64,000 bases of DNA, taken from Paenibacillus sp. JJ-223 (GTDB taxonomy: Bacteria; Bacillota; Bacilli; Paenibacillales; Paenibacillaceae). The translations under genes were made by a program, and so were the position numbers. Position 1 is the stretch's first letter, and each line of letters begins with the position of its first letter. The notes beneath the pieces were generated by a model, which saw nothing but the letters and a program-made list of their open reading frames with translations, was not told the origin of the DNA and did no database searches. Positions 1 to 64,000 of the stretch are shown piece after piece. The DNA lies in contig NZ_CAKMMP010000005.1 of assembly GCF_927798175.1 (NCBI RefSeq), positions 62,001 through 126,000 on the forward strand. Direction: 5' to 3'.

Positions 1-478
1 CTTGAACAAATACTTCGATGGGTCTGTTATAGTCGATGGGTTTGTAAATTATTCTATTATTCCACTTGTGCCGTATGTCTTGATCTCTATAATCATTATC
101 TTCAGTTTCAACCGACTTCATCACAAGCATAATTTCATTCATCGTACTTATAACACTTCGGCTATCCGTTTTGGTTATCGTCTTCTCGTTACATTGTTCT
201 AAATAATATTTCGCGAGGTGATCGGGAACTTCCTCAACAGCCAAATAAGCCTCCAAATTCTCTTTAAAGACTCCTGCCAGTTTACTGGCCTGATTCGTTC
301 TAATCCCAGTAACCGTTAAGCTTAATCTGGAACAATCATTCATAAACACATAATGTTTTCTGCCATATAACGTAAAAAAGTTCACATGCCAACTAAAGAA
401 AGAATCCGTATCTCCGATGGTTTCTGGTTTGACATTTAGATCTTTTAATGTTAATTGGGTTGCTTTGAATATAATCAT
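1..478 (-). CDS. DUF6933-like protein, C-terminus off the left edge
   Basis: Reading leftward, an ATG at 478-476 opens a frame that runs off the window edge for about 159 residues. It begins MIIFKATQLTLKDL and contains FSWHVNFFTLYGRKHYVF and later TKTDSRSVISTMNE. This arrangement resembles the DUF6933 family of unknown function (recalled by eye, not searched). The start codon overlaps the stop of the upstream nucleotidyltransferase as ATGA, so the two are probably translationally coupled and form one mobile cassette. The gene is AT-rich like the rest of the island and unlike the chromosome to the right. No catalytic residues can be assigned. Confidence 0.65.
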   Translation of the reverse strand, partial: MIIFKATQLTLKDLNVKPETIGDTDSFFSWHVNFFTLYGRKHYVFMNDCSRLSLTVTGIRTNQASKLAGVFKENLEAYLAVEEVPDHLAKYYLEQCNEKTITKTDSRSVISTMNEIMLVMKSVETEDNDYRDQDIRHKWNNRIIYKPIDYNRPIEVFVQ

Positions 479-879
479 GCACTAATCCCCCCTTTGTGCT
501 CTCTGCAGTATTCATTGTACCCTACTCCTATGACTGTTCCATGCAGATAAACTAAAGCCGCTGCGCCTACCACGGTATAACATTCAATTCCGGCCATATT
601 CTTTTCCACTTCTTGTGTTTTGTTATATAAAGTGGCTGTTGTAGGCCACGAGTCAATTGCTTCCTCTAATGATAAATATGGCTTAAGATCAATTCCGAAT
701 TTATCTTTGTACCATAAATGAACCCTTGCTTGATTTTTTACATCAACTTTAATGGGCAGCTTACAATATACTTCTTTACATTTATTTATTATTCGATCTT
801 CTTTTTCATAGGAAAGGTCAGTATCAAAATAAATAATATCAATGTCATCAATGCCGTATCCTAAAGGATTCCCTAACAA
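475..879 (-). CDS. Nucleotidyltransferase family protein (COG3575/DUF925-like), N-terminally truncated
   Basis: The product resembles the small nucleotidyltransferase-fold family with an Asp-rich core (IDDIDIIYFD near the N-terminus). The real activity of this family is unknown. The only in-frame start is TTG at 879, but recognisable family sequence (YYIGAGCIAQTVWNYL) continues upstream to about 943 with no start codon, and an in-frame TAA follows. The usual first 30 or so residues are absent, and the break coincides with the core-like GTTAAC of the adjacent attC-like repeat. The gene therefore looks clipped when it was captured as a cassette. Its stop overlaps the DUF6933 start. Function is doubtful; it may be a pseudogene. 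Confidence 0.6.
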   Translation of the reverse strand: MLGNPLGYGIDDIDIIYFDTDLSYEKEDRIINKCKEVYCKLPIKVDVKNQARVHLWYKDKFGIDLKPYLSLEEAIDSWPTTATLYNKTQEVEKNMAGIECYTVVGAAALVYLHGTVIGVGYNEYCREHKGGISA

Positions 880-924
880 GTAGTTCCAAACGGTCTGTGC
901 AATACAGCCAGCACCAATATAATA

Positions 925-986
925 TTCTGTTAACTCCGTTTTTCGAGTTTAAGGTACACAACGTAGATTCTATGTTATCGGATGTT
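925..986 (-). repeat. attC-like repeat A (short)
   Basis: Read leftward, this is the sequence just after the HD gene stop: CATCCGATAACATAG, then ATCTACG, then a short middle and GGAGTTAAC. The first arm matches the other repeats in this island (ATAAC followed by a CACG/TACG block). The central section is almost absent, so this is the shortest copy, about 60 bp. Confidence 0.6.
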
Positions 987-1004
987 CTTGCCTTCTTCGA
1001 ACGA

Positions 1005-1616
1005 CTAAACCAAGTCCTTCAATTCATTATAAGCGTCTCTAAGCCATGGATGAATAACTCTTAGGTTTTCTCGCTGTTTCCATAAAAAATGAATATATTC
1101 GAATGCTGCATGGTTCAACGAATCATCTAGCTTCTGCGTAATCTGATGTAAATATGGAGGTTCACCAGCTTGATCCCACTCTATCTTATCTGCAACAAAC
1201 AAAACCTTGTCTAAAATAGTTGAATTTTTCTTGAGTGTCGTGTGACATCCAACTGCATCAAGAACTTCCTGATCCTTAATGTTAAAAATATCTCTAGCCA
1301 TTTCTTTCGATATCTTCTGATGGATTATCATTGGAAAAGTCTCTTCTTCAGGCAGCACCTCAATACCCAGATCATAAGAAACTTGAATCCTTACATCATT
1401 AGAATATACCGCACTTATATCATGTAAATATCCAGCGATTTCGGCTGAATCCTTATCAGCATGATATCGATCAGCTATCTTTCTCGCTTCTTTGCCTACC
1501 CTGACACAATGTTCCGCAGTTTTGGGGCAGCCATTATCCACTAAAAAGTTATATATATCATCCTTGAGATTTCCCGACAAGGTATTTATAACAAGATTAT
1601 TATATACTGACTTCAT
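1005..1616 (-). CDS. HD-domain phosphohydrolase, YqeK-like
   Basis: A 203-residue HD-superfamily protein. HD-type metal ligands are visible: H36 (AEHCVRVG), the H65-D66 pair (GYLHDISA), H99, H125 (GCHTTL) and D144 (VADKIEWD). This order fits the YqeK type, which in characterised members hydrolyses diadenosine tetraphosphate; the substrate here is inferred only. The start was set at ATG 1616 because a strong purine-rich ribosome binding site (GGGGGGACTCC) lies directly upstream. The longer frame to 1733 reads through repeat B. The gene sits alone between repeats A and B, as a one-gene cassette, and is AT-rich. Confidence 0.8.
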   Translation of the reverse strand: MKSVYNNLVINTLSGNLKDDIYNFLVDNGCPKTAEHCVRVGKEARKIADRYHADKDSAEIAGYLHDISAVYSNDVRIQVSYDLGIEVLPEEETFPMIIHQKISKEMARDIFNIKDQEVLDAVGCHTTLKKNSTILDKVLFVADKIEWDQAGEPPYLHQITQKLDDSLNHAAFEYIHFLWKQRENLRVIHPWLRDAYNELKDLV

Positions 1617-1642
1617 GGAGTCCCCCCCTAAAGATTCATTGA

Positions 1643-2197
1643 TCATACCGTATGAATTTCCGATAACATTCCCGTATCTACGACGTCCGACGGAGTCGGG
1701 TATGTCCGGCTGTTCCGGCGTTTGTTGTGCCATATAAATCTTTGAACTACAATCCCTAATGTAATTGTCCCTAATACTTCGGTTTGTATCGTTCGTTTAA
1801 AATCGTTTTGATCTAATCCAATTAGTAGATAGAAAAATCGATGGTGTAGTAATTCAATAAGTGCTAGTGAATTTTCTATTGGTAATCCCTTATAGTCATT
1901 TAATTCTGCCCATAGATCTTCTCGATAGGTAGTTGCTAATGGGTTTTCTTCCGTTAGTCCTCTTTTGAATCGTAGATATGCGTTCATATCATTATCAGCT
2001 ATATGATGAATGATTTGTTTTATGGTCCAGCCATTCATTCGATATGGAGTAATTAGTGTGTAATCTTTACGTCCATTTAGCAATGCTTTTAGTTTTATTA
2101 TTAGTTCTGGAATTTGATGAATGAGATTACATAATTGTTCACCTGATAGATTCTTTTGGGGCTGAAAATGTCCAATGGGATATCTAATTGGATCCAT
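1643..2197 (-). CDS. DinB/YfiT-type putative metal-dependent hydrolase, C-terminus replaced by repeat
   Basis: The start is ATG 2197 (MDPIRYPIGHFQ), typical for YfiT/BstA-like four-helix DinB proteins. HIADND supplies the first expected metal-binding His. Family members end in a Trp-His segment with further His ligands. Here the family sequence stops after IWH at about residue 157, and the frame then reads through attC-like repeat B to an accidental stop at 1643. The last metal-binding His residues are therefore gone and about 28 residues of repeat-encoded tail replace them. The protein is probably non-functional. Longer upstream frames pass through repeat C and are not believed. Confidence 0.65.
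   Translation of the reverse strand: MDPIRYPIGHFQPQKNLSGEQLCNLIHQIPELIIKLKALLNGRKDYTLITPYRMNGWTIKQIIHHIADNDMNAYLRFKRGLTEENPLATTYREDLWAELNDYKGLPIENSLALIELLHHRFFYLLIGLDQNDFKRTIQTEVLGTITLGIVVQRFIWHNKRRNSRTYPTPSDVVDTGMLSEIHTV
1653..1733 (-). repeat. attC-like repeat B, missing its first arm
   Basis: Read leftward, this begins inside the DinB frame at CACAACAAACGCC, a block also found in the centre of repeat F. It ends at GAATGTTATCGGAAATTC, which closely matches the core next to the recombinase remnant (6880-6900). The first arm is missing, and the DinB gene is fused directly to the middle of the repeat. Confidence 0.65.
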
Positions 2198-2204
2198 TGA
2201 GTTT

Positions 2205-2325
2205 CTCTGCGATGCGGTTAGTCTGTGCAGGTGTGTCCTCCTGTTTCCTCTCCCTGCTATTCCCGTTCGGGCGACCGAGGAGCTCCCCATGCTCCGAAGC
2301 GTGGATATGATATTACAATACCTCC
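2205..2325 (-). repeat. attC-like repeat C (divergent)
   Basis: This lies between the Nudix stop and the DinB start. Read leftward it carries GTAATATCATATCCACGC, a degenerate first arm. On the plus strand it shares GACCGAGGAGC with repeat G at the same distance from that arm. The second arm near 2205-2225 is poorly conserved, so the boundary is approximate. Confidence 0.45.
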
Positions 2326-2337
2326 CTTGAGCCACAT

Positions 2338-2769
2338 TCAAAGTAATCCCTTTTTACCTTCATTAAAATACGTACTTTCATTTCCATGAATTAAGTTTTT
2401 AAATCCGCCTTTATAATAAGGTATCAATTCATCTGCCTGTTCTATGTCCAACCAAGCTATTTCTGAGATTTCATCTGGTCTAATTATTTGTTCTTTACCG
2501 CCTATTATTTCTGCCCTAAAAGTAATAAAAATGGCATGTTCATTTATGTTTTCAAATTTGCACTCGTTGATTGCCACAATTCCATAGACTTTAACTTCAA
2601 GTCCCGTTTCTTCTTTTACCTCGCGAATAGCAGCTTGATCTAATGTTTCATTTAATTCAACAGCTCCCCCAGGAAGAGACCAACTTGATCGACCAGAATT
2701 CTTAACTGCTAGAACTTTAGTTTTGGACTGGTCTGTTATTAGTGAGTACACTACATCGACTCGTTTCAT
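2338..2769 (-). CDS. Nudix hydrolase
   Basis: A 143-residue single-domain Nudix protein. The full Nudix box GX5EX7REUXEEXGU is present at about residues 35-57, with G35, E41, R49-E50 and the metal-binding E53-E54. Such enzymes hydrolyse nucleoside diphosphates linked to another group; the substrate cannot be told from sequence. ATG 2769 was chosen because AAGGG lies about 11 bases upstream and MKRVDVVYSL is a normal family N-terminus; ATG 2778 is possible but too close to that site. The gene is intact, AT-rich and flanked by repeats C and D, so it is a likely cassette. Confidence 0.85.
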   Translation of the reverse strand: MKRVDVVYSLITDQSKTKVLAVKNSGRSSWSLPGGAVELNETLDQAAIREVKEETGLEVKVYGIVAINECKFENINEHAIFITFRAEIIGGKEQIIRPDEISEIAWLDIEQADELIPYYKGGFKNLIHGNESTYFNEGKKGLL

Positions 2770-2803
2770 TGAGATCATATCCCTTCTACACTGCATATCT
2801 TAC

Positions 2804-2906
2804 ATATACCGTTCCTGTATTTACGATCTCAGCGAATGCTAAGGTGTTTGGCCCCTGCAGGACCAAGGGCTAATGCGCTGTTATGAATATTATGTTATGC
2901 GATGCC
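2804..2906 (-). repeat. attC-like repeat D
   Basis: Read leftward: GCATCGCATAACATAATATTC as first arm and GATCGTAAATACAGG then AACGGTATATG as second arm, about 103 bp in all. It follows the kinase fragment stop and precedes the Nudix gene. The preceding block TTTCGAAGAGGGC is shared with other copies. Confidence 0.6.
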
Positions 2907-2926
2907 TCTGCCCTCTTCGAAACATT

Positions 2927-3221
2927 TCAAAATTCCTTATTCTTATTCCAAGCATTAGAAAATTCTCTAACAGACTGATACCTTTTTTTGCTTGTCATCA
3001 TTAATTGCATTGCAAGCCACATAATAAAGTTTTTGGTTGGCTTCCCATTTCTCTTAGGATCGATCAAATTCTCCACCCAATAGCCCAAATGCAATGGCTC
3101 CCGTATTATAAACATTAGTTCGACTATCAATTTCTGCTCCTACTTGAAACTCCTCAGCAGACATGAATCGTGATGATATCCCCAAAGCCTCCCCATAATA
3201 TTGTAAAATGGTTTCCTTTGA
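2927..3221 (-). pseudogene. Fragment of a protein kinase-like gene (C-lobe only), disrupted
   Basis: Read leftward, SAEEFQVGAEIDSRTNVYNT, GAIAFGLLGGEF, EKWEANQKLYYVACNAINDD and RYQSVREFSNAW line up with the C-terminal lobe of Ser/Thr-kinase-like phosphotransferases. The order is activation-segment end, the D-x-x-x-NVYxxGA helix, then the final helix. The copy has an in-frame TAA after GEFDRS and a frameshift at a run of A residues before RYQSV. It starts abruptly at the core-like GTTATC of repeat E and has no N-lobe or catalytic loop. It is a decayed, truncated cassette passenger. Two short ORFs covering it are parts of the same relic. Confidence 0.7.
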
Positions 3222-3324
3222 TAACTTAAGCCGGGGCGTGTATTGTCTGAATAAACTTCTACGTCTAACTTCCGACAATCAAGGGCCGTATGCCTCGCAG
3301 CGTAGATGCATTGTTATATGATTG
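3216..3324 (-). repeat. attC-like repeat E, second arm incomplete
   Basis: Read leftward: CATATAACAATGCATCTACG as first arm, a middle with CAGACAATACACGCCCCGG (compare repeat F), then TTAAGTTATCAAAGG. The second inner arm expected before the GTTATC core is missing. The kinase fragment begins directly at the core. Confidence 0.6.
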
Positions 3325-3339
3325 GACAGGCCTCCTGAA

Positions 3340-3831
3340 CTACTTACTATCCCTATTTCTATTTTTGATACTTTCTTGCCATCTTTCTATTAACTTGTCG
3401 TAGCTCAAGTACCAACTTTTTTTAATTTCAAAATTAAAATCATCAAATATTATAATGTAATTATTTCGGTACTGTTTATTTAATTGTTTCACATCAAAGA
3501 CTATGCAGTTCTCCTCCGATTCAATAATCTCTTCATTCAGACAACTTAGATATTCTTCTTTTGTCGGCATTCTTATAAATTCTGTAGGAATAAATCTACT
3601 ACAATTTATATATGAAACTCCTTTAAAACAAACTATCAATTCGTCATAATATATACTTTGAGAGCCTGTTAATACTAAAGTATCACCCTTGAATTCACTC
3701 ATAATAAAATGATCAATATTAGTGTTTTTAATAAGTTCTGAAAGATATCTGATTTTAGATTCTATCTTTAAATCACTGCAAAGTATGGTTATTAACTCGT
3801 TGAAATAAACAATTCTATCTTCTTTATTCAC
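3340..3831 (-). CDS. Hypothetical protein (cassette gene)
   Basis: A 163-residue protein that I do not recognise. It is acidic and AT-rich, soluble by composition, with no membrane segment or signal peptide. Its C-terminal half (CIVFDVKQL, then NNYIIIFDDFNFEIKKSWY) suggests alternating beta strands. The start is GTG 3831; an AAAGGAG lies about 16 bases upstream, which is rather far, so the start is uncertain. It occupies the interval between repeats E and F alone. Promoterless single genes between such repeats are typical of cassettes. Defence or stress roles are common for cassette passengers but nothing here shows one. Confidence 0.65.
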   Translation of the reverse strand: MNKEDRIVYFNELITILCSDLKIESKIRYLSELIKNTNIDHFIMSEFKGDTLVLTGSQSIYYDELIVCFKGVSYINCSRFIPTEFIRMPTKEEYLSCLNEEIIESEENCIVFDVKQLNKQYRNNYIIIFDDFNFEIKKSWYLSYDKLIERWQESIKNRNRDSK

Positions 3832-3873
3832 TTTGGGTGATAATTCTCCTTTCAGATTTCATTACTGTCCTTT

Positions 3874-4025
3874 CTCATAATGTTCTTTTATTTACGAAAC
3901 GCCCCAGCTTTAGATAGCTCTTATCTTAAGCTGGGGCGTTTGTTGTCTGAGTCTCTTCCATGATTATACATCTGGCAACCAAGGGGCGGTAGCCTCGAAC
4001 CGTGAATACTATGTTATAGGATGTA
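3874..4025 (-). repeat. attC-like repeat F (long, strong internal stem)
   Basis: Read leftward: CATCCTATAACATAGTATTC then CACG as first arm. The middle holds AAACGCCCCAGCTT, a loop, and its complement AAGCTGGGGCGTTT. The second arm is CGTAAATAAAAGAACATTATG. The loop of the inner stem (plus strand, roughly 3911-3931) is the same TTAGATAGCTCTTATCTTAA as in repeat I. It is the best-paired copy and could also act as a transcript hairpin. Confidence 0.7.
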
Positions 4026-4045
4026 CCCGACTTCTTGAACATCTA

Positions 4046-4519
4046 TCAAAATGTCTTATAATAAATGTTTTTTAAATATTTTTGATTTCCATAACGAATC
4101 TCTTTTGGATAGTCTACGCTGCATATGTCCAATTTCAGTAAATCATCATTACTCTCTTTTATTTTGCTTTTGATTTCCGCCCTTGAGTGAATACTCCAGA
4201 TTTTATCTCTTATCTGCCTTCCAAAATTAACTTCACAACGAACTCCTAATTTCACCATATTATACTGATCGGTAAAGTCTTGAAACAAATCTATTAATAT
4301 AAAACTTTCCCCATCATTTTTATTTAAAAATACAAAGACATCTCCTTTTCCAGCCCTACATGTTCCTTTGCCATAAGATAAATATTGGTTATATAATTCC
4401 GCTAAATCATAATTTATATTAAACGTTTTCATCAATTCTTCTAGACTGGATGCTTCATCTACATCATCTATCAAATCAAAAAATGATAAATAAAAAGAAT
4501 ATTCAATATATTCCTTCAT
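4046..4519 (-). CDS. Hypothetical protein (cassette gene)
   Basis: A 157-residue protein of unknown function. The start at ATG 4519 is well supported by GAGGAG seven bases upstream. The N-terminal third is rich in aromatic and acidic residues (MKEYIEYSFYLSFFDLIDD). The middle has a beta-rich stretch (GDVFVFLNKNDGESFILIDLF) and the C-terminus is basic. There is no signal peptide. It may belong to a small immunity-like or SMI1-like group, but that is a guess from composition only. It is the sole gene between repeats F and G and is AT-rich like its neighbours. Confidence 0.65.
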   Translation of the reverse strand: MKEYIEYSFYLSFFDLIDDVDEASSLEELMKTFNINYDLAELYNQYLSYGKGTCRAGKGDVFVFLNKNDGESFILIDLFQDFTDQYNMVKLGVRCEVNFGRQIRDKIWSIHSRAEIKSKIKESNDDLLKLDICSVDYPKEIRYGNQKYLKNIYYKTF

Positions 4520-4563
4520 AGCTTACTCCTCTTCGATTTATTCAAAATGTTTTTTCGGACATT

Positions 4564-4758
4564 TCCTATAACGTTGTTTGTTCACGAGCCCGAAAGGCTT
4601 AAGCTGCCCATCAATCAAGCACAGCGATTGATTCTTGCCGGGCGGCTCCACCACTTAGCCTTGCAGGGCTGTCCGGCTGAATCTACTTCTTGGCTTCCCA
4701 ACTTCTGCCGGACCGAGGAGCGAATGCGACGATGCGTGAACATGTTGTTAGATAATGA
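4564..4758 (-). repeat. attC-like repeat G (longest)
   Basis: Read leftward: TCTAACAACATGTTCACG as first arm and CGTGAACAAACAACGTTATAG as second arm. The outer blocks CGTGAACA and TGTTCACG are perfect complements. TCTAAC and GTTATA sit at the ends in the positions of integron R'' and R' boxes. On the plus strand the outer end reads GTTAGAT, which fits the integron core GTTRRRY. The central part of about 150 bp is GC-rich. Confidence 0.75.
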
Positions 4759-4792
4759 TTCCTCTTTTTCGAGATTACTTCCAAATTGCCCT

Positions 4793-5236
4793 TCACATGT
4801 TTATAATAAATCCTGTTTTCTTTCCTTTAACAAATCCTGTTCTTTCATAAAAATTATGTACTTCATCTCTCTGAGATCCCGTCATTAGCATCAGTTTATA
4901 ACAATTCATTTCTTGGCCAATTTTTTTGGCCTTTTCTATAGCCATCTGACCAAAACCTTGTCTCCTAAAATCCTTATGTGTTATTACATTCTCGATTAAT
5001 CCGTACGGTCTTGCATTCCTTGTAAGATTTTTAATGATTACAAGTACACAAGATGCAACAATTATACCATCATGTTCGACAACTATTATGTTCATGTTCT
5101 TATCATCTAAAATTTCATTCCAGTAATTAGACAATTCTTGACCTCTAATCAGTTCTGGATCATCTGGTTGCAGGAACTTATAAAGTAATAAAAGATTTTC
5201 TAATTCATCAACATGGATTAATCTAACTTCAGTCAC
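4793..5236 (-). CDS. GNAT family N-acetyltransferase
   Basis: A GNAT-fold acyltransferase of about 147 residues. The acetyl-CoA loop is visible as the variant RRQGFG motif in [19 protein letters not shown] (motif A, R/Q-x-x-G-x-G/A), followed by motif B ending in NFYERTGF. The substrate is unknown. GTG 5236 (reading [12 protein letters not shown]) was chosen because AGGTG lies seven bases upstream and family members begin near this point. A longer frame from GTG 5278 starts inside the GTTAGGTG core of repeat H and is less likely. The gene is intact and is the only gene between repeats G and H. Confidence 0.8.
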
Positions 5237-5274
5237 TGCAATGCACCTGCTTTCAAATTTGGTTTTAGGCAGTT

Positions 5275-5433
5275 TCACCTAACGTTTCCGTGTTCACGAC
5301 GTCCCACCACCTTAAGGACCCGTAGGATCCGGCCGCGGTGCGGATGTGTCCCGGCAACAACTTCCTTGACTTTATCTTCCGGGAATCGAGATGGCTTGAC
5401 TGTCGATACGTGAACACATTGTTATATGATGTA
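5275..5433 (-). repeat. attC-like repeat H (closest to canonical)
   Basis: Read leftward: ATATAACAATGTGTTCACG as first arm and CGTGAACACGGAAACGTTAGGT as second arm. The terminal GTTAGGT fits the integron core consensus GTTRRRY exactly. GTGTTCACG and CGTGAACAC are perfect complements. The GC-rich centre is about 110 bp. Confidence 0.75.
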
Positions 5434-5465
5434 TAGACCCTTTTTCGAAACTCCCGGAAATCAAT

Positions 5466-5998
5466 TTACATTTTTTTTCTCACATGATAAAGAACATGTT
5501 TTTCTAAAGGATTATTCTTTTCAACTTTTGGATGATGGAATGTATTAATATAACTCATGCAAACTTGATCATTACTCTTTTTGAGGGTTCATTAATATCA
5601 GCTGTAAAACAATATACTTCCTCAAACCCCAAGTTGTTAAAGCCATATTGCAAACATGCTGTAGCACCTTCAGTTGCATATCCGTAACCCCACGCATCTT
5701 TTTTGAGTCTCTAACCAATTTCGATACATGGAGTAAAACTGGCTTCAAATGTTGCTCTGTGAAATCCAATAAACCCAATGAAGTCATCATTTCCCTTTAC
5801 TTCGACAGCATACAATCCAAAGCCAGTTTCCTTAAATTCCGATTCAATTAATTTATAAAAGTCTTTTGTTTCTTCAGTTGATAAGGTCTTAGGAAAATAC
5901 TTCATTACTTCTTTATCTGCATTAAGAAGACTAAATGGATCTAGTCGGTTTCTCTCCAATCACGAAAACGTAACCTCAGCGTTTCAAAATAGATCATA
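5466..5998 (-). pseudogene. GNAT N-acetyltransferase, broken by three lesions
   Basis: Read leftward from ATG 5998 (MIYFETLRLRFRDW), with GGAG nine bases upstream, this is a RimJ/RimL-like acetyltransferase. It carries a frameshift after RETD, an in-frame TAG where EIG-W-RLKKDAWGYGYATEGA would need Trp, and a second frameshift after RVMIKF. After the last shift the frame resumes as MSYINTFHHPKVEKN and ends VRKKM at TAA 5466. Two ORFs (5711-5959 and 5572-5790) are pieces of it. Repair of all three sites gives a full-length family member. Repeats H and I flank it. Confidence 0.8.
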
Positions 5999-6120
5999 TC
6001 ACTCATCTCCAATTTAAGTGATTGGTTGTTCTGCTTTAATAGTCTGTTAAATCAATAAAGAGGTATATGCTATACCGAGAGATAATGATTTGTATATGAT
6101 TTTATCCATCTTGCGCTGAT

Positions 6121-6278
6121 TTCCCTATAACGTTTTTGTGTTCCTGACGTCGTTTCCCCTTAGATAGCTCTTATCTTAAGGAAATCGATGTGTCTGTCTG
6201 AATCTGCTTCAATGAAAAATTCCTCAGGCAGACCGGGCGACGACAGTCGAGAAGTTGGAACACTTTGTTATCGGATGT
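6121..6278 (-). repeat. attC-like repeat I
   Basis: Read leftward: CATCCGATAACAAAGTGTTCC as first arm and AGGAACACAAAAACGTTATA as second arm. GTGTTCC pairs with GGAACAC. The centre contains TTAAGATAAGAGCTATCTAA, shared with repeat F. It follows the GrpB stop by about 20 bases, the same spacing as in the other copies. Confidence 0.75.
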
Positions 6279-6298
6279 CTTCGTCTTCCTGAAATACT

Positions 6299-6844
6299 CT
6301 ACAAAACATCTTTGTACTCATTCATTATCCTCGTAACAAATTCTGTCTTTCCTTCAGTATAGGCTTTGCGATTGTTTCTGAATTTACTTGACAGTTGGAT
6401 CTTCAAATTTGTGTACTCAGATACCAATAAGGGATACTTTCTTAATATGTCTCGAAACATGATATGTCTTTTTAGTTCATTACTTTCTCTATTGCATACG
6501 TATAGATGATGTTCGTGCTTCACATAGCCTTCACTACTGTAAGGTACATAAACTTCCTTTCTTGCAAATGCCTCTCTGTTCTTAATTCCTAAATCACCTT
6601 CGTGTACATATCCCAGTTCGTCTAACCTCTTGATTACCCCTGGTAGGTACTCCATAGATTCAATTACTACATCAATATCAATGATTGGCTTGGCTGCAAG
6701 ATTCGGTACCGCTGTACTTCCAACATGCTCAATTCGTAATGCTAGACCACTAAGTTTATTGGATAAAATTGATTCTATTATATTGAATGCTTTTGGCCAT
6801 TCTTCATTATATTCTTCTATAATTACTGGTTTTTGATTCTTCAT
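6299..6844 (-). CDS. GrpB family protein (UPF0157)
   Basis: A 181-residue protein with the nucleotidyltransferase-like signature of the GrpB/UPF0157 family: EHVGSTAVP at 39-47 and KPIIDIDVVI at 52-61, followed by a basic C-terminal half. Family members are thought to have a nucleotidyltransferase fold, and GrpB domains occur fused to CoaE; the reaction is unknown. ATG 6844 was chosen for the AAGGGG eight bases upstream. The frame to 6928 reads through the core-like site. It is the first gene after the recombinase remnant, so in integron terms it is the first cassette. It is intact. Confidence 0.85.
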   Translation of the reverse strand: MKNQKPVIIEEYNEEWPKAFNIIESILSNKLSGLALRIEHVGSTAVPNLAAKPIIDIDVVIESMEYLPGVIKRLDELGYVHEGDLGIKNREAFARKEVYVPYSSEGYVKHEHHLYVCNRESNELKRHIMFRDILRKYPLLVSEYTNLKIQLSSKFRNNRKAYTEGKTEFVTRIMNEYKDVL

Positions 6845-6879
6845 CGAATTCCCCTTGAGTTTATTTGATTTATATTTAC

Positions 6880-6900
6880 GAATATTTCCGATAACATCTA
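6880..6900 (-). other. attI-like core next to recombinase remnant
   Basis: Read leftward, the sequence GATGTTATCGGAAATATTCG is nearly the same as the end of repeat B (GTTATCGGAAATTC). It lies between the end of the recombinase remnant and the first cassette gene, with no matching first arm. That is the position and asymmetry expected of an integron attI site. Confidence 0.5.
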
Positions 6901-6945
6901 ATTGACATACTTCGTCACTACCACTCATTCCATCTATGATCTGAA

Positions 6946-7345
6946 TTACGTATATGATAACTCATGTTGTGACATTTGCGAAGAATAATTTGGTGAAAAA
7001 AGGAAATTTAGTTCAGCAATCAATTCCCCCTGTCCATACAATCTTCCAGACTCTGAATACCTGAATATTTTTCGTACTAAACATATGTATATCGCTGGAT
7101 TGTTCGCTCCACTCGTATGACCAAGCAGCTCCTGAATGTAGCACAGGTCTGTCCCGTTTACCAGCAAATCAGTGGTAAAGGGATGCCCTTAGGCGCATGA
7201 ACGCTAACCTTTTTCACAATTCCAGCGCGTTGTCTGCCTTTGCAAAAACCTTCTGCATGGTCAACTCGGTAAGATCGATCAGAAGATTGCACCGGAAACA
7301 GCCAACGATATGGTCGATATTTAGCGATATCTCCACCATTCTGAA
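6946..7345 (-). pseudogene. Tyrosine recombinase (integrase), C-terminal half, frameshifted
   Basis: Read leftward, KYRPYRWLFP, then RAGIVKKVSVH, a broken LRH segment, TTDLLVNGTDL, YIQELLGHTS and IYICLVRK reproduce the second half of a XerCD/integron-type catalytic domain. The His-x-x-Arg box is shifted by two extra bases, giving stops in each frame. The final GH and the nucleophile Tyr (IY) are present. The core-binding domain and the first catalytic Arg are absent; the copy ends at about 7345 against a terminator. It points the same way as the cassettes, unlike classical integrons. Whether it is a true IntI cannot be decided because the region of the IntI-specific insertion is lost. Confidence 0.8.
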
Positions 7346-7348
7346 AAA

Positions 7349-7404
7349 CAAAAAAAGGAAGGCCCTTCTTCATCCCCAATAGGGAATCCAATGACCTTCC
7401 GATG
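7349..7404 (-). terminator. Probable terminator after the radical SAM gene
   Basis: Read leftward: GGAAGGTC, an inner ATTCCC/GGGGAT hairpin, then GGCCTTCC followed by seven T. It would stop leftward transcripts from the radical SAM gene before they enter the cassette island. Confidence 0.6.
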
Positions 7405-7443
7405 TTGAATGAAACTATTTGATGTTGTAAAAGACAGCACGGA

Positions 7444-7509
7444 ACGCGGCTTGTGCAATGCAAGCCGCGTCGGGGTGAGGCGCTGCGCGCGATTCGGGCA
7501 GCACCTCAC
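7444..7509. other. Two GC-rich stem-loops
   Basis: The first is a perfect 10-bp stem, ACGCGGCTTG/CAAGCCGCGT, with a 7-base loop (7444-7470). The second pairs GTGAGGCGCTGC with GCAGCACCTCAC (7475-7509), 11 of 12 as Watson-Crick. Neither has a T-run. They lie just past the stop of the radical SAM gene and may protect or pause its transcript. Confidence 0.6.
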
Positions 7510-7562
7510 GAGGGATGCACCGCGTCAATGATCTCGCGGTGCCCTCCTCAGGCCGCTGCGCC

Positions 7563-9569
7563 CTACATGGCAGCGGCTTCTTCTCCCAGCGGCAGCATGT
7601 AATACTGCGCCTGCTGCCCTTCATGCTGCTGGTACACCACGACCAGCAGCGTCCGGCCTTTCGCGGCAAGCGGGCTGGCGCCAGCAAGCACCCGCTCAAG
7701 CCGGAACGGAAGCACGTCCAGTACGGCGTGCTTCTGCAGCTCTTTTTCGCCGAGTCCCAGATCGGCGAAAGAGCGTGCGCCCATGACCGTCTGTGCGGTC
7801 ATGGCCGAGGTCATCGGCAGCGCACGCGAAGCGCTGCCGTCCCCTCCGTCCGCCGCTCCATCCCCGGCGGACACAAGCTCGCTGCCGTTCACACCCGCCG
7901 CATCCGCGGCAGTGTCTTCCCCGGCAGCAGCCGGACTGGCCGCAGCGGCAGGCGCACTCGTGCCGCTGCTTTCCAGCCATGCCGTGCCTGCGGCGCCGGC
8001 AATGCGCGGCAAACGAACGTCTTCCGGACGTTCAGCCAGCATTTTCATATAACCCGCCCACTGATCCTTCTCCAGCGCATCGTCCCACCAGATTTTGCGC
8101 GGTTTGTATTTGTGGCCAAGGAAATAGTCCAGCTTCATCAGGCCAAGCACGACATCCATATGGGGCGTGTTCCGCGACTCCAGGAAGCTGTACAATCGGG
8201 TGAACAAATCCTCCAACTGATGGCCGATCTTCTGCCAGCCCTGACCTTCCCAGTAGTCCCCGAACGCCTGGAAGAAATCGAACGGCGAATCGAATTCCTG
8301 CTCCATCAAATACTTCAACGTATGGTCCATCCGGTGTGCGTTCCAGTATTTCTCCAGCACGTCCTCCAGACGCTTCAAACGTACGATGTCGCTGAACGGC
8401 AGCACATGGCTGCCCAGAATTTCGTACGGCGCGTGATCCATATACGTGTAGTTGTACTTTTCCGCATCGAGACGCAGTCCGGTACCGCGCAGCATTTTCA
8501 GAAAGCCGAGCTGAAGCTCCTCCGGTCCCAGCGCAAACACGTCGTTAAACGTTTTGCGGAACGTATTGTAATCCTCTTCCGGCAGTCCTGCGATGAGATC
8601 CAAATGCTGGTCGATCTTGCCGCTGGCCTTGACCTTGTTGACCGTGCGGCTCAGCTTCGCAAAGTTCTGGCGGCGTTTCACCAGTTCGTTCGTCGGGTCA
8701 TTCGTCGACTGTACGCCGATTTCGAACCGGAAAATGCCCGGCGGCGCATGCTCTGCCAAATAATCCAGCACCTCGGGACGCATAATGTCCGCCGTGATTT
8801 CGAACTGGAACACCGTGCCCTGATGGTTCTCGATCAGGAATTTGAACATCTCCATCGCATAATCGCGCTTGATGTTGAACGTGCGGTCCACGAACTTGAT
8901 CAGCTTCGCGCCCTTTTCGATCAAATACAGAATATCCGCCTTCGTCCGCTCGATATCGTAATACCGCACGCCGACCTCGATGCTCGACAAACAGAACTGG
9001 CAGCTGAACGGACAGCCCCGGCTCGTCTCAAAATAAACCACCCGTTTCCCCAAATGCGGAATATCCTCGTCAAACCGGTGCGGCGACGGCAGATCGTTCA
9101 GGTCTGCCTTCGGGCGCCCCGGCATCACGATGACTTCTTCTCCTTTGCGATACGCCACGCCATAAACGAAATGATACTTCTGCGTCGTCGAAATTTCGGT
9201 CAGCAGCTGATGGAACGTCTCTTCTCCTTCGCCCATGACGATGAAATCGACGTTCTGGATGCGGTTCATCCAATATTCCGTGTCATACGATACCTCAGGA
9301 CCGCCGAGCACGATTTTCACTTCAGGCATAACCTTTTTCAAAATATCGATAACCTTGATCGTCTCCTCGATATTCCAGATGTAACACGAAAACCCGATCA
9401 CATCCGCACCGCGCTGGTACAGATCGGACACGATGTTCATGACCGGGTCCTTGATCGTATACTCGGCCAGTTCGATATCAAAATCCTTCTCGCTATACGC
9501 CTTCAGACAGCGAATCGCCAGCGAGGTATGGATATACTTTGCATTTAACGTCGAAAGAATAACCTTCAT
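7563..9569 (-). CDS. B12-binding domain radical SAM protein (DUF4080-type)
   Basis: 668 residues. An N-terminal cobalamin-binding-like Rossmann domain (about 1-130, including GADVIGFSCYIW and VLGGPEVS) is followed by a radical SAM barrel with C186-x3-C190-x2-C193 (GCPFSCQFC) for the 4Fe-4S cluster. The C-terminal region resembles DUF4080. Such enzymes use SAM, often with cobalamin, for methylation or rearrangement; the substrate is unknown. Residues about 535-585 form an Ala/Gly/Ser-rich low-complexity insert that looks like a flexible linker before a short folded tail. ATG 9569 has AAAGG about nine bases upstream. It is monocistronic. The GC-rich composition marks the return to chromosomal background. 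Confidence 0.85.
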   Translation of the reverse strand: MKVILSTLNAKYIHTSLAIRCLKAYSEKDFDIELAEYTIKDPVMNIVSDLYQRGADVIGFSCYIWNIEETIKVIDILKKVMPEVKIVLGGPEVSYDTEYWMNRIQNVDFIVMGEGEETFHQLLTEISTTQKYHFVYGVAYRKGEEVIVMPGRPKADLNDLPSPHRFDEDIPHLGKRVVYFETSRGCPFSCQFCLSSIEVGVRYYDIERTKADILYLIEKGAKLIKFVDRTFNIKRDYAMEMFKFLIENHQGTVFQFEITADIMRPEVLDYLAEHAPPGIFRFEIGVQSTNDPTNELVKRRQNFAKLSRTVNKVKASGKIDQHLDLIAGLPEEDYNTFRKTFNDVFALGPEELQLGFLKMLRGTGLRLDAEKYNYTYMDHAPYEILGSHVLPFSDIVRLKRLEDVLEKYWNAHRMDHTLKYLMEQEFDSPFDFFQAFGDYWEGQGWQKIGHQLEDLFTRLYSFLESRNTPHMDVVLGLMKLDYFLGHKYKPRKIWWDDALEKDQWAGYMKMLAERPEDVRLPRIAGAAGTAWLESSGTSAPAAAASPAAAGEDTAADAAGVNGSELVSAGDGAADGGDGSASRALPMTSAMTAQTVMGARSFADLGLGEKELQKHAVLDVLPFRLERVLAGASPLAAKGRTLLVVVYQQHEGQQAQYYMLPLGEEAAAM

Positions 9570-10020
9570 GCTTCACAACCTTTGCCTGGATCACCAGACC
9601 CTATTTTTCATTGCCAAAAGGAAAAGATTATCCGCCATTTTGCCTCAGATTCGCTCATTTCCAAGCCTTGCTTTACCATTCTTCAATCATCATTTTTCAA
9701 ATCATTCATCAATCATCATTCATTCCACATATCACGGACATTTCGCCATTTCGTCCACCAAACAGTGGACACTATTTCCAAAAAGACATCCACTCGCCCG
9801 GCCCTTCAAACCGCTATATCTGGGCAAACAACCACTTTACCCATCTACATGTTGTGCTCCTTGGAAACAGCTCGCTCCACTCCCGAATGTCCGCCTTCTG
9901 AAAAGACAATCCAACTCAGTTTGTCCACTCTCAAAAGACATTCCGTGCACCCGGCGGCTAGGTCACCCCGTACTCAGGTTTGCTCCACGTTCCGACGTCC
10001 TTTTCCCATCGAAATCATAC
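9570..10020. other. Non-coding stretch
   Basis: No gene is supported. Plus-strand ORFs here have Ser/His/Pro-rich translations, no ribosome binding site and no recognisable domain. AAAAGACA-type motifs recur near 9779, 9900 and 9933 but without clear structure. Confidence 0.5.
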
Positions 10021-10100
10021 TGATCCAACTCCGAACTAATTCGAGCTAATCAAACCTAATCCGAAAACACCCGAACTTATCCGATCCGATCTAAACTTAT
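10021..10100. repeat. Imperfect 10-bp tandem repeat, about eight units
   Basis: The sequence divides into consecutive decamers such as CCGAACTAAT, TCGAGCTAAT, CAAACCTAAT, CCGAACTTAT, CCGATCCGAT and CTAAACTTAT. Most end in TAAT or TTAT. The period is near one DNA helical turn, so it could be a bent-DNA or protein-phasing site. It abuts the MITE-like element. Confidence 0.55.
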
Positions 10101-10103
10101 AAC

Positions 10104-10331
10104 TATAGAAACCGCATTAATCAATCACACAAGGCCACTGCGAGTGCAGTACCATCTTCCGATCGCTGTTATCCCAGATTTTTTGTTTCCCCTTTTCTAA
10201 GGGGACAATCCGGTGATAAGCCTATGCTTCCGATGCAGCTTTCTTTCAGAATGCTTTTAAGCGAACGCTTCGCTTCTCCAGATTGGTTCTGCCTCTCCGT
10301 TAACGTGTGTATGTTTTTTGCGGTTTATATA
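10104..10331. mobile_element. MITE-like element, copy 1
   Basis: About 228 bp closely matching 35276-35502. The ends are inverted: TATAGAAACCGCA at the left and TGCGGTTTATATA at the right. The interior shares CACTGCGAGTGCAGTACCAT, CCTATGCTTCCGA, CAGCTTTCTTTCAGA and GATTGGTTCTGCCTCTCCG with copy 2. There is no ORF that looks real inside it. It lies in intergenic DNA upstream of recQ's 3' end. Confidence 0.8.
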
Positions 10332-10460
10332 CAGGTAATCTTATCCGTTGCAACTCTAACCACAGCAACCGATAAACCAAATCGTCATGTTCGACCGTAC
10401 CCTCATTTATATCCAAATGTCCCAACTGATTTCCCCTAGTCCATCCGTCGATCCGACCTC

Positions 10461-12341
10461 TCATTCATATTCGTAAAAGAGATCGTCATCCAATCCCGCA
10501 TCTTCGCCCTTCTGCTTTTGGAAAAATTCAAGAAACGGCTGTCCGTACTTGCGGTACTTCACCTCGCCGACCCCTTTGACGGTCAGCATGTCGCGTTCCG
10601 TCGCAGGGCAGACCACGCTCATCTCGCGCAGCGTGGCATCGTTGAAAATAATGTACGAAGGTACATGCTCCTTCGCCGCCAGATCGCGCCGGATCAGGCG
10701 CAGCTGCTCAAAGATCGTTTCGTTGACCGCCGAAGGCATCGCATCGCGGCCGCGACGGCCGCCGTAGTTCGTGCCCGAGGCGGTGGCCGCCGTTTTGCGC
10801 ACGACCCGCTGCATCACTTCGCGCTGGCCTTTCAGCACCTCTACCGCCAAGGGCTGCAGCCGCACGACCGGATACTGTCCCTCGGACAGCATCAGATAAC
10901 CTTCCGATACCATAACGTTGATGATCTCGGCAATCTCCCGTTCCGTACGGTTGCCCATCACGCCATAGGTCGGCAGGGAGTCGAAGCCGTAATCCAGCAC
11001 TTTTTTCGCTCGTGATCCCTTAAGCACGGACGCCACCAGCGATACACCGTACCGCTCGCGCATGCGGTGAATGCAGCTGAAGATTTTTTGCGCGTCGATC
11101 GTCATGTCCACCAGTTCGCGGTCATCCGTGCAGGAGCTGCACATGCCGCACGGCTTGTCCTCATGCACTTCGCCGAAATAATCGAGCTGCGCGCTGCGCA
11201 GGCATCGCGTCGTATAACAATAATCGACCATCTGCTGCAGCTTGCGGTAATCGTTCGCCTTGCGGTCGCCCTCCATCGGGTTCTGCTCGATCAGGAATTT
11301 CTGCGTAATGATGTCCTGCGCCCCGAACAGCAAAATGCACTGGCTCGGCTCGCCGTCCCTGCCTGCGCGCCCGGCTTCCTGCACGTATGCTTCCATGTTT
11401 TTCGGCATATTGTAATGCAGCACGTAACGCACGTTGGACTTGTCGATCCCCATGCCGAAGGCATTTGTCGCGACCATCACCCGGATGTCGTCGTACAAAA
11501 ACTGCTCCTGACTCTCGGCCCGTTCCTCGTCCGTCATGCCTGCATGGTAACGCCCTGCAGCAAGTCCCGCATGCAGCAGGCGTTGATGCAGATCGTCGAC
11601 GTCCTTGCGGGTCGCGGCATACACGATGCCCGGCTCGTTCGCATGCTCGCGGGCATAGTTCAGGACGAAGTCCTTTTTGTTCTCGCCGCGCAGCACGCTG
11701 AACGCCAGATTGTCGCGCCCGAGTCCGGTCACGAACGTCTGCGGCTCATGCAATTGCAGCAGCCGCAGAATGTCCTGCATGACCTCGGGCGTCGCCGTTG
11801 CGGTAAACGCGGCCACCACCGGCCGCTCCGGCAAACTATCCACGAACGGCGCTACCGCCAGGTAGCTCGTCCGGAAATCATGGCCCCACTGCGATACGCA
11901 GTGCGCCTCATCCACGGCCACGCAGGAGATGGGCAGCTGCGCCATCTCGTCGCGGAACCAATCCAGCTCCAATCGCTCCGGCGCGACGTAGAGCAGCTTA
12001 AGCTCCCCGCGCTGCGCCGCGCGGATGCGGTCGTTCACCTCGCGACCGCTCAGCGTGCTGTTGATGTATGCCGCGGCAATGCCCGCCGTCGTCAGCGCAT
12101 CGACCTGGTCCTTCATCAACGAGATCAGCGGGGAGACCACCAGGGTCAGTCCCGGGTACAAGAGGGCAGGGATCTGATAACAGATCGACTTTCCGCCCCC
12201 GGTCGGCATGATGCCCAGCGTGTCCGCCTGTTCAAGCAGGCTCGCCACAATCTTTTTTTGACCCTCACGGAAATCGGGGTATCCATAATATTTTTGCAGA
12301 AGACCCTGCGCTTCTTCCAAGGTCGCCATGTGCACGCTCAT
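10461..12341 (-). CDS. recQ: ATP-dependent DNA helicase RecQ
   Basis: 626 residues with the complete RecQ architecture: Walker A MPTGGGKS (45-52), DEAH box VAVDEAHC (141-148), motif [12 protein letters not shown] (near 320), the zinc-binding Cys cluster (CYTTRC to CGMCSSC, about 375-405), winged helix, and a C-terminal HRDC domain (about 520-600). RecQ unwinds DNA 3'-to-5' in recombination and fork repair. ATG 12341 has GGAG eight bases upstream. Length is slightly above the usual 590-610 because of a short acidic tail. It appears monocistronic. Confidence 0.95.
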
Positions 12342-12692
12342 CTAAAGACTCCTAACTGTGTCACCGGCGTTCATTGCCGGCTTCGTTCATCCGATTCTGA
12401 CATCCGATCACGGCATAAATGCCGTATCCTTGACAACAAAATGGCGTTCTCATGACTTGTCCGTCAAGCAAACGCCGCTTCTTCTAGTTTAACGTTCCAC
12501 GCCCGAATGAGCAACCGTGTTTTGCAGTTCCGGGCAAGTGAGACAAATCCGGCGCAGGACATCCGCCAGATTACCATTCACTCTATTCTATCCTCTTCGT
12601 TCTGTCACAAAGTCGAAGCAAGTACCTATGGTCCCCTTCGCTAAATATGGTATTATATGTAATATATTTCTTTTTACGGAGGCCTCTACTGC
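12342..12692. promoter_or_regulatory. Divergent intergenic region of recQ and the DUF5412 gene
   Basis: About 350 bp without a gene. The right end carries TATATGTAATATAT (a likely -10 region) and ACGGAGGCC as ribosome binding site for the gene at 12693. No convincing operator was seen. Confidence 0.4.
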
Positions 12693-13208
12693 ATGGATCA
12701 TAACGTTAACGACCAGACCGGCAAAACTTCGCGTCAGCCCTGGATCCACCGTCATCCGCTTTTTTCCGCGTTCACTTTTTTGTTGATCGGACTCGTTGTC
12801 GCAACGATGCTGTACATTAACCTGCGTCCCTACTTTTCCACCTTTGACCGCTCCCGCCAGGGAGACCTCGTCTACTCCATGCCTTCGCCAAGCGGTGAAC
12901 TTGTCGCCGAAATGTACGGCGTGCCATACGGCGGCGCCCCGGGCGGCGCAACCCAGTGGGTCGATGTAAAAAGGCGGGGCTCTGATGACCTTTGGACCAC
13001 CAAGACGATCTACCGTGCGGAATATCAAGGAAATAACCATTTGCAATGGGAAAACGAGCATACGCTCCGGATCGAAAATTGGAGCGAGTTCCGCGATGAC
13101 AGCGTGACGCTGAACATCGAGGAGGACATTTACGACGGCTGGGGCTTTGCCTGCAAAAGCCTGCGCATGAAGGATGAATACGTCCGCTGCTACGGACCGG
13201 ACGAATAA
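12693..13208 (+). CDS. DUF5412-like membrane-anchored protein
   Basis: 171 residues. One hydrophobic segment at about 25-45 (FSAFTFLLIGLVVATMLYI) follows a polar N-terminus. The rest is a predicted extracytoplasmic domain with SPSGELVAEMYGVPYGGAPGG and a C-terminal strand-rich part. This matches the DUF5412 family of Bacillales, whose function is unknown. The start is ATG 12693 behind ACGGAGG, and a strong terminator follows at 13218. It is transcribed alone. Confidence 0.75.
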   Translation: MDHNVNDQTGKTSRQPWIHRHPLFSAFTFLLIGLVVATMLYINLRPYFSTFDRSRQGDLVYSMPSPSGELVAEMYGVPYGGAPGGATQWVDVKRRGSDDLWTTKTIYRAEYQGNNHLQWENEHTLRIENWSEFRDDSVTLNIEEDIYDGWGFACKSLRMKDEYVRCYGPDE

Positions 13209-13217
13209 ACCATAAAC

Positions 13218-13252
13218 CAAAGGGACGGCGCACATGCTTGCCGTCCCTTTTC
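13218..13252 (+). terminator. Rho-independent terminator
   Basis: AAAGGGACGGC, a 10-base loop, GCCGTCCCTTT, then further T. It follows the DUF5412 gene stop by ten bases. Confidence 0.9.
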
Positions 13253-13309
13253 CATTCTTGATCCATTTTTTAGGAGATGATACAGGTTGATCCGACACTT
13301 GGTTGTACT

Positions 13310-13352
13310 GTATAAACCACACTAGTCAATCACACTAGGGCACTGCTCCAGC
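13310..13352. mobile_element. Truncated end of the MITE-like element, copy 3
   Basis: TATAAACCACACTAGTCAAT followed by CACACTAGGGCACTGC matches the first 40 bases of copies 1 and 2, then homology stops. It lies a few bases beyond the glycosyltransferase stop, so it is a solo end or a deletion product. Confidence 0.6.
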
Positions 13353-13362
13353 CGCCGTAATA

Positions 13363-14466
13363 TCAAGGCTTTCCGTTCTGGCTTTGGCTCAGTATGGCTT
13401 CCAGTTTGGCTCTGTTGCTCAGCAAACCGGGGTCATCGGGTACATACTCCAACGCCTTGCCGTTATGCAGCAAAGCCTGCCCGATGTGTCCCGTATGGGC
13501 GTAACAAAACGATAAGCCCGCATGAGGCAGCCAGGTCCGGCAAGCAACGTGCACCGGGCGCAGCCCCGGATCGCGACTGCCGACGTCCAGCGCCTGCATA
13601 TACCAGTAGATGGCGGCAATCCACTCCTGCCTGTCTTGGAAACAAGCGGCGATGGCGCAGCAGAAATCGGGATGCGGCAGGTCATACTGAAACGACTGCA
13701 GCAGATTGCCCAGCTTCATTCCGGGATCGCCCAGCCGCCCGTAGCAATCCGCCAGCCGGGCGCAGGCGATGAGCCGGTCTTCGGCATGCCCTTCCGGCCG
13801 CCTTAACAGCTCGGCGTACGCCCGCGCCGCAGCCGCGTAACGCCGGCGGTCATAACATTCGCCTGCATAATAATACAGCAGGCGTCCATGCCCTATCCCT
13901 TTTTCGGCGACCCATTTGCGCAGAATGCGCACGTTTCGCGCCGAATGATGGTCCGCTTCGCGGCGATGCGTGACGGCAATGTCTGCCGTCACCGTGCCTT
14001 GCGGCGGGAAAGTCAACTGCTCGTGCAGCCGCCCATGCCAGCGGCAGCCTGCGTCGCGCCTGACCAGGCGCAGGCGGCGGTCCGATACGAGCGGACCGCC
14101 ATCCGGGCCCTCGGCCAGCGTATAGTTCAAGATCACGCCTGCCGTCTCCCCCCCTGACGGCAGGCGTTCCTTCAAGGCGAGCAGCTTTGCCCGTTCCGCG
14201 GGCAGGAGCACATCGTCCGCATCCAGCCACAGGATATACTCCTGCGTGGCTCGGGCGAACGAAGCATTGCGTGCCGCGGCAAAATCGTCCTCCCAGGCAA
14301 ACGCATAGATCCGGTCGGTATACCGCGCGGCCACTTCCGTCGTGCGATCGGATGATCCGGTATCCACGATGACGATCTCGTCGGCGATGCCATTCACCGA
14401 ATCGAGACAACGCGCCAGCGTTCGTTCCTCGTTCTTCACAATCATGCACAGGCTGATGGTGATCAC
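13363..14466 (-). CDS. Family 2 glycosyltransferase with C-terminal TPR-like region
   Basis: 367 residues. The GT-A fold begins at the N-terminus (ISLCMIVKNEE), with DTGSSD at 35-40 and the metal-binding LDADD at 81-85. The C-terminal half (about 195-355) shows helical pairs typical of tetratricopeptide repeats (YYYAGECYDRRRYAAAARAY, HAGLSFCYAHTGHIGQALLH). SunS-like and other Bacillales glycosyltransferases share this layout. It transfers a sugar from a nucleotide donor; the acceptor is unknown. GTG 14466 was chosen for the AAGGAGC seven bases upstream. It is the last gene of the glycan cluster. Confidence 0.88.
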   Translation of the reverse strand: MITISLCMIVKNEERTLARCLDSVNGIADEIVIVDTGSSDRTTEVAARYTDRIYAFAWEDDFAAARNASFARATQEYILWLDADDVLLPAERAKLLALKERLPSGGETAGVILNYTLAEGPDGGPLVSDRRLRLVRRDAGCRWHGRLHEQLTFPPQGTVTADIAVTHRREADHHSARNVRILRKWVAEKGIGHGRLLYYYAGECYDRRRYAAAARAYAELLRRPEGHAEDRLIACARLADCYGRLGDPGMKLGNLLQSFQYDLPHPDFCCAIAACFQDRQEWIAAIYWYMQALDVGSRDPGLRPVHVACRTWLPHAGLSFCYAHTGHIGQALLHNGKALEYVPDDPGLLSNRAKLEAILSQSQNGKP

Positions 14467-14668
14467 GTTTCTAGCTCCTTCCTTATCCTTACGCGTATTG
14501 CCGTGAGGGTGTCTTCTGTACTTTTTTTCTAAATCTATTCCCCGAAATCCATCCTGCTTCGTTCAGACTGCATGGCTCCACCTTTTTGCTTCCGGTTGAC
14601 GCTCACGGTCTTTGTACTCTCTCACCGCTTTGAAGCTTCCTGCCCATCCGACATTTCATCCGTGCCGG

Positions 14669-15412
14669 TCACGTTCCGTCCTGCCCCTGCTTCAGCTTCC
14701 TGAGCTGCTCCACCGCGCTGTCCAGCGCCTTTTTGCGTTGATTCATCTGCTGCTGGTGCCTCTGCTCGATCGCGGCGAATTCGGCATGATCCATGCTCAT
14801 CCATGCCGCCAGTTGGCTGGCGGTCGGCTGGACGTGCATTTCGGTTTCCCGACGTCTGCGCGCCGCGCAACATAGATATTTATGATGGATCTCGATCTTG
14901 TATACATCGAAATACGGCATTAAACAAGTCGCCAGATTGCCCGCATAGAACGTTTGCTTGTGGTCATGGAAGGGATGGTATCCGTACGGCACGGTTACCA
15001 CCAATGTCCCGTCGATGCGAAGCAGCCGGTGCAATTGCAGAAGCAGCACCTCGGGATGGGAGAAGTGCTCCAGCACCTCCCCGAGCAGCACGGTATCGAA
15101 CACCGTCCTGACCCGCCACTGCGTAATGTCCGCCAGCAGGAAATCGACCTTGCTCCGCACGGGCCGGGATTCCTTGGCGAGTTCCTCGCGCGCATACCGG
15201 ATGCTCTCGTCCTCCAAATCTATGCCGGTCACCCGAAATCCCTCCCGCCCGAGCAGGATGGAGGCAATGCCCTGGCTGCAGCCCACGTCCAAAATGCGCT
15301 GTCCCGTCGCTTGGCGGCACATCCAGTGGATACGGGCACGCGTCGCTTCATGCGAAGCCTCCGCATTGACGGTCCCGTAGTAGCGCTCGCTCACCCGATC
15401 ATGATTCGCCAT
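14669..15412 (-). CDS. Class I SAM-dependent methyltransferase
   Basis: 247 residues from ATG 15412 (MANHDRVSERYYG), which overlaps the stop of the upstream UDP-sugar dehydrogenase by 14 bases. Motif I ILDVGCSQG (40-48), the acidic strand-2 end GIDLED, and the GEVLEHF block typical of methyltransferase type 11/12 are present. The C-terminal 60 residues are polar and helical, probably a coiled coil (QQQMNQRKKALDSAVEQLRK). Context suggests it methylates a glycan or lipid-linked sugar; this is inference. The longer frame to 15511 lies within the neighbour's coding sequence and is not preferred. Confidence 0.85.
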   Translation of the reverse strand: MANHDRVSERYYGTVNAEASHEATRARIHWMCRQATGQRILDVGCSQGIASILLGREGFRVTGIDLEDESIRYAREELAKESRPVRSKVDFLLADITQWRVRTVFDTVLLGEVLEHFSHPEVLLLQLHRLLRIDGTLVVTVPYGYHPFHDHKQTFYAGNLATCLMPYFDVYKIEIHHKYLCCAARRRRETEMHVQPTASQLAAWMSMDHAEFAAIEQRHQQQMNQRKKALDSAVEQLRKLKQGQDGT

Positions 15413-16970
15413 CTTGCCCACCCGCGGACATCCCTGGCTGCCCAAGCACGACGATTCGTCCGCCTGCGACGCCTGCAGTGGCATTGCGTGTGTCGTAGAC
15501 CAGCCGGGCATGCGCCGCCAGTTCTTCGTAGTCGAAGCCGCTGTGATCGGTCGTAACGATCACCAGGTCGGCCCATGCCCACGTTTGCGGCGAGGCTGGG
15601 CGAGCTTGAGCCATCGTGCCGTCGTGCTTGCGGAACGTGGACACAAGCGGATCGGCGAACGCCACCTCCGCCCCGGCCTCCTCCAGCAGCCGGAATACGT
15701 CCAAGGCCGGCGATTCGCGCAGGTCATCGATGTCCTTTTTGTAGGCTATGCCCGCCAGCACGATCCGTGCGCCAGCGATGGGCACGCCGTCCTTGGCCAG
15801 CAGCTCCGCCGCGCGTTCGACAATGCGCTTCGGCACGTGACGATGGGTCTCGTCTGCGAGCGTAATGAAACGCAAGGCTGCCCCTTTCCGCTCCGCCGCC
15901 CAGGATAAATAAATCGGATCAATCGGGATGCAGTGGCCGCCGATGCCTGGACCCGGATAGAAGGGCATGTACCCAAACGGCTTTGTCGCCGCCGCATCCA
16001 GCACCTCCCATATATCCACGCCCATCTGCTCGCATGCAGGCGTCAGCTCGTTCACCAGCGCGATGTTGACGCTGCGAAACGTATTTTCGAACAGTTTCGC
16101 CGTCTCGGCCACGGTCGTCGAGCTGACCGGCACGATTTCGTTCAGGAACGAACCGTAGAACCGCTCTCCATACGACAGGCAGGCGGGCGTCGAACCGCCG
16201 ATGATTTTGGGCGTGTTTTTCACCCCGTAATGCACACTGCCCGGGTCCACCCGCTCGGGGGAATAGCAGACATGGAACTGAAGGCCTGCTTTCCACCCCT
16301 TGGCCGCTTCGATCGGCAGCTTGACGCATTCCTCCGTCGTGCCCGGATACGTCGTGCTCTCCAAAATAACGAGACTGCCTTCCTGCAGGTAAGGCAGCAT
16401 GCCGTCCACGGCTGCCGTAATGAACGAAATATCCGGCTCATGCTCCGTCGTGAGCGGCGTCGGCACGCAAATGACGATGACGTCAGCCTGCGACACCGCC
16501 CGGTAATCGGTTCCCGCCTCGAAGCGCCCCGATTCGTTCATCGCCTCCACCAACGCGGCGTCGATGCCGATGACGTACGAATCGCCGGCGCGCAGCCGGG
16601 ATACCTTGCGGGCGTCGATGTCGATGCCATGCACGCGATAGCCCGCCTGAGCCATCTCCATCGCCATCGGCAAGCCCACGTAGCCGAGGCCGATCACCGC
16701 CGCTTGAAGCGACCGCTCCCTAATGCCGCGCATGATCCGGTCCGCATCGATCGAGGCAATCGTGCCGGTGGCAACACTCTGTCCGCTCCCTGTATCAGAC
16801 GCTGCCGAGATCTTCGATCCGACCGGATTTCCCCCATCGATCTCGCTTGCCTTCGGGATCATGAAGCGTTGATGAGTCTCCCCGACCCAAGGTCGACCAC
16901 CGGCACGGGAAACATGACCTGCTGCCGTTTCCTTTTGTTTCTGCGTTTCTTCCATCCCATCCGTTTCCAT
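15399..16970 (-). CDS. Nucleotide-sugar dehydrogenase (UDP-glucose / UDP-N-acetylhexosamine type)
   Basis: 523 residues. The NAD-binding Rossmann motif GLGYVGLP lies at 94-101. The central and C-terminal domains carry the catalytic Cys in GPGIGGHCIPIDP and the KDIDDLRESPALDVF signature. The enzyme oxidises a UDP-sugar C6 alcohol to the acid in two NAD+ steps. GHCIPIDP with SWAAE resembles the WbpA/UDP-GlcNAc (ManNAc) dehydrogenase branch more than plain Ugd. ATG 16970 follows a strong GGGAGGAGG, so the unusual 80-residue polar N-terminal extension appears to be translated. It is co-transcribed with the genes on both sides. Confidence 0.88.
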   Translation of the reverse strand: METDGMEETQKQKETAAGHVSRAGGRPWVGETHQRFMIPKASEIDGGNPVGSKISAASDTGSGQSVATGTIASIDADRIMRGIRERSLQAAVIGLGYVGLPMAMEMAQAGYRVHGIDIDARKVSRLRAGDSYVIGIDAALVEAMNESGRFEAGTDYRAVSQADVIVICVPTPLTTEHEPDISFITAAVDGMLPYLQEGSLVILESTTYPGTTEECVKLPIEAAKGWKAGLQFHVCYSPERVDPGSVHYGVKNTPKIIGGSTPACLSYGERFYGSFLNEIVPVSSTTVAETAKLFENTFRSVNIALVNELTPACEQMGVDIWEVLDAAATKPFGYMPFYPGPGIGGHCIPIDPIYLSWAAERKGAALRFITLADETHRHVPKRIVERAAELLAKDGVPIAGARIVLAGIAYKKDIDDLRESPALDVFRLLEEAGAEVAFADPLVSTFRKHDGTMAQARPASPQTWAWADLVIVTTDHSGFDYEELAAHARLVYDTRNATAGVAGGRIVVLGQPGMSAGGQDGES

Positions 16971-16988
16971 GGGTCCTCCTCCCTTCCG

Positions 16989-17978
16989 TTAGTCGATGAA
17001 GCCGCCGTCGCGCAAAAACCGTAAAATCCCTTTGCGTTCCATCATTTCGCTGTCTGAACGATATTCGGCAAAAGCGACCGGGGCGAGTCCGGCGTATTGT
17101 TCCCTCAGCCGTTTATCCGGATCCTGCGGCAAAATAACGTAGTACTGCTCGTCATATTTGTACGTGCGCGGCGCTTCGAACGGCGAGACCAGCACCTCAT
17201 GCAGCTTCTCTCCGGGCCGGATGCCGGTCACCTTGTAATCGCTGGCCGGGCGCCCCGCCTGTTCCAGCATGACGATGGCCAGATCGGTCATTTTGCACGC
17301 CTTCATTTTCATCACGAACGTCTCTCCGCCGACTGCCGCTTCGGCCGCTTTGAGCAGCAAACGAATGGCTTCCGTGCGGGTCAGGAAGAACCGGGTCATG
17401 CCTTCGTCCGTGATCGTGAGCATTTGGCCATCATCGAGCTGGCGACGAAACAACGGCACAACGCTGCCGCTCGTGCCAAGCACGTTCCCCCCGCGAATGC
17501 AAACGAAACGCGTATGCTCGCTCAAACCGTTCGCACGAATCATCATTTTTTCGCCAAGCGCTTTGGTCATGCCATACACGTTGATCGGGTCAACCGCCTT
17601 GTCCGTCGATACGTCGATCACTTTCGGAATCCGGTGATATATGGCTGCCCGGATGATGTTTTGCGTTCCGATCACATTCGTTTTGAATGCTTCATCCGGC
17701 TGGTCTTCGCAGACAGGCACATGCTTGAGCGCGGCCAGATGGAAGAGCACCTGTATCCCCTGGCTGGCTTCTTCCACGGCGGTGTAATCCCGGATATCCC
17801 CGATGACGAAGCGCAGGCGCGGATCATGGCCAAACTCCCGCTGCATCGCGATCTGCGCGTATTCGTTGCGGGACAGGATGCGAATCTCGGCCGGGTCCTG
17901 CTCCAGCAGCACCTCAGTCAGCTTCTGTCCCCAGGACCCCGTGCCGCCCGTTATCAGAATCTTTTTTCCCTTAATCAT
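16989..17978 (-). CDS. Polysaccharide biosynthesis SDR (CapD/PseB-like UDP-GlcNAc dehydratase or epimerase)
   Basis: 329 residues of extended short-chain dehydrogenase fold. The NAD(P) motif GGTGSWG is at 11-17, with the active-site blocks DVSTDKAVDP and YGMTK and the CapD family signature RPGEKLHEVL. Relatives convert UDP-GlcNAc to a 4-keto-6-deoxy intermediate or epimerise it. ATG 17978 was chosen for GGAGG ten bases upstream; the longer frame to 18095 lacks such a site. It is the first gene of the leftward operon, which continues with the dehydrogenase, methyltransferase and glycosyltransferase, suggesting an uronic or amino-sugar surface glycan. Confidence 0.88.
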   Translation of the reverse strand: MIKGKKILITGGTGSWGQKLTEVLLEQDPAEIRILSRNEYAQIAMQREFGHDPRLRFVIGDIRDYTAVEEASQGIQVLFHLAALKHVPVCEDQPDEAFKTNVIGTQNIIRAAIYHRIPKVIDVSTDKAVDPINVYGMTKALGEKMMIRANGLSEHTRFVCIRGGNVLGTSGSVVPLFRRQLDDGQMLTITDEGMTRFFLTRTEAIRLLLKAAEAAVGGETFVMKMKACKMTDLAIVMLEQAGRPASDYKVTGIRPGEKLHEVLVSPFEAPRTYKYDEQYYVILPQDPDKRLREQYAGLAPVAFAEYRSDSEMMERKGILRFLRDGGFID

Positions 17979-18291
17979 GCTGCATCCTCCAATCAGATCA
18001 TGAATTTCCGAAGTACGCTTGCCATTTCCCCCCAGCTCAGGCGGTCTTTGAATTCGTACTCCCATGTCACTGCTGCTCACCCTTGCGTGGATCAAAAATA
18101 CTATTTCATGAAATTAATCTCTATAACGTATGAGAAGCAGTCCAAACCGGAACGGACACTCGTACCGATTTTCATAGAAATAGACTGATATGTACCCTGT
18201 TCATTCGCCGTATCCGACAAACGCGCAACAACCTTACCACAACAACGACATAGAATAGAGCAGTTAAATTTAAAAGAAGGGACGGGTTCGC
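17979..18291. promoter_or_regulatory. Divergent intergenic region of the glycan genes
   Basis: 313 bp between the CapD-like gene and the GT-D gene. It must hold both promoters. TAGAATAG near 18252 and GAAGGGACGG just before ATG 18292 are the only signals recognised. Confidence 0.35.
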
Positions 18292-19002
18292 ATGAAGTCA
18301 CGCTATCTTGAATTGGACGCCGTGCTCCTTGAGCTGGAAACGGCGCTGCGGCAACGGTCCCCCTTCTCCCTTGTGAGGGTTGGCGATGGGGAAAATATCG
18401 TCATGGCCCAGGAAACGGTCTGGACCATGGAAGAGGTGCTGCAGGAGCGTTGGTCAATCAAAGCCAATAAGGGACAAAAAGGGCTTACTCTGCCCAATCT
18501 AGTATTGCGGGATTTGGTTGCCGCTTCCCTGCAGCGCGCCACGATCGTCGGCATTCTCCCGCCGGACGATCAAACGATCAAAGCGCCGGATTATCTAAAA
18601 AGGGCTTTGACCGACAAGTTGTTCGCTTATTACGGCATCGAGCCGGCATTGACCTGCCATGCCTGCGTCAATCGGGACTTGGCCCGAACGCCGCGCTTCT
18701 GGCAATTGCTTGCAGGCAAACGCGTGCTGCTCGTCACGCGGGAGATCCAGGAGCTTCAGAACGCCCTTGTCCAAGATCCTTATAACCTGAACATTGCGGC
18801 AGCGTTGCCTTTTGACGGTTGGGATGATTTGCCGGAAACGCTGCAATGGATTGCGGCGCATCCGGAGGAATTCGATGTGGCGCTCTTCTCCTGCGGCGTC
18901 AATGCCGTTGTCCTTGCCGAGCAAGCCGCAGCCCTTTCCGGGAAGGTCGCCATCGATTTCGGCAAGGCGAACAATATCATCCTGAAAGGTTCGCCCAACT
19001 GA
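18292..19002 (+). CDS. GT-D fold glycosyltransferase (DUF1792-like)
   Basis: 236 residues. FSLVRVGDGEN (25-35) matches the conserved Arg-x-GDGE block of the GT-D family, the glycosyltransferase fold first described for streptococcal serine-rich-repeat glycoprotein glycosylation. The C-terminal half has the expected LVTREIQEL and FDVALFSCGVNA strands. The sugar donor is unknown. The gene is divergent from the CapD-like operon, so a common surface glycan or glycoprotein pathway is plausible. ATG 18292 follows GAAGGGACGG. A terminator follows directly. Confidence 0.8.
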   Translation: MKSRYLELDAVLLELETALRQRSPFSLVRVGDGENIVMAQETVWTMEEVLQERWSIKANKGQKGLTLPNLVLRDLVAASLQRATIVGILPPDDQTIKAPDYLKRALTDKLFAYYGIEPALTCHACVNRDLARTPRFWQLLAGKRVLLVTREIQELQNALVQDPYNLNIAAALPFDGWDDLPETLQWIAAHPEEFDVALFSCGVNAVVLAEQAAALSGKVAIDFGKANNIILKGSPN

Positions 19003-19024
19003 ATCCGCTGCTTCCATAAACGCC

Positions 19025-19066
19025 AAAAAACCATTGATGACGATGATGTCACCAATGGTTTTTGGT
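19025..19066 (+). terminator. Rho-independent terminator
   Basis: AAAAAACCATTGATGAC, loop, GTCACCAATGGTTTTTGG. It follows the GT-D gene by about 20 bases. The A-run on the other side makes it able to work for both strands. Confidence 0.85.
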
Positions 19067-19189
19067 TATGCATGGAATGGCCTGTCGATCATATCATTCT
19101 CCATCTGCAGCATGTATCTTGGAGATAGTCGTTACTAGAACAAAACAAAGACCGTCATGCGAAGGCTCATCTCCGCAAGGCAACTTGTT

Positions 19190-19597
19190 CTACACCGTCG
19201 ACGCAATGCCATAAAATACTTCCGGTCCGGTACGAATAGACGTAGACACTCCCGAAATATAGGAAGAATATACGGTTAGCAAGGCCGGCGGCGCCAACAG
19301 ATCCTGTGCTGTAAAGGAATGGAACTCTGGCCCTTCACTTTGCGATACGGTTCCTACCGCCCGGTAAAAGACATTCGCCGGATTGTATACACTTCCCCGG
19401 ACAATCACGACCTCAAATGTGTCCCCTACTTCGCCTGTCACCCCGACCGTGCCGTTCAGCGTAATGACCGTACCGACTGTTTGCATCGTATCCAATCCAA
19501 TGATGCCGAACAATGTTGGAGTTGGACTCAAAGCTACGTTAGGCGCACCTGTGCCTGACGAGTTCATCGAACTCTTCATATCAAGAAAGGTTCCCAA
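19190..19597 (-). CDS. Hypothetical protein, beta-rich, TTG start
   Basis: 135 residues, not recognised. The composition is Val/Thr/Gly/Ser-rich with alternating hydrophobic residues (VITLNGTVGVTGEVGDTFEV), suggesting a beta-sandwich. It resembles small spore-surface or exosporium-type proteins of Bacillales in style only. The start is TTG 19597, supported by GGAGGTG eight bases upstream. There is no signal peptide or membrane segment. It stands alone, between two rightward genes, so it has its own promoter. Confidence 0.6.
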   Translation of the reverse strand: MGTFLDMKSSMNSSGTGAPNVALSPTPTLFGIIGLDTMQTVGTVITLNGTVGVTGEVGDTFEVVIVRGSVYNPANVFYRAVGTVSQSEGPEFHSFTAQDLLAPPALLTVYSSYISGVSTSIRTGPEVFYGIASTV

Positions 19598-19788
19598 AAA
19601 GTCACACCTCCAATCCTGTTTGATAGGTTATACTATGAAGCTTCCTCTGACCCCGCTTGGATGAATTACGGAAGGCAACCTCCCATTTTTCATTCATGCC
19701 CTTTAATGGTATATTGGACAGCATGGAAGAAACGAACGGATCCGTATCGCACACCCGATACAGCTGTCCTAAAGGAGAATGAATAATA

Positions 19789-20796
19789 ATGAATAACAAA
19801 CGCAACGGCACCAAGTCCACTCCCGCGGCAAAGCGCGGAAATGATGCCAAGAAACCGAATAAGCACAAACCTCGCCAACGGCCGGCGCATATCCCCGCTC
19901 GCAAACCGGAGTCTCCCCGCCAGTATCAGGTGAATGAAGCGGAAGAACTGCTTTCGTTTTTGCTCCAGCATGTCAATTCCGGACGGAACGCCGTCAAATC
20001 CATGCTGAGCCGCGGCCAAATTTCGGTCGGGAATGAGATCGTGACCCAATATAACCACGCCCTCGTTCCTGGACAAGTCGTGTCGGTAAGCAAAGAAGGC
20101 GTGACCGAAGCTGAGCCCATGGCAGGGCTGACGATCTTGCATGAGGATGACGACATCATCGTCATCTCCAAAGAATCCGGACTGTTGTCCATCGCCGCAG
20201 ACCGAAGCGATGAAACTACCGCCTATCGCCAGCTGACCGAGCATGTGCGCCGTACCGATTCGCGCAACCGGATCTTTGTTGTACATCGTCTGGACCGCGA
20301 TACATCGGGTGTCATGATGTTTGCCAAAAGCGAAGAAGTGCAGCAGAAGCTGCAAAACAACTGGAAAGACCAGGTGCAGGAACGGATCTACGTGGCTCTG
20401 GTTGAAGGCAAGGTAGCCAAAGAAGCCGGCACGATCTCGTCCTGGCTGAAGGAAAGCAAAACGCTGAAGATGTATTCCAGTCCGCGTCCGGGTGATGGAC
20501 AGCATGCCATCACGCACTACAAACGGCTGCAGTCAAACCGCGAGTTCTCCCTGCTTGAAGTTCGTCTGGAAACGGGACGCAAAAACCAGATTCGCGTGCA
20601 TATGGAAGAGCTTGGCCATCCCGTTGCAGGCGACAAAAAATATGGTGCTCGAACGAGAACGCTGGGGCGTCTCGGCCTTCATGCACGGGTGCTTTCGTTC
20701 ATCCATCCGACCACGGGTGAGCTCATGAAATTTGAGACAGACATACCCAAACCATTTTTGTACCCGTTCCGCAAAGATGCCCCGCCGGCGAAGTAA
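19789..20796 (+). CDS. RluA family pseudouridine synthase
   Basis: 335 residues. A basic low-complexity N-terminus (1-45, KRNGTKS to KHKPRQRP) is followed by an S4 RNA-binding domain (about 50-105). The catalytic domain follows, with HRLDRDTSG at 166-174, in which D169 is the expected catalytic Asp. The enzyme isomerises uridine to pseudouridine in rRNA or tRNA; the target site is not deducible. The start is ATG 19789 behind AAAGGAG. The basic N-terminal tail is longer than in RluD-type enzymes. ypsA follows 41 bases later on the same strand. Confidence 0.9.
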   Translation: MNNKRNGTKSTPAAKRGNDAKKPNKHKPRQRPAHIPARKPESPRQYQVNEAEELLSFLLQHVNSGRNAVKSMLSRGQISVGNEIVTQYNHALVPGQVVSVSKEGVTEAEPMAGLTILHEDDDIIVISKESGLLSIAADRSDETTAYRQLTEHVRRTDSRNRIFVVHRLDRDTSGVMMFAKSEEVQQKLQNNWKDQVQERIYVALVEGKVAKEAGTISSWLKESKTLKMYSSPRPGDGQHAITHYKRLQSNREFSLLEVRLETGRKNQIRVHMEELGHPVAGDKKYGARTRTLGRLGLHARVLSFIHPTTGELMKFETDIPKPFLYPFRKDAPPAK

Positions 20797-20837
20797 CTGG
20801 AACATTCGGAAACCGAGCTGTCTGATAGGAGGAACCG

Positions 20838-21422
20838 ATGCTGAAGAACTTGTTGATTACCGGATACCGGTCGCATGAGCTGCAAATTTTCGGGCAGAAG
20901 CACGAAGGCATTCCGTTTATCAAAAAAGCCATTGCCTCCCGCCTAGTCCCGTTGGTCGAGGATGGATTGGAATGGGTATTAACGCCTGGCCAGTATGGCG
21001 TCGACCTGTGGGCATGCGAAGTCGTTTTGGAGCTCAAAAAAGAATATCCTCATTTGAAGCTGTCGATCATTACCGCTTTTCTGAACCCGGAGGAACAATG
21101 GAAGGAAGACAAGCAGGAGTATTACCGCTCCATTCTGACGGGCGTGGATTATTACGGTGCGATCAGCCGCCAGCCGTATGTCGGACCGTGGCAGTTCACG
21201 GCGCGCGATGACCTGCTGCTCCGCAAGAGCGATGGGCTGCTGCTTGTGTATGATGAAGATGCCGGTGAAGGAAGCCCGCGCTTCATTAAGGAGAAGGCGT
21301 TGAAAAAGAAGCAGCAAAACGAGGAATATCGTCTCATCACGATTACGTCGGAGGACATTCAATCGATCGCCGACGATGAGCGCATGAATGACGCAAGTAC
21401 GTACGAAGACTACGCCTTTTAG
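20838..21422 (+). CDS. ypsA: YpsA family protein (DUF1273, SLOG superfamily)
   Basis: 194 residues, full length for YpsA/UPF0398. GYRSHEL near the N-terminus, WVLTPGQYGVDLWA and the C-terminal SDGLLLVYDEDAGEGSPRF are characteristic. YpsA is a SLOG-fold, nucleotide-ligand-binding-like protein linked to cell-division inhibition and stress in Bacillus and Staphylococcus. ATG 20838 follows AGGAGG. It lies just downstream of the RluA gene on the same strand, with no obvious terminator between. Confidence 0.9.
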   Translation: MLKNLLITGYRSHELQIFGQKHEGIPFIKKAIASRLVPLVEDGLEWVLTPGQYGVDLWACEVVLELKKEYPHLKLSIITAFLNPEEQWKEDKQEYYRSILTGVDYYGAISRQPYVGPWQFTARDDLLLRKSDGLLLVYDEDAGEGSPRFIKEKALKKKQQNEEYRLITITSEDIQSIADDERMNDASTYEDYAF

Positions 21423-21504
21423 ACGCAAACATGGTATAATTTAAACGCAATGGAAAGGCTGATATGGGCGGTCGGCTAATCTCCCGGAAGGGAGGTGATG
21501 CCTG

Positions 21505-21585
21505 GTGACAGTATTTGAAGCACTTATGCTGATGCTTACCTTCGGTTTGCTGATCGCAGCGCTGCTGTCCGACAAACACAAATAG
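21505..21585 (+). CDS. Holin-like type I toxin peptide (Hol_Tox type), 26 residues
   Basis: GTG start at 21505 after a strong GGGAGGTGATG. The peptide is MTVFEALMLMLTFGLLIAAL with a basic tail SDKHK. It matches the putative holin-like toxin family of Firmicutes (TxpA relatives): N-terminal TVFEALMLM, one transmembrane helix, Lys-rich end. Such toxins damage the membrane when expressed and are held down by an antisense RNA that overlaps the 3' end. The downstream stem-loops fit that pattern. It is too short to be seen by ordinary ORF cutoffs. Confidence 0.8.
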   Translation: MTVFEALMLMLTFGLLIAALLSDKHK

Positions 21586-21697
21586 ACCGCCCCGGTCGAA
21601 GGTTGCGGTCTATAAGTCTGCATCTCGCCTGTAAAGCCCACCGCCCTTAATAGCGGCTATTGCGCAGAGAGTCGTGTGTCCAGCACGGCTCTTTTTG
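21586..21697. ncRNA. Toxin 3' region, candidate antisense RNA site, and terminator
   Basis: Directly after the toxin stop lies an imperfect hairpin AGACCGCCCC...GGTTGCGGTCT, then AGAGTCGTG, loop, CACGGCTCT followed by five T (21665-21697), a terminator for the toxin mRNA. In relatives the antitoxin RNA starts in this interval and runs leftward across the toxin's end. Its promoter could not be assigned. Confidence 0.45.
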
Positions 21698-21907
21698 CAG
21701 TATAAGCTCTTTCTTCCCCCATTATAACATCTTGATCAGGCTTTTCAATCCGTGGTTCTGCTCTTTTTTATCACGCAATGCCGTCGTGGATCTCCACCTT
21801 TCAACCGATTATTCGCAGGGACCCCATGTTTATTTGGCATGGATTAGGGTATACGTAGTAATAATACTGCGATCATTGCGTCGTATGCATAAAGGGGATT
21901 GGCCGCC

Positions 21908-22720
21908 ATGAGCTTAACGCCAGAGCAGCGCATTCAGCTGCATGGATTCAACAACCTGACCAAGTCGCTGAGCTTCAATATGTACGATATCTGTTACACC
22001 CAAACGCGAAAAGAGCGCGAGGCTTACATTGAATATATTGACGAGCAGTACAATGCGGAGCGGCTGAGCAGCATTCTGCACCACGTTGCCGACATCATCG
22101 GAGCGCATGTGCTCAACGTCGCCAAACAGGATTATGTGCCCCAAGGCGCCAGCGTCACGATGCTGGTCTCCGAAGGCCCGATCGTTGAGGTACCGGAGGA
22201 ATCGTTCGAAGAATCGCCGGGCCCTTTGCCGGACAATGTCGTCATGCAGCTCGACAAAAGCCATATTACCGTGCACACGTATCCGGAATTTCATCCGGGC
22301 GAGGGCATCAGCACGTTCCGCGCGGATATCGACGTCTCCACCTGCGGCGAAATTTCGCCGCTCAAAGCGCTCAACTACCTGATTCACTCGTTCGATACGG
22401 ACATTATGATCATGGACTACCGGGTGCGCGGATTCACGCGCGATACGAGCGGACGCAAGCTGTTCATCGACCATGACATCGGATCCATCCAGAATTACAT
22501 TCCGGACGAGATCAAACGGAACTTCGACATGATCGACGTCAACGTGTATCAGGAAAACATTTTCCATACCAAGTGCAAGCTGAAGGCATTCGACCTGGAC
22601 AACTACCTGTTCGGGTATACGAAAAATAAGCTGAGCGAGTCCGAGCAGCAGACCATCACGGAGTGGCTGAAGCTGGAGATGGACGAAATCTATTATGGAA
22701 AAAACATACAGCGCCCTTGA
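21908..22720 (+). CDS. speD: Adenosylmethionine decarboxylase, E. coli type
   Basis: 270 residues, the size of the long proteobacterial-type SpeD rather than the short Bacillus type. [13 protein letters not shown] contains the self-processing Ser (S118), which becomes the pyruvoyl group, and [11 protein letters not shown] holds the catalytic Cys. The enzyme makes the aminopropyl donor for spermidine. ATG 21908 has AAAGGGG about ten bases upstream; the frame to 21899 is an extension. It is monocistronic; no spermidine synthase gene lies nearby. Confidence 0.92.
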
Positions 22721-22971
22721 ATCCAAAGGGAAGAATGAGCATTGATGAAGGTGTGGTCCTGAACGAAGGATGGCTCCGGCATAAGCTTGTTCTTCTTTTT
22801 CGTTTATGGGGGAATTGGCTTGGTTGACGCTCTTCGCTTAAGCGGACCATCGCAGCACCAGGAACGGCTGCTGTCGCATGTATTGCGGCACAGCCTCTTT
22901 CTTCTTATACGGCATTTCATAGTATAATGAAGGCACTCAGCAATACATTTTCTGGACAAAAGAGGTGCCTT

Positions 22972-24024
22972 ATGAGTTATAACGACATGGATTTGTTTCA
23001 GGGCACCAAAGTCAGGCTAACGGCTCCGTGCCCCGAGGACTGCCTGCGAATCGCCCGATTTACCGATAATTACGACTACCTTCGCAACGTGGATACCGAT
23101 GCTGCCGTCCCCCTGACACCGGACGAAGCGGGAACGTCGTCCGTGCGCCGGGACGGCGGTTTCGAATTTGCGCTGCGCACGCTGCAGGACAACCGATTCG
23201 TCGGCTTCACGGCCTTGTACCGGATCGAATGGAACAACCGCTCCGCTCGTCTGGCGGTCGGCATTGGCGATCCGCAAGATCGCGGCAAAGGCTTCGGCAG
23301 CGACGCCCTCGCCCTTATTCTCCGCTATGCCTTTCACGAGCTGAACCTGAACCGGGTCGCACTTGAAGTCATTTCCTACAACGATGCAGCCATGCATGCA
23401 TACGGAAAGGCAGGATTCCGCGTGGAGGGCCGTCAACGTTCCGCCGTATTGCGCGGCGGAGCACATTACGACCTGATTTCCATGGCTCTGCTGGCCGAGG
23501 AATGGGCTGAACGGACAGGACTTCCGCTTTCCATGCGCCCGGCTTTGCCACATGAAAGCGACCTTGGCAACGCAGATGTGACCTGCGGGCCTTCTGAGCC
23601 GGAACCTGTGCAGCCCCGCATCGGCGTAGGTGCCGTCATTGTCAACGAACGCGATGAAGTACTGCTCGTTTGGCGCAACCGACAGCCCGAGCAGCACACC
23701 TGGAGCATTCCCGGCGGCAAAATCGATCCTTACGAATCCGCCGTAGACTCGGTCATCCGTGAAATCAAGGAAGAGGTCGGCCTGGATATTGAGGTGGAGC
23801 AACTGCTCTGCACTGCCGAGACGATTCGGCCCGAGAAGCAGGAGCATTGGATCTCCCTCCTCTACTCGACCCGGATTGTCGGCGGCTCTGCCCGCAACAT
23901 GGAGGAAGGCGGCGCGATCGGGGAGGTCGCGTGGTTTCCGCTGAACGACCTGCCTTCCCCTCTGGCCTGCTTCGCCATTCCCGCACTGGAGGCCGTTAAG
24001 CGAACCAAGGATGGGCGGGCATGA
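22972..24024 (+). CDS. GNAT-Nudix fusion protein
   Basis: 350 residues from ATG 22972, which follows AGAGGTG. Residues about 8-175 are a RimJ-like GNAT acetyltransferase (GIGDPQDRGKGFGSDAL is motif A). Residues about 215-350 are a Nudix domain with the box starting near 248 (GGKIDPYESAVDSVIREIKEEVGLDI spread over 248-273; E266-E269 region is metal-binding). The linker near 185-212 is Pro/Glu-rich. Stand-alone forms of both domains are common; the fusion implies linked steps or a scavenging role, with unknown substrates. Its stop overlaps the AraC start (ATGA). Confidence 0.82.
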   Translation: MSYNDMDLFQGTKVRLTAPCPEDCLRIARFTDNYDYLRNVDTDAAVPLTPDEAGTSSVRRDGGFEFALRTLQDNRFVGFTALYRIEWNNRSARLAVGIGDPQDRGKGFGSDALALILRYAFHELNLNRVALEVISYNDAAMHAYGKAGFRVEGRQRSAVLRGGAHYDLISMALLAEEWAERTGLPLSMRPALPHESDLGNADVTCGPSEPEPVQPRIGVGAVIVNERDEVLLVWRNRQPEQHTWSIPGGKIDPYESAVDSVIREIKEEVGLDIEVEQLLCTAETIRPEKQEHWISLLYSTRIVGGSARNMEEGGAIGEVAWFPLNDLPSPLACFAIPALEAVKRTKDGRA

Positions 24025-24890
24025 ACAGCGGGAACTCGGAACCTGCAAGGCTGCTCCCCTTCATCCTGCATGAATCAAGAGCAGGCTTTGCATGGAAGGG
24101 CAGCGGTGCCCTTTCGCTCAAAACGTTCCGTGGAGGAACCACCCTATATGAGGCCGGGCGAGGATACTTTTCCGTCGACGATCATCGTTTCCTCGTGCTG
24201 AACGCCGGACAAGAGTATGCGTTACATATCGATTCCCCCACGGAAGTGGAGTCTTTCTGCGTCTTTTTCCCCGACGGATTCGTTGAGAGGATCGGCCAAG
24301 ACCTCGTGCAGAGCGAGGGACAACGGCTGGACGACCCGTTCGGTTCACGGTCCACGAAAAGCTTCGAATGGGTCGAACGCACGCACTCCATGCAAAGCAG
24401 TCTTGGAGAAACCCTGCGCCAACTGCGGCATCTTCATCGCCTTAAAACGCTGGATGCCTGGGGATGGGAAGAACGGATGCATGACCTGGCCGTGCGCTTA
24501 CTCCGCTTGCACCAGGATGTACGCAAGGAAATGGACAATCTCTCGGCCGCCAAGCTCTCTACCAGGAAAGAGCTGTATCGCAGGGCTTATCTGGGACACG
24601 AATACTTGACCGCCTATTACGACCAGTCCCCGTCACTCGCCGACACGGCAGCCGTCGCCCAATTGTCGGTCAACCATTTTTTGCGCAGTTACAAAGCCGT
24701 CTTCGGCATCTCGCCCCACCGTTACTTGACAGAATGCAGGCTTCAGGCCGCCATGCGGTTATTGCAAACGACGGACCGTTCGGTCACAGACATCTGCTTC
24801 GCCGTCGGATTCGAAAGTCTGGGCACGTTCAGCTCGTTGTTTGCCAGACGATTCGGCGAGCCGCCCTCGCAAGCGCGATTAAACAGGTGA
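24021..24890 (+). CDS. AraC family transcriptional regulator
   Basis: 289 residues. The N-terminal part is a cupin-like sensing domain (FRGGTTLYEAGRGYFSVDDHRFLVLNAG pattern over about 40-70). The C-terminal 100 residues contain two helix-turn-helix units typical of AraC/XylS: LADTAAVAQLSVNHFLRSYK and VTDICFAVGFESLGTFSSLF, then the closing GEPPSQAR. The start overlaps the stop of the GNAT-Nudix gene by four bases, so the two are translationally coupled. The regulator may control that gene or a remote target. Confidence 0.88.
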   Translation: MNSGNSEPARLLPFILHESRAGFAWKGSGALSLKTFRGGTTLYEAGRGYFSVDDHRFLVLNAGQEYALHIDSPTEVESFCVFFPDGFVERIGQDLVQSEGQRLDDPFGSRSTKSFEWVERTHSMQSSLGETLRQLRHLHRLKTLDAWGWEERMHDLAVRLLRLHQDVRKEMDNLSAAKLSTRKELYRRAYLGHEYLTAYYDQSPSLADTAAVAQLSVNHFLRSYKAVFGISPHRYLTECRLQAAMRLLQTTDRSVTDICFAVGFESLGTFSSLFARRFGEPPSQARLNR

Positions 24891-25041
24891 GAATGAAGAA
24901 GCGAACGTTTTCCCGCATCGTTATAATCAGGGAAGGACGGACGATGCGCGATGGATTGTATGCTGCTTCAAAAGCTTGGAGCGGCATCAAACGCCGTGCT
25001 TCGTTACACGTTATCTTTTTTGCGAATGGAGGTCTTTGCTT

Positions 25042-25566
25042 ATGACTCAAGACGCACAATCCTTGGAAAAATGGTTCACAGCTGCCCAGCATGGCGATAC
25101 AGCCACGTTAGCAGCCCTGTTAACCGCACATCCGGAGCTGGCCAATGCCGAAAACGGGGATGGGTTGACGCTGCTCGGGTACGCCGCCCATTTTGGCCAA
25201 AGCGAAGCGGCCGCACTCTTGTTGGACTACGGAGCCGATGTCAACGCCGTCTCCCATTCCAAGGTTTCGTATATCCCTTCCAACACGGCGCTGCACGCGG
25301 CGCTTGCCGGCGAACGCTCCACCGCCGTAATCCGGCTGCTGCTGGGGCGCGGTGCGGCGACGAACATCGCTGACAGCGACGGACAATTCGCCCTGCATTC
25401 GGCTGCCTACCATACGGATCAGGCCGAGATCATTGCGCTGCTGCTCCAGCATGGCGCCGACCCGTCAGCCATGAATGCGGATGGCCGGAATGCACTGCAT
25501 ATCGCGCTGGAGCGCGGCCATGAAACTGCCGCCGCCTGTTTGAGAGAAGCGCTCGGAGCACGATAG
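25042..25566 (+). CDS. Ankyrin repeat protein
   Basis: 174 residues from ATG 25042, which follows TGGAGG. Four to five ankyrin repeats run through the protein: GLTLLGYAAHFGQSEAAALL, LDYGADVNAV, NTALHAALAGERSTAVIRLL, QFALHSAAYHTDQAEIIALL and GRNALHIALERGHETAAACL. There is no signal peptide or other domain, so it is a cytoplasmic protein-interaction module with unknown partner. Upstream frames to 24976 have no ribosome binding site. A terminator follows at 25672. Confidence 0.88.
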   Translation: MTQDAQSLEKWFTAAQHGDTATLAALLTAHPELANAENGDGLTLLGYAAHFGQSEAAALLLDYGADVNAVSHSKVSYIPSNTALHAALAGERSTAVIRLLLGRGAATNIADSDGQFALHSAAYHTDQAEIIALLLQHGADPSAMNADGRNALHIALERGHETAAACLREALGAR

Positions 25567-25671
25567 TTTTGCAGCAGGAATCATGCTCCTTGCGCGCCTG
25601 CTTCCCTTGATCGTGAAAATGAAAAGCTGACGATCCATTCCGAAACCCGCCGACCGGCAGCCCCGCGACGA

Positions 25672-25710
25672 CAAACCGCCCGCCTCTTTAGCGAGAGACT
25701 GGCGGTTTTT
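25672..25710 (+). terminator. Rho-independent terminator
   Basis: AAACCGCC, a loop with an inner CTCTTTAGCGAGAG hairpin, GGCGGTTTTT. It sits about 105 bases after the ankyrin gene. Confidence 0.8.
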
Positions 25711-25774
25711 GGCATGAGCTCACATCTTTAGCTTTCATGGCCGCAGGCAAGAGCAAGATTTTTTACATAATCGA

Positions 25775-25799
25775 GAACCGTTTGCCCTCTCTCGCCGTC
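25775..25799 (+). promoter_or_regulatory. Candidate ECF-type promoter (autoregulation)
   Basis: GAACC at 25775-25779 and CGTC at 25796-25799 are separated by 16 bases. This is the AAC/CGTC layout of many ECF sigma promoters, 36 bases before the sigma gene start. Confidence 0.5.
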
Positions 25800-25834
25800 T
25801 AATACGCAACACATCCACGAAAGGAGGAGAGCCT

Positions 25835-26353
25835 GTGACCCCTTCCGAATTGACCGTCGCCGCACAGAGAGGGGATGCCGAGGCTTTTTCGGCCTTAATG
25901 GACTTGCATCGGAACCGGCTGTACCGGATCGCTTATGCTTATCTCCATAATGAAGGGGACGCGCTCGAAGCGATCCAGGAATGCACCTACAGAGCCTTTC
26001 GCAAGCTGAAAAAATTAAAGGAACCTGCCTTCTTCAGCACATGGCTGGTCCGTATTCTGCTGAACTACTGCGCGGACGAGCGTAAACGCAAGCATCGGTT
26101 CAGCCCGTTTGCCGCACTCGCGGCTGAACCAAGCAGCTGGGATACGCCGCAGGACCCCGACCTCGCCGCAGCCATCGAAGCGCTGGAACCGGGCTGTAAG
26201 GATATCATTATTTTAAGTTATTTTGAGGGTTTTCCCCTGACGGAGGTTGCAGATATTCTGGACATTCCGGTCGGTACGGTGAAATCGCGCCTGCATCGGG
26301 CACTGGGCCAACTGCGCAATCATTTGGATACGAAAGGAGATACCTCGTTATGA
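25835..26353 (+). CDS. ECF RNA polymerase sigma factor
   Basis: 172 residues. Region 2 is seen at about 20-85 (LYRIAYAYLHNEGDALEAIQECTYRAF, with the FFSTWLVRILLNYCADERKR block). Region 4 is at about 110-165 (GCKDIIILSYFEGFPLTEVADIL, then IPVGTVKSRLHRAL, the recognition helix). There is no extra C-terminal domain. GTG 25835 follows AAAGGAGGAGAG. The stop overlaps the start of the next gene (ATGA), so it is coupled to its anti-sigma partner. Confidence 0.92.
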   Translation: MTPSELTVAAQRGDAEAFSALMDLHRNRLYRIAYAYLHNEGDALEAIQECTYRAFRKLKKLKEPAFFSTWLVRILLNYCADERKRKHRFSPFAALAAEPSSWDTPQDPDLAAAIEALEPGCKDIIILSYFEGFPLTEVADILDIPVGTVKSRLHRALGQLRNHLDTKGDTSL

Positions 26354-27678
26354 CCGATGAAAATAAAACGTTCGAAGCGTTGGAACGGCGGCTGCATGCT
26401 CGCAAAGCGGAGTATGACGCGATCCCTGTGCCCGATGAAATCGCTCACCTTGCTGTACAATCGGGCATTCGCAAAGCTACACGGAATCGCAAGTCCAGGC
26501 TTCGCTGGGGCCTGAGCGGGCTTTCGGCGGCATGTATTATACTGCTGTTTACGGGCTGTATTCGCGTGTCGCCCGCATTCGCCTCGTTTGTGGAGCAGCT
26601 GCCGGGAATGGAAGGGATCGTGAACCTGATTCGCCAAGACAAAGGCTTGCAGTTGGCCGTAGATCAGTCATTGTTACAGACGGTGAATATCACCGACAAG
26701 CATGACGGGATCTCTGTGACCGTAAACGGCGTGATCACCGATGACGCACGCATGGTTATTTTTTACACGATGAAAGGGGTAAGCAATCGCGAGGGCGGCT
26801 TGTACGACATCCAATTGCAGGATGAACATGGCGAAGGGCTTTCGGTCGGGATGAGTTACGAATCCCCGAGACAAACCGGCAGTACGGATACGTATGAAGG
26901 ATATATTGATGCATTCATGTCGGAAGAAGCCGTGAAGCCTGATAAAATCACGATACAATTCCAATCGAGAGACAAAGCTCAACCCGGAACCTGGAGCGTT
27001 ACGTTCCCCGTTGATTACAGCCTTACCAAGGGCATGAAAAAGACGATTCCGATTCACCAAACCGCAACGATCGACGGCCAGCGAATCGAGTTTGGCGAAG
27101 CTGTACTCTATCCCACCCGACTTAAGCTCGACGTCAAATTCGACCCGGACAATTCAAAGGAGATTTTCGGTCTTCGCAATCTACAGCTGGTTGATGAGCA
27201 AGGGCGCGCATGGCGAACCAACCTGGCCACATCCAGTGGTGACGAGCGCTCCATCTTTTTTGAAAGCATGTACTTTGCGATTCCGAAGAAATTGACGCTT
27301 CAGGGTTCGGGGTTATCCGCGCTGGACAAAACGGATTTGGATGTCACGATTGATCTCAAAACAGGGCGCCTCGAAGGCGGGCCGAAAGGTTTGACGTTTG
27401 CGGATAGCGAAGTCAAAGGCAAAGATCGCGTTCTTGAATTCCATCTTTCCCATTTCCAGAACGGCGTCTCTCCCCTGACGTTTAGCACAGCTGCCGACGA
27501 ACAAGGGAAAAACTACGACATACCCAACACGAGCTGGGAAGCCCCCGATCAAGGGGAAGCCGTGGCATGGTATACCATTGAAAACGGTGCTTCCATCAAG
27601 GGCAAGCTAACCCTGCGCATCGGATCATATCCGATGGAAAGCAGTTCCCCGTTTTCGCTGGATATTCCACTGGAATAA
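26350..27678 (+). CDS. Membrane anti-sigma factor, DUF4179 family
   Basis: 442 residues. An N-terminal cytoplasmic part of about 50 residues contacts the sigma factor in relatives. One transmembrane helix follows (LSGLSAACIILLFTGCI, about 56-72), then a large extracytoplasmic DUF4179 domain beginning near SFVEQLPGMEGIVNLIRQDKG. Family members hold the paired ECF sigma at the membrane until an envelope signal arrives; the signal here is unknown. The start overlaps the sigma stop by four bases. Confidence 0.85.
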   Translation: MTDENKTFEALERRLHARKAEYDAIPVPDEIAHLAVQSGIRKATRNRKSRLRWGLSGLSAACIILLFTGCIRVSPAFASFVEQLPGMEGIVNLIRQDKGLQLAVDQSLLQTVNITDKHDGISVTVNGVITDDARMVIFYTMKGVSNREGGLYDIQLQDEHGEGLSVGMSYESPRQTGSTDTYEGYIDAFMSEEAVKPDKITIQFQSRDKAQPGTWSVTFPVDYSLTKGMKKTIPIHQTATIDGQRIEFGEAVLYPTRLKLDVKFDPDNSKEIFGLRNLQLVDEQGRAWRTNLATSSGDERSIFFESMYFAIPKKLTLQGSGLSALDKTDLDVTIDLKTGRLEGGPKGLTFADSEVKGKDRVLEFHLSHFQNGVSPLTFSTAADEQGKNYDIPNTSWEAPDQGEAVAWYTIENGASIKGKLTLRIGSYPMESSSPFSLDIPLE

Positions 27679-27768
27679 CAAAACTTATACAATGTACGCC
27701 CAATCACCTTTATATAGGCGAATGCATATGCTGAAGCAGGAACCCATTACGAGGAAGAGGTGTGCATT

Positions 27769-28074
27769 ATGTCCGAAACGCCATCCACGCCGACAGCAGT
27801 CATTGTGTATCAGGCCCATACACCATTGCTTCAATCGGTCCAACAGACGCGAAATGCGCTTCATCAGACCGTTCGCCAGTATACCGGCCGGAAGGTTCAA
27901 GTCCAGAACATTGACGGGCAGGTCTGGGAAGGCGTCATTGTCAGCGCCGACCGCGGCATCCTTTACCTTCAGGTTACGCCCATGCATGGATATCCGGAGC
28001 CGCGCGCGTTGTTCGGTCCAACCATCCTGCCTCTGGTGCTGTATGAGCTGCTGGTCATTACGTTGCTGATGTAA
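27769..28074 (+). CDS. Hypothetical protein with possible Sm-like fold
   Basis: 101 residues from ATG 27769 behind GAAGAGG. The middle (GRKVQVQNIDGQVWEGVIVS then GILYLQV) has the strand-turn pattern of small SH3/Sm-like barrels that bind RNA or peptides. The C-terminus ends in a hydrophobic stretch (TILPLVLYELLVITLLM), which could be a tail anchor. I do not recognise the family. A very strong terminator follows, so it is the last gene of its unit. Confidence 0.6.
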   Translation: MSETPSTPTAVIVYQAHTPLLQSVQQTRNALHQTVRQYTGRKVQVQNIDGQVWEGVIVSADRGILYLQVTPMHGYPEPRALFGPTILPLVLYELLVITLLM

Positions 28075-28117
28075 TTGATGTGACGCCGTTTCTCCCCGAC
28101 ACGCCAGTCCGATCGCT

Positions 28118-28156
28118 CCGTCTCCGAAATGCAGCATTTCGGAGACGGGGCTTTTG
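28118..28156 (+). terminator. Strong rho-independent terminator
   Basis: CCGTCTCCGAAATG, three-base loop, CATTTCGGAGACGG, then GGCTTTT. The 14-bp stem is perfect. Confidence 0.92.
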
Positions 28157-28311
28157 GGGATGTAACAGCTGCTCAATCCTTCGGACAATCCCCAAGGATC
28201 AAACAAGGGGATGCAAAGCAGGCGCACGCATTCTTGGTTCACGCTTGAAATATGGTACAATAAGGTCGGCAACAGCCTCCTTATCCTATCCAGAAACGGA
28301 GCTTGATCCCG

Positions 28312-29130
28312 TTGAAATATATGCAATCAGAGCCTGAAACGTCTCTTTCAAATCCAAGGGAATCTACTCCCCCTGCTAATCATGCTGCAGAGCAGTCGCG
28401 CGTTATCGCCATATGCCTGCTTGCGGGCAAAATCATGCTGCAAAGCGGAGGCGAAACCTACCGGGTGGAAGATACGATGAAACGTATGGCGGCGGCACTG
28501 GGACTGCCCCATTCCCATAGTTATGTCGTGCCGACAGGCATTTTTTTCTCGGCGGACGCCACCGAACCGGCCAAGCTGATTCGCATTTCGGAACGGACGA
28601 CCAACCTGTACAAAGTGTCTGAAGTGAATGCCGTCTCCCGCTGCATCGGCCAAGGGGAATTGACCGTGGAGGAAGCCTATGAGCTGCTGCAGCGGATCGA
28701 AGGACAACCTTCTTCCTATTCCACGGCCGTACAGTTAGCTGCTGCAGCGTTTTCCAGCGGTTGTTTTACGATTATGTTCGGCGGCACATGGGGCGATTTC
28801 CTGCCTGCCCTCTTGTGCGGCGGCGTCGGTTATGCCGCAGTCATCGCCTTTCATCGGCTCGTATTGGTCAAATTTTTCGCCGAGCTTAGCGCCTCGTTTG
28901 TCGTTGGCCTGCTCGCCTTTCTGCTGGTGTACATCGGCGCCGGACATGAGCGGGACAAAATCATTATCGGTTCGGTCATGCCGCTGGTACCGGGTCTGCT
29001 CATCACAAATGCCGTGCGCGATCTGATGGCCGGACATCTCGTATCAGGATTGTCCAAAGGGGCCGAGGCGTTCCTGACCGCCTTTGCCATCGGCACGGGC
29101 ATCGCAGTCGTATTTTCATTTTGGGCGTAA
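28312..29130 (+). CDS. Threonine/serine exporter family protein, large subunit (YjjP-like)
   Basis: 272 residues. The soluble N-terminal domain (RVIAICLLAGKIMLQSGGET, VVPTGIFFSA, ISERTTNLYKVSEVNAVSRC) is the typical DUF1212/ThrE part. It is followed by five hydrophobic segments from about residue 135, with IIIGSVMPLVPGLLITNAVRD as the conserved transmembrane signature. With the next gene it forms the split ThrE-type exporter; E. coli YjjP-YjjB exports succinate, so the substrate here is open. TTG 28312 has GGAG ten bases upstream; ATG 28321 is an alternative. Confidence 0.82.
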   Translation: MKYMQSEPETSLSNPRESTPPANHAAEQSRVIAICLLAGKIMLQSGGETYRVEDTMKRMAAALGLPHSHSYVVPTGIFFSADATEPAKLIRISERTTNLYKVSEVNAVSRCIGQGELTVEEAYELLQRIEGQPSSYSTAVQLAAAAFSSGCFTIMFGGTWGDFLPALLCGGVGYAAVIAFHRLVLVKFFAELSASFVVGLLAFLLVYIGAGHERDKIIIGSVMPLVPGLLITNAVRDLMAGHLVSGLSKGAEAFLTAFAIGTGIAVVFSFWA

Positions 29131-29147
29131 CACGGAGGAATGCACGT

Positions 29148-29600
29148 ATGCTTCATGTTTTGGAACAAGCGCTGACCAGTTTTATCGCGTCCGCTGCGTT
29201 CGGCATCATTTTCAATGCGCCACGGCGCATGCTTCTCCACGGCGGCTTCGTCGGCATGATCGGCTGGCTAATCTATGTTGCGCTGGAATATGCCGCAGAT
29301 GCCGTACCCGCAACGCTTGCGGCCACCATCGCGGTCGGCGTCATCAGCCAATGGTTTGCCCGCATGTTCCGGTCTCCCGTCATTATTTTCAGCGTCGCAG
29401 GCATCATCCCGCTCGTCCCAGGGGGGCTTGCCTACAACGCCATGCGCAATTTCGTGCAAAACGACTACAACACGGCCATGGAGATGGCCGCCAAAGCGTT
29501 GATGTTGTCAGGAGCGATTGCGGTAGGACTCGTATTATCCGAGGTGCTGAATCAAACCATCCGGCGGTTGTCCTCCAGGTCTGCGCACGCCAAACGATAA
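29148..29600 (+). CDS. Threonine/serine exporter family protein, small subunit (YjjB-like)
   Basis: 150 residues with four to five membrane segments and no soluble domain. FNAPRRMLLHGGFVGMIGWL and VIIFSVAGIIPLVPGGLAYN are family landmarks; the latter repeats the PLVPG motif of its partner. ATG 29148 follows CGGAGG, and the gene begins 17 bases after the larger subunit, so both are made together. The two proteins are thought to form one exporter. Confidence 0.85.
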   Translation: MLHVLEQALTSFIASAAFGIIFNAPRRMLLHGGFVGMIGWLIYVALEYAADAVPATLAATIAVGVISQWFARMFRSPVIIFSVAGIIPLVPGGLAYNAMRNFVQNDYNTAMEMAAKALMLSGAIAVGLVLSEVLNQTIRRLSSRSAHAKR

Positions 29601-29630
29601 TGTTTTGTTTTCGAAGCTTCACGCATGTCA

Positions 29631-29680
29631 AACAGCCCATAGGAACAGATTGGCTTTCTGTTCGTATGGGCTGTTGTTGC
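29631..29680 (+). terminator. Hairpin between the convergent exporter and PBP genes
   Basis: AACAGCCCATA, a loop holding GGAACAG/CTGTTC, then TATGGGCTGTT. T-content after it is low on the plus strand. It may act for both strands. Confidence 0.6.
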
Positions 29681-29744
29681 AGCGTAATCTGTACAACAGG
29701 TTCAACATGGCACGAGCACTTCTGAGATGAAGAAAAAACGCGTT

Positions 29745-31604
29745 TTACGGCAGCGCACGCTTCATGACTGCCGCGAAGAGCTCTGCCGCATCGCCGCTGC
29801 CGGCCGTCATGTAATGATCGCGATCCGTATGGTCAAACCCCATCCATACAGCGGCTGTCCAACGATCCGTATAACCCGCAAACCACAAGTCCCGGTTCGC
29901 TCCCTGCCCGGCTCCGGAAACCCCCGCCTGAGTCGTTCCCGTTTTGCCTGCAACCGGATGACCGATTAGCCGGGCCCGTTTCCCTGTGCCTTGGCTGACT
30001 ACGCGTTGCAGCATCTTCGTCATTTCCGCAGCAGTTCGGGAAGAGATCACCGATTTGTTTTCAGGCCGGTACTCAACCACTTTCTTTCCCTGAGCATCCG
30101 TAATATCGCGAATCAGATGCGCCGTATTGAATTTGCCTCCATTGGCAAATACGGCATAAGCTTGGGCCATCTTCAACGGTGATACCCCCTTATGGAGTCC
30201 ACCGAGTGCAATGGACAGGTTCCGGTCCTCATCCCCCAGTGCGATGCCTAACCGTTCCGCGAACTGTCGCGATTCATCCAGCCCGTTTTCGTTGACCAGC
30301 CATACTGCCGTACTGTTGATCGACTTCTCCACCGCTTGCATCATGGTCACGCTCCCGCGATAATGCCCTCCCGGGTTGCGGGGCTGGTAGCCGCCGTAAC
30401 GAAGAGGTTTATCGGGCAGCATGCTGTTCGGCGAATACCTCCCGGATTCGAGCGCTGGACCGTACGCAATCACGGGTTTGAAAACAGAGCCTGGTTGCCT
30501 GACATCCGCCGTGGCACGGTTGATGCCCCCTGCGACCGGATCGCGGCCCCCCATCATGGCTTTTACTTCCCCATTATGTTGATCCACGATAACCATACCC
30601 GCTTGCACCTGTTCATCCGCCCGGTCGTCCCGAAAACGGGACGAGTCCTGAAACACGTTTTCCATCGCAAGTTGGGCCGTATCGTCCAGGCCTGTGCGAA
30701 TCGTCCATCCGGCATTCTGAATCTGTTCCTTGCTTCTGCCCGTCAACTGCGATGCTTCCTCCAATACCGCATCCAGAGCAGATATGTAGGCCGGTTCCCC
30801 ATCCTCGTCCATTGCCGCCTTCGATGACGACGTTTCGTATTCGGCACGCTTTGCTTCTTCCATCTCTCTCCTTGTAATCAGGCCTTGCTCGTGCATAATG
30901 GTCAAAACGACGTCCCTTCTTTGCTCCGATCGCCGAGGGTCATCGACAGGATTGTAAATCGAAGGACCTTTGGGCATTCCAGCCAACGAGGCAATCTGTC
31001 CGATGCTGAGCTCGTTCAGATCCCTTACCCCGAAATATCTCCAGGCAGCAGCCTTCACGCCGTACTGCTGGCGACCCATATAAATGCGGTTCAGGTACAT
31101 TTCCAGAATGTCATCCTTGGCATACCTCTTTTCGAGCGCAAAGGCAATGGACGCTTCATTCACTTTGCGAATGAGCGTTTTGTTGCCATTCAAATACAGG
31201 TTCCTGGCCAGTTGTTGGGTAATGGAACTCCCGCCCTGACTCATATCCATATGCAGCGTATTTTGCAGCAGCGCCCTGCCAATTCCGATGACGTCCATTC
31301 CATGATGACTATAGAAGCGCCGATCCTCCGTGGCAAGGAACGCATCGATGAGCAGTTTCGGCATTTCCTCCAAACGGGCATACTCCGCATATCCCTTATA
31401 GCCGGTACGCAGCTTCGCTACTTCTTCATCCTCCGCGTTAAGGATCGTCGTTGAAGAAACCTTGGATAATGCGGGCGGATTGCCGCGCACCACCACCTCA
31501 CCGTAAATCAACATATAGGCGCAAGCCATCGCCATCAAAAACACGATTAGAACGGATACATCATAAATCCGGTACACCCAACGCTTGTGCATTCGTTTCA
31601 ACAT
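29745..31604 (-). CDS. Class A penicillin-binding protein (PBP1A family)
   Basis: 619 residues. One membrane anchor (VSVLIVFLMAMACAYMLIYG, about 16-35) precedes the GT51 transglycosylase domain with catalytic E93-D94 in EDRRFYSHHG and QGGSSITQQLARN. The transpeptidase domain has S373-V-F-K376, the SIN motif (428-430) and K554-T-G. All catalytic motifs are intact. It polymerises and crosslinks peptidoglycan outside the membrane. Its start overlaps the degenerate kinase gene by seven bases, which places it at the end of an operon with a two-component system and suggests signal-controlled wall synthesis. Confidence 0.93.
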   Translation of the reverse strand: MLKRMHKRWVYRIYDVSVLIVFLMAMACAYMLIYGEVVVRGNPPALSKVSSTTILNAEDEEVAKLRTGYKGYAEYARLEEMPKLLIDAFLATEDRRFYSHHGMDVIGIGRALLQNTLHMDMSQGGSSITQQLARNLYLNGNKTLIRKVNEASIAFALEKRYAKDDILEMYLNRIYMGRQQYGVKAAAWRYFGVRDLNELSIGQIASLAGMPKGPSIYNPVDDPRRSEQRRDVVLTIMHEQGLITRREMEEAKRAEYETSSSKAAMDEDGEPAYISALDAVLEEASQLTGRSKEQIQNAGWTIRTGLDDTAQLAMENVFQDSSRFRDDRADEQVQAGMVIVDQHNGEVKAMMGGRDPVAGGINRATADVRQPGSVFKPVIAYGPALESGRYSPNSMLPDKPLRYGGYQPRNPGGHYRGSVTMMQAVEKSINSTAVWLVNENGLDESRQFAERLGIALGDEDRNLSIALGGLHKGVSPLKMAQAYAVFANGGKFNTAHLIRDITDAQGKKVVEYRPENKSVISSRTAAEMTKMLQRVVSQGTGKRARLIGHPVAGKTGTTQAGVSGAGQGANRDLWFAGYTDRWTAAVWMGFDHTDRDHYMTAGSGDAAELFAAVMKRALP

Positions 31605-32281
31605 CCCGTGTCCCGATGCAGCGATCGTTCGCGAGCCATATCGTCTGCCCCCTGCCGCTCCGCGTCTTCCAGCGCATGTTGAAGCAGCACGGTCTGCTCA
31701 TAGGCCAGCCGGACCCAATGCTGGATCTCCGCCTCATCACGACAACGTCCTTCCAACACTTCGGTGAGAGAGGATCGAATTCCGTACAACGTAAGCTGCA
31801 CAGGGACATTTGTCGTAGGGCCTGCATCCGCTACCGCGTCAACATGTTCAATTGGAGATGTATCCTCTGCATGAAAAGCTCCTTGCTCCTCTTGCAACCG
31901 ATAAGCCACTTCATTCAGATCAGCGGCGATTTGCCGAAGCTCTCCTCCGCTCATCACTTCGATCGTCTTGGGCATCCTGCCGTGCGCCATATCGTGCGTG
32001 CCCCGGGCAATTTGCTCCAGATCGGCGCTAACCTTCTGGGAACGAATCCAAAAAAACAGCATAAACAGAACTGCCCCGCCTACAAAAAGAAGCGGAGTTC
32101 TCCCGATGTGATTGATCACCCAGTGAACGATGCGGGACAACGATCCGTCCCCGACAAGTACATGACGATAAATGAATTCAAACGTTTGAGCCATGACAAA
32201 CAGGAGCGCCGCACTGAGAAGTGCACTCGCTCCGCAAATGTATGCATACCTGCTCCTTACGCTGTCCATCCGTCTGTTCAT
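31598..32281 (-). CDS. Degenerate sensor-kinase paralogue lacking catalytic parts
   Basis: 227 residues. Two membrane segments (about 13-33 and 63-80) are followed by a HAMP-like linker (IARGTHDMAHGRMPKTIEVM). A DHp-like region then aligns with the adjacent kinase: LYGIRSSLT here against SHDLRTPLT there, so the phospho-acceptor His becomes Y166. RDEAEIQHWVRLAYEQ matches RDEIELRHYVSIAYDK of the kinase. There is no ATPase domain. It arose by duplication of the upstream kinase and may be a regulator or heterodimer partner. ATG 32281 follows GGAGGAGG. It overlaps the PBP gene. Confidence 0.75.
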   Translation of the reverse strand: MNRRMDSVRSRYAYICGASALLSAALLFVMAQTFEFIYRHVLVGDGSLSRIVHWVINHIGRTPLLFVGGAVLFMLFFWIRSQKVSADLEQIARGTHDMAHGRMPKTIEVMSGGELRQIAADLNEVAYRLQEEQGAFHAEDTSPIEHVDAVADAGPTTNVPVQLTLYGIRSSLTEVLEGRCRDEAEIQHWVRLAYEQTVLLQHALEDAERQGADDMARERSLHRDTGC

Positions 32282-32371
32282 TCAGGTATCCTCCTCCATA
32301 GCGTAGTCATTTACAACTCATGGATATAAAGATACCGGATGTTTCTTAACGAAGAAGCGGGGAACTTCTTA

Positions 32372-33484
32372 TCATTTTCTTAAAACGAGCGGAAAACGGG
32401 TAACAAAATCCGTTCGACCGTTCTCGCTTGTCGCCATAATCGTGCCATGATGCAGCTCGACCATCGATTTGGCAATCGCGAGCCCAAGTCCTGTCCCACC
32501 CGTTTCACGCGACCGGGATTTGTCCACCCGATAGAACCGTTCAAACAGATGAGGCAAGTCCTGGGCAGGAATCGGATCGCCATAATTGCTGATTCGCACC
32601 ACGGCTTCGTTCTCTTCGGCAGCAATCGCGATCTCCACAAGTTTTCCTCTCGCCCCGTAGCGTATCGCATTGCTGAGCAAATTCTCATATGCGCGCACCA
32701 ACTCTCCCGGGGCAGCCTCAATCCATACCTCTTGCTGGTCGCCAACAAAGCTATAGGTCATGCCCGCCTCTTCCAGCATTGGCGCGAATTCTTCCGCAAG
32801 CTGCATCAAAAAAGGCCAAAGGTTAAGCGGAACAAAGGATAACGGCAATCCTCCCCCGCTTACGCGGGTATACTCGAACAAATCGTCAATCAACTTGCGC
32901 AGCGTCAACGATTTGTCGTAGGCAATGCTGACGTAGTGACGAAGCTCAATTTCGTCCCGATAACGATCCTTCTCAATATACTCCAAAAATCCGAGAATGG
33001 ACGTCAGCGGTGTCCGCAGGTCATGGGAAATGCCTGTAATCAGCTCATTTTTGGCAGCAACGGCGCTGCGTTCCTCCTGCAGCGACTTTTCCAGCCGCTC
33101 AGCCATCTGATTGATACTTGCAGCAACCACGCCGAACTCGTCCGACGTCTTCACCTCGATCCGGTGGGCCAATTCACCCTTGGCCACTTCCTGAATGCCT
33201 TCCGTAATCTCGTCCAGCACAAGCATAATTCTGCGCGTCAACAGAAAGAAAAACAACACAAAGCCGAGAACGCCAACCACAATCATGAGCGGGACGGACC
33301 CGATGTAGTTGATCAACCACCGAATTCCCCGTGCGGGGGCAGAATAGTTCGGATATGTTTGCGCTGCAAGTATGGATTGCACAATCAGGTTTCCCCCGTA
33401 CAAAATGGCTGCTGTTAGAATGCCGCTCAGCAAAAAGGCATAGATGAACTTCCAGCGTACCGTATTTATCAACTTTGAATTCAT
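32372..33484 (-). CDS. Sensor histidine kinase (VanS/PhoR-like)
   Basis: 370 residues from ATG 33484. Two membrane helices (about 13-35 and 64-84) flank a short extracytoplasmic loop. HAMP follows (about 84-137), then DHp with H154 in GISHDLRTPLTS and the HATPase domain with N box ENLLSNAIRYG, F box LFERFYRVDKSRS and G2 box GGTGLGLAIAKS. Autophosphorylates on His and passes phosphate to the regulator encoded 62 bases upstream. The very short sensor loop suggests sensing within or near the membrane. Confidence 0.92.
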   Translation of the reverse strand: MNSKLINTVRWKFIYAFLLSGILTAAILYGGNLIVQSILAAQTYPNYSAPARGIRWLINYIGSVPLMIVVGVLGFVLFFFLLTRRIMLVLDEITEGIQEVAKGELAHRIEVKTSDEFGVVAASINQMAERLEKSLQEERSAVAAKNELITGISHDLRTPLTSILGFLEYIEKDRYRDEIELRHYVSIAYDKSLTLRKLIDDLFEYTRVSGGGLPLSFVPLNLWPFLMQLAEEFAPMLEEAGMTYSFVGDQQEVWIEAAPGELVRAYENLLSNAIRYGARGKLVEIAIAAEENEAVVRISNYGDPIPAQDLPHLFERFYRVDKSRSRETGGTGLGLAIAKSMVELHHGTIMATSENGRTDFVTRFPLVLRK

Positions 33485-33546
33485 GATGCAACTCCCTGCG
33501 CGTACCATTCACGCAACATTATACAAACGACGGACGTGCCATTGTT

Positions 33547-34290
33547 TTATTGTGGTTTGATCATTTTATAGCCGACGCCCCACACCGTCTGGATGAATTT
33601 CGGATTTTTTTTGTCCGGTTCAATCTTTTCGCGAATTTTGCGGATATGTACCATCACCGTATTGCTTGATTCCATGTATTCTTCTTTCCAGACCTGTTGG
33701 TATATTTGCTCCATGCTGAGCACAGAGCCTTGGTGACGGGCCAACAATTCGAGTACCGCAAACTCGCGCGGCGTAAGATGAACCGGCTGTTCATCGACCC
33801 ACACTTCATGCGTATCGGTATTGATGACCAATTCGTCGATGGTGAGCTCATGCTTCCTTTTTTCCCGGCCTTCATTAAATTGGTAGTATCTGCGCAGCTG
33901 CGATTTTGCCCGAGCCACGAGTTCCAAAGGATTAAACGGCTTCGTGACATAATCGTCAGCTCCGATGCTCAGCCCCATGATTTTATCCATATCCATGCTT
34001 TTGGCGGAAAGCATGATGATCGGCATTTTTTGTTCCTCGCGAATTTTCATGCATGCTTCAATGCCGTCCATGTTGGGCATCATCACGTCGAGGACGATGA
34101 GATCCACCCGCTCTTTTCTCAATTGTTCAAGGGCTTCGCCCCCGTCATGGGCCGTAAGAATCCGGTACCCTTCGTTACCGAAATAAATTTCCATCAATTT
34201 GATGATTTCATGCTCGTCATCCACGAGCAAAATGGTTGCTGGCTCTGCCACGTCACTATTCCTTTCGTTCCACGATTCATGATGATTCAT
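33547..34290 (-). CDS. OmpR/PhoB-family response regulator (VanR-like)
   Basis: 247 residues from ATG 34290. The receiver domain has DDE (24-26), phospho-acceptor D68 in LIVLDVMMP, and the Thr/Ser and Lys of LSAKS and TKPFNP. A winged-helix DNA-binding domain follows (TPREFAVLELLARHQGSVLS, VMVHIRKIREKIE, VWGVGYKM). The start overlaps the phosphotransferase stop by 14 bases. It forms the regulatory pair with the kinase at 32372; the targets may include the PBP at the end of the operon. Confidence 0.92.
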   Translation of the reverse strand: MNHHESWNERNSDVAEPATILLVDDEHEIIKLMEIYFGNEGYRILTAHDGGEALEQLRKERVDLIVLDVMMPNMDGIEACMKIREEQKMPIIMLSAKSMDMDKIMGLSIGADDYVTKPFNPLELVARAKSQLRRYYQFNEGREKRKHELTIDELVINTDTHEVWVDEQPVHLTPREFAVLELLARHQGSVLSMEQIYQQVWKEEYMESSNTVMVHIRKIREKIEPDKKNPKFIQTVWGVGYKMIKPQ

Positions 34291-35215
34291 TATACCACCG
34301 GGGAACGATTCTGCGAAAATCGTCATGTTCCTCGCGAACCCGCTCGATCTTGGCCATCATGTCATCCGTTTCCTCCGGCTTCACTTGTTGAATCCAGACC
34401 ACCGAGGAGACAAGCGCCATCGCCAAGTACAACGAATACAACGCCCAGAACGTCTCATCAGGCCGGTTCCCCCCACAATAACCTTCCACTTGTCCAATGG
34501 CATAGGGAATGCTGGCTTCTACCCCGAACAATCCCAGTTTCAAAAACTCGTGTATCGGGTCGCCTTGATCAAAACGGCTAAAGTCGATGATCCCGGCTAA
34601 TCTGCCATCCTTTACGATCAGGTTTCCAGGATGAAAATCATCGTGCTGAAACCGATCCGGACGATGTTTCATCAAATGCAAGCGGCTGTCAATAAAGGCC
34701 AGGATGGATTCATCCCGTTTCATCACGATGGGGCATTGAACATACTTCTCCATATAGCGTCGATGCTTTTTGCTTTTGCGGACAAACCATGATTCGGGCT
34801 GATCCCGAACCTGAAGGCGATGGAGCATTCTCAACTGCGCGCCGGCCTGCATTCCGATATCCCGTTGTACTTTCTCCGATAACCGGGGGAGTACGTCAGA
34901 AGCATCCTCGCCTTCAATATAGCTCAGTACCATATACCCTTGTCCCTCATCCAGCCTCCCCATCGCTACGGGTAACTGACTCATCACACCTATCTGCCTG
35001 GCACCGTGCATCCATTGAAACTCGGCCTGTTTCTTCGACTCTTGGCTCGAATCATAGGTACGTACAAGATACTGGCCCTGCGAGGGAACAGTCACTTTGA
35101 ACTTCCGGTCCGGCGAGTACCCTTTCAAAATCGGCTCAATCGCCGTGGCCTGCCGTAATTCCGGCACAACCCTTAGCGCATCCAGCAATCGGTCATGTGA
35201 ATTGCCCAGTTCCAA
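34277..35215 (-). CDS. Aminoglycoside phosphotransferase-family protein
   Basis: 312 residues of the APH/choline-kinase fold. The catalytic loop is HDDFHPGNLIV (191-201), in which D193 is the expected catalytic base, followed by the metal-binding IIDFSR (near 209-214). The N-lobe has a VRTYDSS strand with no clear nucleotide loop. Family members phosphorylate small molecules, including aminoglycosides and macrolides; the substrate is unknown. It is the first gene of the operon and ends inside the regulator gene. It may confer antibiotic tolerance together with the envelope system. Confidence 0.82.
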   Translation of the reverse strand: MELGNSHDRLLDALRVVPELRQATAIEPILKGYSPDRKFKVTVPSQGQYLVRTYDSSQESKKQAEFQWMHGARQIGVMSQLPVAMGRLDEGQGYMVLSYIEGEDASDVLPRLSEKVQRDIGMQAGAQLRMLHRLQVRDQPESWFVRKSKKHRRYMEKYVQCPIVMKRDESILAFIDSRLHLMKHRPDRFQHDDFHPGNLIVKDGRLAGIIDFSRFDQGDPIHEFLKLGLFGVEASIPYAIGQVEGYCGGNRPDETFWALYSLYLAMALVSSVVWIQQVKPEETDDMMAKIERVREEHDDFRRIVPRWYNESS

Positions 35216-35275
35216 TTCGATTTCCTCCCAACTCCGTTATGGTTCATTCAAATCCAATATACCTGCATCCTTGCC

Positions 35276-35502
35276 TATATAAACCGCAATAATGAATCAC
35301 ATCAAGGCACTGCGAGTGCAGTACCATTTCCGATCGTTGTTATCCCTGGATTTTTCCAATCCCCTTTTTCTAAGGGAAAATCCGCTGAAAAGCCTATGCT
35401 TCCGAAGCAGCTTTCTTTCAGAAAGCTTTTAGACCGCTCCGCTTCTTCAGATTGGTTCTGCCTCTCCGTTAACGTGTGTATGTTTTTTGCGGTTTATATA
35501 TG
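35276..35502. mobile_element. MITE-like element, copy 2
   Basis: About 227 bp. The ends are inverted repeats: CTATATAAACCGCAA at the left and TTTGCGGTTTATATATG at the right. The interior matches copy 1 (10104-10331), including CACTGCGAGTGCAGTACCAT, AAGCCTATGCTTCCGA and TCTGCCTCTCCGTTAACGTG. No ORF is supported. Outside the right end lies AAATGATGTAC twice in tandem (35516-35540). Confidence 0.8.
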
Positions 35503-35615
35503 TACTAAATGATGTACCAAATGATGTACAAATGTTATGTATTTACCTTTTCAAAATGAACGAATTCCCCTTTTCCGGAAGACCGGGAACTCCATCCCTC
35601 AAAAGACCAAGTTAT

Positions 35616-36074
35616 TCATTGAAGAACCGCCACTTTCTGTTCCTTGCCGGTCAAAGCAAGCATGGTGTACAGCTGCCCCCTATGATGATAAAGGTGGCCC
35701 ATGATTTCAAGCAGCCACTCCAGACGGCTATACGAGGCTCCCCAATACGATTCCGTTACCTTTAACAGGTCTTCGGTCGTAAATCGGCAGTATCTCAAGT
35801 GCAAATATTTCCTGTTATGCAAAAACGCCTTCTTGATCTCGTCGATTGTACGCGGGGAATTCGTTTCATAAAACGATTGCATCTGCGCAAGGGAGGCCCC
35901 TTCGGATATGTATAAGTCTGCTCGGCAGATCAAGGACATATGCGACAACAGCTCTCCCAAAGACCGCTTTCCTTCGATCGGAGTCATGGCCAGCTCTTCC
36001 TCTGACAGTTGATCGCAGATGTCAAGCAGCGAGTCTATTGCAGCATCAATATGTTTGAACACGGATTCTATCAA
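35616..36074 (-). CDS. DinB family protein
   Basis: 152 residues. A four-helix DinB-like protein with a His in the first helix pair (ELLSHMSLICRADLYI), and a final helix EIMGHLYHHRGQLYTML supplying the C-terminal His ligands. Unlike the cassette copy at 1643 it keeps that end. Members are putative metal-dependent enzymes, some thiol-S-transferases. The start is taken at TTG 36074 with AAAGGA about ten bases upstream; GTG 36083 is too close to that site. It stands alone. Confidence 0.78.
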   Translation of the reverse strand: MIESVFKHIDAAIDSLLDICDQLSEEELAMTPIEGKRSLGELLSHMSLICRADLYISEGASLAQMQSFYETNSPRTIDEIKKAFLHNRKYLHLRYCRFTTEDLLKVTESYWGASYSRLEWLLEIMGHLYHHRGQLYTMLALTGKEQKVAVLQ

Positions 36075-36187
36075 CGCAAACACTTCCTTTTATTACATTA
36101 TACAGAACATACGATCGCATAACAATCAAAAATATCCCTCCTTTTTATATAAACAAAATCGCTTCGTTAAACACAAAGCCGGCAAAA

Positions 36188-36230
36188 AAAGCACCCCTCT
36201 CCCGTTAGACGGGATTAGGGGCGCTTTTGT
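36188..36230. terminator. Bidirectional terminator
   Basis: AAAAAAGCACCCCT, an inner CTCCCGTTAGACGGGATT hairpin, then AGGGGCGCTTTTG. It serves the leftward DUF1963 gene. Confidence 0.85.
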
Positions 36231-36257
36231 TTCTCATTTCCGCTACGCCGCTGCACA

Positions 36258-37190
36258 TCAGCTGGAATAAATCGAACAGTACGTACGTTCAAAACGGCCT
36301 GCCAGCAAATCTTCCTTGCGAATATAGAATTGAAGCTCGCCGCAGTCCCACCACTGAAAGCCGATGCCGTCATGGGTATCCATCTTCAGCAGCAGCAGCG
36401 TATCGTCCAACTCGCGTGCTACGCGCTGTTCGTCTCCATCAAAATGCGCCTTCAGCTTGCGCATGCATTCCTGCTCGTTATAATCGTACTCTTCTCCCAA
36501 CAAAATTTGCAGCAGCGCCTGATGCTCCGCATCCGGATGCTGTCCGTCAGGATACCCGAACATGCCTCCCCAAGTCTGGTCGCTCGGGTGGTTCCAGTCG
36601 GATTCGAATTCAATGTACCTGTTAAACAGCTCCTCGCCCGCATCATCCTGACCGGATGACGGAACCGCAAGCGCGTTCAGCGCTTTCGTATCCACATAGG
36701 CATATGTAGGTAGTTCAAGATTAGGCAGCACGGTGACGCAGTGGGGCTCGAATTCAGTGTCCAGCGCGGTTTTCCCTTCCGGTGTGCGCCGATTCAAATC
36801 TTGAGTATTCGGCTCGTAAATGACACGATGCTCGATATTGTACGCCGGCTCATCCACGCCGATAAAAAAGTATAACATCCCGCGCTCCGGCAAGCTCCCC
36901 CGCCCGTTATTCGGCGTATAGGGTGTAAGATCCACCAGATTCAACTGGGCCAAAAAAGTCATCGGAATTCCATCCTTGGTCACCGGCCACTCCATATCGT
37001 CCGGCAAATCAGGGTCACCTCCGGCACGCGAGTTCCCGGTTCTCCGGTACTCGTCCGGCGCGTTTGCATCGAGGCGAATTCCCCAACGTCCAGCGGACAA
37101 CAAAAGATCAGCAGCGGCATCAAGACCGTAGTCCCCCAGCACTTGACGTGCTTTGCGGTTCAGACGCTCACATTGTTCAGGTTTAATCAT
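36258..37190 (-). CDS. DUF1963 (YwqG family) protein
   Basis: 310 residues from ATG 37190, which has GGAGGAG upstream. Landmarks are SRAGGDPDLPDDMEWP, MTFLAQLNLVDL, MLYFFIGVDE and a C-terminal block DGIGFQWWDCGELQFYIRKEDL. These fit the YwqG/DUF1963 family. Its function is unknown; in Firmicutes it often sits near polymorphic toxin immunity genes, but nothing here supports that. Frames reaching 37310 lie before the ribosome binding site. It is transcribed alone. Confidence 0.82.
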   Translation of the reverse strand: MIKPEQCERLNRKARQVLGDYGLDAAADLLLSAGRWGIRLDANAPDEYRRTGNSRAGGDPDLPDDMEWPVTKDGIPMTFLAQLNLVDLTPYTPNNGRGSLPERGMLYFFIGVDEPAYNIEHRVIYEPNTQDLNRRTPEGKTALDTEFEPHCVTVLPNLELPTYAYVDTKALNALAVPSSGQDDAGEELFNRYIEFESDWNHPSDQTWGGMFGYPDGQHPDAEHQALLQILLGEEYDYNEQECMRKLKAHFDGDEQRVARELDDTLLLLKMDTHDGIGFQWWDCGELQFYIRKEDLLAGRFERTYCSIYSS

Positions 37191-37425
37191 TATGCTCCTC
37201 CTCCTCAGACTCAGACAAAGACATCCCTGGTGAGACGTATTCGGATTCCTACATGTATATTCTGGAGATTGCGTTTTTTTCCCTGCCTGGAGCAAAAAAA
37301 AGACCAACATCTATGAACTTCTCTATATACGCAGATGTGCCACAAGATTGGTCTTCTGTCAGAGAGCTCATTCGGACATTGGTCTTGGTTTCATTTCATG
37401 TATGTTCGGGCGCTATGCCTCGTCT

Positions 37426-38706
37426 TCAATCGGTCCGCCCGTTCCGATAACCGATAATATGTTCCTCTCCGTCCAGGAATTCATGCGACTGGTGAGCAGC
37501 CATGACGCCATGGTAGCTGATGTCCAGTCCAAGCTCCTCCTCCTCCTCGGTCGAGCGAACGGGAACAAGTTTACCGATCAGCTTCAGTCCAAGCCAGGTC
37601 ATGATGAATCCCCATAACACCAAGGCGACTAGACCCAATGCCTGTACGCCAAGAAGCTTCCAGCCTCCGCCTGTAAAAAGGCCGCCTTCCGTGGCAAACA
37701 ATCCGACGGCAATCGTGCCCCACATGCCTGAAACGGCATGGACCGGAAAAGCGCCCACCGGATCGTCGATCTTTCGCCGATCCAGCCAATTCGTGGCCGC
37801 CATCATAAGCAGGCCGGAGACCGCGCCGATCAGAATGGCGGCCAGATCGCCAACGAAAGCGCACCCTGCGGTTATGCCGACCAGCCCGGCAAGGGAGCCG
37901 TTGATGACCGAAGGGGCATCAGAACGGTTATAGCGGAACAGCGTGTAGAGCAGCGTTGACGCCCCGCCTGCCGCTGCGGACAGCATCGTCACGATGGCAA
38001 TATGGCCGATGCGCACGTCCGTGGCGCTCAGCGTGCTGCCGGCATTGAAGCCGAACCAGCCGAACCACAGCAGAAACGCGCCGACGGAAGCCAGCGGCAA
38101 ATTGCTCGGCAGCGCGATGGCACTTACGCCCTGTGCCGTATATTTGCCTTTGCGCGGGCCGATGATCATTGCTGCCGCCAGTGCCGAGAACCCGCCCAAG
38201 GCATGGATGACCGCCGAACCCGCAAAATCCTGCATGCCGAGGCTGCTCAGCCAGCCTCCGCCCCAGGCCCAATGGCCGCCGATCGGATAGATCACTGCGG
38301 TCATCAGAATGATGTACAGCAGATATGCCCTGAAATGGATCCGTTCAGCCACCGCACCGGACACGATGGAAATGACTGCAATCGTGAATGCTGCCTGAAA
38401 CAGCCAAAATGTCTCCAGCGATACAGGAACTTCCAGGTGAGAAAGATCCCCGTTCAGGAAAAAACCGGTGATACCCACAATGCCTCCGGCATCCGAGCCG
38501 TACATCAACCCGAACCCGATCGCATAGAACAGCAGCGTGCCGATCGTAATGTCAGCAAACACCTTCATAATAATGTTCACGCTGTTTTTATATCGGACAA
38601 AACCTGCCTCAAGCAGGGCGAACCCGCCCTCCATAAGCAGTATCATGGCCGCGCTGAGCACGACCCAAATCGTATTAAGGCCCGAGCCCAATATCTCTAT
38701 CGTCAT
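37426..38706 (-). CDS. amt: Ammonium transporter
   Basis: 426 residues with eleven predicted membrane helices. The paired pore His motifs are present: GSAVIHALGG and FPVHAVSGMWG. The signature DFAGSAVIHALGGFSAL is the standard Amt block. It conducts ammonium across the membrane. The start overlaps the upstream coiled-coil gene (ATGA). No glnK/PII gene is adjacent, which is unusual because amt is normally paired with glnK. The C-terminal tail (TEEEEELGLDISYHG) is typical. Confidence 0.93.
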   Translation of the reverse strand: MTIEILGSGLNTIWVVLSAAMILLMEGGFALLEAGFVRYKNSVNIIMKVFADITIGTLLFYAIGFGLMYGSDAGGIVGITGFFLNGDLSHLEVPVSLETFWLFQAAFTIAVISIVSGAVAERIHFRAYLLYIILMTAVIYPIGGHWAWGGGWLSSLGMQDFAGSAVIHALGGFSALAAAMIIGPRKGKYTAQGVSAIALPSNLPLASVGAFLLWFGWFGFNAGSTLSATDVRIGHIAIVTMLSAAAGGASTLLYTLFRYNRSDAPSVINGSLAGLVGITAGCAFVGDLAAILIGAVSGLLMMAATNWLDRRKIDDPVGAFPVHAVSGMWGTIAVGLFATEGGLFTGGGWKLLGVQALGLVALVLWGFIMTWLGLKLIGKLVPVRSTEEEEELGLDISYHGVMAAHQSHEFLDGEEHIIGYRNGRTD

Positions 38707-39122
38707 GCCTGTGCATCCTCCGTTTCCCTAAGCTGCAGAATTTCTCGGATCAAGTCGGGAGCAAGCTCGATTTCGTCCCGCTCGATGATGTCCGGATGCG
38801 CGATTTGCCGGGCAATTCGATCCAGTTCGCGGATGCGCCGTTTGATTTGTTCCATCTTGCGGAACCGTTCCTTCACCTGTACCATATATTCGACAGCCTG
38901 GTGATGGGAGGCCGGCCGGCCCGTAAACCACTTGCGCACAGGAGAGAGGGATTGGTAAGCTATTTCCTCGGCCCGCCGTTTCTGTTCGAATTGCTCGATT
39001 TTAAGCTTGAGTGAGTCAATCTCATTTTCCTTTTTGACCTTAAGCCTTTCGATAAGGTACAATAAATCGGACGATGATATTTGCAATGCTGTATGGTGGT
39101 ATACCTCATCAATTACTAACAT
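38703..39122 (-). CDS. Hypothetical coiled-coil protein coupled to amt
   Basis: 139 residues, mostly charged helix. Two coiled-coil stretches can be seen: LKVKKENEIDSLKLKIEQFE near 27-46 and VQVKERFRKMEQIKRRIREL near 82-101. There is no signal peptide, membrane segment or metal site. The stop overlaps the amt start as ATGA, so production is linked to the transporter. Its position replaces the PII protein normally found with amt, so a regulatory role is possible. The family is not recognised. The start at 39122 is the likely one. Confidence 0.65.
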   Translation of the reverse strand: MLVIDEVYHHTALQISSSDLLYLIERLKVKKENEIDSLKLKIEQFEQKRRAEEIAYQSLSPVRKWFTGRPASHHQAVEYMVQVKERFRKMEQIKRRIRELDRIARQIAHPDIIERDEIELAPDLIREILQLRETEDAQA

Positions 39123-39479
39123 GTCATGTCAGAACTCCTCACATATCAAGTCACTTGCTACCGATTATAAAATGCATAGACCTTACCGTCAATCTTTTTT
39201 TAGAGATGGTTTTTTGTCGTTCCATGATTTTCTTGGATTTTTATATATCAAGCAGCACTCACTACAGGTAACAAGGTGAAATCGATGCTATATTGCTTTG
39301 CGTTTTGAGATTGCCCATAACTGCTCAAAATCTTCCACTTCAGACCGACCGCATAAAAGCTGACATACCTTCTCCCCTGTACTCTGTTTAAAGGCCTGAA
39401 AAACTCCAACATAGCTTGCCTGTGATTCGTTAGGAACGGACACATCTAACCTGTTTAACAAAGCAAATTCAGCACACGC
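39123..39479. other. Non-coding AT-rich stretch
   Basis: About 360 bp between the coiled-coil gene and the GNAT terminator. Short ORFs here have no ribosome binding site or recognisable motif. It presumably holds the promoter of the hypothetical-amt operon. Confidence 0.5.
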
Positions 39480-39508
39480 AAAAAAGGCCACCGATCTCGG
39501 CGACCCTT
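39480..39508 (-). terminator. Rho-independent terminator of the GNAT gene
   Basis: Read leftward: GGTCGCCG, AGAT, CGGTGGCC, TTTTTT. The stem is eight base pairs with two G-U pairs. A second hairpin (ACACCCTCGCTGAGGGGTGT) lies before it at about 39525-39548. Confidence 0.75.
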
Positions 39509-39552
39509 CTTCCATGTTTATTTATCAACACCCCTCAGCGAGGGTGTCCTGG

Positions 39553-40056
39553 TTAAATCTTTTTGCCCAGAATCGCCAGATCCCGCTTCACGCCGTCCAG
39601 CACGGCAACCTCGGGATAATAACCCCACTGTTCAAAACCATACTTGCGAAGCAGTCCCAGGCTTGGCTCATTATGGCCAAAAACAAAACCGAGAATCGTT
39701 GTAATGCCCAATCCAGGGCATGCATCAAAAACCGTGTTCAACAACCTGCCGCCAGCACCCAGACCACGGCTTTTCTCGTCCACATATATGCTAACCTCAA
39801 CCGTACCATCATACGCCGGGCGTCCGTAAAACGAACTCAGGCTTGCCCATGCGACGACTTCACCATTGTGCTTCATTACCCATAGGGGGCGACGATCAGG
39901 GGTATGCTCCTCGAACCAAGGAATGCGCTGTTCTACCGTCACAGGCTCCAAATCGGCCGTGACCATACGGCTCTCAATGGTCGAATTATAAATCTCCACG
40001 ATCCTCGGCAAGTCCTCAAGGCGCGCATATTCAATCTGCGCATGTTCCAGCTTCAT
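39553..40056 (-). CDS. GNAT acetyltransferase (phosphinothricin acetyltransferase-like)
   Basis: 167 residues from ATG 40056, behind GAGGAG. Family landmarks are ARLEDLPRIVEIYNSTIESR, WVMKHNGEVVAWASLSSFYG, the acetyl-CoA loop DEKSRGLGAGGRLL, and the NEPSLGLLRKYGFEQWG block. It resembles the Pat/MnaT group that acetylates phosphinothricin or methionine derivatives; substrate is inferred loosely. It is monocistronic, with terminator hairpins just after the stop. Confidence 0.88.
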   Translation of the reverse strand: MKLEHAQIEYARLEDLPRIVEIYNSTIESRMVTADLEPVTVEQRIPWFEEHTPDRRPLWVMKHNGEVVAWASLSSFYGRPAYDGTVEVSIYVDEKSRGLGAGGRLLNTVFDACPGLGITTILGFVFGHNEPSLGLLRKYGFEQWGYYPEVAVLDGVKRDLAILGKKI

Positions 40057-40172
40057 CTCTACTCCTCCATCGTTCCAAATCAAACCTCTGATTATAGAGG
40101 ATATTATAACGGAGAAAAGAAGCCGACGTCACCCTTAATCATCGGGACAGTGAACAAACGAATTTATCGAAT

Positions 40173-41255
40173 TTACTCGGGCAGCCCCTGCACTGTGTTT
40201 CCCCGGGTCATCTGCTGACTCTGGTCTGCCCAACGAATGTTGATTGAACGAGAGGTAAACAGATCCGGACCGTCCGATACCTGAAAATGCAGATGAGCTT
40301 CACTGGAGTTGCCCGAGTTGCCAAGCTCGCCAATCTGGTCTCCCTGCTTGAGCTTATCTCCTTTTTTGACCGATATGCTGCCTTCCTTGATGTGTGCGGT
40401 GATGCTGTATTCTCCATGTCCATGGTCGATGACCACATAATTGCCCGCAGGCTCCTCAGCATTCATCACGCCCGGCGAGTTATCGGGAATATCGTTCTTG
40501 ACTTCAACGACAGTACCGTCTGCAGCCGCGTACAGCGGCTCACCAAAAGCATAGTAGTTCTCGTTTACCGCTGCATCACCTTGATAACTTAATTGATCTT
40601 TCGTGCGCACGATATCCAGCGCGTAGCGCTGTGTTTCATGCTCATAGTGGTAGTTGGACAAAACGTTGTTGCCTCCCCAGAAAACAAACCACTCCCCCTT
40701 TAACGGGAAGTGAAACTCAGTTTTGGTAAATTTAACGTCGGTATCCTCATGGGTTTCCAGCGGCAGAATGACCAAGCCAGCAATCTGGTTGTCCGCTGTA
40801 AAATTCACCCGTACCCCTTTGACCCCTGCCTTGTCCATCCAGGCACACTCCGTTAAATGGTCTATTTTTGCATCGACTACCTGATCCCAAGATGTCACCC
40901 CCTCCAGAAAGCTTTCGGCAGACGCCTTGAACTGATTCAAGGTTACGACTTCCTTCATTTCAGGGGTAAACTGGCTATAGATTGCGTCCTTCGAACCGTT
41001 CATCAGTATATCTATGAAATTGTCTGGCGTTACCATGGCGTCCCCTCCCGGATTTGCAGTCTGTTCCTGATTGATTTTTTCACTTGATTCATTCGGCCTG
41101 GATGTCTGTTCAACTGTTGGCTGCTCCGCCTGTTCGACCTGTTCGGACGTTACCGAATGACCGCAGGCAGACAAAATCAAACAACCTCCAAGCGCTATGG
41201 CAACCAACCCCCGGCTCTTGCCGTTCTTCGGGTACCCTTTGCACAACAAGTTCAT
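40173..41255 (-). CDS. M23 peptidase-like lipoprotein
   Basis: 360 residues. A lipoprotein signal ends at the lipobox LSAC with C31, followed by a Gln/Glu/Thr-rich linker (35-70). A DUF3887-like segment follows (about 78-170, SQFTPEMKEVVTLNQFKASA). The C-terminal M23/LytM domain starts near 205 with HETQRYALDIV, YSITAHI and HLHFQVSDG. The HxH of the second zinc ligand is intact, but the usual H-x-x-x-D first motif reads R-Y-A-L-D. It probably cleaves or remodels peptidoglycan outside the membrane, and a two-component system diverges from it. Confidence 0.85.
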   Translation of the reverse strand: MNLLCKGYPKNGKSRGLVAIALGGCLILSACGHSVTSEQVEQAEQPTVEQTSRPNESSEKINQEQTANPGGDAMVTPDNFIDILMNGSKDAIYSQFTPEMKEVVTLNQFKASAESFLEGVTSWDQVVDAKIDHLTECAWMDKAGVKGVRVNFTADNQIAGLVILPLETHEDTDVKFTKTEFHFPLKGEWFVFWGGNNVLSNYHYEHETQRYALDIVRTKDQLSYQGDAAVNENYYAFGEPLYAAADGTVVEVKNDIPDNSPGVMNAEEPAGNYVVIDHGHGEYSITAHIKEGSISVKKGDKLKQGDQIGELGNSGNSSEAHLHFQVSDGPDLFTSRSINIRWADQSQQMTRGNTVQGLPE

Positions 41256-41477
41256 TGAGCTTGCAACCTTCCTTTCCGCTAATCAATCTACGTTTACGTT
41301 AAGTGTACAAAATGAATCTTATCCTTCGTCTAACTCTTCCTTACATCCAGCTAAACTCGTCACGCTTCCGACGTTTCATAATTAAGGTTCCGTTAAGACA
41401 GGAGGCAGCCCAAGAGGTCTTCCGAATGGTATGATTAGCAGTAAACGTCTTGAAAGTACGAGGAGGTCATTCATTCC

Positions 41478-42248
41478 ATGATGAATCATGTCTCATTACT
41501 GCTTGTGGATGACGAACAAGCTATTCTGCATATGCTCAAAACCGTTCTGCTTAAAGAGCAGTTTCTGGATATCGATACCGTAACGACAGGCGAAGCCGCA
41601 TTGGAAGCATGCAGCAGCAAGACCTATCATTGCATCGTGCTGGACATCATGCTCCCCGGCAAAAGCGGGCTGGAAATCTGTCCTTTTCTGCGGCAGGTCA
41701 CCGATGCTCCCATCCTGTTTCTAACAGCCAGAACCACCGATTATGACAAATTAACCGGGTTCGCCGTCGGGGGCGATGATTACGTCATCAAACCGTTCAA
41801 CCCTCTCGAAGTGGTGGCCCGAATCAAATCATTATTGAAGCGATACTTACCTTCAAAAACAGCAGCCATTCCGGAGCAAGGCAAAGGCAATCCTGACGCA
41901 ATTACGTCATCTCCCGACATTCCGGAGGGAGTGTATGATTTTGGACGATTTCAGGTGCTCGAACTGGCTGGCGAGCTTCAGGTTGAAGGACAAGCGGTAT
42001 CCTGTCCGGCACTTGTTTTTCAACTGCTGCTCTTTTTTTGCAAACATCCCAACCGCATCTTCACCAAATCGGAACTATATGAACGGGTATGGGGCTCGGA
42101 AGCCATAAGCGATGATAACACCGTTATGGTTCATATCCACCGCATTCGGGAGCGGATCGAAGCCGACCCTTCCAATCCTGTGTTTCTCGTCAATGTCCGC
42201 GGCCTGGGTTACAAACTGATTCAGTCGGACAACGGATCTCGTCCATGA
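41478..42248 (+). CDS. OmpR-family response regulator
   Basis: 256 residues. Receiver with DDE (11-13), phospho-acceptor D56 (VLDIMLPGKSG), FLTART and VIKPFNP. A Ser/Pro-rich linker near 125-148 is longer than usual. The winged-helix domain has VFQLLLFFCKHPNRIFTKSE and DNTVMVHIHRIRERIE. ATG 41478 or the next ATG is preceded by AGGAGG. The stop overlaps the kinase start. It is divergent from the M23 lipoprotein gene, a plausible target. Confidence 0.9.
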   Translation: MMNHVSLLLVDDEQAILHMLKTVLLKEQFLDIDTVTTGEAALEACSSKTYHCIVLDIMLPGKSGLEICPFLRQVTDAPILFLTARTTDYDKLTGFAVGGDDYVIKPFNPLEVVARIKSLLKRYLPSKTAAIPEQGKGNPDAITSSPDIPEGVYDFGRFQVLELAGELQVEGQAVSCPALVFQLLLFFCKHPNRIFTKSELYERVWGSEAISDDNTVMVHIHRIRERIEADPSNPVFLVNVRGLGYKLIQSDNGSRP

Positions 42249-44020
42249 GCATTCGCCGCAGGTTAATGACCCGATTTATCGGAATGCTTGCCGGGACGGT
42301 CCTTCTTATTATCCTGCTTGGTTCATTGGCCACGTACTGGGTCGTGCAAAAAGTAAATGAAGTGAATCTGGTCGATGATTTTGCCTACAGTGGTCTTGAC
42401 CAGTTGATCGACACCGCAGAGTTTATGCCGGATGGTACGATAAAGTATGATCCCAAGCTGCTGGAACAGGTCGACAAAAATCAAGGATGGCTGCAAGTCC
42501 TGGACGAACAGGGCTACGCCATTGATGATTACCACACCCCGGCCGACGTGCCTGCTCACTATAAACCGGGAGAATTAATTGCATATTGGGAAGCCCAAAA
42601 ACCGTTTCCTTATCAGCTCACCATCCTGATCCGTGAGAAAAACGGAAAGAACTTCACCCTGTTATACGGCGAACGGAATTCGGCCAGAGCCTTGCTGGAT
42701 CAAATACGGCCAGATCATTCCTACACTAGCGGGAAGCTGGTTCTCAAACCCGATGCGCAGGAACTCATTCATTCCGCCAACGCTCACCTTCAAGTATTGG
42801 ACGCGAGCGGACGCGAGCTCGTCTCCTATAACAAACCGGCCATGGGCGTGCCCAGCCAATACAGCCTTCAGCAATTGATTCTGCTTGTCCGTTATCCCAG
42901 TCGATCAGGCATATCCATGGCAACCTGGTACGATGAACAGAATGAAACCACCTGGCTGATCGGCGTACCCGGCGACTCATCATTGCCAGGCGACCAGAAC
43001 CCCTACAATTTCATATTGGAGCCCACTTTGATCGTCTTGATCCTGTCCGTCATCGTTTTACTCATGTTGCTTGCCTTTTGGTATGCAAATCGTTTCGGTT
43101 CCCCCATGCTGCATATGCTCCAATGGCTGCAGCGCCTGGAGCGGGGACATTACGAAGAACCCACTGGAGCCTTGGGAGTGCCCCGGAGCCAACGCCGCAA
43201 CGGAAAGTGGAAACGAAAATACCGCGTGTATGCTGAAGTGCTTCACTCCATGCAGGCTTTGTCCCATACGTTGAAGCAAGATGAAGAGCTTCGCAAACAA
43301 ACCGAGTCGCTGCGGGAGGAATGGATTGCCGGCATCACGCACGATCTCAAGACCCCCCTCTCCTCCATTCAGGGGTATGCCCATATGCTTGAGGCAGAAA
43401 AGTATAACTGGACCGAGGAGGAAGTCAAGGAATTTGCGGGGATCATGCTGGATAAATCCATGTATATGGACAGGCTTGTGAATGACCTTGCAATGACCTA
43501 TCGATTGCGCAGTGGGGGGTACCAACCTGACGTGGAGAATACTGACGTAAATACGTTGCTTCATGATCTCATCCAGCGCGCTGAACAAAACCCGGCATAC
43601 GGGGAGGATCGTATCACATTCCAACCTTCCGACGTGCCTGTGCATGGCCTTGTGCATATCCCTTCGTTCGAACGAATCGTGGATAATCTGACTGCCAACG
43701 CCCTTCTCCATAATCCGCCCGAGACCAAGCTCGTCGTTACTGTGCATCCCGGAGAACAAACAGGTGCATTCAGCATCCAGTTTGCCGATGATGGACGAGG
43801 CATGGAACCGGAGACGGTATGGAAGCTGTTTGAACGTTATTATCGCGGTACGGACACAGGTACATCGGATGTTGGATCAGGTCTTGGCATGGCGGTAACC
43901 AAAGGGTTGATCGAAGCAATGAAAGGCCGGATCGAGGTACAGTCCGCTCCTGATGAGGGAACGATCATTTGGTTAATATGGGACGAAAAATCAAAAAACA
44001 AATCGAACCTTGCCCCTTGA
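42245..44020 (+). CDS. Sensor histidine kinase with large extracytoplasmic domain
   Basis: 591 residues. Membrane helices near 14-36 and 258-280 (PTLIVLILSVIVLLMLLAFW) bracket an external domain of about 220 residues. Inside that domain the LQVLDEQGYAIDDY and LQVLDASGRELVSY segments repeat, suggesting a duplicated fold. DHp has H366 in GITHDLKTPLSS; the ATPase domain has DNLTANALLHN, LFERYYRG and GSGLGMAVTKGL. It overlaps the regulator stop by four bases (ATGA). The ligand is unknown; the neighbour suggests cell-wall stress. Confidence 0.9.
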   Translation: MSIRRRLMTRFIGMLAGTVLLIILLGSLATYWVVQKVNEVNLVDDFAYSGLDQLIDTAEFMPDGTIKYDPKLLEQVDKNQGWLQVLDEQGYAIDDYHTPADVPAHYKPGELIAYWEAQKPFPYQLTILIREKNGKNFTLLYGERNSARALLDQIRPDHSYTSGKLVLKPDAQELIHSANAHLQVLDASGRELVSYNKPAMGVPSQYSLQQLILLVRYPSRSGISMATWYDEQNETTWLIGVPGDSSLPGDQNPYNFILEPTLIVLILSVIVLLMLLAFWYANRFGSPMLHMLQWLQRLERGHYEEPTGALGVPRSQRRNGKWKRKYRVYAEVLHSMQALSHTLKQDEELRKQTESLREEWIAGITHDLKTPLSSIQGYAHMLEAEKYNWTEEEVKEFAGIMLDKSMYMDRLVNDLAMTYRLRSGGYQPDVENTDVNTLLHDLIQRAEQNPAYGEDRITFQPSDVPVHGLVHIPSFERIVDNLTANALLHNPPETKLVVTVHPGEQTGAFSIQFADDGRGMEPETVWKLFERYYRGTDTGTSDVGSGLGMAVTKGLIEAMKGRIEVQSAPDEGTIIWLIWDEKSKNKSNLAP

Positions 44021-44089
44021 CCTTTCCTTTTTCAGTCTATATAATCGACACTCAATAACACCTGTTCCAAAAAATTGAACCACATTCAT

Positions 44090-44440
44090 CCCATGACCGA
44101 CTTCGTCATGACCTGAATATATGGCAATGACCGGAGACATGATTTCGATTGCGTGCTGCCCAGAGAGAGAAGGGATTGGTGAAACCTTCTTCAGCGAACG
44201 GATCGAAGTTACCCCTCCGCAGCCGCGAGCTTGAACCCCGGCCTTTCTTCCGGAGCCTTCCGCAAGATCCAGCCGGCCGCCAGTAGAGTTCGCCGTCTGA
44301 TCCCCGATAACGGATCCAATGAGGGTGATGAATAGACCTTGCTTGCGGCGGCTGGCCGCGGCGGGAGTTCATTGCCGAATCAGGGTGGAACCACGAGCCG
44401 AGCGCACTCGTCCCTTTTTCCGGGACGGGTGTTTTTTTGC
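44090..44440 (+). promoter_or_regulatory. T-box riboswitch (threonine) with terminator
   Basis: The T-box sequence AGGGTGGAACCACGAG is at 44382-44397, followed by the terminator CACTCGTCCC/GGGACGGGTG and a T-run (44405-44438). Stem I landmarks AGAGAGAAGGGATTGGTG lie at 44164-44181. ACC at 44211-44213 is a likely Thr specifier. Uncharged threonyl-tRNA would open the antiterminator and switch thrS on. Confidence 0.92.
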
Positions 44441-44475
44441 GCTTCCAATTCTAAAAAAATGGAGTGTGTTTCCAC

Positions 44476-46461
44476 ATGAGTCATTCACAAAAACAAGGCA
44501 ATTCCGCCAGCCATTCACCGTCTTCGCTTTCTTCCAGCCCATCAGAGGGCCGCATCGAAATTTACCTCAATCAGGCCGAGAGTCGCGTCTTTGAAGCAGG
44601 CGTTTCCGTCGGGGGCGTGGCCGCTTCCATCAGCACAAGCCTGGGCAAACAAGCCATCGGCGGGATCGTCAATGGTCAACATGTCGACCTGGACTATGTC
44701 TTGGCGCACCAGGATCGACTTGAAATCGTAACCTTGGACAGCGAAGAAGGACTTCGCCGATATCGGCATAGCACAGCCCATGTGTTAGCCCAGGCACTGA
44801 AACGTCTTTATGGCGCAAGCCAAGTTAAATTGGGTATCGGTCCGGTAATTGAAGACGGATTTTATTATGACATTGATCTGGATCAAACGTTGTCCGTAAG
44901 GGATCTGGCCGATATCGAAAAGGAAATGCACGCCATTGTCCGGGAAAACCTGGACATCAAGCGCCGCGTGCTGGATCAGGAACAGGCCCTCCGCTTGTTC
45001 GAGGAACAAGATGAGCCTTATAAACTGGAGCTGATTCGTGACTTGCCCGCAGATATAGAGCTGTCGATTTACGAACAGGGAGAATTTTCGGATCTGTGCC
45101 GGGGACCGCATCTGCCTTCGACTGGCCGGATCAAAGCCTTCAAATTGCTGAGCGTGGCGGGGGCATACTGGCGGGGCAGCTCGGACAACAAAATGCTGCA
45201 GCGCATTTACGGCACTGCTTTTCCGAGCAAGGCCGCGCTGGAGGCCCATTTGGAAATGCTGGAGGAAGCCAAGAAGCGGGATCACCGCAAGCTCGGCAAA
45301 GAGCTGGAGTTGTTCATGTTCTCCGAGGAAGCGCCGGGGATGCCCTTCTACCTGCCCAAAGGCATGACGATCCGTACTGAATTAGAGCAATTCTCGCGCG
45401 AACTGCAGCTGCAGGCCGGATATCAGGAAGTTCGCACGCCATTGATGATGAACAACAGGCTTTGGGAACAATCCGGCCACTGGGATCATTATAAAGACAA
45501 CATGTATTTCGCGGACGTGGACGATGACACATTTGCCCTGAAACCGATGAACTGTCCGGGTCATATGCTCATTTTCAAAAATCAACTGCACTCGTACCGC
45601 GAATTGCCCATTCGCCTGATGGAATTCGGCCAGGTGCATCGCCACGAATTCTCGGGAGCGCTGAACGGCATGATGAGGGTGCGCACATTCTGTCAGGATG
45701 ACGCCCACCTCTACGTCCTGCCGGAGCAGATTGAAGACGAGATCAACCAGGCGATTTCGCTGATCGGGCGGATGTACGACATTTTCGGCTTCGATTACGC
45801 GATCGAGCTGTCCACAAGGCCCGAAGATTTCATGGGATCGCCCGAGCTGTGGGATCAAGCCGAACAAGCACTGCGAAACGTATTGGAACGCCGCGGCGTG
45901 AAGTACCGCCTGAACGAAGGAGACGGCGCCTTCTACGGCCCCAAAATCGATTTCCACATCCTCGATGCGCTGAAGCGCAGCTGGCAATGCGGGACGATCC
46001 AACTGGATTTCCAGATGCCCGAAAAATTCGACCTGAGCTATGTCGGCGAAGACGGCCAGAAGCATCGTCCAGTGGTCATCCACCGTGCGATCTACGGCTC
46101 CATCGACCGCTTCATCGGCATACTGACAGAACATTATGCCGGCGCATTCCCGCTGTGGCTGGCTCCCGTTCAGGTAAAGCTGCTCCCGGTGTCCGACCAT
46201 TATGCAGGCTATGCCATGGAAGTGCTGCAGCGGCTGCGGGGAGCCGGCATTCGGGCCGATGCGGATTTGCGCAGCGAGAAGCTGGGTTACAAACTGCGCG
46301 AAGCGCAGCTGCAAAAAGTGCCTTATTCGCTTATCGTAGGTGAGCAAGAGAAGCTGGCATCGGCGGCCTCCGTCCGCATTCACGGGCAAGGCGATCAAGG
46401 CATGCAAGACATCGATGCCGTCATTCAGCAGATTCAGGCAGCCGTTCGCGCCAAAGCCTGA
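44476..46461 (+). CDS. thrS: Threonyl-tRNA synthetase
   Basis: 661 residues from ATG 44476. A polar Ser-rich N-terminal tail (about 30 residues) is followed by the TGS domain (about 32-90), the SAD editing domain with HSTAHVLAQA and SDLCRGPHLPS, and the class II catalytic core (PLMMNNRLWEQSGHW, ALKPMNCPGHM, the zinc Cys in it, EFGQVHRHE, QDDAHLYV). The C-terminal anticodon-binding domain starts near 560. It charges tRNA-Thr. The SAD HxxxH and C motifs look intact. The T-box upstream controls it. The Ser-rich tail is longer than in most ThrS. Confidence 0.96.
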   Translation: MSHSQKQGNSASHSPSSLSSSPSEGRIEIYLNQAESRVFEAGVSVGGVAASISTSLGKQAIGGIVNGQHVDLDYVLAHQDRLEIVTLDSEEGLRRYRHSTAHVLAQALKRLYGASQVKLGIGPVIEDGFYYDIDLDQTLSVRDLADIEKEMHAIVRENLDIKRRVLDQEQALRLFEEQDEPYKLELIRDLPADIELSIYEQGEFSDLCRGPHLPSTGRIKAFKLLSVAGAYWRGSSDNKMLQRIYGTAFPSKAALEAHLEMLEEAKKRDHRKLGKELELFMFSEEAPGMPFYLPKGMTIRTELEQFSRELQLQAGYQEVRTPLMMNNRLWEQSGHWDHYKDNMYFADVDDDTFALKPMNCPGHMLIFKNQLHSYRELPIRLMEFGQVHRHEFSGALNGMMRVRTFCQDDAHLYVLPEQIEDEINQAISLIGRMYDIFGFDYAIELSTRPEDFMGSPELWDQAEQALRNVLERRGVKYRLNEGDGAFYGPKIDFHILDALKRSWQCGTIQLDFQMPEKFDLSYVGEDGQKHRPVVIHRAIYGSIDRFIGILTEHYAGAFPLWLAPVQVKLLPVSDHYAGYAMEVLQRLRGAGIRADADLRSEKLGYKLREAQLQKVPYSLIVGEQEKLASAASVRIHGQGDQGMQDIDAVIQQIQAAVRAKA

Positions 46462-46476
46462 TACGCCGCCGCACGG

Positions 46477-47340
46477 TTACAGCCGTTCTTCCGGCCCAAG
46501 GCCAACTTGCTGCTCGCTCCATGTCCAGAAGCGTTCGGCTTCCGCATCATTTAGGACGTGGGGCTTCAGCTCCTGTTCCTTTTCGCGGTAGAAATAAGCG
46601 CCAGAAATGCCCTGGACATCCGGGCTTGTTGCCAGATAGATCGCCGTTCTGGCCCCCTCTGCGGGCGTAAGGAAAAAAGGCAGTTTGCCCATAAAAGCCA
46701 TGATGCGTGTGCCGAATCCGGTGTTCCGATTCACGCCGATGCTTGTGCCTACCGCGCCGGGATGCAGGCTGTTCGCCGTAATCCGGGTATGCGACAGCTT
46801 CCTGGCCAGGATGCGCGTGAACAGAATGTTCGCCAGTTTGGACTGGGCGTAACTCTTGATTGGATTAAACCCTTGGCGCAGATGGGGATCGTCCCAATGG
46901 ATTTTGCCCGCCTTATAGGCACCGGAGGAAACATTGACGATCCTTCCCTGTTCCGCGGCCTTAAGCGGTTCGATGAGCAGCAAGGTCAGCAGAAAATGCC
47001 CTAAATGGTTGATGCCGATGCATCGTTCGAAGCCATCCTTCGTTTCTTCGCGCTTCGTCATGACTACGCCCGCGTTGTTCACCAGCACGTCAAGGGTGTC
47101 GTAGCGTTCGCGGAAGCCTCGGGCAAACCGGCGAATGCTATCCAGCGATCCCAGATCGCACAGCATCAGCTCAATGTGGGTGGAGCCGGATTCGCGCAAT
47201 GCTTCCTGAAGCGCCTGTCGGCCCCGCTCTTCGCTGCGGCAAGCCATGACAACGCGGTAGTTTTGTTTGGCCAGTTCAATCGTGGTCGCGAGTCCCATGC
47301 CGGAATTGGCACCGGTGACGATCGCCGTTTTTATGGACAT
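46477..47340 (-). CDS. Short-chain dehydrogenase/reductase
   Basis: 287 residues of classical SDR fold, similar to retinol-dehydrogenase-like members. The NAD(P) motif TGANSGMG is at 9-16, NNAG near 88-91, catalytic Ser in VNVSSGAYKAG, and the YAQSK active-site Tyr/Lys. ACRSEERG after strand 2 suggests NADP(H) preference. The substrate is unknown. It is convergent with thrS and monocistronic. ATG 47340 has AGGAGG about nine bases upstream. Confidence 0.9.
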   Translation of the reverse strand: MSIKTAIVTGANSGMGLATTIELAKQNYRVVMACRSEERGRQALQEALRESGSTHIELMLCDLGSLDSIRRFARGFRERYDTLDVLVNNAGVVMTKREETKDGFERCIGINHLGHFLLTLLLIEPLKAAEQGRIVNVSSGAYKAGKIHWDDPHLRQGFNPIKSYAQSKLANILFTRILARKLSHTRITANSLHPGAVGTSIGVNRNTGFGTRIMAFMGKLPFFLTPAEGARTAIYLATSPDVQGISGAYFYREKEQELKPHVLNDAEAERFWTWSEQQVGLGPEERL

Positions 47341-47465
47341 GATTCGTTTACCTCCTGACCCCGAAGGTCTTATCGATTTGGCATAGCTTTATGCGGGATA
47401 GGCATTCGTAAGAACAATATGAGATAATGGAAGCATCGCATCCGGTTCATATGGGAGGACATGAC

Positions 47466-48011
47466 ATGCTGAGCAAAGAACAATTCAAAAAAATCAAAAA
47501 AGAAGCCAAGCTTGAGTTGAAACGACTGGAAAAGGAATACGCAAACCTGCGGCATACGGCCGAATCCCCCTTGTCTGCACGACAAGACGATTGGACGAAC
47601 GAAGAGCTCCGAGAAATGGCCCGAAGACGTTTGCATCGCAGATATGCTTCCATCACCATCGAGTGCTGTACCATTGTCGAACACATGCTGCATGAGTTGT
47701 ACCAGCAATCGTACCAGCAGCCTTTCAATTCGGTCCAATTGATGAAAACTCCTGCCTACCGTTCCCGATCCAACATCGAGATCCTTCAGGCCGAATTGAA
47801 AAAGCAGCATATCTCCCCGGTACCGAAGCAGGAGTCGGAACGGCCGGATGAAGCCATCGTCCAGGTGTTTCAGTTGAGAAACAAGCTGATGCTTGAACAT
47901 TTTGAATTCGCTGCGGTCATGAAAGATCACCACGATGCCTCCCGAACCCTGGAGTGGATTCTCGATACGATGAAGGCATACAGGAAACAATTGAAATACC
48001 GGCCGGCATAA
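47466..48011 (+). CDS. Hypothetical alpha-helical protein
   Basis: 181 residues from ATG 47466, with GGGAGGAC upstream. It is basic and helical throughout: KIKKEAKLELKRLEKEYANL at the N-terminus looks like coiled coil, and HRRYASITIECCTIVEHMLH carries a Cys pair. There is no membrane segment or known motif. An ATG at 47461 is out of frame. The family is not recognised. The MBL gene follows after 59 bases. Confidence 0.6.
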   Translation: MLSKEQFKKIKKEAKLELKRLEKEYANLRHTAESPLSARQDDWTNEELREMARRRLHRRYASITIECCTIVEHMLHELYQQSYQQPFNSVQLMKTPAYRSRSNIEILQAELKKQHISPVPKQESERPDEAIVQVFQLRNKLMLEHFEFAAVMKDHHDASRTLEWILDTMKAYRKQLKYRPA

Positions 48012-48070
48012 CCGACGGCAGACTATAAACCTAACCAAGGAGGTGTGCCGGACCCCGCTCCGGAGAATCA

Positions 48071-48808
48071 ATGAACAAACCCATTCCATCCCTGACCGTG
48101 CTTCAACTTCATATTCCTACTCCGGCAGGCCTCAATCCGATCCATCCTGTCCTGCTGCGCGACAATGACGGAATTACGCTCATCGATACGGGCATGATCG
48201 GACAATTCGCGGAGCTGCAAGCTGCGCTGGAACTGGAAGGCGTGCAGCTGTCGGATATCAAACGCGTTATCATTACCCATCAGGACATCGATCACATCGG
48301 CAACCTTGGCGCTCTGCTGGACGCCGTTCCCGGCTTGGAAGTGTTGGCACATGCGGAAGAAGTCCCTTACCTGAACGGCGAATTGCCGTTGATCAAATTC
48401 ACGCCGGAACGCATAGCACTGCTACCTGCACCGATAGCCGAACTCGCTGATCAGCTGCTTGCGCAGCTGCCCGAAATTCAAATCTCCCGCGTCCTGCAGG
48501 ACGGGGACATACTGCCGCTTCAGGGCGAGGACGGGATTCAGGTCATCCATACGCCAGGACATACGCCAGGGCACATCTGCCTGTATGTTCGCGATCAACA
48601 TCTCCTTCTGGCGGCCGACGAACTCCGGGTGGTGGACGACGAACTGGTCGGCCCTGCGCCGACGGTTACCCCGGACATGCCTGAAGCGCTGCGCAGCTTG
48701 AACCGCCTGACTGGCCTCAAGCTGGACAAGGTACTGTGTTATCACGGCGGGGAATATACCCAAGACCCAAGCGGGCGCATCAAAGCTCTGGCCGAGGAAG
48801 CGCGGTAA
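48071..48808 (+). CDS. MBL-fold metallo-hydrolase
   Basis: 245 residues. The metallo-beta-lactamase signature is THQDIDHIG near 77-85, the H-x-[EH]-x-D-H type with one Gln-Asp variation. It is followed by a His in HTPGHTPGHICLYV and the metal-bridging Asp in LLAADELRVVDD. The last His is near CYHGGEY. Group members include lactonases and glyoxalase II-like hydrolases; substrate unknown. CGGAG lies seven bases before ATG 48071. A hairpin follows the stop. Confidence 0.88.
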   Translation: MNKPIPSLTVLQLHIPTPAGLNPIHPVLLRDNDGITLIDTGMIGQFAELQAALELEGVQLSDIKRVIITHQDIDHIGNLGALLDAVPGLEVLAHAEEVPYLNGELPLIKFTPERIALLPAPIAELADQLLAQLPEIQISRVLQDGDILPLQGEDGIQVIHTPGHTPGHICLYVRDQHLLLAADELRVVDDELVGPAPTVTPDMPEALRSLNRLTGLKLDKVLCYHGGEYTQDPSGRIKALAEEAR

Positions 48809-48855
48809 TCACCGCTTCGGCCAGACGATTTTATACGAATCGATCCGCGCATCTG

Positions 48856-48899
48856 CCGAAGAAGCCAAGTCCTCTATGGAGGGCTTGGCTTCTTCGCAT
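48856..48899 (+). terminator. Hairpin after the MBL gene
   Basis: GCCGAAGAAGCCAAG, loop, CTTGGCTTCTTCGC. The stem is 13 bp but the following bases are not T-rich, so termination is likely but not certain. Confidence 0.6.
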
Positions 48900-48992
48900 A
48901 GTGCCGCCTCCCATTGAAAGCAACTATTTGGGAATTTTGCGAACATCTCTTATAATAAAACGATGTACATATGAAAGGTGGACGTTCTAATC

Positions 48993-50081
48993 ATGACATC
49001 AACCCCATTATCCCGCCTGGAAGCCGATCTGTCGGCGAACGGCCTTGACGCTGTCCTGATCACTGATCCGAAGCATATTTATTATTTGACCGGCTTTGCA
49101 AGCAATCCGCATGAACGCTTTCTCGGCCTGGTGCTCGCCCGCGGCGAGGAGCCGCTGCTGATCGTGCCTGCCCTGGATGCGGATGCCGCATCAGCCGCTT
49201 CTTCGGTCAAAAACATTGTAACGCACTCGGACACGGACAATCCATATCACCTGCTGCAACGTTATCAAGGCAGGCTGGAACGGATCGGTCTCGAAAAAGA
49301 ATACGTGACGGTATCCCGTTACGAGCAGTTGGCCGCCGCTCTCGGCTCGGCCCGCTTCGAAGACGTCGGTTCGCTGCTGCGCGCGCTGCGCGTGAAGAAA
49401 TCGCCGGAAGAAGTGGCCCGGATGCGCCATGCCATTCATCTGATCGAAGAGGTGCTGCGCCAAGGTCTCTCCCACGTACGTGCAGGCGTTACCGAAATCG
49501 AGCTGGTCGCCGAGATGGAATATCAAATGAAGAAACTGGGCGCCGACGGCCCATCCTTCGACACGATGGTATTGACCGGTCCCAAAACGGGACTGCCGCA
49601 CGGCACGCCGGGTGACCGTAAACTGCAGCACGGAGACCTGCTGATGTTCGATATGGGCGTATATGCCGGGGGTTATGCATCCGACATTACCCGTACTTTT
49701 GCCTTTGGCGACATCTCGCCGGAGCTGAAAACCATCTATAATACGGTGCTTGCAGCCAACGAAGCGGCCATTCGTGCCGTGAAACCCGGCATTACCTGCG
49801 CGGAAGTGGACCGTGCCGCCCGCCAAGTCATCGAAGAAGCAGGATACGGCGAACGGTTTATGCACCGCGTAGGACACGGTCTCGGCATCGACGTACACGA
49901 ATATCCATCCCTGCATGGACAGAACCTGGACATTCTGCAGGAAGGAACGGTGTTTACGATCGAGCCTGGCATTTATGTCAGCGCTGGCGGCGTGCGCATT
50001 GAAGATGACGTGCTCGTGACCGACGCTGGGGTTGAGGTGCTGACCAGCTATCCGAAAGAACTGCAGGTGCTCACGGACTAA
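48993..50081 (+). CDS. M24 family Xaa-Pro peptidase
   Basis: 362 residues. The N-terminal creatinase-like domain (about 1-125) is followed by the pita-bread M24 domain. Metal ligands can be placed: D in LLMFDMGVYAGGYASD (two Asp), H in RVGHGLGIDVHEYP, E in TIEPGIYV, and E in VRIEDDVLV. It removes N-terminal residues next to Pro from peptides, with a dinuclear metal. ATG 48993 follows GAAAGGTGG. A strong terminator follows at 50140. Confidence 0.93.
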   Translation: MTSTPLSRLEADLSANGLDAVLITDPKHIYYLTGFASNPHERFLGLVLARGEEPLLIVPALDADAASAASSVKNIVTHSDTDNPYHLLQRYQGRLERIGLEKEYVTVSRYEQLAAALGSARFEDVGSLLRALRVKKSPEEVARMRHAIHLIEEVLRQGLSHVRAGVTEIELVAEMEYQMKKLGADGPSFDTMVLTGPKTGLPHGTPGDRKLQHGDLLMFDMGVYAGGYASDITRTFAFGDISPELKTIYNTVLAANEAAIRAVKPGITCAEVDRAARQVIEEAGYGERFMHRVGHGLGIDVHEYPSLHGQNLDILQEGTVFTIEPGIYVSAGGVRIEDDVLVTDAGVEVLTSYPKELQVLTD

Positions 50082-50139
50082 AGCCTGATCGGCCCTTTGA
50101 CTCACTGGCGCAATCTGCATGCATTTCGCGTCAAATTGA

Positions 50140-50194
50140 AAAAGTGCCGCAAAACGACCGAATGCGTGGCATTCATCGTCTTGCGGCACTTTTT
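50140..50194. terminator. Bidirectional terminator
   Basis: AAAAAGTGCCGCAA, loop, TTGCGGCACTTTTT. The stem is perfect; it serves the convergent M24 peptidase and queuosine-transporter genes. Confidence 0.93.
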
Positions 50195-50199
50195 ATGTT

Positions 50200-50928
50200 T
50201 TAGAACATGCGCGTGTCGTTCATGTCCTTGGTTTGAACCGGTGCAACCGGCTCGTCCTTGAACACGAAATTTCTGGCAACGTACAGGAACGGCGTCCCCA
50301 CGGCGGTCAGCACGAATTTGATGACATACGTCGTCAGGAAAATCTCGATCCATACGTCCCATGTATAGATAAACGCAAACGCGATGGTGCAGAACACCAG
50401 CGTATCCACGAAAGAGCTGATGATCGAACTTCCGTTGTTGCGAATCCACAGCTGATTCCGTCCCGGAAACAGCTTGCGCAGCCAGCTATAAAGCCGCACG
50501 TCCAGGAATTGGCTGATAAAGTAGGCCGTCAGGCTTCCAAGCGCCAATCGCGGCAGCAATCCGAACAGGATCTCCATCGGTTTCTGGGCAAAATCCGTCG
50601 ATGCCGGATCAAAGAACAATACCATCTGCATCAATACCGTGGTCATGATCAGCGTAAAAAATCCGAACCACACCGCTTTCCGCGCCTCGCCCGGACCATA
50701 CCTCTCATTCAACAGGTCGCTGGTCAGGTACATGCTGACATACATCGTATTGCCTAAGGTCAGCACGATCCCCATAATATCGATCGTCTTCGTCACCTGA
50801 ATGTTGGCAATGACCGTCGCTACGCCGATCCAGGCATACAGCCCTTTTTTGCCGAACAAACGATAACATAACAGGAAAAATCCATAAGTTACGAGAACGA
50901 ACAGCGCTCCCCACCCTAAATTAAACAT
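50200..50928 (-). CDS. Queuosine precursor transporter (VUT/YhhQ family)
   Basis: 242 residues with six or more membrane helices. Conserved YhhQ landmarks are VIANIQVTKTIDIMG, GNTMYVSMYLTSDLLNERYG, and the C-terminal SSFVDTLVFCTIAF and TYVIKFVLTAVGTPFLYVAR. Homologues import preQ0 or preQ1 for tRNA queuosine. A preQ1-I riboswitch in the leader confirms the link. The ribosome binding site AGGAAGG is part of the riboswitch tail. It is the only gene of its transcript. Confidence 0.92.
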   Translation of the reverse strand: MFNLGWGALFVLVTYGFFLLCYRLFGKKGLYAWIGVATVIANIQVTKTIDIMGIVLTLGNTMYVSMYLTSDLLNERYGPGEARKAVWFGFFTLIMTTVLMQMVLFFDPASTDFAQKPMEILFGLLPRLALGSLTAYFISQFLDVRLYSWLRKLFPGRNQLWIRNNGSSIISSFVDTLVFCTIAFAFIYTWDVWIEIFLTTYVIKFVLTAVGTPFLYVARNFVFKDEPVAPVQTKDMNDTRMF

Positions 50929-50941
50929 ACTATTTACACTG

Positions 50942-50982
50942 CCTTCCTAGTTTTGATTACGCGGGATGGTTACGAACCGCGG
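50942..50982 (-). promoter_or_regulatory. preQ1 class I riboswitch
   Basis: Read leftward: CCGCGGTTCGTAACCATC, then CCGCG, TAATCAAAACTAGGAAGG. The five-base stem CGCGG/CCGCG, the loop and the A-rich tail that docks in it fit the preQ1-I aptamer. The tail ends in the Shine-Dalgarno sequence 14 bases before the start, so translation would be blocked when preQ1 is bound. Confidence 0.9.
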
Positions 50983-51081
50983 CCCTGGCCCCTTTGGCCA
51001 AAACATGAATTACTCTAACACATTTCCCCGCTTTTGAACAGGCTTAAATTCATCCAGCCCTTCCCTGCCGAACATCCTTGC

Positions 51082-51123
51082 GAAAAAAGCCGCCCTTCGG
51101 GACGAACCCGAAAGACGGCTTGT
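51082..51123 (-). terminator. Rho-independent terminator of tcyP
   Basis: Read leftward: GCCGTCTTTCGGG, five-base loop, CCCGAAGGGCGGC, then TTTTTT. Confidence 0.9.
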
Positions 51124-51205
51124 TAACCTTGCATTCATACAGCTGCGGTTTAACCTGAACGATGGACGGCCGGTGATGCTGGCCTTCTTTACGGGTTGAT
51201 CCGGA

Positions 51206-52603
51206 TCAGGCCTGAACGGCCGTGTCCAGATCTTGACCGCGATCGTTGTACGTGTTCTGATCGTTCTCTTTCAGAATTTTGCTGGATACGAGACCGGCGG
51301 TCATCGAATCGTTCACGTTCAGCGCCGTACGGCCCATATCGATCAGCGGCTCCACGGAGATGAGCAGGCCTGCGAGTGCAACAGGCAGATTCATCGTGGA
51401 CAGCACGATCAGGGAAGCGAAGGTGGCTCCGCCGCCTACGCCGGCTACCCCGAAGGAGCTGATGACAACGACGAGAATCAATGTAAGGATGAAATCCCAG
51501 CTCATCGGGTTAATGTTCATCGTAGGCGCGATCATGACGGCAAGCATCGCCGGATAGATCCCGGCGCAACCGTTCTGTCCGATCGTTGCTCCGAAGGTCG
51601 CCGACAGGTTGGCGATGCCGTCCGATACGCCAAGTTTCTTCGTTTGAGTTTCCACGTTCAGCGGAATCGTTGCCGCGCTGGAACGGGACGTAAACGCAAA
51701 TACAAGCGTTGGCAGCACTTTTTTCACATACGTGACAGGGTTGAAACCGAAGAGCGAAATAATGATGAGATGAATGATAAACATCACGATCAACGCCACG
51801 TAAGATGCGATGACGAACTTGAGCAGCTTCAAAATTTCATCCGGGTTCGTCGTCGCCGTCACCTTTGTGATCAACGCCAAAATGCCGTACGGCGTCAATC
51901 GGAGCACCAGCGTAACGATCCGCATGACCACGGCATACACCGCATTGACCATGCTGCGGAACGTTTCCGCCTGCTCCGGTTTTTTGCGATCCAGCCCAAG
52001 CACCGCCACCCCGATAAACGCGGAGAAGATGACGACAGCCAGCGTCGATGAACGGCGGGCTCCCGTCATATCCGCGAACGGATTGGACGGAATGAACTCC
52101 AGCACTTGCTGCGGAATCGTCTGGTCCTGCACATCCACCAGTCGTTCTTCCATCTTCTGGCCTTGAGCAATCTCTTTCTCGCCGCCCTGAATGTCGATCG
52201 CCTTCAGATCAAAGGTGAGGCTGGTCACGATGCTGACGCTGGCCGCGATCGCCGTCGTGATCAATAGAATCGCGATGATGGAAAAGCTCATTTTGCCCAG
52301 GTTCTGCTTGCCCTTCAAATTCATGATGGCCGAGATGATCGACACCATGATCAGCGGGATAACGACCATTTGCAGCAATCGAACATAACCCGAGCCGACC
52401 AGATTGAACCAATCGACCGATTTGGCGATGACGTCAGAACCGGAAGGGTAGATCAACTGCAGCGCTACGCCAAATACGACCCCGAGCCCAAGTCCCGCAA
52501 AGACCCGCTTGGTGAAGGAAATATGTTTCTTTTGCATCCAGATCAGGACGCCCAGAAGAACGAGCATAACCGCTACGTTCAGAATGATTTGAAAAGTACT
52601 CAT
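51206..52603 (-). CDS. tcyP: L-cystine symporter (TcyP family, DAACS)
   Basis: 465 residues with about eight to ten membrane segments and two re-entrant loops. The TSRSSAATIPLNVET block and the AGVGGGATFASLIVLS block are the substrate and ion sites of the dicarboxylate/amino acid:cation symporters. RGQDLDTAVQA closes the C-terminus. The overall sequence matches TcyP (YhcL), the sodium-coupled cystine uptake system. ATG 52603 follows GGGAGG. Sulfur control is likely in relatives but no clear CymR site was identified in the leader. Confidence 0.88.
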   Translation of the reverse strand: MSTFQIILNVAVMLVLLGVLIWMQKKHISFTKRVFAGLGLGVVFGVALQLIYPSGSDVIAKSVDWFNLVGSGYVRLLQMVVIPLIMVSIISAIMNLKGKQNLGKMSFSIIAILLITTAIAASVSIVTSLTFDLKAIDIQGGEKEIAQGQKMEERLVDVQDQTIPQQVLEFIPSNPFADMTGARRSSTLAVVIFSAFIGVAVLGLDRKKPEQAETFRSMVNAVYAVVMRIVTLVLRLTPYGILALITKVTATTNPDEILKLLKFVIASYVALIVMFIIHLIIISLFGFNPVTYVKKVLPTLVFAFTSRSSAATIPLNVETQTKKLGVSDGIANLSATFGATIGQNGCAGIYPAMLAVMIAPTMNINPMSWDFILTLILVVVISSFGVAGVGGGATFASLIVLSTMNLPVALAGLLISVEPLIDMGRTALNVNDSMTAGLVSSKILKENDQNTYNDRGQDLDTAVQA

Positions 52604-52939
52604 TGCTTGAATCCTCCCTTGAAAAATAATTCATTGCCGGGCAACCCGGCTAAGCTTCATGAAGCGGCGTAATCCATCATACTACAAAACAAACTATTCT
52701 GGTAGGTTTTTATTATTTAAATGTAACATGTATGTAATTAATCCCGTTATTTCTGAAAAAAAGTTGAACGCTGATGAAAATTATTGTATTCAACCTCCGG
52801 TTAATTATGTAATATAGGTATATCCGCTTATTCCCATGTTGTCCCAACTCAAACTTTAGGCCTCCTTTCATTAGGAAGAAGGTCTTGACCATACGGAAAA
52901 GCGTTTGTGTCAAAGAACATGACGTGAAAGGATGATCTT
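52604..52939. promoter_or_regulatory. Divergent region between tcyP and the chemoreceptor gene
   Basis: 336 bp. ACCTACCAGAATAG (read leftward near 52700) lies where a tcyP promoter or operator would be. GTGAAAGGATGATCTT before 52940 serves the chemoreceptor gene. Nothing else stands out. Confidence 0.35.
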
Positions 52940-54640
52940 ATGTTTCGAAATCGCACCGTTGCCGGGAAAATAAGAAGTACTCTGTTCCTTGTATTGCTGG
53001 TTGCTTCTTTGTTGTTCAGCATCAGTTTTTATTTTGTTTCCATGAACATTATCCAAAGCTACGTGATGCCTCAGTTCGACAAGGTGCTGGATACGTCGGT
53101 CCATGATATATATAAAAACACGTCGGCCTCCAAACTGTCGCAAATCCAAAGCGGGGGCTCGGGCTCGGACGGCGCAGCGTTAACGGTCGAATCATTCCTG
53201 ACCCAAAAAGCCAAAGAGCATAATCTGGACGCGGCCTACGTCGTAGCCCTGAAGGATGGCACGGCAACGGTCGTTATCGCCAATACGGCATCGGGTATGA
53301 AAACAGGGGATTCGGTCAACGTCGTCAATGCCATGGAAGAGGCGGTGCAGAACAAGGACGTTGCCATCAGCTCCGTATATAACGATGCCTTTGGCGTACA
53401 TAAAGCGGCATTCATTCCGATCTCGGGCGGTAATATGGTCATGGCCGTGAGCATGGATGCCGAGTTTATCCAGAGCAAGATCTCCCAAATTTTCTGGCTG
53501 TGCCTCGGCATTACCGCACTCGTCATCGTTCTGGGATGGCTCATTTCCAGCAGCCTGATCAAAAGAATCACGACGCCGATCATCAAGCTCGTTCAGCACA
53601 GCAAACAGGTAGCGCAAGGCGATCTTACGACAGATCTCAACATCAAAGGCAGAGATGAAATTGCCCAATTGGCTGCAAGCTTCCAGGTGATGACCCATAA
53701 TCTGAAAGAAATGATCAGCCATGCGCTTGCGACTTCCTCCGAAGTCGTCGACGGCTCCAACGACCTGCTGCAGCGGGTCGAGTCCATGTCAGGCATGGTC
53801 AAAAACTCCAGCCGCTCTGCGGTGGAAGCCGAGAAAGGCAGTGAGAGCATCGCTTCCAGCGCCTCCGAAAATGCACGGGCCATGGAAGAAATCACGCAAG
53901 GCATCATGTATATCGCATCATCGTCTGCCGAGGTTTCCGAACAGATCGGCGATGCGGCCGGCGAAGCCGTCAACGGAAACCGGCTGGCTCAGGATGCGGT
54001 CGAGCAAATGGAGCGCGTAGGCCAGACCGCTACCGAATCGCTTCGTTACGTCGAAACCGTGAATGAGCGTTCCATCGCAATCGGTACGATCGTTACCTCG
54101 ATCTCGGTCATTACGAAACAGATTCAGATGCTGGCTCTCAACGCTTCCATCGAAGCGGCGCGCGCAGGCGAGCACGGGCGCGGATTCGCCGTCGTTGCCG
54201 GCGAGGTCCGCAAGCTTGCCGAGCAATCGAAACAAGCCACGGAGGAAATTTCGGATTACCTGGCTACCATTCGGGAAGATGCCGAGCGTTCGGTGAGTGC
54301 CATGAATCGCGTGACGGAAGAAGTCGGATCGGGAACGCAAGTCGTGCAGCAGGCAGGGGCCGCATTCAAACAACTGAACGAATTGATCCAAAACGTCAAT
54401 CTGACCATCCAGAACGTCTCTTCCTCTACCCAACAGGTATCTGCTGGAGCAGAAGAAGTCAGCGCCTCTGTGGAAGAAACGGCACAGATTACGTCGAGGG
54501 CCCGTCAGAGCATGCAGCAGATCGCTGCCACGGCGGAAACCCAGCTCAGCGAGATGGATTCCCATGCCAATACGGTTCGTCATCTGCATGAACAGGCTGT
54601 CGAACTGCAGGCTGCCATGAAGAAATTCAAAATCGACTAA
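52940..54640 (+). CDS. Methyl-accepting chemotaxis protein
   Basis: 566 residues. Transmembrane helices lie near 13-36 and 184-206, bracketing an external domain of about 145 residues of dCache/CHASE-like size. HAMP follows (about 205-260), then the signalling coiled coil with the conserved tip ASIEAARAGEHGRGFAVVAG and VRKLAEQSKQATEEI. Methylation-type Gln/Glu pairs are seen in the flanking helices (AEEVSASVEETAQ). The ligand is unknown. GGAUGAUC-like purine-rich sequence AAAGGATG lies just before ATG 52940. Confidence 0.94.
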   Translation: MFRNRTVAGKIRSTLFLVLLVASLLFSISFYFVSMNIIQSYVMPQFDKVLDTSVHDIYKNTSASKLSQIQSGGSGSDGAALTVESFLTQKAKEHNLDAAYVVALKDGTATVVIANTASGMKTGDSVNVVNAMEEAVQNKDVAISSVYNDAFGVHKAAFIPISGGNMVMAVSMDAEFIQSKISQIFWLCLGITALVIVLGWLISSSLIKRITTPIIKLVQHSKQVAQGDLTTDLNIKGRDEIAQLAASFQVMTHNLKEMISHALATSSEVVDGSNDLLQRVESMSGMVKNSSRSAVEAEKGSESIASSASENARAMEEITQGIMYIASSSAEVSEQIGDAAGEAVNGNRLAQDAVEQMERVGQTATESLRYVETVNERSIAIGTIVTSISVITKQIQMLALNASIEAARAGEHGRGFAVVAGEVRKLAEQSKQATEEISDYLATIREDAERSVSAMNRVTEEVGSGTQVVQQAGAAFKQLNELIQNVNLTIQNVSSSTQQVSAGAEEVSASVEETAQITSRARQSMQQIAATAETQLSEMDSHANTVRHLHEQAVELQAAMKKFKID

Positions 54641-54710
54641 CTCTCTATAAACTCACCCTGTCGGTTCATTGCTGAATCATATGAACCAGTATAGTCGGAT
54701 ATGCAACTAT

Positions 54711-54770
54711 AAACACCCCCATGGGAGGCGCTTGCCTGCAAGGCAGCGCCACCTATGGGGGTGTTTTTTT
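54711..54770. terminator. Bidirectional terminator
   Basis: AAACACCCCCATGGG, inner GGCGCTTGCCTGCAAGGCAGCGCC hairpin, then CTATGGGGGTGTTTTTTTC. It ends the chemoreceptor transcript and, leftward, may end nothing or read against cobQ. Confidence 0.85.
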
Positions 54771-54854
54771 CATTAAGATTTATATACTTCCGTGCATTTC
54801 ACATTAAATACCGTTATGATTGCGAGAAAATGATCATGCCCGATCTTCAACCAG

Positions 54855-56432
54855 TCAGACCTTCTCTCCCATGCCCATGATTTCATAAACCCGCTTCATG
54901 TCCAAAGCCGAACGCACCGAGTCTGCGACCCGATCAAATTCCTTTTCCTTCTGCTCCCTGGCGCTATAGGTCTTCTCCAGCGATTCGAGCCCTTTGGCTT
55001 CGCGCAGCCCGTTCAGCCAGGCTCGCCGGAAGCGGTCGCTCTCGAACAGGCCGTGAAGATACGTTCCCCACACTCTGCCGTCCTTCGTACCCCAGCCCTC
55101 CATGAATGGTTGACCGTCGGCATGTTGGATTTCAAACAATGCGGTGACCTGATCAGGCCGGTTGCATTCAGTGACACCCATATGGATCTCATACCCCTCA
55201 ACCGGCAATGCGGTATCCGTACTTTCATGGCTCGCAAGCCGAATGGGATGCTGTTCCAGCACCTGTCCCGCTGCCCTTACCGTCTGTTTCCGCTGGAGGA
55301 ACGTGGTCGACAACGGCAACCATCCGAGTCCCTTTGCTTCCTGTACCTGCCCCGCTTCAACGGCGAACGGGTCCTTGAGATGCTCACCCAGCATCTGGTA
55401 CCCGCCGCATATGCCTACAAGCTGTCCAGGCTCGCGCGTTACGTGACGGGCAATGGCTTGCTCCAAACCCGATTCGCGCAAAAACTCCAGATCGCCAATC
55501 GTGTCTTTGGTGCCTGGCAACAAGATCGCGTCAGGCTGTCCAAGTTCCTCCGGAGAAGTCACGAACCTGACATTGACGTCCGGCTCTTTCGACAAGGCAT
55601 CAAAATCGGTAAAGTTGGAAATGCGCGGATAACGGATCACTGCAAGATCCAGTTCCTTGTGCTCCGATTTGCCGTGGCGCAGCGAATCGAGCACCACCGA
55701 ATCCTCGGCCTCGATCTGAATGTCCCTGACGTAAGGCAGCACGCCGAGCACCGGAATGCCTGTCCGCTCTTCCAGCCAGTCCAGTCCCGGCTGCAGCAGG
55801 GACAAATCGCCGCGGAACTTGTTGATGATAAAACCTTTGATGCGCTGAACTTCGTGAGGTTCGAGCAATTCCAGCGTGCCCACGATCGAAGCAAACACGC
55901 CGCCGCGGTCGATATCCGAGATCAGAATGACCGGGGCATCCGCCCAACCTGCCAGATTCATGTTGACGATATCCCGGTCCTTCAGGTTGATTTCCGCCGG
56001 GCTGCCTGCGCCTTCCATCACGACAATGTCGTAAGCCGAACGTAAACGATCAAGCGCCTCCAGCACCGTCCGCTTGGCTTCCGGCAAAAAGTGCTGCCGA
56101 TAATCCGAAGCGCTCATCTGCGCAAAAGGCACGCCATGAACCACGATCTGGGAATGCATGTCCCGAACCGGCTTGATCAGAATCGGATTCATGTCGGTTG
56201 TAGCTTCGATTCCGCAAGCCTCGGCCTGCGCGCCCTGCGCCCGCCCGATCTCTTTGCCGTCGTGCGTGACGTAAGAGTTCAGCGCCATATTCTGCGACTT
56301 GAACGGTGCCGGACGGAAACCGTCCTGCTTGAAAATGCGGCACAATGCCGTCGTAATGACGCTTTTGCCCACATCCGAGGCCGTTCCCTGCAGCATGATG
56401 ACCGGCGCTGTATGTACCTCTTTTTCTACCAT
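54855..56432 (-). CDS. cobQ: Cobyric acid synthase
   Basis: 525 residues from ATG 56432, behind GGGGTGGG. The N-terminal P-loop-like amidoligase domain starts at IMLQGTASDVGKS, and the C-terminal glutamine amidotransferase domain has the Cys nucleophile in VGICGGYQMLG and His in TYLHGLFES. It adds four amides to adenosylcobyrinic acid diamide. It is the last gene of the cobalamin operon, next to cobS. ATG 56453 and TTG 56462 are alternatives without a good ribosome binding site. Confidence 0.94.
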   Translation of the reverse strand: MVEKEVHTAPVIMLQGTASDVGKSVITTALCRIFKQDGFRPAPFKSQNMALNSYVTHDGKEIGRAQGAQAEACGIEATTDMNPILIKPVRDMHSQIVVHGVPFAQMSASDYRQHFLPEAKRTVLEALDRLRSAYDIVVMEGAGSPAEINLKDRDIVNMNLAGWADAPVILISDIDRGGVFASIVGTLELLEPHEVQRIKGFIINKFRGDLSLLQPGLDWLEERTGIPVLGVLPYVRDIQIEAEDSVVLDSLRHGKSEHKELDLAVIRYPRISNFTDFDALSKEPDVNVRFVTSPEELGQPDAILLPGTKDTIGDLEFLRESGLEQAIARHVTREPGQLVGICGGYQMLGEHLKDPFAVEAGQVQEAKGLGWLPLSTTFLQRKQTVRAAGQVLEQHPIRLASHESTDTALPVEGYEIHMGVTECNRPDQVTALFEIQHADGQPFMEGWGTKDGRVWGTYLHGLFESDRFRRAWLNGLREAKGLESLEKTYSAREQKEKEFDRVADSVRSALDMKRVYEIMGMGEKV

Positions 56433-56462
56433 CTTTCCCACCCCGGCTTTCATCTTGATCAA

Positions 56463-57362
56463 TCAGTTTGCAAACAAAGTCCAGAACAAGCCCTGCAGCA
56501 GGCTTAATACAATCAAAAGCGCCGTCTCCAGCAATTCGTTCATCGCTCCGTACGTATCCCCGGTCAAACCGCCCAATCGGTTGCTGATCCGCCCCGCAAC
56601 CCATCTGCCGAGCAGGTGGCAAACCAGCGGCAACAGCATGGCGGCAAGCACCGGATAAAGCCACCATGAATGTCCCGACATGCCGCCACCGATCAGGCTA
56701 TGATGAGGCTGAGTATACCACGCGGCGACAAGCGCAATTAAACCTGCCACAACGGTTAGCCAAGCAGCACGCGCCGTTGCCCGCCGAAGTTCTCTCCGTT
56801 CGCCCAAGCCGGCAAACAATACGGCCAAACCGTCATCAGCTCTGGCATTCGGCCAGCCCGATATCGCACATACCATGAACCAACGGCTCCAAATCATGGG
56901 CAAAATCAATAGCGGCACGTATGCCCAGCGGCCTTGGGCAATGAAATCGGCCAGCAGCGCCGCTTTCATCATCAACAGCAGCACGCAGGCAATGACACCC
57001 ATGGCACCGACGCGGCTGTCCTTCATGATCTCCAGCATGCGTTCGCGGCTGCGATAACTGAGCAGCCCGTCCGCCGTATCCATCCAGCCGTCCAGATGCA
57101 ATCCGCCAGTGAGCCACACCCACAGCGTCAAGGTCAGCACAGCGGCGGGCAGAGCCGGCAGCACTGTGCCGAACAAGGCACCGCCAAGCCAGACGGCAAG
57201 GCCGATCGCCGCCCCGACGAGCGGGTAATACACCACGCTTTCCCTTAACAAAGGAGGAGCAAAATCAAGCTGCATCCGGACGGGAAAACGGGACAGAAAC
57301 TGAAAAGCAGCGGCGGCCGCCTGTTTTTTGCCATATGAATTGGCGCTGCTGCCTTCGCTCAT
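56463..57362 (-). CDS. cobS: Adenosylcobinamide-GDP ribazoletransferase (cobalamin synthase)
   Basis: 299 residues, six to seven membrane helices. The conserved GGLHLDGWMDTADGLLS block, with its acidic metal-binding residues, is at about 73-89, followed by SRVGAMG. The enzyme joins adenosylcobinamide-GDP and alpha-ribazole (phosphate) in the membrane. ATG 57362 follows AAGGAG; the start overlaps the cobU stop as ATGA. An upstream frame to 57428 lies inside cobU. Confidence 0.94.
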   Translation of the reverse strand: MSEGSSANSYGKKQAAAAAFQFLSRFPVRMQLDFAPPLLRESVVYYPLVGAAIGLAVWLGGALFGTVLPALPAAVLTLTLWVWLTGGLHLDGWMDTADGLLSYRSRERMLEIMKDSRVGAMGVIACVLLLMMKAALLADFIAQGRWAYVPLLILPMIWSRWFMVCAISGWPNARADDGLAVLFAGLGERRELRRATARAAWLTVVAGLIALVAAWYTQPHHSLIGGGMSGHSWWLYPVLAAMLLPLVCHLLGRWVAGRISNRLGGLTGDTYGAMNELLETALLIVLSLLQGLFWTLFAN

Positions 57363-57919
57363 AAGCGGTACTCCTTGCTTTTCAACTCGACGGCAATACC
57401 TACGGTAACCAGAAACACCTCGCGGCAAATTGCGGCAACCCGCTGATTCAATATGCCCGCCAGATCCCGGTATCTTCGTCCCAAGGGATATTCCGGCACG
57501 ATACCGTCGCCGACTTCGTTGGTTACCAGCACAAGCAAGCCGGGATACGCGCGAATCGCCTCTACCAGGGCATCCATTCGTGCTTGCAGTACTGATTCAG
57601 GATCATGCTCATGCGCGAGCAATTCATTAGAAAGCCACAACGTCAGGCAATCCACCAACACGGTTGGCGCGGAAGTACCCGCACGGGATTGGCCCATCTG
57701 AGAGATCCATTCGGGCAAATCCAGAGGCGCCTCCACCGTATGCCATAAATACCCGGCAGCCTCGCGTTGCTTCTGATGCATGCGGATGCGTTCCCGCATC
57801 TCGTCATCATAGGCTTGGGCCGTGGCGACATACCAAGCTTCCGAAGAGCGGTGCATGACGAGACGCTCCGCAAACGAGCTTTTGCCACTTCTCGCGCCGC
57901 CTGTCACAAGAACGCTCAT
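57359..57919 (-). CDS. cobU: Adenosylcobinamide kinase / guanylyltransferase
   Basis: 186 residues, full length. P-loop GGARSGKS at 7-14, and the guanylylated His lies in RIRMHQKQR (near 48). VLVDCLTLWLSN and VTNEVGDGIVPEYPLGRRYRD are family blocks. It phosphorylates adenosylcobinamide and then attaches GMP. The stop overlaps the cobS start, and the start overlaps the cobT end by four bases. Confidence 0.95.
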   Translation of the reverse strand: MSVLVTGGARSGKSSFAERLVMHRSSEAWYVATAQAYDDEMRERIRMHQKQREAAGYLWHTVEAPLDLPEWISQMGQSRAGTSAPTVLVDCLTLWLSNELLAHEHDPESVLQARMDALVEAIRAYPGLLVLVTNEVGDGIVPEYPLGRRYRDLAGILNQRVAAICREVFLVTVGIAVELKSKEYRL

Positions 57920-59001
57920 CGTGTTCCCTCTCCTTGAGCTGAAGATCCGTCCGAGACGCCTGCGCTTGCAAAGGTAGCCATCTCGTTAAGGATACGGCAC
58001 GCCGCATCGATCAGATGCAGGCTGAGCACCCCGCCGGTGCCTTCGCCGAGCCGCATGTCCAGGTCCAGCATCGGCTTCAGGTCCAGTTCGCGCAGCAGGG
58101 CCGCATGTCCGTTCTCGTGGGATGTATGGGAGGCGATCATGTACTCCTTGCTCAGCGGAGCCAACCGGCTTGCGATCAGCGCGGCTGCCGTAGAAATGAA
58201 GCCATCCACGACGACCGGACAGCCATGGGCGGCTGCCGCAAGAATCACGCCGACAAGTCCGGCGATTTCCAAACCGCCTACTTTGGAGAGCACGTCGAGC
58301 GGATCGTCGCCGTTCGGCGCATTCAAACTCAGCGCTTGCCCGACCACGGCCGCCTTGTGCAGTACGCCCGCATCATCCATGCCCGTTCCGCGCCCTACCG
58401 CCGCAGCAGGAGCAATGCCGGTCAAGGCACATACAACGGCCGCGCTGGCCGTTGTGTTCCCGATGCCCATCTCGCCGGTAACGAAAAGACGCGAGCCTTT
58501 TTCAACCTCCGCATGGACCACGTCCACGCCCGTAATGATGGCCTGAATGGCCTGTTCGCGGGTCATCGCTGCCCCTTTGGCCATATTGGCCGTGCCTTTG
58601 CGAATGTTCCGCGAAACGAGACCCGGATGTTTCAGGTCTGCATTCACGCCAATGTCAACACACACGACTTCCGCCCCGGCATGGCGCGAGAGCACATTCA
58701 CCGCCGCTCCGCCCGCCAAAAAATTCATCACCATCTGCGGCGTCACCTCTGCCGGAAACGCACTGATGCCTTCCTCGACAACGCCATGATCGGCAGCCAT
58801 AACGATGACGGATCTGCGTTCAAACGAAGGGCGCACCTCACCTGTCATGCCAGCGAGCCGAATGACCAGCTCCTCCAGCTTGCCCAAGCTTCCCGGCGGC
58901 TTTGTCAGCATATCCACATGAGCTGATGCTTTTGCGGCCGCTTGAGCATCGATCCCTTTGATGTTATTGATGAGCTGCATCAGCAGCTGTTCGTTTTCCA
59001 T
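57916..59001 (-). CDS. cobT: Nicotinate-nucleotide-dimethylbenzimidazole phosphoribosyltransferase
   Basis: 361 residues. TKPPGSLGKLEELVIRLAG, VMAADHGVVEEGISAFP, EMGIGNTTASAAV and the C-terminal GEGTGG, which holds the catalytic Glu, identify it clearly. It makes alpha-ribazole phosphate, the lower ligand. ATG 59001 was chosen as the family start (MENEQLLMQL); GTG 59013 lies too close to AAGGA. It is part of the leftward operon. Confidence 0.94.
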   Translation of the reverse strand: MENEQLLMQLINNIKGIDAQAAAKASAHVDMLTKPPGSLGKLEELVIRLAGMTGEVRPSFERRSVIVMAADHGVVEEGISAFPAEVTPQMVMNFLAGGAAVNVLSRHAGAEVVCVDIGVNADLKHPGLVSRNIRKGTANMAKGAAMTREQAIQAIITGVDVVHAEVEKGSRLFVTGEMGIGNTTASAAVVCALTGIAPAAAVGRGTGMDDAGVLHKAAVVGQALSLNAPNGDDPLDVLSKVGGLEIAGLVGVILAAAAHGCPVVVDGFISTAAALIASRLAPLSKEYMIASHTSHENGHAALLRELDLKPMLDLDMRLGEGTGGVLSLHLIDAACRILNEMATFASAGVSDGSSAQGEGTR

Positions 59002-59067
59002 TCCATCCAGCACTTCCTTCTATACTAGAATTAGGACCATGACAGCCCGACTATAATTGCAATGATG

Positions 59068-59865
59068 CTACTCTGGCTTACGACGCAGCAGCAATTGAGG
59101 CAGACCGCTGTCAGGATGCCGGACCATCGCCGGATCGACCCTAAACAGCTTCCGGATGTGATCTTCCGTCATCAGCGCTTCAGGCGTTCCTGCTCCGGCA
59201 CATGCTCCATCACGCAATGCCAGCATATGATCGCAAAACTGTGCCGCCAGATTCAAATCGTGCAGCACGGCCACGATGGTAATGCGATTCCGTTTACGCC
59301 ATGCAGACAGCAATTCCATGAATTGCAGCTGGTACTGGATATCCAGAAATGTCGTCGGTTCGTCCAGCAGCAGCAGCCGCGGTTCCTGTGCCATCACTTT
59401 GGCCAGCGCTACCCTCTGCCGCTGGCCCCCGCTGAGTGCGTTCAGCGGACGATCCGCCAGTTCCGTCAGCTCCAGCTCAGCAAGCACGCGTTCCACGATG
59501 GCATCCCCATCCGCCGAATCGCGTCCCATCCAGTTCTGGTAGGGGTACCGTCCCATCTCCACCACGTCCCTTACAGGATACGAGATCGAGGGCAGCCCGT
59601 CCTGCTGCAATACCGCAATCATGCGCGACAGCTCTTTGCGACCGTAAGAGGCAATGTTCCTCCCTTCCAACAGGATGCTGCCCGTATTCGCTTGCTCGGT
59701 TCCAGCCACCAGCTGCAGCAGGGTGGATTTGCCGCTGCCGTTCGGACCGACCACTCCCCACCATTCCCCTTCCTGGACGCTCCAGTTCACGTCATGCAGG
59801 GCATGATGAGAGCCATAGCTTTTGCTTGCGCCCTTCACTTCGATCAGAGGTTGGTTCCCGCTCAC
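59068..59865 (-). CDS. btuD: Cobalamin ABC transporter ATP-binding protein
   Basis: 265 residues from GTG 59865, which follows AAAGGGG. Walker A GPNGSGKST at 40-48, signature LSGGQRQRVALAKVMA, Walker B LLLLDEPT, and the His switch in AVLHDLNL are complete. It powers substrate uptake by the BtuCD complex; sequence alone could also fit FecE-type siderophore importers, but the B12 genes around it favour cobalamin or cobinamide. The start overlaps the btuC stop. The upstream extension to 60336 is a shadow of btuC. Confidence 0.9.
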   Translation of the reverse strand: MSGNQPLIEVKGASKSYGSHHALHDVNWSVQEGEWWGVVGPNGSGKSTLLQLVAGTEQANTGSILLEGRNIASYGRKELSRMIAVLQQDGLPSISYPVRDVVEMGRYPYQNWMGRDSADGDAIVERVLAELELTELADRPLNALSGGQRQRVALAKVMAQEPRLLLLDEPTTFLDIQYQLQFMELLSAWRKRNRITIVAVLHDLNLAAQFCDHMLALRDGACAGAGTPEALMTEDHIRKLFRVDPAMVRHPDSGLPQLLLRRKPE

Positions 59866-60908
59866 GGCATCATCCCCTTTTGCAGCTTTTTGTTGCGGTG
59901 CAGCAGGTAGGCGAAGAACGGTGCTCCCACAAATGCCGTGACGACGCCGAGGGGAATCTCGGTCGGTGCCAGCAAGGAACGGGCAATCGTGTCGGCCCAT
60001 ACCATGAAGATCGCACCGCCTATGGCGGAGAGCGGCACCAGCAGACGGTAATCCGGGCCGACGATCAGCCGCAGCATATGCGGAATGACCAAACCGACAA
60101 AACCGATCACGCCCGACACCGAGACGGCCCCAGCCGTCAGCAGCGTACCCACGCCGAGCACCGTCAGCTTCAAACGGTCGACGCGAACGCCGATGTGGGC
60201 AGCCTGTCTTTCGCCCAGCGCCAAAATGTTCAATGAACGCGCTTGGCTCCACAGCACGAGCAAACCAAGCAGGAAATATGGGAAAAGGATGGCCGTATAC
60301 GACCATCCACGCAGTGCCAGACTTCCCATCGTCCAATATATAATTTCGTTAATCGTTTGTTTGGACATGGTGGACAGGAAGGATACGACCGCTCCCAGGA
60401 AACTTTGCATCACCACGCCGGCAAGAATGAGGCTGTGCGTCGGGATTTTGCGGCCTTCGCGCGCCAAAGCCAGCACAAACCACAAGGTCAGCACTCCGGT
60501 CACGAAAGCAACCAACGGCAGCGTCCAGACGCCGATCAGCGCATATTGCAGGCCGAAAAAGATCAACACGGCTGCCCCCACCGACGCTCCGGACGATACG
60601 CCAAGGGTGAACGGGTCGGCCAGCGGGTTGCGCAGTACGCCCTGAAATCCAGCGCCGGCCACGGCCAATGCTGCGCCGACGAGAACAGCGAGCAGTACCC
60701 TCGGAAGGCGTACCTTCCATATGATCTGTTCCGCTGCAGTCGTCCAATCCGGAACGATCCGGTCACCCAGCCATGGAATGTGATGCAGAATAATACCTGC
60801 AATATGCCGGATCGGCAGCGAGACCGAGCCGATGCCGGTGCAGATCAGCACGGTCAGGACAAGCAGCACCATGCCTGCTGTGCCGAACACTGCAAGTTTG
60901 CGGCTCAT
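59862..60908 (-). CDS. btuC: Cobalamin ABC transporter permease (FecCD/BtuC family)
   Basis: 348 residues with nine to ten membrane helices. RLPRVLLAVLVGAALAVAGA, GFQGVLRNPLADPFTLGVSS, the coupling helix region LGERQAAHIGV and GFVGLVIPHMLR are BtuC/FecCD hallmarks. It forms the membrane channel with BtuD and receives substrate from BtuF. The start overlaps the btuF stop by four bases; the stop overlaps btuD. Confidence 0.92.
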   Translation of the reverse strand: MSRKLAVFGTAGMVLLVLTVLICTGIGSVSLPIRHIAGIILHHIPWLGDRIVPDWTTAAEQIIWKVRLPRVLLAVLVGAALAVAGAGFQGVLRNPLADPFTLGVSSGASVGAAVLIFFGLQYALIGVWTLPLVAFVTGVLTLWFVLALAREGRKIPTHSLILAGVVMQSFLGAVVSFLSTMSKQTINEIIYWTMGSLALRGWSYTAILFPYFLLGLLVLWSQARSLNILALGERQAAHIGVRVDRLKLTVLGVGTLLTAGAVSVSGVIGFVGLVIPHMLRLIVGPDYRLLVPLSAIGGAIFMVWADTIARSLLAPTEIPLGVVTAFVGAPFFAYLLHRNKKLQKGMMP

Positions 60909-61903
60909 TGGAACAAGTCAGGATAGACCGCCTTGGCCACTTCCTTCAAGCCTTGGGTCACGCGAGGACCTGGACGAGTCAGCAGATTGGCATCCAAACC
61001 GATGACCTGATCGTTTTTGACGGCTGTAATTTGATCCCAACCGCTGCGGGCCTTGATGATTTGATCCAGTGTTTTGGAGTCTTCCACCACGTCGTCCGCG
61101 TACAAAATCACATCCGGATTGGCGGCGATGATGTTTTCTTCGTTGATTTCATTCCAGCCTGTCATGTCGGAAGCGACGTTCGTAGCACCGGAAAGCGTGA
61201 TGATTTCATCCATGAACTCGCCCTTGCCCACAGTCCAGCCTGGGGAGAACTCCACGTACACTTTTTTCTTGTCTTCCGGTTTCACCGATTTGACCGCTTC
61301 CGTCACGTCAGCCACATCTTGTTTCATCTGTGCGGCCAATTTCCGGGCTTCTGCCTGACGGTCCGTAATTTTGCCGAACGTTTCGATGTTGTTGATTACG
61401 TCATCGACCGATTTCGGGTCTGTTTTGAAAATGGTGATACCCAAGTCGCGCAGCTTTTTCACGGCTTCCTCGCTCATCGAAATCCCCGTTACCACGAGAT
61501 CGGCATCCGCTGCAATGATCGACTCTTCGTTCGGCTTGGACACGCCGCCCATCTTCGGTTTTGTCGTCGCTGCTTCCGGATAATCGTCGAAATCGGATAC
61601 GCCCACGATCTGCTCGTCCAATCCGAGCGCGAACAGCGATTCCGTTTCGGCTGGCGATACGGAGACGATCTTTGTCGGCGCCTTTTCAAACGTAAACGAC
61701 TCGCCCGTTGCATCGGTCACCGTGAGCGGATACTGCGTTTTAAGGTCCGTCTGCGCCTGTTCCTGGGATTGCCCCTGTGCCGGCTGCTGCGTGCCTGCGC
61801 CTCCTTCGTTGTTCGTTGTTGCCGCTCCGCATCCTGCGAGAGCGAATGTCAGCATCGCTGCGCTCAGCAGGGACGCCATGCCTTTCCATGTCGTGAATCT
61901 CAT
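60905..61903 (-). CDS. btuF: Cobalamin-binding lipoprotein
   Basis: 332 residues. The signal ends at the lipobox LAGC (C25), followed by a Gln/Gly-rich linker (about 30-50) and a two-lobed binding domain of the iron/B12 class: PTKIVSVSPAETESLFALG at the N-lobe, TVGKGEFMDEIITLSGATNV in the C-lobe. It hands corrinoid to BtuC. GGGGAGAATCCAATC lies before ATG 61903. It is the first gene after the riboswitch. Confidence 0.92.
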   Translation of the reverse strand: MRFTTWKGMASLLSAAMLTFALAGCGAATTNNEGGAGTQQPAQGQSQEQAQTDLKTQYPLTVTDATGESFTFEKAPTKIVSVSPAETESLFALGLDEQIVGVSDFDDYPEAATTKPKMGGVSKPNEESIIAADADLVVTGISMSEEAVKKLRDLGITIFKTDPKSVDDVINNIETFGKITDRQAEARKLAAQMKQDVADVTEAVKSVKPEDKKKVYVEFSPGWTVGKGEFMDEIITLSGATNVASDMTGWNEINEENIIAANPDVILYADDVVEDSKTLDQIIKARSGWDQITAVKNDQVIGLDANLLTRPGPRVTQGLKEVAKAVYPDLFQ

Positions 61904-61987
61904 GATTGGATTCTCCCCTTTTTCTGTGTTTGGTAGATCGAAGACTGTGCTTCCGCCCGTGTCTGTCCCTTGAATGGCCGTTTCTTG

Positions 61988-62290
61988 AAAAAAAATCCCC
62001 GATCCTTGCGATCAGGATCAGGGATAACGTCTCGCATATGGCGACCCGCGCACGACAGCACAAGGCCGCATGCATGGAGCATTGCCCGAAACGCTGTCCT
62101 TTCCTCGAAGGAACACCGATGGTTAAACGCCCTGGGCAGGCAACCTGACTTTCCACGCCGAATCGGCTGGATTACAGTGGCGGGACCGTGCCGGATTTGC
62201 ACCGGCTTCCCCTGTTTTACCCGTTTGCCCTCTCCGGATCGTCCGCACGGACGCCGTGATTTTCGGGACTAACGGGTCCCATGGTCGTTA
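61988..62290 (-). promoter_or_regulatory. Cobalamin riboswitch with intrinsic terminator
   Basis: Read leftward: the conserved core GCCGGTGCAAATCCGGCACG then CCCGCCACTGTAAT is at 62174-62208, the B12-box region. The expression platform ends at the terminator CCCTGATCCT, loop, AAGGATCGGGG and TTTTTTTT (61988-62025). Adenosylcobalamin binding would favour the terminator and shut off btuF and the genes beyond it. Confidence 0.93.
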
Positions 62291-62409
62291 ATATTGCATC
62301 CCCATTCAAGTGGGTGTGCATCTGCTGCCGAACGCCTTCGCCAGCTCTTGAAACGATGCTTGTACCGAAGCCACACTTCTGTTGTGATTATAGGTGATAT
62401 CGACCGTGC

Positions 62410-63102
62410 TTACAACCCGATTTCGGGAAAAGGAAGACGGATTGCCTTCCGTCCGTCCGGCGAACGTTCCAATTGAAGCCGGATCGCTTGCCCCGGAATG
62501 ACCGAAACGCCCCAGAACGCCTGACCTGGCAGCAGCCGAGTCAGCATATAACGAATGACCCCGCCATGCGTAACGACCAGATCTTTCGTCTGCGCTGTTG
62601 CCAAATCACCAGTTCTCTCATGCCGGGGTTCCGCCCATATTACTTCATTCATAAAATCATCGATCCGGGCAGCAAACGATGACCACGGTTCCCCGCCGGG
62701 CGGAGTTACCGTTTGCGGTGAATCGATCCATTCCCGGTAACGGGCCAAATGCTTCAGTTCCTCATAGGTCCGCCCTTCCCATTCGCCAAAATGGATTTCT
62801 CTCAGCCGGGAGTCCATGTGGGCTTGCCCTGCGTGCAAGGGGGCGACCCATTCCAGCGTCTGGCGGCAGCGAAGCAGATCGCTGCTATGGACCGATCTCC
62901 ACTCGATGCCGCCCAACTGCACGCGCAGTGAGGCCAATTCCTGCTCCGCTTCAGGCAGCAAACCGATATCGGTATGGCCGAGGTACCTCTTTTCCGCGTT
63001 CCACGCCGTCGTGCCGTGACGAACAAGCCATAATTCTTTTTCCCATCGATCGTGTGTCCCTTGCTGATCTTGTTGTTCTCCCCGTCTTGTCATCATGTCC
63101 AT
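62410..63102 (-). CDS. cobC: Histidine phosphatase family protein, probable alpha-ribazole phosphatase
   Basis: 230 residues. The RHG motif with phosphorylated His is at 28-30 (LVRHGTTAWN), the second His in VVTHGGVIR, and the acidic REIHFGEWEG loop is typical of CobC. It would remove phosphate from alpha-ribazole 5'-phosphate; the general phosphoglycerate-mutase-like fold leaves some doubt. The start overlaps the cbiB stop. It lies before the riboswitch, so its control differs from that of the genes below. Confidence 0.88.
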   Translation of the reverse strand: MDMMTRRGEQQDQQGTHDRWEKELWLVRHGTTAWNAEKRYLGHTDIGLLPEAEQELASLRVQLGGIEWRSVHSSDLLRCRQTLEWVAPLHAGQAHMDSRLREIHFGEWEGRTYEELKHLARYREWIDSPQTVTPPGGEPWSSFAARIDDFMNEVIWAEPRHERTGDLATAQTKDLVVTHGGVIRYMLTRLLPGQAFWGVSVIPGQAIRLQLERSPDGRKAIRLPFPEIGL

Positions 63103-64000
63103 AACAACGAGCCTCCGCAGAACCAGATCAGCAGGTTGACCAAAATGCAGAGCAGTACGAACGATCCGGCCGACCAGAACATCAGGCGCGACGTGCGCAC
63201 GATGTCTTCGGCCTCCATTGGACGAGTGGGCTCACCCATATATGCACGAAACGAAGCTACGCCATGGTAAACATTGTGCCCGCCAAGCCGAATGCCCAGC
63301 GCTCCGGCAACAGCCGACTCAGGAAAACCGCTGTTCGGACTTGGATGCAATCGTGCATCCCTGGAGACCATGCGTGCTGACTGCCTTGCGTCCAGCTTCA
63401 TGACCCAGGCGCCCGCGATGAGCAATAAGGCCGTGATCCGCGCCGGAATCCAGTTGGCCCAGTCGTCAAGACGTGCCGAGGCCCAGCCGAGATGCAGGTA
63501 CTTTTCGTTTTTGTAACCGACCATGGAATCCAAGGTGTTAACGGCACGATAGGCCATGGCCAGCGGAGCTCCTCCGATCAGCGCGTAGAACAGCGGGGAG
63601 ACGATGGCATCGACGATGTTTTCGGCCACCGTTTCCACTGTCCCGCGCACGATCTCCGGTTCCTCCAGATGCTCGGTATCCCTGCCCACGATCATGCCGA
63701 GCGAACGTCTGGCTCCCGGAAGGTCGCCTTGCGCCAAATGGCGATAAACCTCCATGCCTGCATCCTTCAGTCCTTTGGACGCAATGGTGGTCGCAATTAA
63801 CAGGATTTCGGCCAAAACAGCGAGCACTGGATGGATCAGCCCCAGCACAATGAGTACCAGCCACGTCAGCATAAAAGCACCGCCGGCAATCACGATCGGG
63901 AACCATAATCCGGCCTTTTTGAGCCCTTGATCCGAATGAACCTTGGCACGGATCCATCGTTCTAAAGCCGTAATGCCTTTGCCCATGCCGATGACCGGAT
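63093..64000 (-). CDS. cbiB: Adenosylcobinamide-phosphate synthase, start off the right edge
   Basis: The frame continues to the right end of the window and codes for at least 302 residues. It reads PVIGMGKG at the edge, the usual LPHPVIGMG region of CbiB, so only about 20 residues are missing. Several membrane helices are present. VAENIVDAIVSPLFYALIGG and the VNTLDSMVGYKNEKYLHLGW block are conserved. It attaches aminopropanol (phosphate) to cobyric acid. The window includes the C-terminus. The stop overlaps the cobC start. Confidence 0.93.
   Translation of the reverse strand, partial: PVIGMGKGITALERWIRAKVHSDQGLKKAGLWFPIVIAGGAFMLTWLVLIVLGLIHPVLAVLAEILLIATTIASKGLKDAGMEVYRHLAQGDLPGARRSLGMIVGRDTEHLEEPEIVRGTVETVAENIVDAIVSPLFYALIGGAPLAMAYRAVNTLDSMVGYKNEKYLHLGWASARLDDWANWIPARITALLLIAGAWVMKLDARQSARMVSRDARLHPSPNSGFPESAVAGALGIRLGGHNVYHGVASFRAYMGEPTRPMEAEDIVRTSRLMFWSAGSFVLLCILVNLLIWFCGGSLLWT

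Follow-up and report, generated by a model that had tools for sequence, protein, structure and literature searches.

A probable relic integron-like cassette platform in Paenibacillus and a recombinase lacking the IntI-specific domain

Positions 925–7345 of the window (the whole 64,000-nucleotide stretch of Paenibacillus sp. JJ-223 DNA analysed here) very probably represent a decayed integron-like platform. A tyrosine recombinase without I2, the additional domain specific to the integron integrase IntI, likely added and removed its cassettes at G^TT. Mostly small, one-directional genes and attC-like sites start at an attI-like site beside a broken recombinase gene, and recombination at G^TT would result in gain and loss of cassettes. 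The I2-less recombinase would carry out this exchange, since it is encoded beside the attI in the arrays examined. We infer that this enzyme is active on folded single-stranded attC, which an extra N-terminal domain of ~95 residues would grip in place of the I2 helix. A first-pass annotation had described the region as a relic integron-like cassette array in a Bacillales chromosome, a description that the present analysis supports.

The window genes are mostly small and on the minus strand with two-armed repeats at their 3' ends, and the AT-rich passengers stand against a GC-rich chromosome (36.1% GC at 925–6913 vs 54.2% at 7563–64000), as had been noted earlier. The chromosomal place of the platform is marked by a minus-strand gene (7563–9569) which, without a family call, we take from its sequence to be of the radical-SAM type; in 13 of 16 loci tested in relatives, tblastn with its last 120 amino acids places its 3' end directly before the integrase. 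Between this gene and the integrase is a terminator-like hairpin (7345–7400), read by eye; such a hairpin recurs, again by eye, upstream of a second platform. The tyrosine recombinase remnant previously placed at the 5' end of the array is a decayed C-terminal part of the I2-less integrase (7026–7328, minus strand; tblastn, 40% identity over 112 aligned columns, query residues 270–370, E 2e-13); a Pfam search with frame 6946–7167 in this region gave no family. The attI-like core also placed there is located at 6892–6913 (site 6887–6913, minus strand) with three mismatches to the conserved attI GAAGTACATARATTAGATGTTA, and the predicted crossover G^TT lies between 6895 and 6894.

From this point the array continues leftward on the minus strand. 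Cassette 1 (6131–6894) carries a GrpB-family gene (6299–6844) and has an R'' TCCGATAAC that, when reverse-complemented, gives exactly the attI junction GTTATCGGA; attC-like site I (6123–6275) has both arms and is unmatched by covariance model R1 at E<=1. Cassette 2 (5283–6130) contains a broken small gene (frames 5572–5959), and site H (5275–5429; model E 4.9e-6) ends in GTTAGGTGA (5275–5283), which includes the GTTAGGT earlier read as a GTTRRRY core. Cassette 3 (4572–5282) carries a GNAT acetyltransferase gene (4793–5278) and site G (4564–4755; model E 1.3e-8), the left core of which mirrors GTTAGAT, in agreement with the earlier opposite-strand reading. Cassette 4 (3881–4571) carries a 157-aa gene (4046–4519) and site F (3873–4021; model E 1.2e-7), whose R'' is the exact mirror of the R' of site G and in whose own R' the core G reads A. 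The cassette 5 gene (3340–3831, 163 aa) is followed by site E (3249–3321), with a clear left arm and a degenerate right arm, and by site D (2799–2902; model E 4.4e-10). Then come the cassette NUDIX gene (2338–2796), the degenerate site C (2211–2320) with a weak left arm, and a DinB_2-matching frame (1643–2341), which overlaps sites B and C, so that the true gene is shorter. Site B (1654–1727) keeps a clear right arm and has lost the left one, a cassette HD-domain gene follows (1005–1616, in frame 1005–1733), and site A (962–982) consists of a left arm whose R'' exactly mirrors the R' of site B. At the far end an NTP_transf_6 gene (475–879) is truncated within its profile (28–109 of 159). The Pfam types of the window genes are DUF6933, NTP_transf_6, HD, DinB_2, NUDIX, GNAT and GrpB; the two genes of cassettes 4 and 5 have no family.

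By our count, the nine palindromes reported previously reduce to five sites with both arms (D, F, G, H and I), site A being left only, B right only, and C and E degenerate; these losses and the broken recombinase identify the window array as a relic. Also, the R' core in these arrays is GTTAnnnGA instead of the proposed GTTRRRY. An attC covariance-model search, of the kind that the first-pass annotation had proposed, recovered D, F, G and H at E<=1, but not the remaining window sites. Across the whole genome, 18 of 19 model matches share a strand and fall at a single contig end (C5:0.7–67.4 kb), a 67-kb stretch containing three attI-like sites, two of them left of the window. The array is thus larger than was seen before, reaching up to 62 kb further left. 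An Rfam scan of window positions 1–12000 gave no match at E<=1, and Rfam family RF03000, searched on the whole genome, matched nowhere.

The attC arrays resemble those of integrons in that the sites have two arm pairs and a fold that is conserved. Stems covary, with 10 of 27 pairs changed on both sides and none of 500 shuffles as high; three inner hairpins are among the covarying parts. Single-site folding gave z of -3 or lower for five of seven attC sites; site H folded no better than its own shuffles (z -1.0). The spacer, as we read it, is asymmetric (5 vs 8 nt). The attC model has matches in 74 of the 75 genomes from the genus and in 253 of the 394 from the family, and such arrays are therefore not rare in this family, although integrons had been presumed rare or undescribed in Firmicutes.

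The window genome belongs to Paenibacillus, and relatives' intact platforms consist of a gene for a 369–371-aa tyrosine recombinase, then attI, then mostly different cassettes. In 30 of 32 rows, drawn from intact and broken recombinase loci alike, the attI lies 123–125 nt past the recombinase stop codon and is conserved as far as G^TT; integrase frames are intact at 16 of 30 relatives' loci. Two same-genus loci, L015 and L022, encode proteins identical to P0002 and P0003 (Paenibacillus pabuli and P. xylanivorans, respectively). An intact recombinase with an array is also present in another genus (L073), and a 45% identical one accompanies an array in a different class (L177, L176). LexA/SOS control of integron integrases is common, not universal; upstream of 16 integrases of the present family, the best matches to the LexA box consensus CGAACNNNNGTTCG have three or four mismatches. 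No intact integrase copy was found in the 46-contig window genome, and the window array is thus now probably fixed unless another recombinase serves it.

The relation between neighbouring sites points to exchange of cassettes. The R'' of a site is the mirror of the R' at the start of the same cassette: the variable triplet matches in 69 of 117 consecutive pairs, vs 6/126 within one site and a mean of 6.1/117 in shuffles (maximum 15). Without the same-species locus L043, the values are 69/111 vs 5/119 within-site (shuffle 5.9), and in other genera 106/146 vs 13/150 within-site (shuffle mean 10.3, maximum 21). This rule is simply explained by exchange of circular cassettes. In seven of eight between-species pairs of shared cassettes, the downstream attC is better conserved than the upstream one, and in five of the eight, both limits of homology fall no more than about 20 nt from the predicted cassette ends. 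As judged from these comparisons, cassettes travel as a gene together with the attC downstream of it, and G^TT is where they are exchanged.

In the same-species genome G010, ~4.65 kb of window cassettes (2239–6891) is replaced by ~0.6 kb with one small gene, with outer flanks 98.3–99.0% identical to the window and a recombinase remnant only 83% identical. An exact empty-site test between the two genomes (G000 vs G010) did not hold at R'; exchange took place inside the left arm. This one within-species event does not fit G^TT exchange and resembles homologous recombination of one attC copy with another.

By its defining domain the recombinase is not IntI: ~41 residues containing I2 are missing. 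It scores 209 bits against a cut-off of 265 with the IntI model TIGR02249, which no protein exceeds in 75 genus genomes; the listed matches of array integrases stop near model position 165–180 and resume near 230. The XerA-like model NF040815 ('site-specific tyrosine recombinase/integron integrase') gives 225.1 bits with the one protein scanned, over its curated cut-off of 220. The spacing from GKGxKxR to HxxRH is 66–67 in 14/14 family rows, 106–107 in 21 of 25 IntI rows (the measurable ones) and 70–76 in three of six Xer rows, and no helix is predicted at the I2 position. The best solved-structure match is IntI. The N-terminal domain weakly resembles HARP, XPB and UvsW domains, and a Foldseek search with it gave no significant match.

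In a tree the recombinase groups beside IntI and apart from the five Xers used, all of this genus and with long branches flagged by the program, in a sample without archaeal or proteobacterial Xer and without Treponema or archaeal IntI. In the first tree (40 rows), IntI and the I2-less rows, including L082, are on one side of a branch (100/98); a test leaving out L082 gave p 0.23. INTI_L133, INTI_L148, INTI_L155, OTHER_L083 and XER_L166 were dropped ahead of the tree with the five Xers, and L173 yielded no frame. A trimmed tree was set aside as the motif removed 11 rows, five of them Xers. Most of the 80 loci from the IntI reference scan are near-duplicates of IntI1.

Chromosomal integrons with IntI (Vibrio, Xanthomonas and others) likewise have an integrase, attI, one-directional small cassettes made of a gene and a downstream attC, R''-L''...L'-R' arms and a core starting with GTT. 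In strict terms, the Paenibacillus platforms have an attI beside the integrase that receives cassettes, but lack the I2 domain. They also differ in the extra N-terminal domain, the R' core, the 100-nt-class attC with three inner hairpins, and the position of attI 3' of an integrase gene that reads towards the cassettes. Treponema integrons, too, have an integrase gene pointing at attI and the cassettes, and those enzymes are described as integron integrases (PMC3607928), whereas the Paenibacillus ones fall below the IntI cut-off. The Limnochorda pilosa integron and Firmicutes CALINs are of the same phylum; the former is reported as the sole complete Firmicutes integron of its survey (PMC9024848), and the program used there depends on a profile built for the IntI-specific domain (PMC9668308). 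XerA, XerC and XerD resemble the Paenibacillus enzyme in a catalytic part without the IntI insert, but differ in its extra N-terminal domain, its link to attI and cassette arrays, and its tree place beside IntI.

If the repeats were a plain REP-like or MITE-like palindromic family that lies at gene ends and is rearranged by homologous recombination, their similarity within and between arrays and the G010 event would be expected. This is scarcely credible given the clustering on one strand of one stretch, the R''/R' rule, the attI that accompanies the integrase and the between-species homology ends near G^TT. The first-pass annotation had named scattered repeats and a gene order shared by relatives as signs of such a family; neither is seen, the array differing even in G010. 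An array built by a visiting canonical IntI that has since been lost, beside an unrelated Xer-like enzyme, is very unlikely. CALIN, in the sense of no integrase within reach, may describe the present state of the window genome, but relatives' platforms have intact integrase frames. The scores above NF040815 and below the IntI model, and canonical IntI in the phylum (over cut-off in 2 of 398 sampled genomes), would agree with such a visit; no genus genome exceeds the IntI cut-off, however, attI lies at a nearly constant spacing behind the I2-less gene, intact recombinases accompany arrays in another genus and class, and the recombinase groups with IntI rather than with the five Xers used.

A variant of mechanism, overlapping with the integron-like platform, is classical two-strand recombination of double-stranded palindromic sites, in keeping with a fold that has no I2, the attC fold being selected otherwise; we consider it rather improbable. 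I2, absent here, is the reported basis of single-strand recombination (PMC7790495), and one 100-nt site folds with nearly the same stability from both strands (-18.8 and -18.7 kcal/mol). Against it stand the asymmetric spacer and the covarying inner hairpins, for which a double-strand site would have no need.

The integron-like platform may, more tentatively and with somewhat less than even confidence, belong to a second deep integron class that is the sister of IntI and takes up cassettes without I2, an N-terminal HARP/XPB/UvsW-like branched-DNA domain gripping folded attC. This class would fill Paenibacillaceae and reach another Bacillota class (L176, L177) and perhaps Bacteroidota (Chryseobacterium plasmid L082); it would have been invisible so far because integron searches ask for I2. 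Surveys requiring the IntI domain would likewise miss or undercount I2-less platforms. Among the matches listed, no paper on cassette arrays in Paenibacillus was found by title or abstract start; many more papers held the terms, and most subscription papers were outside the scope.

One source describes I2 as necessary for cassette capture and present in no other protein, and missing intermediates as an obstacle to understanding the origin of integron integrases (PMC7790495). A natural cassette system whose recombinase stands beside IntI without I2 would make this question directly testable. On sequence grounds, an integron-like platform of this kind is widespread in a Gram-positive family, likely with a recombinase that is missing a segment present in classical integron integrases and regarded as necessary to them. 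This would mean that a large Gram-positive family widely carries cassette platforms, in a phylum where integrons have been reported as extremely rare.

The genome of Paenibacillus sp. JJ-223 comprises 6.95 Mb in 46 contigs (window, C5:62001-126000). The genes at 2-6928 in the window are small for the most part, are read from the minus strand and represent the families DUF6933, NTP_transf_6, HD, DinB_2, NUDIX, GNAT and GrpB, together with two genes without a family. The first-pass annotation had described a gene cassette array with nine repeats, A to I, and with an attI-like core and a tyrosine recombinase remnant at its upstream end. The last two features were borne out, the attI-like site lying at 6887-6913 and the decayed C-terminal piece of the recombinase at 7026-7328. 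The repeats held in part: D, F, G, H and I have both attC arms, A and B have one arm only, and C and E are degenerate.

The platform is not confined to the window. The same contig carries, 40 kb to the left, a C-terminal fragment (147 residues) of this recombinase and more arrays, and three attI-like sites, all on the minus strand, are present in the genome (C5:10966, 22414 and 68892, the last being that of the window). The recombinase was not found in intact form in this 46-contig assembly, which may be incomplete. The second platform of this genome (locus L003) shares upstream sequence with the platforms of L011 and L015 that is, by eye, unlike that of the window, which suggests a second conserved platform place.

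A strict pattern detects 61 attC sites in 21 loci, with the consensus TCnnnTAACATAATATTCACG...CGTGAATACAGGAACGTTAnnnGA. Within the 100-nt class, 30 sites form a gap-free alignment compatible with a stem and three inner hairpins; in this structure, drawn from the same 30-site alignment on which it was tested, 97.2% of cells are paired and both sides are changed in 10 of 27 pairs. None of 500 shuffles was as high in four of five covariation measures, and slid versions were far lower; in the fifth measure (further pair types), the alignment was no higher than the shuffles. Single sites fold with z of -3 or lower in five of seven strands, a level not reached by window site H or by one L007 site. 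An attC covariance model has matches in 74 of 75 genus genomes and, at E<=0.001, in 253 of 394 family genomes (16 of 19 genera), some weaker ones of which may be chance. In the JJ-223 genome, 18 of 19 matches are within C5:0.7-67.4 kb on one strand; the remaining one is alone in C7 (G000:C7:294962-295059, E 1.2e-18), far from the arrays. Several genomes assembled in one or two contigs (G040, G037, G048, G052, G002 and G003) have a second group of attC matches near 2.5-2.64 Mb, ~0.9 Mb away from the main group.

Recombination of circular cassettes at the predicted crossover point G^TT would require R'' in the left arm of each site to mirror the R' at the start of its own cassette rather than the adjacent R'. 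When arms scoring above fixed thresholds are considered in the first 24 loci, 69 of 117 consecutive pairs agree in the variable triplet; such agreement is seen in 6 of 126 comparisons inside a single site and averages 6.1 of 117 with shuffled partners. Recounting without L043, which repeats part of L006 from the same species, gives 69/111, 5/119 and 5.9, respectively; twelve loci of other family genera, picked for strong attC matches, give 106/146, 13/150 and 10.3. The window pairs attI-I, G-F and B-A match in 9/9 bases, and H-G in 7/9.

At attI, 30 of the 32 rows (repeats removed, with intact and broken integrases pooled) are conserved up to ...TTAGAT|GTTA, 123-125 nt past the integrase stop codon, one row having TAAGAT instead of TTAGAT; the sequence behind the junction differs from row to row for the most part. 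The two exceptions are L020, a row missed by the script, and L057, with a junction at 218 nt and a different sequence.

A recombinase search of the 75 genus genomes gave some match in every genome, many to Xer-like enzymes near 40% identity; among the matches listed, more than 30 places have 85-100% identity. In 16 of 30 fetched loci the frame stays open for 369 residues or more, the usual length from the start being 369-371. In 13 of these 16, the intact gene directly follows the homologue of the gene (7563-9569) that flanks the recombinase remnant of the window, indicating that the window contains the former chromosomal place of a sedentary platform. The integrase gene of these relatives is read towards the cassettes, as reported for Treponema integrons (PMC3607928). 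That the window's genome is a Paenibacillus is supported by L015 and L022, of the same genus, which encode proteins identical letter for letter to P0002 and P0003, labelled as P. pabuli and P. xylanivorans proteins. In another genus, near-identical 287-bp tandem units (4 differences) lie right behind an intact integrase (L073, ~13758-14402).

Thirteen pairs among 111 cassettes share genes (at least 60% of gene length), five of them between two same-species genomes. In seven of the remaining eight (exception, L007/L053), the downstream attC is better conserved than the upstream one, a pattern expected of gene-plus-attC units. Random attC-body pairs have a mean identity of 0.61 and a 95% point of 0.88, exceeded by three of the eight downstream values; a 592-593 bp cassette found in three species at 95.6-96.6% identity accounts for three of the eight pairs. 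Homology ends within ~20 nt of both predicted cassette ends in five pairs, runs on into shared neighbours in L039/L051, and stops inside the cassette in L039/L056 and L007/L053. The same-species genome G010 has ~0.6 kb with one small gene in place of 4.65 kb of the window; the outer flanks are 98.3-99.0% identical and the recombinase remnant 83%. A 580-bp cassette is present in JJ-223 and absent from G010; its exchange point falls in the left attC arm, so that this difference resembles the outcome of homologous recombination from one attC copy to another.

The recombinase is not IntI, the classical integron integrase. It scores 209.3 bits in two pieces with the TIGR02249 profile (cut-off 265) and 225.1 bits with NF040815 (over the cut-off of 220), and none of the 75 genus genomes exceeds the IntI cut-off. 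Among the matches listed, those of array integrases to the IntI model break off near 165-180 and restart near 230, and alignment to the solved IntI4 (2a3v) jumps from 268 to 286 in the query and from 179 to 239 in the chain. Two catalytic landmarks are 66-67 residues apart in all 14 family rows lacking the IntI-specific domain I2, 106-107 in IntI (21/25 rows, measurable ones) and 70-76 in three of six Xer rows. An AlphaFold model (mean pLDDT 79, pTM 0.47) has no helix in the region of the missing domain. In a 45-row tree, IntI is one clade (100/99), a branch (90/89, not starred) has the 18 I2-less integrases on one of its sides, and the two groups jointly split from five Xers (100/99). These Xers are a narrow, long-branched sample, and the program flags a risk of long-branch attraction.

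I2-less integrases with 45% identity occur in another class of the phylum, at L176 (G431) and L177 (G507), with their own attC-like sites, the arms of which are unlike those of Paenibacillaceae. Three R''/R' pairs of L177 match in 10/10 bases, two right-core pattern matches without an arm being left out; L176 has no testable pair, and no attC-like repeats were seen at the third such locus, L178. A Chryseobacterium plasmid (NZ_CP041688.1; L082/L168) encodes another related integrase without I2, which has 38% identity and aligns from query residue 13 onwards. Behind it lie small genes on the same strand and several palindromic repeats, ~190-209 nt long and almost identical, that end in GTTA and further variable bases; the R''/R' rule is not evident at these repeats.

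Canonical IntI is present but rare in the phylum (in a sample of 398 genomes, 2 exceed the cut-off), and integrons are described as extremely rare in Firmicutes, with Limnochorda pilosa as one complete case (PMC9024848). Integrases have been selected by the additional domain (PMC2426708; PMC9668308), which one study describes as necessary for capture, present in no other protein and without intermediates (PMC7790495); one classification notes an integron-like subgroup in which conservation of the insertion is incomplete (PMC8138268). Judged by its sequence features, the Paenibacillus platform is integron-like in its predicted working, yet does not pass the test that defines the IntI family, and is thus classed as a variant of the integron, not as an IntI-based one.
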